From positions 1-22,996 of IMG/VR virus record IMGVR_UViG_3300042560_001008: a stretch of 22,996 nucleotides of DNA; one strand, written 5' to 3'. Within the stretch, counting starts at the first letter, position 1, and every line of letters begins with the position of its first letter. The position numbers and the translations under genes were made by a program. Below are positions 1 through 22,996 of this stretch, piece by piece. This DNA is from a virus. The notes beneath the pieces are model-generated. The model made no database searches and was not told the origin of the DNA. It was given only the letters and a program-made list of their open reading frames with translations.

Positions 1-688
1 CCGCGGAGGCGAGGAACTTCTCGCGCCCCGTCTCACTAACGCCCAGAAGGGCGAGTAGTTCCTTTTTCAAGTTGGTCCTTTGTTTATCGCCGGCCTGAAT
101 AGCCGCGAAAGCTGTTGGGGTCCGCTTATAGCGACCCTCTGAAATGGAAGCCTTGGCAACGGGAGCGTCAAAGACCTCGGTTGCAAACCCGGCGGCAAGC
201 GCGGCGTCGCCATCCATCCAAGTCTCTTCGTCCATCATCTCGCGCAACTCCTCCTCGGACTTGGAAGAAGAGCCCTTGTAGAGCTTCACAAGCGCGCTGG
301 TGATGCCTTCCAAGATGTCAGCTTCCTTGCGCATGTCGTCCGCGCTTCCTTGGGTGTAAGACCAAGGATTGTGAATCATGACGAACGCGGCCTTTGCCAT
401 CTTGCGAACCTTGCCAGCGGCAAAGATTACGGACGCGGCGGAAGCGGCGAGCCCGTCAGTCACCGTCTCAACGTCCGGCAAACGCGACAGCATCGAATGA
501 ATCGCGATGGCGTCGAATACATTCCCACCGGGCGAGTTGATGCGAACGACGATCTTGCCACTCAACGCCTGAATGGCGTTGTGGAACGTCTGCGCCGTGG
601 TGCCCCAGAAGCCAATTTCATCATAGATGAAGACTTCGTTTGGAGCGCCTTCGGCGGCGGCTGCGCGGATGTTGTAGAATTGGCTCAA
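1..688 (-). CDS. ClpP-like prohead maturation protease (3' end outside window)
   Basis: A serine protease of the ClpP/crotonase fold that cleaves scaffold and capsid proteins during head maturation. Translating the minus strand gives an oligomer-lining segment RINSPGGNVFDA (about residues 49-60), the nucleophile segment GLAASAAS (Ser83 aligns with the ClpP serine) and the histidine segment FVMIHNPW (His106). The start is TTG at 688-686. It overlaps the portal stop by 4 bases (TTGA) and has an AGGAG SD site 5 bases upstream, so TTG is well supported. About 229 codons are in the window and the frame is still open at position 1. The C-terminal part may carry scaffold or capsid sequence, as in some lambda-like phages, but this cannot be seen here. 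Confidence 0.9.
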   Translation of the reverse strand, partial: MSQFYNIRAAAAEGAPNEVFIYDEIGFWGTTAQTFHNAIQALSGKIVVRINSPGGNVFDAIAIHSMLSRLPDVETVTDGLAASAASVIFAAGKVRKMAKAAFVMIHNPWSYTQGSADDMRKEADILEGITSALVKLYKGSSSKSEEELREMMDEETWMDGDAALAAGFATEVFDAPVAKASISEGRYKRTPTAFAAIQAGDKQRTNLKKELLALLGVSETGREKFLASA

Positions 689-2223
689 GGTTGCTCCTGA
701 TTCTGTTGGATGGCGTCGGCAACGGCTTGCGCAGGATCCACCAGAGCGCCTCCTGGATTGATGATGGCCGTGAGCGGGACGCCCGTTTCATCGGCCACGC
801 GTTGCGCCGTCAGGTAATCGCTTGCGCGTGCGCGGCAATGGCTTTCAACGTCTCCGCCGTCTTCGCCAACGATGTCTGAAAGCGTGCGGATTCCGACGTT
901 GAAGTCCTCGCGGCGGTTCTGGCTATCGCGCCCGATGTCCACGGAGAACTTGGGCGGCGTGCTGAAATCCCAGTTCCACCAATCGTCTGCGAACGGGATG
1001 TAATCGCGGCTCATGTAGACCGCGACGGCCCATTGCAGGAGCGTCATGGCCGGCTTGTGCATGACTGCGATGCGGTTATCGACGGCGCGCTGCACCTGAC
1101 CAACCATGGAGCGCACGCTTGTGCCGTTCAGCTTGGACGCGTCCCACGCGAACTCATAAGGGAGGTCCATACCTGCGAACGCCCCGCGGGTGATGTACTC
1201 CATGAAGTTTTGCCACGCTTCGCCCGGCTTGTTGTTGTCGAGACTGGTAATCTCGCCAGACGCCTTGATGTAGCGAATCAAGCCACGTGCGATGGTCTGC
1301 GTTTGCGGCTCCGTGCTCGTGTTGCGATTACCTCCACCGAGGGCAGAGGCGGGAGCGCGTCCGGCGTCGTTCTTTTCGATGTAGGCGATGGAGGAGCGAG
1401 CCTTGATCCCGATCTTTTCAGCCTCGCGCGTCTCGCCTAGGTCGTACCAGTCCAGCACAGCGCGGATGACTGACGGAATCCCACGAGCCTGCGAATGCCA
1501 TTCGGGATCGAAGAAATGAACGACATCCGAAGCGGGGAAGATGTTCCACTTGTGATTGACGTAACGGTCCGCAGACGGCGGGAGAATGTTGTACCCGACC
1601 GGCTTCATGTCATTGTCCATGATGACGCCAGCGGACACGAAGCGGCCTTCGTACCCCGCGGTCTCCGGAGTCTTTGGAACCGTTTGGACGCCAGAGTAGC
1701 CAAGCGTTGGACTGCCCACCCGGTGCGCCTCTAGCCACTGGATGCGCGGGGATCCTTCGGGCGTGATGCGTTTGATGGCAAACACGTCGCCGTCCCGATC
1801 CATGCAGAGCGATGCGAGACGCAATCCCATGCGCCAGTCGTACACGCCTCCGCGCACGTCGCAGAGGTTGGCCCAGCGCGCCAGAAGCGGCTTTGTGGAG
1901 GCGCGGAAACGGTCGTCTGCGCCGATGTAGAGCGGCGCCCATGCGGCACCCACGACGTAATTGGCGAGCTTGCGAACAGCGCCGGAAACCATCCCAGAGC
2001 CGCTGTAGATATAGCGGCCGTCGGAAATCATCGCGGCGTGCCGATGCTGTTTGAGAAACTCCGTCGCGTCCTTGTTGAGCGTTGGACGCCAGCCGCGTTG
2101 CCCGCTCTCCTGCGGGTCTGGATACAGGCCAGTCGAAGCGCCGAAAGATCCGCCGGCAGGTGGCACAAGATCCGCGGCGGATGCAATCACAACCCGATTA
2201 CGTTTGGCAGCGCGACGGCTCAT
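685..2223 (-). CDS. Portal protein, lambda gpB type
   Basis: The portal forms the dodecameric ring at the capsid vertex through which DNA is packaged and to which the tail connector attaches. The 512-aa product has the lambda-family pattern: a basic N-terminus, then KDATEFLKQHRHAAM, a central clip/stem region with WLEAHRVGSP and VVHFFDPEWHSQARGIP, and DLPYEFAWDASKLNGTSVR toward the C-terminus. The chosen ATG at 2223 overlaps the stop of the upstream joiner gene by 4 bases. The frame stays open upstream to 2322, but that extension lies inside the joiner gene and reads as low-complexity Arg-rich sequence. No strong SD is seen, so translation is probably coupled. Length and position between gpW-like and protease genes fit the family. 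Confidence 0.93.
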   Translation of the reverse strand: MSRRAAKRNRVVIASAADLVPPAGGSFGASTGLYPDPQESGQRGWRPTLNKDATEFLKQHRHAAMISDGRYIYSGSGMVSGAVRKLANYVVGAAWAPLYIGADDRFRASTKPLLARWANLCDVRGGVYDWRMGLRLASLCMDRDGDVFAIKRITPEGSPRIQWLEAHRVGSPTLGYSGVQTVPKTPETAGYEGRFVSAGVIMDNDMKPVGYNILPPSADRYVNHKWNIFPASDVVHFFDPEWHSQARGIPSVIRAVLDWYDLGETREAEKIGIKARSSIAYIEKNDAGRAPASALGGGNRNTSTEPQTQTIARGLIRYIKASGEITSLDNNKPGEAWQNFMEYITRGAFAGMDLPYEFAWDASKLNGTSVRSMVGQVQRAVDNRIAVMHKPAMTLLQWAVAVYMSRDYIPFADDWWNWDFSTPPKFSVDIGRDSQNRREDFNVGIRTLSDIVGEDGGDVESHCRARASDYLTAQRVADETGVPLTAIINPGGALVDPAQAVADAIQQNQEQP

Positions 2224-2489
2224 CGTGCAGCGTAAACGGTTGAGGTTGCGGTGGCTGTGACGCAGTTGTCTACCTGCGCTTGGGCGTCTTGGATCTCCGC
2301 CTGCCACTCCTCCAAAGACCACCCGCGCCCGTTGCCGTAGGAGAAGGATCGGCCATTGATGGACGCAGACTGGATCCCGCCAGGGCCATGCGTGGCCTTC
2401 TTTACGGCGGCTTTGTACCGCTCAAGCTCTGTTTCAAGCTCGGCAGCGGTGAAGCCGTAGTAAGGTCCGTGTTGGACGGTTTGCGCCAT
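2220..2489 (-). CDS. gpW-like head-tail joining protein
   Basis: An 89-aa protein between the large terminase and portal, the slot occupied by gpW in lambda. gpW plugs the filled head and allows tail attachment. It has a helical N-terminus (AAELETELERYKAAVKKA), a central beta-hairpin-like stretch (SASINGRSFSYGNGRGW) and a second helix (EEWQAEIQDAQAQVDN). This helix-hairpin-helix order resembles gpW, although the protein is longer than lambda gpW (68 aa). The ATG start at 2489 has no clear SD site, and 40 bases separate it from the terminase stop. The assignment rests on position and predicted fold pattern, not on strong residue identity. Confidence 0.7.
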   Translation of the reverse strand: MAQTVQHGPYYGFTAAELETELERYKAAVKKATHGPGGIQSASINGRSFSYGNGRGWSLEEWQAEIQDAQAQVDNCVTATATSTVYAAR

Positions 2490-2529
2490 CAGTTAGCGCC
2501 AACCATAACCGGAGCGTGCTGGATGCAAG

Positions 2530-4311
2530 TTATTTATTGACGGCCTCGGCGTTCAGGAATCCCGCCATTGTTGCGGCCAGAATCTGCATCGTCTCACAGT
2601 CGAAATAGTGGTTGTCCGATTGGATCCTCTTCCATCGCCACTCGAAGCTCACGTTGTCCGCGCCAAACACCTTCACCTTTGCCTCGGCCGCCATCTGCGC
2701 CTTGTACTCGTCGCCGCAATCTTCGGAGGCGGTCCACATTGGCAAGTCGTCCGGCCCTGTGGTAGATCGCAGGATTTCCATTCTGTCCTTCGCGGCATCC
2801 GCGACAAAAAACCACTGACGGACTCGCTTCGGAATGCCGTCGTACTTCTTCCCGGAGAACGGGTCGAGAAGCCGGCCCTCGTCGTGCATGTGCCACGTTC
2901 CGTCGTTATGCTTAAAGGCGTTTCGCTTGTAGGAGTTCACGCAGTGAAACCCGTATTGCGCGCAAATTTCGAGCACTTCGCTCGTGTGATATTTCGAGTC
3001 TAGAAACACGCGAGAGTCTGCCGTTAGTACCAGCTCACCAAACGGAAGCCGCTCCTCCATCCATTGGCCGTGAAGCACTCCGTTGTCTGCGCAGAACTGT
3101 TGGACCTCCTGACGCGTCAGCAGCTTTGCCCGCGCTACCAATCGAGAGCGTCCATCTGCTGACCACTGGCGAACGATTCCCCAGAAGTGATTCCGTTGAA
3201 CGTCAATGGTTGCGAATCGCCACGGGTTGCCGTTTGCGTCGATCGCCTCATCAGACCACGGTGCGCCCAGGATGTACGGGCCGACTTCAATCGGCTTGTC
3301 CATCACACGCGCCTGACGCGAGCTGTCGTAAGGCTGCATGGCGCGCTTGATGATGAACTCGCGCAGCAATTCGGAATCGCCGTTGCGCAGAGCGTTCTGC
3401 GCCTGCAACCAAAGCGCACATACTTGCCTCCAGTCATCGGTTGCAAGGCTGTTGAACCGATAGCCGACAACGGACGGATTTGGCATCGGGTTGCGTTGGA
3501 TGTAGCCCGCGCCTCTTGTGCGGTCGTTCATCTTTCGCTGAATCTCTAGGCTCCAGTGAATCGGCGCCTGGCAGCATGGAGGAATCATTCGGCAAGTCTG
3601 CGCGCTCGGCTCCACCTGATAGCGGCCGGACTCGTCCGTGATGCGGTCCCACTCAAGGATCCTGTCCGACCAATCCGGCACGAAGACGGAGGAGCAATGC
3701 GGGCAAACCATCTGCCAGTCATGACGCGTGGAAGTTTCCCAGAGCACGTCCAGGTCATGGCCTTTGTCCGGTGCCGTCGTGGGAATCACGGCCTGACGCA
3801 GGAAGTCAAAGCTGTCGGCGCGCATCATGATTTCAGCGATTGCGCGAGGTTGGTACTGCCACGCCTCGTCCATGACGATCTCACGGGCAGAGCGGGAATT
3901 GCGGTGCGCCACAACGTCAGCGCCAAGCATCTCAAGAGGCGCGTTGTGGAAGCGGAACATCATGTTGCGCCCGCGTTTGTCCGGGTCTGTGTAGCGCGTC
4001 CACTGGACCGATGGCGTGGATTCAAGCAACGGCTTCAACTTGGTATCCGAAACCGACCGCGCATCCGTCGCCGTCTTGCTGTACCAGAGTTGACGACGTG
4101 GCTCGATGGCTAGATTGCGAAGGATGCGAAGCTGGGCGAGGAGCGTCTTGCCACGTTGGGGCGGCATCATAAGGATCGTTGTCTTGCCCATGCCGCTATC
4201 CAGCGCGGCGGCTGGCTCGATCATCATGGGCCAATCCTTTCGGCGAAATGGTCGGCCATCGAGGGCAATGAACCGCTCCGCGTGCGTCAGTGTGCCGGCC
4301 CAGCGTTTCAT
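2530..4311 (-). CDS. Terminase large subunit, gpA (GpA/PF05876) type
   Basis: The ATP-driven packaging motor and nuclease that cuts concatemeric DNA and pumps it into the prohead. The 593-aa product shows an N-terminal ATPase with a Walker A-like PPQRGKT (about residues 50-56), a Walker B-type EIVMDEAW, and a CPHC zinc-binding pair (CPHCSSVF) in the middle typical of the gpA family. The C-terminal nuclease half begins around ATIDVQRNHFWGIV, with a first acidic residue in that strand and more acidic segments such as LVLTADSRVFLDS. The length is near that of lambda gpA (641 aa). The ATG start overlaps the small-subunit stop by 4 bases (ATGA), a gene order conserved in this packaging type. Confidence 0.95.
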   Translation of the reverse strand: MKRWAGTLTHAERFIALDGRPFRRKDWPMMIEPAAALDSGMGKTTILMMPPQRGKTLLAQLRILRNLAIEPRRQLWYSKTATDARSVSDTKLKPLLESTPSVQWTRYTDPDKRGRNMMFRFHNAPLEMLGADVVAHRNSRSAREIVMDEAWQYQPRAIAEIMMRADSFDFLRQAVIPTTAPDKGHDLDVLWETSTRHDWQMVCPHCSSVFVPDWSDRILEWDRITDESGRYQVEPSAQTCRMIPPCCQAPIHWSLEIQRKMNDRTRGAGYIQRNPMPNPSVVGYRFNSLATDDWRQVCALWLQAQNALRNGDSELLREFIIKRAMQPYDSSRQARVMDKPIEVGPYILGAPWSDEAIDANGNPWRFATIDVQRNHFWGIVRQWSADGRSRLVARAKLLTRQEVQQFCADNGVLHGQWMEERLPFGELVLTADSRVFLDSKYHTSEVLEICAQYGFHCVNSYKRNAFKHNDGTWHMHDEGRLLDPFSGKKYDGIPKRVRQWFFVADAAKDRMEILRSTTGPDDLPMWTASEDCGDEYKAQMAAEAKVKVFGADNVSFEWRWKRIQSDNHYFDCETMQILAATMAGFLNAEAVNK

Positions 4312-5063
4312 TCAACCATGCCTTCCATCGAAGACCTCAGAGCGCGCACCGCCCAGTCCGGTAGCCCGTGCTCCACTTCGCTTGCCGCCGTTTGCTCAAA
4401 CGCTGACAGGTAGGGACCAGCAACCATGGCGTCCGTCAGGATGGCATGGATCTCCACAGGATCGGAAACGCCTTTCAACTTCCGCGTCACGTCGTCCGTG
4501 ATGCGTTGCAACCCGTGAGCGGCGTTGATGGCAAGGCCGCGGCATAGGCGTTCAAACTCACTCCGTGGAATGCTGTCGTCCTCGGTGCGGCCCTGGCGAC
4601 GGAGTTGGACCATGGCGTCATTGCGCTGCTTGGCGAGGCTTCCGCGTTGCGATGCCAGCTCAAGGCCAATTTGCACGCCGCCCGTGCGAAAGGCGTCCAT
4701 GGCAAGGCGGTCAACCTGACGGAGCATCTCGTCCAGGTCGTCGATTTCCCCCTTCAGGTCTCGCTTGGGTTTGGGCGCGTCGTCGGCCACCTCTTCCGGC
4801 GCCTCCCAGATTTCCGTCGCCTGCGCATCCATCCACGCGGCTACGCGCCGAGGGTTCACGCGGGAGTTCTCGAAGCCGTCGCCTCCGCGTTCCTTCACCG
4901 CTTTCAACCGTGCCTTTGGAATGCCCATCACGGCGGCAGCCTGAGCCATGGAGCTGCACCACTCGGGCCACCCGTCGCGGTCTGTGTGTCGCATGGGCGG
5001 ATTTTCTGGGGTCGTGTTCAAAGGACGTACGAGCTTCGCCATATGCAGGCTTTGCCCAGCCAA
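4308..5063 (-). CDS. Terminase small subunit candidate (Nu1-like position)
   Basis: The small terminase recognises the packaging site and recruits the large subunit. This protein of about 251 aa overlaps the large terminase start by 4 bases. Its N-terminal part contains a helix-turn-helix-like stretch (SSMAQAAAVMGIPKARLKAV, then VNPRRVAAWMDAQ) like Nu1-type DNA-binding domains. A charged, helical middle (DLDEMLRQVDRLAMDAF, SQRGSLAKQRNDAMVQLRRQ) could mediate oligomerisation. I prefer the TTG at 5063 because GGAAGGA lies 6 bases upstream. ATG at 5042 is the alternative. A start at 5129 would put the TGCA-rich palindrome at 5092-5138 inside the gene. The role is inferred mainly from context. 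Confidence 0.75.
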   Translation of the reverse strand: MAGQSLHMAKLVRPLNTTPENPPMRHTDRDGWPEWCSSMAQAAAVMGIPKARLKAVKERGGDGFENSRVNPRRVAAWMDAQATEIWEAPEEVADDAPKPKRDLKGEIDDLDEMLRQVDRLAMDAFRTGGVQIGLELASQRGSLAKQRNDAMVQLRRQGRTEDDSIPRSEFERLCRGLAINAAHGLQRITDDVTRKLKGVSDPVEIHAILTDAMVAGPYLSAFEQTAASEVEHGLPDWAVRALRSSMEGMVE

Positions 5064-5091
5064 AAAGATTCCTTCCCATGGTCCAACCCGT

Positions 5092-5138
5092 GGAAATGTT
5101 GCATCTGCAATGCACTTGCATGATTGCAATGCATTTCC
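5092..5138. repeat. TGCA-rich imperfect palindrome upstream of small terminase
   Basis: A 47-bp element begins with GGAAATG and ends with its reverse complement CATTTCC. Between them lie six TGCA tetramers (starting at 5100, 5106, 5111, 5117, 5125 and 5130) and two identical copies of TGCAATGCA at 5106-5114 and 5125-5133, 19 bp apart. It lies in the 106-bp gap between the 76-aa gene and the terminase genes. Packaging (cos/cosB or pac) sites are often found at this spot in lambda-like genomes, so a terminase-binding site is a reasonable inference. An operator or replication site is also possible. Confidence 0.6.
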
Positions 5139-5169
5139 TCACCACCCCGCCCCATTACGCTTGACGCGT

Positions 5170-5400
5170 TCACGCTTTTCCCCCTTTTGAATCCCCGTCC
5201 CGAGTGTCAACGTCTTCTCCACCCCATGCCAATCCAACGCGACGCGCTTTGGCCATGATCGCTCTGCATTCTTCAGGCGTGAGCTTCTGCGATAGATCAG
5301 CAATCTCCTCTCGCGTGATTGGTTGCGGCTTCTGGATATGCCAATGACTAGGCGTCAAAGTGCGCAATGCCGTGTCTGTTCTCGCTTCGCTTCTTCTCAT
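5170..5400 (-). CDS. Small hypothetical phage protein (76 aa)
   Basis: Not recognised. The 76-aa product is soluble and charged, with a short helical segment rich in Glu and Lys (TREEIADLSQKLTPEECRAI, then MAKARR) and a polar C-terminus (EDVDTRDGDSKGGKA). The ATG at 5400 overlaps the stop of the coiled-coil gene upstream by 4 bases and has AAGGAG 5 bases before it, so the start is well supported. It is the last of four small genes between the DnaB-type helicase and the terminase genes, and the TGCA-rich element follows it. Nothing in the sequence allows a function to be named. Confidence 0.75.
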   Translation of the reverse strand: MRRSEARTDTALRTLTPSHWHIQKPQPITREEIADLSQKLTPEECRAIMAKARRVGLAWGGEDVDTRDGDSKGGKA

Positions 5401-5570
5401 TCCAGCTCCTTCATCTTGTCCCTTAGAATTTCCTGTTGCCGCTCGATGTCATCCAACGCCTTCTGCGCTTCGTCTAGCGCGCTCTTCAGCCCATTGCGCG
5501 CTTTCGCTGCGGCATAATACGCCGAGTTCAGCATGCGCATAGCCTTCTCCATCTGCTCGTACTCACTCAT
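5397..5570 (-). CDS. Small coiled-coil protein (57 aa)
   Basis: Not recognised by family. The 57-aa product is almost entirely helical with heptad-like spacing of hydrophobic residues (MEKAMRMLNSAYYAAAKA, then LDEAQKALDDIERQQEI) and ends in a Lys/Glu-rich stretch, so it is probably a small coiled-coil oligomer or an adaptor for another protein. ATG at 5570 is chosen because GGAGG stands 8 bases upstream. The upstream in-frame ATG at 5591 lacks this site and lies deeper inside the neighbouring gene. It overlaps the upstream 117-aa gene by 8 bases and the downstream 76-aa gene by 4 bases. Confidence 0.75.
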   Translation of the reverse strand: MSEYEQMEKAMRMLNSAYYAAAKARNGLKSALDEAQKALDDIERQQEILRDKMKELE

Positions 5571-5916
5571 GGTACATCCCTCCCACGGCAAGATACGCCT
5601 CGCACAACTGGCGAGGAGTTGCGGTAATCATCTGATGGCAGTCGTATTCCTGCGCCATCCATATGTCACCAGAAAGCGGGCAAATCTTGAGCACGTCCAA
5701 CCCGAGGGCGTGAATAAACCTGTTCTCCTTACCCTTCCTAAGAGCCCGCACCAGCGGCATGATGGCGTCGTATGAGTTGCAGTAGTCGGGCAGGCACTCC
5801 CCGCTTTCGTGGTACTGCTTTGGAAGCCTTACACCGTCATCGCTCCACTCGAACACTTTAACGCAACGCCATCCAGCAGCCTCCGCCACCGCCCTGTTGA
5901 TTTCCTCGTCTGTCAT
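5563..5916 (-). CDS. Phage ABA-sandwich-like small protein (117 aa)
   Basis: The N-terminus MTDEEINRAVAEAAGWRCV, followed by an acidic stretch and later LPDYCNSYDAIMPLVRAL, resembles the widespread small phage proteins placed in the ABA-sandwich family. Their role is unknown. The C-terminal part contains ITATPRQLCEAYLAVGG, also common in that group. ATG at 5916 overlaps the stop of the upstream gene by 4 bases and follows AGGGGG at 5 bases, so the earlier ATG at 5940 is unlikely. It is an accessory gene between replication and packaging modules. Confidence is good that it is a gene and moderate for the family; no function is claimed. Confidence 0.8.
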   Translation of the reverse strand: MTDEEINRAVAEAAGWRCVKVFEWSDDGVRLPKQYHESGECLPDYCNSYDAIMPLVRALRKGKENRFIHALGLDVLKICPLSGDIWMAQEYDCHQMITATPRQLCEAYLAVGGMYHE

Positions 5917-6095
5917 TTCGTCCCCCTTCCAGCCTTCCAAGCCTCATATTGCATTTCCCTCAACCACGCGGTGTCTACGTTGCGCGGGATTGCCCATTCA
6001 CGCCACCATTGCAAGAACTCCTGACGCTCTCGCACGGCCTTTTGAACGGCTTCGTTAGCCTTCTCCTCGTTGCTCCATATTGCTGCTTGGCTCAT
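5913..6095 (-). CDS. Small hypothetical protein (60 aa)
   Basis: Not recognised. The 60-aa product is helical and charged, rich in Trp, Glu and Arg (ERQEFLQWWREWAIPRN and MQYEAWKAGRGTK). It starts at ATG 6095, overlapping the helicase stop by 4 bases, and is preceded by AGAGG at 5 bases. It is the first of the four small genes that follow the DnaB-type helicase. Its position suggests expression with the replication genes, but the sequence offers no catalytic or binding motif. Confidence 0.75.
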   Translation of the reverse strand: MSQAAIWSNEEKANEAVQKAVRERQEFLQWWREWAIPRNVDTAWLREMQYEAWKAGRGTK

Positions 6096-7426
6096 TCCGG
6101 CCTCTCTTTCTCAATCGGTGTAAACTCCGTCAGTGATTTGTGAAACATGAAAGGGACATCAATCTGGGACGTTCCGCGCCTGAACTTGGCGACGTGCAAG
6201 TTGACCTCGACCATGTCCGGATCGTCCTCAAACTCAGTTGCCTTGCCCGCCCGGTAGAGCATGCCAACGAAGTCGGCGTCCTGCTCAATCGCCCCAGACT
6301 CTCGCAGGTCTGAAAGCCTCGGCTTGCGGTCCTTGTCCTTCTCGATGTCTCGGCTCAACTGGGCGAGGGCGATGACAGGCAGGGCAAGTTCCTTGGCCAG
6401 CCTCTTGATGCCCCCGCTGATCTCGTCCACCTGCTCCCTGCGTTGAATCTTCGGGTTGCCGCTGACGAGTTGGAGGTAGTCGATAACGAGAAGCTTAATC
6501 CCATGCGACCTGACCCACCTCCTGGCCTTCGCTGCAATTCCCCCGACGCTGATGCTGGAACCCTCGAAGATCACAATCGGCATCTGGCCGAAGGTTGCCG
6601 CCGCCGTTGTCATCCGATGAAACTCTTGAGCGGACGGTTGTCGGCGTTGGTCAAACTGATCCCACGAGAAGCGAGATTCCTGAGCCAGAAACCGGGCGCC
6701 AAGCTCTCGACCGCTCATTTCAAGGCTGATAACCCCAACGGGCACTCCTCGGCCTGCAATCAGGCGCGTCATCGTCATGGCCAATGACGTTTTGCCGGTA
6801 GCTGGTCGGCCTGCGATGACGATCATCTCCCCAGCTCGGAATCCGCCTCTTGTCACCCAATCCAGCATGCGCCACCCAACCGGCAATCCATGTGCACTCC
6901 CTGAAATGCGCTCCTGAACGTCGTCCACGGCTTGCCTAGCTACTTTTCGCGCCGTGGTGTCACTTCGGTCCCCGAACTCGCCCCTGACGCCTAGGATGGC
7001 CGTTTCCGCTTCGGCAATCGCTGTTTCCGTGTCCTCCGGCTTCTCGCGCACGGCTTGGATGATCTCGGTGGCGGCTGTCAGCAGCTTCCGAAGCCGGAAC
7101 TTGTCCCTGACCATCGGGAGGTAGTAGTGCAAATTTTCAGGACTCGGCACGGCGCCCATGATGTCGCTGATGTAGGCGAGCCCTCCAACGCCTTCCAAGC
7201 ATCCCTCGCGCTTCAAGGCTCCTCCAAAGGCAATTAGGTCCATTCCGGTGCCGTTGTCCGCGCAGCGGCAAAGCGTCGTCCAGAGCGTTTGGTGGCGCAG
7301 GTCGTAGAACCAAGCCTCTTCAACGCCAAACTCGCGGGCATCGTCCAGCTTCGAGGGGTCCAGCAATGAGCACCCAAGGACGCCTTGCTCGCCTTCATGG
7401 TCATGGGGTGGCAATCCGTCGATCAT
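6092..7426 (-). CDS. Replicative DNA helicase, DnaB type
   Basis: The hexameric helicase that unwinds DNA at the phage replication fork. In the 444-aa product, the N-terminal primase-interaction domain covers about residues 5-110 (EGEQGVLGCSLLDPSK, MGAVPSPENLHYY). The RecA-like domain has Walker A GRPATGKT at residues 206-213, Walker B-region KLLVIDYLQLV and the DnaB-specific LSDLRESGAIEQDADFV. A C-terminal KFRRGTSQIDVPF-like stretch is also typical. The length is close to bacterial DnaB (about 470 aa). ATG at 7426 overlaps the initiator stop by 4 bases and has AAGG 7 bases upstream; the longer frame up to 7582 lies inside the initiator gene. The protein probably works with the upstream-encoded initiator, as lambda O/P deliver DnaB, but here the helicase is phage-encoded. 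Confidence 0.95.
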   Translation of the reverse strand: MIDGLPPHDHEGEQGVLGCSLLDPSKLDDAREFGVEEAWFYDLRHQTLWTTLCRCADNGTGMDLIAFGGALKREGCLEGVGGLAYISDIMGAVPSPENLHYYLPMVRDKFRLRKLLTAATEIIQAVREKPEDTETAIAEAETAILGVRGEFGDRSDTTARKVARQAVDDVQERISGSAHGLPVGWRMLDWVTRGGFRAGEMIVIAGRPATGKTSLAMTMTRLIAGRGVPVGVISLEMSGRELGARFLAQESRFSWDQFDQRRQPSAQEFHRMTTAAATFGQMPIVIFEGSSISVGGIAAKARRWVRSHGIKLLVIDYLQLVSGNPKIQRREQVDEISGGIKRLAKELALPVIALAQLSRDIEKDKDRKPRLSDLRESGAIEQDADFVGMLYRAGKATEFEDDPDMVEVNLHVAKFRRGTSQIDVPFMFHKSLTEFTPIEKERPE

Positions 7427-8310
7427 GGCATGGCCTTGTATCGTTCCAGGATCGCCTTGAAATCGGTCTTCTCCTCTTCGGTGGCGTGGGTGCATTGGGT
7501 TCCTTTGGGGTTTGCGGGGTGCGCTGTCAGTTTGGCGTGCAACGTCTCTTTGGTCTCGGGGATCTCGAAAAGGTCGGTCCACCGTTGGTTATTCAGGTAG
7601 GTCGAAGGGTTCGGGGTGTACTTCCCTTGGTCCTTTGTCCAGTCCTCTGAGGCTTTGCGTTTGATTACGTCCTGGATGATTTGGGCAACGGTGTCTTCGT
7701 TGGGTGAAAGCCTTGTCCATGATTTCAATGCCATCGGTTTGGCGACTTTTTTCGGGTAGGCGTTCCAGAAGGTGGTGAACGATTCAGGTTCTACAGGCTG
7801 CCCCCTTGGGGGTTTGGGGGTATTGTTTGTCTGCTTCTGCATCTGTATCTGCTTCTGCTTGTCATCCGAAAGCGTTACGGGAGCGTTATCAGGCGTTACG
7901 GGTAACGCATCGTCACGCACAGTAACGCCAGTTTGCGCATCTTTCGGCTTATTCTTGTCCCTGAACCGTTTAGCCCTCTCCGCAGCCTTCTCCTTGCGGT
8001 CTTCAAGGCTTGCCGCATGCCTGTATTTGGCGTGATTCAGGATTTCCCAACCTCCGTCGATCTTGGCGATGCGTCGCCCTTCGTGGTCCGGCGTGCGGCT
8101 GTACTGGTCAGGCGCGCAAAGGGTGGCAATCGCCTCCTCTGCTTCCTTCAAGGTGACCCCTGCGCGCTTGGCTAGTCCAGGGACGGCGGCTTGTACCTCT
8201 CCGTGCTGGTCTGCCATGGCGAGCATGGTCACCCACACAATCCGCGTCTGATGGCTTTCCTGCCAGATGGACGAATCCAGGATGGAATGAAATAGCTTGG
8301 TGTAACTCAT
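7423..8310 (-). CDS. Replication initiator/primosome-type protein (295 aa)
   Basis: A replication protein of the broad phage O/DnaD-like kind. The N-terminal 100 residues form a winged-helix-like domain (SYTKLFHSILDSSIWQES, VPGLAKRAGVTLKEAEEAI). A basic, Gln-rich linker follows (KQKQIQMQKQ). The C-terminal domain carries FWNAYPKKVAKPMALKSW and GKYTPNPSTYLNNQRW, a pattern found in many phage replication proteins. It directly precedes the DnaB-type helicase, supporting a role in origin binding or helicase loading. The ATG at 8310 is preceded by AGGGG at 10 bases. That SD can pair with an upstream complementary octamer (see the separate leader entry). An origin inside this gene is possible, as for lambda O, but no iteron array was noticed. 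Confidence 0.85.
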   Translation of the reverse strand: MSYTKLFHSILDSSIWQESHQTRIVWVTMLAMADQHGEVQAAVPGLAKRAGVTLKEAEEAIATLCAPDQYSRTPDHEGRRIAKIDGGWEILNHAKYRHAASLEDRKEKAAERAKRFRDKNKPKDAQTGVTVRDDALPVTPDNAPVTLSDDKQKQIQMQKQTNNTPKPPRGQPVEPESFTTFWNAYPKKVAKPMALKSWTRLSPNEDTVAQIIQDVIKRKASEDWTKDQGKYTPNPSTYLNNQRWTDLFEIPETKETLHAKLTAHPANPKGTQCTHATEEEKTDFKAILERYKAMP

Positions 8311-8494
8311 GAAATGAAGGCCCCTGCAAAGTCGCGGAGTGGAAAAGCACGAACACAAGCGCGCTGTAATCCGAAACGATGCAGGGGTAAATTTGACTTC
8401 ATGATGTGTTATTCTTTGGCCAACGCTCGCTTTCCACGGCTTGCGCTGACGTCGCGTTTCTATCTACGCGGGCGGAATGTGCAAACCGGAGTTT
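8311..8494 (-). promoter_or_regulatory. Leader of replication genes with SD-sequestering inverted repeat
   Basis: This 184-bp gap separates the fusion helicase-methyltransferase from the replication initiator. On the leftward transcript CCCCTGCA (8387-8380) is perfectly complementary to TGCAGGGG (8328-8321), with 51 bases between them. The second arm contains the AGGGG SD of the initiator. A 31-codon ORF (8402-8307, starting MKSNLPLHRF) runs through the hairpin and overlaps the initiator start by an ATGA, so its translation could open the structure. It has no clear SD. No convincing -35/-10 pair was seen, so an internal promoter is uncertain. Confidence 0.45.
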
Positions 8495-11023
8495 TCAAAC
8501 CTCGCCCTCGGTCGACTTCGGCAGGAACTCGGCCATGTCGAACAGGGTTGGGCTGTACGCCTTCACCTGTGCCATCTCGCAGTAGCCCACGGAGCAGCGC
8601 CAGTATTCCTCATTCAACTCCACGCCGACGGCCTTGCGGCCAAGGAGGATCGACTGATAGCCCACGGACCCGATGCCGTGGAACGGGTCCAGAACCGTGT
8701 CGCCAAGATTGGTGTACCGAATGACAAGCCGCTTGATGATGTCCAACTGGAGCGGGCAAACGTGCATCTCCTGATTCCGTCGCGACTGCTCCGAGTTAAG
8801 CGTCCTCATGCGCACGATGTCCGTCCAGATGTCCTTATTACGCGACACCGGAGGGAAAAGCATGAAGGACGCTGGCAGCTTCCCGCAGTCCTCCATCGCC
8901 TTGCACACCTCGACATGCTCGTCGAATGAGTACCCGCCTTTCAGGCTATAGTCCTTCCAGATGCGGATGATGTCTTCGTGTGTCAAATGCTTGAGCGTGT
9001 CAGGATCCGGCAACCTGTTTCCGCTGCTACGCCATAGACCAGCGGCGTCCAGTTGCCAGTTTGCGCGGGTGTATTCGGTCTTAGGCTTGGTGACCGGCGT
9101 ATCCGCGTAGGCGTTGCTCAGGTCGGATGGCAGCTTGCGGAATACCAAGACATACTCAGGCATGCCCGCGCCCATCTTGGTGCCGTCCTTGGCGTTCTCG
9201 CTCCATCCTAGGCGGTACGTCTGATTGTTCTCCCGTACAACGTCCGTGTCGATTGTGATGCGAGCCAGAAGGACAAAGCCGTGTTTTGTGAACGCCGCCG
9301 TTGTCTTGTCGGAAAACGGATTGACAGTAGGCCCACCAAAGCCAGTCACGTTGCCAAACAGGATCCGGTCCTTGACGTGAATCGCGGCAATGCGCCCAGG
9401 GCGAAGCACGCGAAGCAGGTTTGGCACAAGGTGCCCCATCTGCTCAAAGAATGGATCGTCCCCGGTATTGTGCCCGAAGTCGTTGAAGCTCGGGCTGTAC
9501 TCGTATTGATTGCCGAACGGGATGGACGTGCAAATCATGTCCACGGAGTTTTCCTCCATGGCCTCCATCTCCAGAACGCAATCGTTGCGCACGCATTTGA
9601 AATTGTCGCTCTTCACCTCGGCGCGCTCGCAGCCTAGGGTTCTGATAAGTTCCATGGTCGTGATGGTTGTGAGTTTGTTCTTTCGCAGGATGTCGGACAT
9701 GCGCTCCATGAGTTCTTCATGACGCGCCCATTTTTCTTTTAGGACTTCAGCAATCTGGGATTCAGAATCCAGATAGATGATGTGAATGTGAACGGTGTTC
9801 TTCTGCTGGAAACGGTGGATGCGGTGAATGGCTTGGATGAAGTCATTAAACTTGTACCCAACGCCTAGAAAGATGGCGTCAGAGCATGCGTGTTGAAAGT
9901 TGCAACCTGAGCCGGCGATGATCGGCTTGGTTGCCAGGATGCGGTATTCGCCGCGACCGAATGACAAAATCAGGTCCTCCCGCTCTTCTAGGTCCTGACT
10001 CCCGTAAACCGTCTTGGCCTGCGGAATCAACTCCTCGATGGCTTCGCGCTCCGATTCCAAGTCATGCCACAAAAGCCAATGCTTGGCGTCATCGTGCCCA
10101 TGGATGATCTGGGACGCCTTCTGGACTCGCAGGTCGATGGATTCCCGTTTGATCTCTGCACCCGCCTTCAACCCGACGGCGTCGTCGCGCAGAAGTTGAG
10201 CCTGGCCCCATGAGTCCACCTGACCCCATGCCTTCTTGTGGTCAACTTCCAGCTTGTGCCAATGCACCTGGATCTTCGGCAGGCTATAGCCCACGTCTGA
10301 ATACCCAAGGTCCGACGGCTTCTGGATGAACACTGCCCACGACGCGAGCCAGAGCCAGAACTGGCGCTCCATGTGTGGGTAGAGCGTGAGGTTGTTCGCC
10401 TCTGAAGAGTCGCGTTGAAAGAACCGCGTCAACGCCTCGCCGGTGTCCATGATGCCAAGGAATCCGCCGTAGTGGATAAGTTCCTTGTATCGGTTTGGTG
10501 ATGGCGTGGCTGTGAAGACAAAGCGGTACTTCACTGCGCGGAACAGGTTCAGGAAGCTCTGGTAAGTCTTCGTCCCGAAGCCGCGCAACACGCTCGCTTC
10601 GTCCAGACCGGCGCCTGCGAACTGCGCCACGTCAATATCACCATCCCTGACGCGCTCGTAGTTGGTTATGAGGATCCGAGCTTGCGAAGCCTTCGCCTCT
10701 TCGTTTGTGCGGACGTATTCGATTTCCAAACCCATCTTCGGGCCGTCGCTTCGAGTGAACTCCTGACGCACGCCGAGGGGTGCAACGATCAGATACCTCT
10801 GCCCAGTCTTTTCTGTCACCCACTTGGCAATCTGTAGGTGCATGCGCGTCTTGCCCAATCCGAAGTTCGCGAAGATTGCCCTTCGCCCGCCTCGGCATGC
10901 CCACACGCAGATGTCCCGCTGATGCGGGAACAAAGACTTATGCGCGGGCGTCGTCGGCTCAAAGCCCGTGCTCTCAGCCTGCGGAATCTTGCTTTTCAAG
11001 AACTCTAAATATCTTTCGCTCAT
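8495..11023 (-). CDS. SNF2-type helicase fused to DNA methyltransferase
   Basis: An 842-aa two-part enzyme. The N-terminal 450 residues form a superfamily 2 (SNF2-like) ATPase: Walker A FGLGKT (54-59), DEAS box (141-144), TATPSP motif III (171-176) and QAIHRIHRFQQ motif VI (398-408). The C-terminal 370 residues form an amino-methyltransferase with catalytic motif TSIPFG (499-504) before the SAM-binding motif DPFHGIGSVG (779-788), the beta-class order. It would methylate adenine N6 or cytosine N4, perhaps while translocating on DNA. The catalytic motif reads SIPF instead of the usual (D/N/S)PP(Y/F). I recall this variant and the flanking QYEYSPSFNDFGH from other phage helicase-methyltransferases. 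ATG at 11023 lies one base after the previous stop with AAAGAG upstream; ATG 11038 is the alternative. Likely role: protection from restriction or self-marking. Confidence 0.9.
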   Translation of the reverse strand: MSERYLEFLKSKIPQAESTGFEPTTPAHKSLFPHQRDICVWACRGGRRAIFANFGLGKTRMHLQIAKWVTEKTGQRYLIVAPLGVRQEFTRSDGPKMGLEIEYVRTNEEAKASQARILITNYERVRDGDIDVAQFAGAGLDEASVLRGFGTKTYQSFLNLFRAVKYRFVFTATPSPNRYKELIHYGGFLGIMDTGEALTRFFQRDSSEANNLTLYPHMERQFWLWLASWAVFIQKPSDLGYSDVGYSLPKIQVHWHKLEVDHKKAWGQVDSWGQAQLLRDDAVGLKAGAEIKRESIDLRVQKASQIIHGHDDAKHWLLWHDLESEREAIEELIPQAKTVYGSQDLEEREDLILSFGRGEYRILATKPIIAGSGCNFQHACSDAIFLGVGYKFNDFIQAIHRIHRFQQKNTVHIHIIYLDSESQIAEVLKEKWARHEELMERMSDILRKNKLTTITTMELIRTLGCERAEVKSDNFKCVRNDCVLEMEAMEENSVDMICTSIPFGNQYEYSPSFNDFGHNTGDDPFFEQMGHLVPNLLRVLRPGRIAAIHVKDRILFGNVTGFGGPTVNPFSDKTTAAFTKHGFVLLARITIDTDVVRENNQTYRLGWSENAKDGTKMGAGMPEYVLVFRKLPSDLSNAYADTPVTKPKTEYTRANWQLDAAGLWRSSGNRLPDPDTLKHLTHEDIIRIWKDYSLKGGYSFDEHVEVCKAMEDCGKLPASFMLFPPVSRNKDIWTDIVRMRTLNSEQSRRNQEMHVCPLQLDIIKRLVIRYTNLGDTVLDPFHGIGSVGYQSILLGRKAVGVELNEEYWRCSVGYCEMAQVKAYSPTLFDMAEFLPKSTEGEV

Positions 11024-11024
11024 A

Positions 11025-11252
11025 TCATCTCTTTCCATTCCAAACCATGCTCACATAGGCCTGACTAACTCCAAACTCACGCGCCAGCTTCAGGCCTGAT
11101 TCGCCGGTGTCGCGTCGTCGTCTGATTTCCTCGCGTTGCTCTGGCCACAGCTTGAGCGCCACGTACCTGCCAAGGTTGTCGATTCGCCTGTGTTTCACGA
11201 CAGGCTTTGGTGTGCCTAGGAGTTCGCGGACTCGGTCGGGTGAAAGCGTCAC
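11025..11252 (-). CDS. Small HTH DNA-binding protein (75 aa)
   Basis: The C-terminal half reads EIRRRRDTGESGLKLAREF followed by GVSQAYVSMVWNGKR, a typical helix-turn-helix with a recognition helix (SQAYVSMVW). It should bind DNA. The start is GTG at 11252: AGGAGG lies 5 bases upstream and the codon overlaps the previous stop by 4 bases (GTGA). An in-frame ATG at 11279 lies inside the upstream gene and lacks such support. It lies directly before the helicase-methyltransferase, with only one base between the stop and that gene's ATG. A regulatory or DNA-marking partner role is possible but unproven. Confidence 0.8.
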   Translation of the reverse strand: MTLSPDRVRELLGTPKPVVKHRRIDNLGRYVALKLWPEQREEIRRRRDTGESGLKLAREFGVSQAYVSMVWNGKR

Positions 11253-11569
11253 GCCACCCTCCTCTCGCCGCTGTACCATATTCCAGCGCCCTTTTTGCGT
11301 AGCGAGCCGACAAGCCTTTCAGCCCCTCCGTTCAGCATGTCCGCCTTGAACGCGGCCTCTTCTAAGTCCAGGCGCCTCACAGGTCCCGGCTTACTGTTCT
11401 CGCCTGCTCGGCTTCGGTTGCGCTGATGGTTGCCAAGCTCCTGTCCGATGATGCGGGACGTGTGGTGAGGTTTGAGTTCCAGCTTCTCGGCGATGTCTTT
11501 GACGCGATGGCCTGCTTTCGCGAGGCGCGCGGCTTCCTTGCGGATGTCGTCTGGTGTTCTGGGTCTCAT
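11249..11569 (-). CDS. HTH-containing hypothetical protein (106 aa)
   Basis: The first 45 residues contain an HTH-like stretch (EAARLAKAGHRVKDIAEKL, then ELKPHHTSRIIGQ) like the helix-turn-helix of resolvases and small phage regulators. The rest is basic and polar, ending in LVGSLRKKGAGIWYSGERR. ATG at 11569 stands 3 bases after the SSB stop with no clear SD, so translation is probably coupled to SSB. It overlaps the 75-aa HTH gene by 4 bases. The two adjacent HTH proteins may be related regulators. No precise family is recognised. Confidence 0.75.
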   Translation of the reverse strand: MRPRTPDDIRKEAARLAKAGHRVKDIAEKLELKPHHTSRIIGQELGNHQRNRSRAGENSKPGPVRRLDLEEAAFKADMLNGGAERLVGSLRKKGAGIWYSGERRVA

Positions 11570-11572
11570 ACG

Positions 11573-12031
11573 TCAAAACGGTACGTCATCATCGGGCGTT
11601 TGCTCGGTTGCCTTGGTGAACTCCGCAGATGCGGGAGCCGCGGTTTGCGAGACAACGCGAGGCCCTGGCTGTTGCGCCGGCCTTTGCCCGTCCATCCTGC
11701 GCGCGCCACTCACGTACTGCCACCAGTCAACCGTGACCTTCGTTTTCTCGCGCTTCTGCCCCGTCGCCTTGTCGTCCCATTGCTGTTGTGTGAGCCGCCC
11801 TTGCACGAACACGCCGCAACCCTTCTGCATCATCCTAGCAAACGTCTCCGCGCTTTTTCCCCAGATAATCAAGCCGACAAAGGTAACCTCCTCGCGATCC
11901 TCTCCAGCGTCAGTGCGCCACTTGCGATTGATCGCGATTGACGCCTCGACAACGGCTTGGCCTCCGCTGGTGTGTCGCAAGTCCGGATCTCGCGTTAGGT
12001 TTCCGGCGAGTTGAACGCTGTTTAAGTTCAT
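11573..12031 (-). CDS. ssb: Single-stranded DNA-binding protein
   Basis: Binds single-stranded DNA during phage replication and recombination. The 152-aa product has the bacterial-type OB fold, starting MNLNSVQLAGNLTRDPDLRH, then VEASIAINRKWRTDAGE, VTFVGLIIWGKSAETFARMM and KGCGVFVQGRLTQQQW. A Pro/Gln-rich linker leads to an acidic tip ending DDDVPF, the conserved C-terminal docking peptide for partner proteins. ATG at 12031 matches the usual SSB N-terminus and overlaps the upstream stop by 4 bases; the longer in-frame start at 12058 adds unrelated residues. Its place between RuvC-like and HTH genes suits a replication/recombination operon. Confidence 0.95.
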   Translation of the reverse strand: MNLNSVQLAGNLTRDPDLRHTSGGQAVVEASIAINRKWRTDAGEDREEVTFVGLIIWGKSAETFARMMQKGCGVFVQGRLTQQQWDDKATGQKREKTKVTVDWWQYVSGARRMDGQRPAQQPGPRVVSQTAAPASAEFTKATEQTPDDDVPF

Positions 12032-12225
12032 ACAGTTTTCTTGAATCGTTTTTCCCACTTAGACGGAGCGCAAACGCCTCCACCTTTCAAAACCTGAATC
12101 TTCCCGCGCTTTTCAATCTTCGGCTTACGTCCGCCGAGGATGTCGTTGCCGCGTTCTTGGATGTGTTGCCGTTCAATGCCGCTTGGGATGTCCACGCTGA
12201 AATCCAGCGGTTGCATTGGTTTCAC
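12028..12225 (-). CDS. Small basic hypothetical protein (65 aa)
   Basis: Not recognised. The 65-aa product is strongly basic in its second half (GGRKPKIEKRGKIQVLKGGG, ending KWEKRFKKTV), which suggests nucleic-acid contact but is not diagnostic. The GTG start at 12225 overlaps the RuvC-like gene's stop (GTGA) and is preceded by AGGAGG at 8 bases. It overlaps SSB by 4 bases, so it is probably produced with SSB and the RuvC-like nuclease. Confidence 0.7.
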   Translation of the reverse strand: MKPMQPLDFSVDIPSGIERQHIQERGNDILGGRKPKIEKRGKIQVLKGGGVCAPSKWEKRFKKTV

Positions 12226-12662
12226 AGGTTATTCCTCCTCGCATGCTCCAACAAAAGCAGCGCGTCCGCGGTTTTAAGCGTTACGTCCAGGTGCGGGAAT
12301 AGCTCGCAGGCCAACGCCTTCAACCGTCGCTTCCACTGGTCCGACTTCTGCTTGTCGCGGCTGATGCTGAAAGTCTTTTGCCAAGACTTCGGATGCACCC
12401 GGACAAGCGGGTAACCGATGGCGGTGACGATGCCCTCGATTCGACCTAGATTCTGGGCGAGGACGAAGGTCGTAGATTCAGGTCGCTTGCCGCCGCAATA
12501 CTTCGGGACCTCTTCCAAGATGACCTTTGCCGCGCCGTATTCGCGAAGCATAACGTAAATGTCTACAAGGCTTTCCGGCATGTTGTGAAGGTGGACGCCT
12601 TCGTGATCTAGAACGGCGATTCCGCCGCCTTTACCTGGGTCTACTGCAATCAATGTTTTCAT
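12222..12662 (-). CDS. RuvC-like Holliday junction resolvase (146 aa)
   Basis: An RNase H-fold nuclease expected to cut four-way DNA junctions produced by phage recombination and replication. The sequence starts MKTLIAVDPGKGGGIAVLD, giving the first acidic residue Asp8 in the DPG motif. VILEEVPKYCGG supplies Glu50/Glu51, and LKTADALLLLEHARR gives Asp133 near the C-terminus. These acidic positions match the RuvC catalytic set. ATG at 12662 has GGAGG upstream (AGGGAGGAATGACATG context); longer readings to 12779 add a foreign-looking N-terminus. Neighbouring bet-like and nuclease genes support a recombination role. A crossover nuclease acting during packaging is the other possibility. Confidence 0.88.
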   Translation of the reverse strand: MKTLIAVDPGKGGGIAVLDHEGVHLHNMPESLVDIYVMLREYGAAKVILEEVPKYCGGKRPESTTFVLAQNLGRIEGIVTAIGYPLVRVHPKSWQKTFSISRDKQKSDQWKRRLKALACELFPHLDVTLKTADALLLLEHARRNNL

Positions 12663-12663
12663 G

Positions 12664-12816
12664 TCATTCCTCCCTGTTACGTCTGCATGTTTCGGTAAAT
12701 TCCCAACCTTCAATCTCACACCACGTTGACCCGCATTCGTAGTCTCGGAACGTCGCGGTTTCGGTGACAACCCACGCACCGCAGCGGCAGTGCTTTTCGG
12801 GTTTGGTGCAGGTCAT
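12664..12816 (-). CDS. Zinc-ribbon microprotein (50 aa)
   Basis: A 50-aa protein with six cysteines: MTCTKPEKHCRCG, then DYECGSTWCEIEG and ETCRRNREE. The spacing CxC, then YECGS and a final TETC, resembles the zinc-ribbon core seen in the neighbouring 109-aa and 75-aa proteins, so a bound Zn ion is likely. ATG at 12816 overlaps the upstream stop by 4 bases and follows AAGGG at 6 bases. A longer frame to 13044 is an overlapping shadow of the next gene. Function unknown; similar short Cys proteins are common in phage early regions. Confidence 0.7.
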   Translation of the reverse strand: MTCTKPEKHCRCGAWVVTETATFRDYECGSTWCEIEGWEFTETCRRNREE

Positions 12817-13142
12817 GGCTGTCCCTTCGCTCTGTGATACTCCGCAACGTGCGCCTGCGCTTGCGGGTAGGTAGTCGGGACCAGCGGATGGCGGGCGGCG
12901 AGTTTGTCGGCGGCGGATTCGATGCGCTTCACCCGCTCCACAAGCGCGGCGTTGGCGGTGCGGAGTTGGTCGCGTTGCCGAGTGATGCACTGCGTTGTCT
13001 CGTCGTGCCAAGTTCCATCGCCTGCATCCACCATTGATCCGCATTTAAACTGAATCACGAAAGCGTTCATGCAGTTTGGTTGCACTGGGGCGTGGCACTT
13101 CGGGCACACCATTTTGCCGGCGTCAGGTAAATGGTCGCTCAC
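12813..13142 (-). CDS. Zinc-ribbon and coiled-coil protein (109 aa)
   Basis: The product begins MSDHLPDAGKMVCPKCHAP, continues FKCGSMVDAGDGTWHDETTQC, and then has a coiled coil LRTANAALVERVKRIESAA. The N-terminal dozen residues copy those of the next gene upstream (MSDHIPDATKM), and the Zn-ribbon plus coil parallels the 75-aa protein at 14064-14291 (LRTANGALMERVKATEG). It therefore looks like a shuffled composite. The GTG start at 13142 overlaps the upstream stop by 4 bases, with AAAGG 7 bases before it. Predicted Zn binder of unknown role. Confidence 0.75.
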   Translation of the reverse strand: MSDHLPDAGKMVCPKCHAPVQPNCMNAFVIQFKCGSMVDAGDGTWHDETTQCITRQRDQLRTANAALVERVKRIESAADKLAARHPLVPTTYPQAQAHVAEYHRAKGQP

Positions 13143-13471
13143 AGCGTTACCTTTCCGCTCAGAATGTCCTCGACTGGAATCGTAGCGAACTTCCCGCCTT
13201 GAAGTTCCGCGTGGAGTGCGCGGACGGCAGCGCGGAGGGTGGTGAGTTCCGCGGCGGCAAGGTGCGGCCAGTGGGTGCAATAGCTTTCAGTCCCAAGAGG
13301 CGTAAACTCCGAGCACGCGCTAGGCTTCAGCTCATACGGGTGGGCCGTGTAAACGCGACCACCGTGGATCCTGACGACATGGCGCATTTCTCCGCCCGTG
13401 TCGCACTGGACCAAGGCGTTGTAAAACCCATCAGCGAGCATTTTCGTGGCGTCAGGAATATGGTCGCTCAT
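13139..13471 (-). CDS. Hypothetical protein sharing the MSDH N-terminus (110 aa)
   Basis: Not recognised as a family. The 110-aa product starts MSDHIPDATKMLADGFYNAL, nearly the same as the downstream neighbour, then has VRIHGGRVYTAHPYELKPSA and a helical C-terminal stretch (TTLRAAVRALHAELQGG). ATG at 13471 overlaps the ASCH-like gene's stop by 4 bases and has AGGAGGG upstream, so the start is secure. The central beta-rich portion may form a small fold, but there is no visible catalytic motif. Confidence 0.72.
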   Translation of the reverse strand: MSDHIPDATKMLADGFYNALVQCDTGGEMRHVVRIHGGRVYTAHPYELKPSACSEFTPLGTESYCTHWPHLAAAELTTLRAAVRALHAELQGGKFATIPVEDILSGKVTL

Positions 13472-14067
13472 TTCACCCTCCTGAACTCGTAGACCCATAC
13501 GAACGGGTTGGTTTCCCAGTTGGCGTAGATGGATTGCCAGAGGCGGCGGAATACGTCCCTGTGCGGCTGGTATTTCAACCCGTGTTCAGCAAACGAGTGG
13601 GACCTATCCTCGCCAATCTTCACCCCCTCCCACTTCGCATCCTCCTCGCTGATTTCCTGCACCCGCTCCACGCGGACGGCGGTTACCTCCAGGTCGATTC
13701 GGGAGGCCCAGCGGGGCATGTGGATGGAGGGGCGCCATTTTCCGCGCTTGTCCGTCTTATACGGAATGGCGGCAGCGGCGTGCGGACCTGAGTTTGTTGC
13801 CTGATACCAGACCGCTGAACCGAAGTCTGAAGGCTTTGATTTGTCGCACCAATCAACCGCTGCCCACGTCTCCCGCACCCAGATAATGTGGCCGACCTTG
13901 ATCGGCCATTTTTCACGCTCTCCGATTGGAATACCCCAGCAACCTCCCGCCGATGATGGGTAGAAAGTTAAATTGCAGCCTTTGTATGGCCTCCTCGTCT
14001 GTGTCTTCCTTCCGTCGAGAATGGCGCGTACCATCTCGGCGTTGAAGATCATGCCGTGGTGTTTCAT
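13468..14067 (-). CDS. ASCH/PUA-like phage protein (199 aa)
   Basis: A widespread phage accessory protein related to ASCH/PUA folds, which bind nucleic acid or modified bases. Visible landmarks are MIFNAEMVRAILDGRKTQTR (residues 6-25), the loop GHIIWVRETWAAV, and WRPSIHMPRWASRIDLEVTA. The C-terminal FRRLWQSIYANWETNPFVWV completes a pattern seen in many siphovirus proteins. The precise role in phage is not established. ATG at 14067 overlaps the upstream stop by 4 bases and follows GGAGG. Confidence 0.85.
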   Translation of the reverse strand: MKHHGMIFNAEMVRAILDGRKTQTRRPYKGCNLTFYPSSAGGCWGIPIGEREKWPIKVGHIIWVRETWAAVDWCDKSKPSDFGSAVWYQATNSGPHAAAAIPYKTDKRGKWRPSIHMPRWASRIDLEVTAVRVERVQEISEEDAKWEGVKIGEDRSHSFAEHGLKYQPHRDVFRRLWQSIYANWETNPFVWVYEFRRVK

Positions 14068-14291
14068 CGTCCGCCCTCCGTCGCCTTGACTCGCTCCATC
14101 AGCGCCCCGTTCGCCGTGCGCAGCGCGTTGATCTCAGCCGTCAGCTTCACGACCTCACCCCGGAGACAGTCCTTCGTCTGATGCGTCCGGGTGTCCGGCT
14201 TGGACGTGACCACCAACGTCTGGCAGGCGTAGGCTTGTCCGTATGTGTAGAGCGTCGTAAAACGCTCACCGCAGAATGGGCAGGGGTTCAC
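14064..14291 (-). CDS. Zinc-ribbon and coiled-coil protein (75 aa)
   Basis: A short protein starting MNPCPFCGERF, with a CPFC pair, a later AYACQ, THQTKDC and a coil LTAEINALRTANGALMERVK. It has the same plan as the 109-aa gene (CPxC, a Cys about 16 residues on, a further Cys, then LRTAN-AL-ERVK), so the two are likely paralogues. The start is GTG at 14291, which overlaps the nuclease stop by 4 bases and follows an excellent AAGGAGGTG SD. Likely Zn-binding; function unknown. Confidence 0.75.
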   Translation of the reverse strand: MNPCPFCGERFTTLYTYGQAYACQTLVVTSKPDTRTHQTKDCLRGEVVKLTAEINALRTANGALMERVKATEGGR

Positions 14292-15370
14292 AAAGCCACC
14301 TCCTTAACCTTTACCAGCGAAGGCGCGGCCTGCTTCTCCTCGGTGCAGCCTGCGAGCATCGCTTCCATGCGAGCATCCAGCAACTTTCCCTTCTCGCCGG
14401 TCACAGTCTTCACCGCGTCGCGCAGCTTGGTCTTGGCGACCGATACCACCGGCATGAACTGATCTTGCGTGCCGCCAAGCGCCACAAATCTGCCGAACAC
14501 CTGCGCGGGGTCGGTAATGGACTCGCGGACGGCGCCGGGTTTGAGCGTCCACCCAGGCACCGACGCCGGATCCGCTTCGAGCATGCGCTTTGCCTTCGCC
14601 TGCACGGCTTCGACAACGGCTTCAATGGCTGGAATCTGCGCAAGGAACTCCGCCATACGCTCCGGGCTGATGGAAAGTTCCCGACCGTCGCGCGAGACGG
14701 CTAGCGGTGCGTCCGTGGCCAGCTTCTGCGCCTGTGGGCAAACGGCCTTTGCGCGGCAATACTTGCAAGCCTTCGCGCTCGGGATGCGTGGCGCGTCCGG
14801 CATGTGGATGGCGTCGATGATGCCGTTGATCTCGGAGCGTGCCCGGTCGAGGTCGGTCGAGTCATAGGTGCAGGTCGAGACAGGTCCAGCAAGCGGCTGA
14901 ACGATGGCAACCGTGACTGGGTCGGCCCAGTAGTTGTCTGAAGCCAGCACGGCCAAGGCGCGGAGTTGCATGTTGCCGGTCGCGTCGGTGACTTCTCCGC
15001 GGCCGGTCTTGTAGTCGATTACGAGTGCGCGCTTTCCGCATGCGCTCAAGGCAACCTTGTCAGGCTTACCGCTCCAACGCTCGCTGATATGCCACTCGCG
15101 TTCTTCGCGGTAGATCACGGGATTATCCCCGATTGTGATAAGGATTTGCGCTTCCGCCTGCGCCTTGCACGTCTCGAACGTCCTCTCCTCGTCCTCCGTC
15201 AGTGGCGGGTTGACCGTCTCGCCGGCTAGCGCGGCGTGGATCCGGTTGCCGGAATCGGCATCGCTCGAAGGCTGCTCTGGCTGACCTTGCTCCGCGGCAA
15301 ATGAGCCAGGGCAAAGCTGGTACCGCTCCATCGAGGAGGCGGAGGGGAGGTTTTTGCGTTCGTCGCTCAC
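14288..15370 (-). CDS. PD-(D/E)XK nuclease with Cas4/AddB-like Fe-S cysteines
   Basis: A probable 5'-3' exonuclease that resects DNA ends to give single strands for the adjacent annealase. In the 360-aa product, catalytic residues are Asp104 (GKPD), Asp119 and Lys121 (VIDYKTG), and a downstream Gln (MQLRALAV). One cysteine lies early (YQLCPGSF, Cys20) and three lie late (ACKYCRAKAVC; Cys202, 205, 211), the split four-cysteine arrangement of the 4Fe-4S cluster in AddB and Cas4-type nucleases. GTG at 15370 overlaps the Bet stop by 4 bases and follows a GGGGG SD. It takes the place of lambda Exo beside Bet. DUF2800-type annotation is likely. Confidence 0.85.
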   Translation of the reverse strand: MSDERKNLPSASSMERYQLCPGSFAAEQGQPEQPSSDADSGNRIHAALAGETVNPPLTEDEERTFETCKAQAEAQILITIGDNPVIYREEREWHISERWSGKPDKVALSACGKRALVIDYKTGRGEVTDATGNMQLRALAVLASDNYWADPVTVAIVQPLAGPVSTCTYDSTDLDRARSEINGIIDAIHMPDAPRIPSAKACKYCRAKAVCPQAQKLATDAPLAVSRDGRELSISPERMAEFLAQIPAIEAVVEAVQAKAKRMLEADPASVPGWTLKPGAVRESITDPAQVFGRFVALGGTQDQFMPVVSVAKTKLRDAVKTVTGEKGKLLDARMEAMLAGCTEEKQAAPSLVKVKEVAL

Positions 15371-16404
15371 TTGGCACCCCCTTCCGCCCACGCCTTGGCC
15401 TGCTTGATCAGCGCGGGCAGGTTCGGCATCAGCTTCTTGACGATGACCTCTTCGAGTTCCGCAAAACCGTCCGCCTTCACCTCAACCTTGCGGGCTTCGA
15501 CGATCCACGCCTTGAACTGGTCGAAGGTGATTCCGGCGTCGGTGAACCCGTCTCCGATCAACTGGCGCTTCCCGTCGAGTTCGGTGGCGATCTTGGCGTA
15601 GTTCGCTTCCTTCACGTCCTCGACCGCTTGCAGGTCTGCGCGGCGGATCGGATCGGGCGAGTTGAGCCCTGCGTTGTCCGCCTCGACGGGCGGATGCTCG
15701 TCGCCCTGCGGCTCACCCTGCAGTGCGTCCTGGATTTGTGCAGTGGTCGCTTTTGGCGCGGCAAACAGCGGCTGCTTTGGGGTCACGTCGCGCACCTTCC
15801 GCGCGGGCGTCTCCACAATGTCCAACGCCTCATCCTCGTCGTGGATCCCAGCGAAACCAAACGCCACGCGGACGGCCTGAATAAGCGCCTTGTGACGCAG
15901 CATGCGGCGCGGCATCTGACGCCACGGGTCCGTCCCGCGCTGACACTCGGAGTAGTACTCGGTCACCGACACCGGGCGAGAACGCCCCTTGATCCAGACG
16001 CGCGCTGTAACGCTGTGCGGCTTGCCGCCCTCGTCGTGCGCCTCAAACTCGATGCCGTCGAACTCCGGCCTGCGATTCATCAGCTTGGCCCAACCGTCGA
16101 CGCCAACCATTGGCGTGATACCGCCCGACTTATTCGGGAACGCGTGGATCTCCTTCAGGAACGGGTTGAGCCCGTACTCGTGAGCGACCATGCAGAAGGC
16201 TGCAAGGTCCTCGTCTGATACCGGCACCGCCTCTCCGCCCTGGCGCTTTGGCATTACGGTGGCCTTAAGCGTTTGGAGGAACTTTGCGGGCTCCACTCCA
16301 TACTGTGCAGCCATCTGGCTTGTCAGCGATGGCCGAACCGCGATTGCAGTTGTAGCGGACGCTTCCGTGCCCTGCGGTTTTTTAGTCTGTGTCTCTGGTG
16401 TCAT
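15367..16404 (-). CDS. bet: Bet/RecT-type single-strand annealing protein
   Basis: An annealase that pairs complementary single strands during phage recombination. The 345-aa product has the Redβ/RecT core: SDEDLAAFCMVAHEYGLNPF, KEIHAFPNKSGGITPMVGVD, GWAKLMNRRPEFDGIEF, then QMPRRMLRHKALIQAVRVAF with GFAGIHDEDEA. A variable C-terminal region of about 130 residues rich in Pro and charge follows, probably for SSB or partner contact. ATG at 16404 follows AGGA at 5 bases. It overlaps the nuclease start by 4 bases, forming an annealase-nuclease pair as in lambda Red. The N-terminal 30 residues are low complexity. Confidence 0.93.
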   Translation of the reverse strand: MTPETQTKKPQGTEASATTAIAVRPSLTSQMAAQYGVEPAKFLQTLKATVMPKRQGGEAVPVSDEDLAAFCMVAHEYGLNPFLKEIHAFPNKSGGITPMVGVDGWAKLMNRRPEFDGIEFEAHDEGGKPHSVTARVWIKGRSRPVSVTEYYSECQRGTDPWRQMPRRMLRHKALIQAVRVAFGFAGIHDEDEALDIVETPARKVRDVTPKQPLFAAPKATTAQIQDALQGEPQGDEHPPVEADNAGLNSPDPIRRADLQAVEDVKEANYAKIATELDGKRQLIGDGFTDAGITFDQFKAWIVEARKVEVKADGFAELEEVIVKKLMPNLPALIKQAKAWAEGGAK

Positions 16405-16421
16405 GCGTGTCCTGTACTTGG

Positions 16422-16592
16422 TTATCGAATGCGCCGAACGGCGCGGGAAAGGTTGAGTGCGGCGGCAAGGCTCATGCCCTTGCGGCGGTTGAGGTCAAGC
16501 GGAACGGATTCCTCCGTCGGGATGCTCGCCCTTCTGATTCGGATGCCTGCGGCGAGGCAGGCGAAGGCAGTGATGATGAGAATCGTGGACAT
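16422..16592 (-). CDS. Putative small membrane protein (56 aa)
   Basis: A short ORF starting MSTILIITAFACLAAG followed by Arg-rich IRIRR, giving one predicted transmembrane or signal-anchor segment at residues 3-17 and a cytoplasmic basic tail. It ends 17 bases before the bet start. No SD site is visible in front of ATG 16592, which weakens the call. The product resembles many phage microproteins in composition but not in recognisable sequence. It may be real because it lies between genes in the same direction. Confidence 0.4.
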   Translation of the reverse strand: MSTILIITAFACLAAGIRIRRASIPTEESVPLDLNRRKGMSLAAALNLSRAVRRIR

Positions 16593-16625
16593 GAATTGCG
16601 CGTGCTTTGGTTGTTTGGAAATTTT

Positions 16626-16853
16626 GACCCGCGCCCAGTTCCGCCAGTCCCCAGACGCGGGTCGGTTTCACGATCAATGAGGTAAACAGTCCCCAACGAC
16701 CGAGAGTGGATCAGCGGCCCGCCCTTTGCGCATCCCTCCACGGTGCGCCCCTGTCGGACCGCTGAAATTGGAGCCGGCACCACCCAGCGCATCGCGGGCA
16801 GACGATCCCGCGGACCCATGACGTACCAACACTGTATCTTTGGTGGTGCCGGC
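16626..16853. repeat. Nested inverted repeats, possible structured RNA
   Basis: Three perfect inverted repeats lie within 230 bp. GCCGGCACCACC (16773-16784) pairs with its complement at 16842-16853 (12 bp). Inside that loop CGCGGG (16793-16798) pairs with CCCGCG (16807-16812) around an 8-base loop. GACCCGCG (16626-16633) pairs with CGCGGGTC (16656-16663). The nested arrangement could fold as an RNA element upstream of bet. No run of U follows, so it does not look like a simple terminator. Confidence 0.45.
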
Positions 16854-16862
16854 AAAATTCAC
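16674..16862 (-). CDS. Uncertain small ORF (62 aa) in an inverted-repeat-rich stretch
   Basis: GTG at 16862 overlaps the upstream stop by 4 bases and is preceded by GGAGG at 5 bases, exactly like the real genes nearby. The predicted product (starting MNFAGTTKDTVLVRHG, then Gly/Ala/Arg-rich) has no recognisable domain, and its third codon positions are less GC-rich than those of an overlapping alternative frame (up to 16855). The same DNA carries strong inverted repeats. It could be a small protein, a structured RNA, or the remains of a gene. Confidence 0.3.
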   Translation of the reverse strand: MNFAGTTKDTVLVRHGSAGSSARDALGGAGSNFSGPTGAHRGGMRKGRAADPLSVVGDCLPH

Positions 16863-17050
16863 TTCGTCCTCCGTGCAAGTTCCTCGCGGAGCTTGTTGTT
16901 TTCGGCCTGAAGCACGGCGCACATTTTAACAGCGTTCTCCGCACCCTCGCGCCATCGCTCGCGGCTGCGCCAGAGTTCGCAGGCCACTCCGGAGGCGCAG
17001 AGCGTGCCGATAACACCGACGCTCCATGCGGTGAGGATCATGTCGTTCAT
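16859..17050 (-). CDS. Small membrane protein with coiled coil (63 aa)
   Basis: One transmembrane segment is seen at residues 4-23 (MILTAWSVGVIGTLCASGV), followed by a helical, charged tail (RSRERWREGAENAVK and LQAENNKLREELARR) that should form a coiled coil facing one side of the membrane. This plan resembles small phage membrane proteins of unknown role; a spanin or holin is not indicated by position among early genes. ATG at 17050 follows GGAGG at 6 bases and overlaps the previous stop by 4 bases. Confidence 0.75.
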   Translation of the reverse strand: MNDMILTAWSVGVIGTLCASGVACELWRSRERWREGAENAVKMCAVLQAENNKLREELARRTK

Positions 17051-17268
17051 CGCTCACCTCCGCATTTTTCAGCAGCGATCCGCCTTGCCTCCGCCCTAGC
17101 CTCTTTTGATGTGTTAAATTTTCCGGGAACGCTAACCCACTTGGTGGGCTTCATCACCGTGCGAGCCCCGTATTTTGTCCGGCTGCTGTAGGTGTGAGCC
17201 CGGAGAGTCGACCATGCAGCAACCCAAGTCTCCCCGCTGCGCCAAACCATTGTCGTAATCTTTTTCAT
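17047..17268 (-). CDS. Small basic hypothetical protein (73 aa)
   Basis: Not recognised. The 73-aa product is basic and aromatic (MKKITTMVWRSGETWVAAW, then ARTVMKPTKWVSVPGKFN) with a C-terminal helix (SKEARAEARRIAAEK). It could be a small beta-helix fold that binds nucleic acid, but nothing is diagnostic. ATG at 17268 follows GGAGGG and overlaps the upstream stop by 4 bases. A longer reading up to 17718 has unrelated composition and runs across other small genes. Confidence 0.7.
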   Translation of the reverse strand: MKKITTMVWRSGETWVAAWSTLRAHTYSSRTKYGARTVMKPTKWVSVPGKFNTSKEARAEARRIAAEKCGGER

Positions 17269-17435
17269 CGCCCGCCCTCCGACAGCATCCGAGCGATTCG
17301 GAATTGGTTGGCCGACTCGTGCAGGTCCGAGGCGACCGCGTCCTGGTTGACAGCTCGCAGGGCAATGCGACGCCAGCCGATGCCGCGGAGTGCGGCCTTG
17401 GCGGCTTGGCCGGTGTAGATGGGGATAGGTGTCAT
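17265..17435 (-). CDS. First small gene of the leftward operon (56 aa)
   Basis: A 56-aa ORF starting MTPIPIYTGQAAKAALRG, then WRRIALRAVNQDAVASDL, with no known family. The ATG at 17435 has no SD site. It stands 6 bases after a candidate -10 (CAATAT, 17447-17442), so the mRNA may start at or next to the ATG and be leaderless. A repressor-like operator covers the -35 region (17455-17470). The gene overlaps the downstream 73-aa gene by 4 bases, so it is probably the first gene of that early transcript. Confidence 0.6.
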   Translation of the reverse strand: MTPIPIYTGQAAKAALRGIGWRRIALRAVNQDAVASDLHESANQFRIARMLSEGGR

Positions 17436-17441
17436 GAGGTG

Positions 17442-17470
17442 ATATTGTCGAAGTGTTGACGATTGGCAAC
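17442..17470 (-). promoter_or_regulatory. Candidate leftward early promoter with operator O1
   Basis: O1 is GTTGACGATTGGCAAC at 17455-17470, matching the operator consensus. On the minus strand TTGCCA (17469-17464) serves as a -35 (5 of 6 matches) and CAATAT (17447-17442) as a weak -10, with a 16-base spacer. The operator covers the -35 and most of the spacer, so bound repressor should block polymerase. The start codon of the 56-aa gene follows 6 bases after the -10. Confidence 0.6.
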
Positions 17471-17477
17471 GGGGAAA

Positions 17478-17654
17478 TCAGGCGGCAACGTACGGCAGTC
17501 CACGACCGGCAAAGTTTCCAGTCTTGGCGGCGGAAACCTCGGCAGCGGTGTAGTACATTCCGCAACCTACGCACTGACGGAAACCTGCGGCAATGCGTTC
17601 CAGATTCTTGTTTCCAGCGTGAGCCTTGCCGCATTGCACTTTCGTCTTTTTCAT
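17478..17654 (-). CDS. Small Cys-containing protein (58 aa)
   Basis: A 58-aa product with cysteines in MKKTKVQCGKAH and FRQCVGCGMYY, a CxxC pair and a single upstream Cys/His, suggesting a small zinc site. The rest is Ala/Gly-rich with a basic patch. ATG at 17654 lies 27 bases downstream of a candidate transcription start, with GAAAG as a weak SD. It stands between the regulator gene and the early operon, a position that often holds phage regulators, so a regulatory or anti-host role is possible but unproven. Confidence 0.6.
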   Translation of the reverse strand: MKKTKVQCGKAHAGNKNLERIAAGFRQCVGCGMYYTAAEVSAAKTGNFAGRGLPYVAA

Positions 17655-17689
17655 AGGTGTCTTTCGTTCTGCGTTTCGTTGACGTGCTC

Positions 17690-17719
17690 ACTTTGCTGCA
17701 AGTGTTCCCACTTGGCAAC
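17690..17719 (-). promoter_or_regulatory. Candidate leftward promoter with operator O2
   Basis: O2 reads GTTCCCACTTGGCAAC at 17704-17719, directly beyond the end of the regulator gene. On the minus strand TTGCCA (17718-17713) can be a -35 box and CAAAGT (17695-17690) a weak -10, 17 bases apart. The site would allow the regulator to control the 58-aa gene and genes downstream. Confidence 0.55.
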
Positions 17720-17721
17720 GC

Positions 17722-17928
17722 CTATTTTTCACAAACCACCGCAACCGCTCTCAATGCAACGGCTTCCAGCGCAAAAAGAATTTTGGCAGACGGCGACCGC
17801 TCCCCGTTCAGGATCCGTGAAACGGTGCTTTTCGCGACGCCTGCCCTGCGCGCCACTTCGTTCTGCCCGAGCTTCGTCCGCTTCATCGCCCGCTTGATCG
17901 CGGCAATCCGCTTGTCCAGTTCTGCCAT
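17722..17928 (-). CDS. Cro/CI-type HTH transcriptional regulator (68 aa)
   Basis: A single-domain XRE-family DNA-binding protein expected to repress the surrounding promoters. The HTH is clear: LGQNEVARRAGVAKSTVSRI followed by LNGERSPSAKILFALEAV. At 68 aa it is Cro-sized and has no C-terminal dimerisation or LexA-type cleavage domain. ATG at 17928 has no SD and lies 6 bases after a candidate -10 (17940-17935), so its mRNA may be leaderless. The frame stays open upstream to 18075, but that extension would cross two operators. Operators O2, O3 and O4 flank the gene, indicating autoregulation. It could act as the maintenance repressor or as a Cro-like switch; the window does not decide. Confidence 0.88.
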   Translation of the reverse strand: MAELDKRIAAIKRAMKRTKLGQNEVARRAGVAKSTVSRILNGERSPSAKILFALEAVALRAVAVVCEK

Positions 17929-17934
17929 GCGCGG

Positions 17935-17971
17935 ACGTTGCCACGGGGAAACGCTGTTGACAAGCGGGAAC
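17935..17971 (-). promoter_or_regulatory. Tandem operators O3/O4 and candidate regulator promoter
   Basis: O3 is GTTGCCACGGGGAAAC at 17937-17952 and O4 is GTTGACAAGCGGGAAC at 17956-17971, with centres 19 bp apart. On the minus strand TTGTCA (17963-17958) and CAACGT (17940-17935) with a 17-base spacer form a candidate promoter for the regulator. On the plus strand O4 contains a perfect TTGACA (17957-17962), but the matching -10 position (AACCTC) is poor. Tandem placement suggests cooperative binding or dual control. Confidence 0.6.
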
Positions 17972-18202
17972 AGGGTGGCAACCTCGCGCCGTCCTTCCGC
18001 GCAAAAAGCCGAGCCGTGCCATCGTATCGACCGCCGTGGTGAATCGGCGCTGGGTTGGCTCAAGAAGAACGGCAATCGGCCTCACGGCGCGGCGGGATCG
18101 CTTAACCATGGCGCAATCATAGGACACCGGCAGCCTTATGGCTTGCCGCTTGGTTTTGGCCTTTTTGTCCAGGTAATCAATGGGGCGAACTTTTCAAAAC
18201 TC
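17972..18202 (+). other. Divergent region between regulator and plus-strand genes
   Basis: No confident gene is seen in these 231 bases. It should contain the rightward promoter for the plus-strand pair, but only weak -35/-10 candidates are visible. An 8-codon ORF (18180-18206, encoding MGRTFQNS) with an AGG 6 bases upstream ends in TGA overlapping the ATG of the 137-aa gene. A minus-strand ORF opening near 18127 reads into the regulator in another frame and is not convincing. Confidence 0.35.
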
Positions 18203-18616
18203 ATGAGCAACCAAAGAGACGCCTACCACTGGCTCGGCTGCATCCTCGTCAGCGAGCGCGCGCACCAGAGCGACCCAAAACACAACGTCATCGCGATTGA
18301 TGACGGCACGTTCCAATGCATTTGGGAGGACCAAGGAAACCTTGAGCTACCAGCCGGAGTTGACGCTCGCGTGATCGGATTCGAGCAAGCCCCGTACGAA
18401 AACGGAAGCGTCGATAATCCCGCTAGGGAATGCATGTTCCTAGCCATCGGCCACACGTTCACGGAAGGCTGGCAATGGTACGGGACGACGGTGCCGCACA
18501 TCGATGCGACGGACCTGAAGTTGCGCAACGCGAAGTTTGCCGATGCGATGCGCAGAGCTTACGACATTTCGCTTCCCGAACCGCTGCCGATGATTGGCGT
18601 GGCATCGGAGCATTGA
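18203..18616 (+). CDS. Unrecognised plus-strand protein (137 aa)
   Basis: Not recognised. The 137-aa product has normal soluble composition with mixed alpha/beta character: YHWLGCILVSERAHQSDP, DDGTFQCIWEDQGNLEL, CMFLAIGHTFTEGWQWYGTT and a helical C-terminus (NAKFADAMRRAYDISLPE). The plus-strand direction, opposite to every neighbouring gene, and its place next to the regulator suggest an independent transcript, such as a lysogenic or host-interaction gene. No SD stands before ATG 18203; a short leader ORF overlaps it. The reading extends upstream to 17657 only as antisense of the regulator. Confidence 0.6.
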   Translation: MSNQRDAYHWLGCILVSERAHQSDPKHNVIAIDDGTFQCIWEDQGNLELPAGVDARVIGFEQAPYENGSVDNPARECMFLAIGHTFTEGWQWYGTTVPHIDATDLKLRNAKFADAMRRAYDISLPEPLPMIGVASEH

Positions 18617-18630
18617 ACTGATGGCGTTGC

Positions 18631-18960
18631 GTGACAACCTACTTCGGCCTACCACTCCCGATTGACGCGCCGTCGAGCATTTCCAAACTTGGACGCGTCA
18701 TCCCCGGCGTCTGGCGTTGCGCCAACGGGCTCCGCGCGGAAGTCCGCGATGCCTCCATAATCCACGCCGCGGGCGTGTCCTCACGCTCTATGGAAATGCG
18801 CTGGGACGCGTCCAGCGGCAAACTGATCGACGCCGTGGAAACCGGCTGGGATCTCAAGGTGTGGCTTGGGCATTTGCCACAGGGCAAGCCATCCCCCACG
18901 CCCACGGCTCAACCCTCGCCGGATTGCACGGACGCCCATTCCGTGGGTGCACGCATTTAG
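18631..18960 (+). CDS. Unrecognised plus-strand protein (109 aa)
   Basis: Not recognised. The GTG start at 18631 lies 14 bases after the 137-aa gene. The first 85 residues look protein-like (MTTYFGLPLPIDAPSSI, LRAEVRDASIIHAAGV, KLIDAVETGWDLKVWLG), while the last 25 are Pro/Thr/Ser-rich and overlap the convergent 75-aa minus-strand gene by 107 bases. There is no clear SD. The two plus-strand genes probably form a small operon. Real extent and function are uncertain. Confidence 0.5.
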   Translation: MTTYFGLPLPIDAPSSISKLGRVIPGVWRCANGLRAEVRDASIIHAAGVSSRSMEMRWDASSGKLIDAVETGWDLKVWLGHLPQGKPSPTPTAQPSPDCTDAHSVGARI

Positions 18961-19081
18961 ACCTCGCAGCGTGGAACCACTCGCACGCCTCGCATTGCGA
19001 GCGCGTAGGGGGCGGCCTGCGCGTTGGCGGGGTCACCTTTGCGCCGATGACCTTGCCGCGGAATGTGACAGGGCGTTTCAC
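18854..19081 (-). CDS. Cys-rich small protein (75 aa)
   Basis: The product has a Cys/His cluster (QCEACEWFHAARSKCVHP, followed by another C and a late CP), predicted to bind zinc. GTG at 19081 overlaps the stop of the large virion gene by 4 bases and follows GAGG at 7 bases, so it is probably translated with it. The 3' end overlaps the convergent 109-aa plus-strand gene by 107 bases, with no visible terminator between them. It is the last gene of the tail/virion block; its role is unknown. Confidence 0.65.
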   Translation of the reverse strand: MKRPVTFRGKVIGAKVTPPTRRPPPTRSQCEACEWFHAARSKCVHPRNGRPCNPARVEPWAWGMACPVANAQATP

Positions 19082-22000
19082 TCCTCCGCCTCATCCTCAA
19101 ACGGCACGCGCAGAATCAGCGTTGCCGTTACCCCAAACTCGTCCGCAAGCACCGGCTGGTACGTGTCCGTGATGATGAGTGGCGTTGAGCAATTCGATGC
19201 TCCGTTTCTGGAGCCGTAGAGGACCGCGGTCCCAATCTCCGGGATCTTCGTTCGCCCTGTGTTCGGAAGGATCTCACACGTCACATTGTTCGGCCCGTAC
19301 GTGTCCAGTCTCCACGCCGATCCGCCGGAAACCTCCCACCCTTGCAGTCCTGCGCAAAGCGTGCCGTCAGCATACGGGACCACGGCGTGCTCCTCGCGCT
19401 GCTCCTGATATTGCCGACGCCAGACCATTTCGCCGTGGGTGTTGAGCATGTCGCGCCACGTCTCCGGGATCGCCTCGATTGCGTCGGGGTCCACAAGCTC
19501 GAACCTGTACTCGTCCTCATGGACCGTGTTCTCGACAAGGAACAGCGGACCAGCACCGGACGCAGAGCACGTAAAGCCGGAAGCGAAGTTGACTTGGTTG
19601 CTTCCCTGCATCGTGGACGCAGCCCCCCAGGCGCTGGTCATCGTCGTCGGAGAAATCCCGCCGCCTCCAAACTGCGCACGCCACCCGCCAAGGCCAGCGC
19701 CAGAGCAATCGGTTGCGCTCCCGTCGAACGCCGCAACGGCGCCGACATATTTCGGGTCGTTCGTCTCGTCGTATGGCTGCGTCTCAAACTGGAACGGCAG
19801 CGAAACCCTGACCCGCGTCAGCTTGTTGACGGCCTTGGCGTATTGGTTCCACTGCTCAGCGGCAAGGCGCACCGTTGGCAGCGGCCCGTAACCTATAGGC
19901 GAGTCCTCGCGCACGTCGTCAGGTCCGAGCGCGTCAGTCTCGACGATTGGCATCGTGGTGATGCTGGTGCCGCCGAAAGCGTCGAAGCAGAGGTTGGCGA
20001 AGGTGTAATCGAAGACCGCTGTAACGCCCACAGCACACCCGTAATCAATGCTCGTTTGGCCGTCGACGTAGCCCTCGCACATGGCGCGGATGTACGTCTC
20101 CGCCTGAAGCATTACGTCGTGACGGATGGGTGTGTCTGACCTGCTGGCCGTGTCATTGCCGTCGTCGTATGGCTTTGGCAGCAACTGGACTAGCCAGATG
20201 TGCGGGAAGCAACTGCCGTAGGGGTTGTCAGGCAGTGATTGCACCGTGGAACCGTCCGCCGCATTCCCTGGACCCGTGCGCTCGCAGTTCAGCGACGTGT
20301 CATCCTTCCATGCGAGGTATTCGCGAATGGCGTTCTCGTCGGTGCGGTAGTTTTGCGCCTCCGTCAGAAGCGCGGACAAGTCCCAAGTGCCAATGTCTCG
20401 GTCTACGCTCGCAGGCGCGGTCTCGTGATGGTGAAACCTGCTTTTGAACGTGATCTTGACCTGAGTTTGGCCGTCCACGGTGACGGTCTCCGCGGATTCG
20501 ATTTCAAGGGGCGGTTCGTAAATGCGACACGATTTGTAAAACTCATCTGCGGCAGCGTCGTTCAGATTCTTGCTGTAGCGGTAGCCGGTGGCGGCTTCGG
20601 GCGCCAAGAAGTCATCGACTGCGCTTGGGAAGTTTGCGTTGAAATGCCGCTTGAGTTCCGCACTTGTGAACGGAGACGCGTAGAACGCGCAACGGTCGGA
20701 CGTGCTCCAATACTCGGCATAACCTTCCTGCGACCAGAAAGAGGTTGGCGAAGGGTGATAGGCGGCAAAGCGTGCGAAGGCGCACCACTCGTTGGTGTAA
20801 CCCTGCTTTGGCGCTTCGTGCTCGATCTCGTCGCGGATTCCTTTCAGCACGTCGCACTCGGGCAGGCCGACGATGCTCTGGTAGAAGGGGCTGACGTACA
20901 GGACCGACTTGCCGTCCACCACGGCGTAGCCTTTGACCTGTGACGGATGAAGGCATCGGACGACGCGGGAAAGTCTGCGGAACTTGTCGAAGATGGCGTT
21001 GCTATCTATCTGCCGGTCTTCCATCGGCGGGAGTTCGTTGTCTCCGCCGAGTTTCGGGATGACGCCCAAGGTGCTGTACGCCTCCCAGATTTCGTTCGCG
21101 TTCGCGATGCTGCGACCGCTGCCGTCGATGTCGGATGCACTATTGGCGCCCGCGAGGCGTAGGAGCGTCCACAGGTCATGCACACCTGGGCGATAGGCGA
21201 ACGTCTCCGCGAGTTCGTAGGACACCGTCACGCTCGCGCCTGACACGGACGAGACGGACACCTCGATGTCCTCGGCGCCCTGCGTGAACATGGCCAGCGC
21301 GCTGCCGGCCTGACTGCCGACGGTCGCCTTGCCGACGACGACGCCCCCGCTCGTGAACGTGACGGTTGCCGCCTGAATGGTTCCGGTAACGCGGACGATG
21401 GCGCACGAAAACCAGCATCCAGACTGCGCGAAGTGCGAGCCGATGACGCCTGACACCGTAGCTCCAGAGCGGGAGCCTTGCGTGTACTGCGGGACGACCT
21501 CGTCGTTGATTGTGTAGCCGAGTGCGGGCGCGAGGTAATAGGGACGCGTCAGGAATCCGGCGATGTCGAACGCCTTCCCAAGCCAACGCGGCCCGCCTTT
21601 GTTCTCGCCCTCAACCCGTGCCTCATCGCCGCGGAACTCGCCAGCGAACGCGTTCAGGACTCGCGGCAAATGCTCGCTGTACGTCTTCCGCAACGCCGCG
21701 CCTGATTCGTAAGGCCCCTCAATCCACTTGGCGCGGTCGAAGTAATACATGGTGCCGTCGTTCAGCGTCACCCAGAACGCGAGCGGCGTCTGCCATATGC
21801 CGGCGATGTGCGTTGGCTCATCCGGGCACGTGCCGTCGAACGTATGGCGCTCCTCGGTCTCGACGTTGGTAAAGTAGATCTCGAAGTTCGGTGACGCGTC
21901 CGGGTCCAGACAGTCGCCCAGAAACTCGGGCGTCGGCTGGAAACCTCCGTAAGCGTTGCCGTAGATTGACGTGCCGGCGTACACGATCCGGAACGCGTGG

Positions 22001-22446
22001 CGGGCAGCGTCAAACGTGGGCGAACTCCACTCTTCCGTGGACGGGTTGAACGCGCCGCGCTGCTGCTTCGCCAACTCCCACGCCTGCTCTGCGTCCGTCA
22101 CCGTGGCCATGGGCACCGCGTAGGCGTCCACCTCGGCCGGGAATGAGCCTTGCCCGTGGACGTACAGTCCGAGCGGATTGGACGTTGAGACGCCGCCGAT
22201 GCTGCCGGCGAACGGCAACGAAAGCGGCTCGTCGAGCATCTGGATGCTATGGAAGAACTCGGCGTCAGTCTGGCCCATGACGCGAAACTGCCGCGCCAAG
22301 GCTAGGTAGTAGTACGCAACGCGCCAAGCCCCGTCTCCGAGTCCGGAAACGAGGCGCGTATTGATGCCGTCAGCGAGTTGGGCGAGTTGGGCGGACGTTA
22401 CCGGGTCGCCGGGTTCAACCTCCGGAACTCGCGGGAACGAGATCAC
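19078..22446 (-). CDS. Large probable virion/tail protein (1122 aa)
   Basis: A very long protein that I do not recognise by family. The N-terminal part has GDPVTSAQLAQLADGINTRL. A Gly/Ser/Val-rich beta segment in the middle (TGTIQAATVTFTSGGVVVG, then KATVGSQAGSALAM and VSVSSVSGASVTVSYELAE) resembles an Ig-like or beta-sandwich domain. The C-terminal half carries many Cys residues and aromatic loops. Low codon rarity and a continuous 1122-codon frame argue for a real structural protein such as a tail, baseplate or adsorption component. Its start is GTG at 22446, which overlaps the previous stop by 4 bases; only a weak SD is seen. It has no signal peptide. Confidence 0.75.
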   Translation of the reverse strand: MISFPRVPEVEPGDPVTSAQLAQLADGINTRLVSGLGDGAWRVAYYYLALARQFRVMGQTDAEFFHSIQMLDEPLSLPFAGSIGGVSTSNPLGLYVHGQGSFPAEVDAYAVPMATVTDAEQAWELAKQQRGAFNPSTEEWSSPTFDAARHAFRIVYAGTSIYGNAYGGFQPTPEFLGDCLDPDASPNFEIYFTNVETEERHTFDGTCPDEPTHIAGIWQTPLAFWVTLNDGTMYYFDRAKWIEGPYESGAALRKTYSEHLPRVLNAFAGEFRGDEARVEGENKGGPRWLGKAFDIAGFLTRPYYLAPALGYTINDEVVPQYTQGSRSGATVSGVIGSHFAQSGCWFSCAIVRVTGTIQAATVTFTSGGVVVGKATVGSQAGSALAMFTQGAEDIEVSVSSVSGASVTVSYELAETFAYRPGVHDLWTLLRLAGANSASDIDGSGRSIANANEIWEAYSTLGVIPKLGGDNELPPMEDRQIDSNAIFDKFRRLSRVVRCLHPSQVKGYAVVDGKSVLYVSPFYQSIVGLPECDVLKGIRDEIEHEAPKQGYTNEWCAFARFAAYHPSPTSFWSQEGYAEYWSTSDRCAFYASPFTSAELKRHFNANFPSAVDDFLAPEAATGYRYSKNLNDAAADEFYKSCRIYEPPLEIESAETVTVDGQTQVKITFKSRFHHHETAPASVDRDIGTWDLSALLTEAQNYRTDENAIREYLAWKDDTSLNCERTGPGNAADGSTVQSLPDNPYGSCFPHIWLVQLLPKPYDDGNDTASRSDTPIRHDVMLQAETYIRAMCEGYVDGQTSIDYGCAVGVTAVFDYTFANLCFDAFGGTSITTMPIVETDALGPDDVREDSPIGYGPLPTVRLAAEQWNQYAKAVNKLTRVRVSLPFQFETQPYDETNDPKYVGAVAAFDGSATDCSGAGLGGWRAQFGGGGISPTTMTSAWGAASTMQGSNQVNFASGFTCSASGAGPLFLVENTVHEDEYRFELVDPDAIEAIPETWRDMLNTHGEMVWRRQYQEQREEHAVVPYADGTLCAGLQGWEVSGGSAWRLDTYGPNNVTCEILPNTGRTKIPEIGTAVLYGSRNGASNCSTPLIITDTYQPVLADEFGVTATLILRVPFEDEAEE

Positions 22447-22808
22447 ACCTGATTAACCCACGTTTGGATCAGGGTGTCAGTAACAGTGGACGCGGCATAA
22501 AGGCTTCCTGATGGGACGCGAGTCAGAAGGCAGAACTCGCCTGGATTCAGCTTTGAAAGGACGTGTGTACCGGAACCGTCCTTTGAAATGGTAACAACGG
22601 CGGACCCGTGCATGTTCTTGATGACGACGTGAGCGTCACCGGAAACGTCTGCCGGTAGGTCCATGGCTTCAATTGTGGAAATCGCTTGGGTAAGCGTTCC
22701 CATGTACGTGCCAGCCATGGTAAAAGTGCCAGACAAGGTTCCGGTCGCGATAGCCGCGCCACCCTTAGACACCTGAAGACTTACACTTGCCCTAATTTCA
22801 TCTGCCAT
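22443..22808 (-). CDS. Small probable structural protein (121 aa)
   Basis: A 121-aa, beta-rich product: ASVSLQVSKGGAAIATGTL, VIKNMHGSAVVTISKDGSG, and GEFCLLTRVPSGSLYAAST. Its composition (many Gly, Ser, Thr, Val) and its position directly before the large virion gene suit a minor tail or decoration protein, but the family is not identified. ATG at 22808 follows a perfect AAGGAG at 5 bases. It overlaps the large gene's GTG by 4 bases. Confidence 0.8.
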   Translation of the reverse strand: MADEIRASVSLQVSKGGAAIATGTLSGTFTMAGTYMGTLTQAISTIEAMDLPADVSGDAHVVIKNMHGSAVVTISKDGSGTHVLSKLNPGEFCLLTRVPSGSLYAASTVTDTLIQTWVNQV

Positions 22809-22826
22809 ATGTTCTCCTTGTTTCTA

Positions 22827-22973
22827 TCAGCCCCAACGCGGGGTTGAATCCGACTGTTTCGCGGTCACCCGCGGCTTCTGAAATGTTCCACGCGTCGTCC
22901 GTTGCGTGAGTGTGCCCGGTGTGCGGTTAGCCAAGAGCCGCCGCATGCGTGCGTTATCAACTCGCGGTTTCAT
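22827..22973 (-). CDS. Possible short basic protein (48 aa)
   Basis: A 48-codon ORF starting MKPRVDNARMRRLLANRT, rich in Arg, Lys and Thr, ending 18 bases before the 121-aa gene. The frame is open to the edge of the window, so it may be the end of a longer gene. There is no clear SD at ATG 22973. It may instead be spacer sequence containing small hairpins (CCCC/GGGG, and CGCGG/CCGCG around a GTGA loop). Low confidence. Confidence 0.35.
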   Translation of the reverse strand: MKPRVDNARMRRLLANRTPGTLTQRTTRGTFQKPRVTAKQSDSTPRWG

Positions 22974-22996
22974 AAAGCATCGTGCTGTATTCCTCG
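22957..22996 (-). CDS. C-terminal end of an upstream gene (partial)
   Basis: A frame entering from the right edge reads EEYSTMLYETAS and stops with TGA at 22959-22957. It is the likely end of the gene that precedes the 121-aa structural gene. It overlaps the 48-aa ORF by 17 bases in another frame. Too short to identify. Confidence 0.35.
   Translation of the reverse strand, partial: EEYSTMLYETAS

Follow-up and report, generated by a model that had tools for sequence, protein, structure and literature searches.

A predicted autorepression circuit of four conserved operators around a small HTH_3 regulator in a group of uncultured phages

In the stretch of viral DNA analyzed here, the 22,996 nucleotides of IMG/VR record IMGVR_UViG_3300042560_001008 (the window), a 68-aa HTH_3 protein probably acts as a solitary Cro-like autorepressor, damping its own promoter, a divergent promoter and two early promoters through four operators. 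The operators, O1 to O4, and their four promoters span ~520 bp of the window. An earlier note on this DNA had proposed a complete repressor-operator-promoter circuit with a consensus readable from the sequence. Comparison with related phages strongly backs the predicted circuit and the consensus, but it does not make of them a complete lambda-type switch, because neither an S24 CI nor an integrase was found in the five records, each of which has one strong HTH_3 match. What can be read from the DNA is the conservation of the sites, the pattern of selection on them, their coincidence with promoters, their co-occurrence with the regulator gene and a leaderless start geometry, from which we infer binding by this protein, repression and its timing.

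The regulator gene lies on the minus strand (17722–17928), and its product belongs to the HTH_3/XRE family by its match to Pfam HTH_3 (PF01381; E = 4e-11, 43.2 bits, cut-off 23), its score against Pfam Cro (PF09048) being 17.1 bits, below the cut-off of 32.7. Four homologues that are 82–100% identical are found in IMG/VR, and the contigs identified through them (L005, L006, L007, and L008) form, together with the window, the comparison set of five phages; a search with HTH_3 returned a single strong match in each record. A profile scan of 84,980 species genomes detected no cellular relative of the regulator. Its AlphaFold model is of moderate quality (pLDDT 72), and a fold search with this model gave no informative match, while a PDB sequence search returned only a distant DNA-binding chain, DBP48, and one LacI-family protein.

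An exact search of the whole record with the 16-bp pseudo-palindrome GTTNMCNNNNGGNAAC gives four matches, at 17455, 17704, 17937, and 17956. These are the sites that the earlier note had picked out by eye, and its impression that the window holds no further copy is borne out; with one mismatch allowed, the only addition is an unrelated site at 2935. The sites, to which no strand is assigned, are placed around the regulator gene as described, two in front and one directly behind. O1 (17956–17971) covers the overlapping -35 boxes of two divergent promoters, the leftward P_xre (TTGTCA, 17963–17958) and the rightward P_R (TTGACA, 17957–17962). O2 (17937–17952), which lies 19 bp from O1 start to start, overlaps the P_xre -10 region. 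O3 (17704–17719) holds the -35 box of P3 (TTGCCA, 17718–17713), and O4 (17455–17470) that of P4 (TTGCCA, 17469–17464). Dinucleotide shuffles of the window contain on average 0.06 matches to the fixed consensus and 0 of 100 attain the observed number, a significance that is optimistic because the consensus was derived from the sites themselves. Clustering measured without a consensus is not significant in the window taken by itself (a cluster of 4, against 3–5 across 60 shuffles); therefore, the window is not decisive and the shuffles are not taken as the main proof.

The predicted operator set is strongly supported by the comparative data, which, and not the window statistics, are its real support. 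L005, L006, L007, and L008 each have exactly four motif matches, at positions equivalent to those in the window. With a leave-one-genome-out PWM, the operators of the five phages score 17.3–23.4 bits against at most 14.1 bits for other sequence, the sole exception outside the operators being a duplicated O4 in L008 (17.8 bits). None of the 48 half-site columns varies among the five phages, whereas 5 of the 16 columns in the 4-bp central spacers do (Fisher p = 5.7e-4), so that the operators differ only in their central bases; the regulator-gene interval from O2 to O3 is variable in 86 of 217 columns. The sequence of O4 is invariant at 16/16 positions across the five phages. The operators are missing from six related or RNA-sharing records without HTH_3 (G027–G030, G033–G034), so that sites and regulator occur together in 5/5 phages and are both missing in 6/6 other records, although the five phages are kin and counts across them are not fully independent. 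One of the five contigs, of 38,390 bases, suggests a complete genome because it has 127-bp direct terminal repeats. A search for further relatives with tandem operators returned 20 IMG/VR stretches, but the 16 outside L005–L008 hold one palindrome each and were taken as chance matches; pattern scans for the O3 leader and for O4 found no additional relatives.

Four promoters of the form TTGNCA-N16–18-CANNNT are predicted in every one of the five phages, in both directions from O1 and at O3 and O4. In the window, P_xre (17935–17963, minus strand; TTGTCA-N17-CAACGT) stands 6 nt from the regulator ATG, with identical geometry in 5/5 genomes, P3 (17690–17718, minus strand; TTGCCA-N17-CAAAGT) has its predicted +1 at 17683, and P4 (17442–17469, minus strand; TTGCCA-N16-CAATAT) again has 6 nt to the ATG. 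These are the three leftward promoters whose -35 boxes had been noticed earlier; a fourth, the rightward P_R on O1 (17957–17984, plus strand; TTGACA-N16-CAACCT; predicted +1 at 17991), had been overlooked. The -10 box had been given as CAA-N-N-T, which fits the three leftward window promoters, but the relatives keep CA-N-N-N-T (CATTGT or CATCAT at some of their promoters), and at P_R a CANNNT lies at 16–17 bp in 5/5 genomes despite differing -10 letters. When 1280 three-base -10 motifs were tested, CA---T was present in 20/20 promoters and the next-best motif in 13/20. The enrichment of CANNNT has a per-genome Fisher p of 1e-5 to 3e-4; each genome has 28–103 TTGNCA hexamers elsewhere, and such a -10 accompanies them only 0–2 times. 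In all five phages, the distance from -10 to ATG is exactly 6 nt at P_xre and P4, which would make the A of the ATG (17928 and 17435 in the window) the +1 and thus predicts leaderless starts, while at P3 it is 34–37 nt. Because the operator sequence partly implies the -35 hexamer, the independent evidence for these promoters is limited to the -10 box and the start-codon geometry. The spaced hexamers, together with the leaderless starts, provide a promoter model for the host of the phage group.

Directly behind P4, a 56-aa gene (17265–17435, minus strand), whose homologue lies behind O4 in the relatives, opens the next early operon, in an early region that runs towards annealing-protein and exonuclease genes. 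Behind O3, each of the five phages has one small gene that is unrelated to those of the others (no mutual BLASTP similarity), in a slot with a conserved leader on one side and O4 on the other. The slot gene of the window, which encodes 58 aa between O3 and O4 (17478–17654, minus strand), has no Pfam or PHROG match. In L008, an inserted gene for a 265-aa protein that falls in no known family (5515–6361) lies between two copies of TGATTTCCCTGTTGCCAATCGTCAA, the duplicated O4, of which the upstream copy is without a -10. On the opposite strand, P_R opens a short operon of variable genes that is not conserved as a set. In the window this accessory operon includes a 137-aa gene (18203–18616, plus strand), which matches no known family and has a homologue in L006, and a 109-aa gene (18631–18960, plus strand), also of no known family, with an 82% identical homologue in L005. 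No anti-CRISPR or anti-defence gene was recognized in the window, and a Tad2-like gene stands behind P_R in one of the five phages. This gene, the first behind P_R in L006 (G002; PF11195, E = 4e-23), has its ATG 4 nt past the predicted +1 and is a candidate anti-Thoeris gene under a predicted divergent promoter. A DUF7448 gene is located further along the same L006 operon, and in L007 a tRNA-like stretch, judged by eye, lies just downstream of P_R (4760–4880).

A conserved structured RNA-like element (17991–18108, plus strand) starts exactly at the predicted +1 of P_R, a coincidence found in the window and in L005. There is one element per phage, on the minus strand of each relative (L005, 4815–4938; L006, 4420–4546; L007, 4480–4606; L008, 4730–4855), and it is present as well in two records without the regulator and the operators, L100 (9211–9335, plus strand) and the 49.8-kb contig L101 (8414–8538, plus strand). 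An extra 5' hairpin domain precedes the element in L006–L008, L100, and L101 and is missing in the window and L005. A few pairs covary, and the fold z-scores of single sequences have modest values (-1.0 to -2.2). No Rfam family was found for the element, and a pattern scan of cellular genome contigs found no cellular copy. The 109-aa protein (YFGLPLPIDAPSSISKLGRVIPGVW...) is encoded last in the rightward operon of both the window and L005, and a relative of it follows the element in L100 and L101; its gene and the RNA element are a possible RNA-plus-protein cassette.

In the proposed circuit, the HTH_3 protein, as a dimer, would bind the 16-bp palindrome GTTNMC-N4-GKNAAC at the four operators. 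O1 and O2 would cover the regulator's own promoter, O1 also the divergent P_R, and O3 and O4 would occupy the -35 boxes of P3 and P4, respectively, the two early promoters that come next. Upon infection, host RNA polymerase would fire all four promoters; as the regulator builds up, polymerase would be excluded and all four would be damped, with burst expression of early, accessory, and variable-slot genes as the outcome. Repression is proposed as the mechanism from the geometry of the operators on the promoters and is the way in which Aca proteins are reported to work (PMC9410906); O3 and O4, centered near -29, would suit polymerase exclusion over activation.

A regulator that represses its own promoter while activating others, such as P3 and P4, might be imagined from the weak match of the CANNNT boxes to TATAAT. 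Class II activators, however, bind near -41, whereas O3 and O4 extend from about -36 to -21, over the -35 box, and the same weak -10 serves P_xre and P_R, which makes activation very unlikely. Similarly improbable is that the palindromes are sites for a host factor, or recombination joints for cassette exchange, beside which the regulator stands incidentally. Each phage has a different gene between O3 and O4, and the inserted gene of L008 is flanked by a duplicated O4, which favours this reading, but two sites precede the regulator gene and one directly follows it, sites and regulator are present together (5/5) or absent together (6/6), and substitutions spare only the half-sites; joints alone would require neither palindromy nor a promoter.

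It is also unlikely that the regulator belongs to a lysis-lysogeny switch in which a CI partner that escaped recognition binds the same operators, even though the tandem arrangement of operators between two divergent, back-to-back promoters is reminiscent of lambda OR and the rightward operon carries uncharacterized genes. Tyrosine (PF00589) and serine (PF00239) integrases are missing from all five records, one of which has the terminal repeats, as is the S24 peptidase of S24-type CI proteins (PF00717), for which a control search was positive in 10/14 genomes; each record has its one strong HTH_3 protein, and the regulator is without a relative in the 84,980 species genomes. The idea that the rightward operon might encode a CI-like protein was dropped, as the tested genes are without any HTH match, and these genes are not kept as a set. 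The phage group is probably virulent. Its nearest named TerL relative (27% identity) is Verrucomicrobia phage P8625, a lytic phage of Verrucomicrobia (PMC4642752), which resembles it in a one-directional genome and a similar module order, but is distant and has no annotated HTH regulator in its record. The host is possibly a verrucomicrobium.

A wider version of the autorepressor circuit is put forward tentatively. In a CI-less lineage, one 68-aa repressor might gate a rapid-exchange locus, in which operator-promoter units bracket a slot refilled with unrelated, probably anti-defence genes and the operators double as recombination joints; the same repressor might also gate a structured small RNA from the divergent promoter. 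For an uncultured phage group without studied regulation, the analysis provides a testable DNA consensus, four mapped predicted promoters, and predicted starts.

Lambda Cro acts at operators that lie in tandem where two promoters diverge and their -35 boxes overlap, and more operators lie at other early promoters. The regulator described here is likewise a Cro-sized HTH protein with, at the sequence level, operators at divergent promoters whose -35 boxes overlap. In contrast, no S24 CI and no integrase were found, the regulator is predicted to be leaderless, and O3 and O4, each a single site, are located farther into the early region. Aca autorepressors are small HTH proteins that act on one or two inverted repeats within the core promoter and autorepress early operons in which accessory or anti-defence genes are found (PMC9410906). 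The small HTH regulator of the window similarly has inverted repeats within the core promoter from which its own operon is transcribed. In L006, the first gene behind P_R resembles Tad2, an anti-Thoeris family. Unlike in Aca systems, the regulator gene comes first in its own transcript, and there are four operators and four promoters and no known acr. The circuit would work like Aca or Cro repression. In archaeal rudiviruses, near-identical regulatory sequences precede small unrelated early genes, and Aca8 is the proposed HTH repressor (PMC11065993). The present phages share with them a common regulatory sequence before small unrelated early genes and a proposed HTH repressor, but have a bacterial promoter type and palindromic operators within the promoter. 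Candidate anti-defence genes could be gathered by position from the operator-bracketed slot, as they have been in the archaeal viruses (PMC11065993). The type of circuit is a familiar one; its less usual features are the CI-less setting, the predicted control of four promoters by a single small regulator, the variable slot framed by operators, and the RNA on the divergent side.
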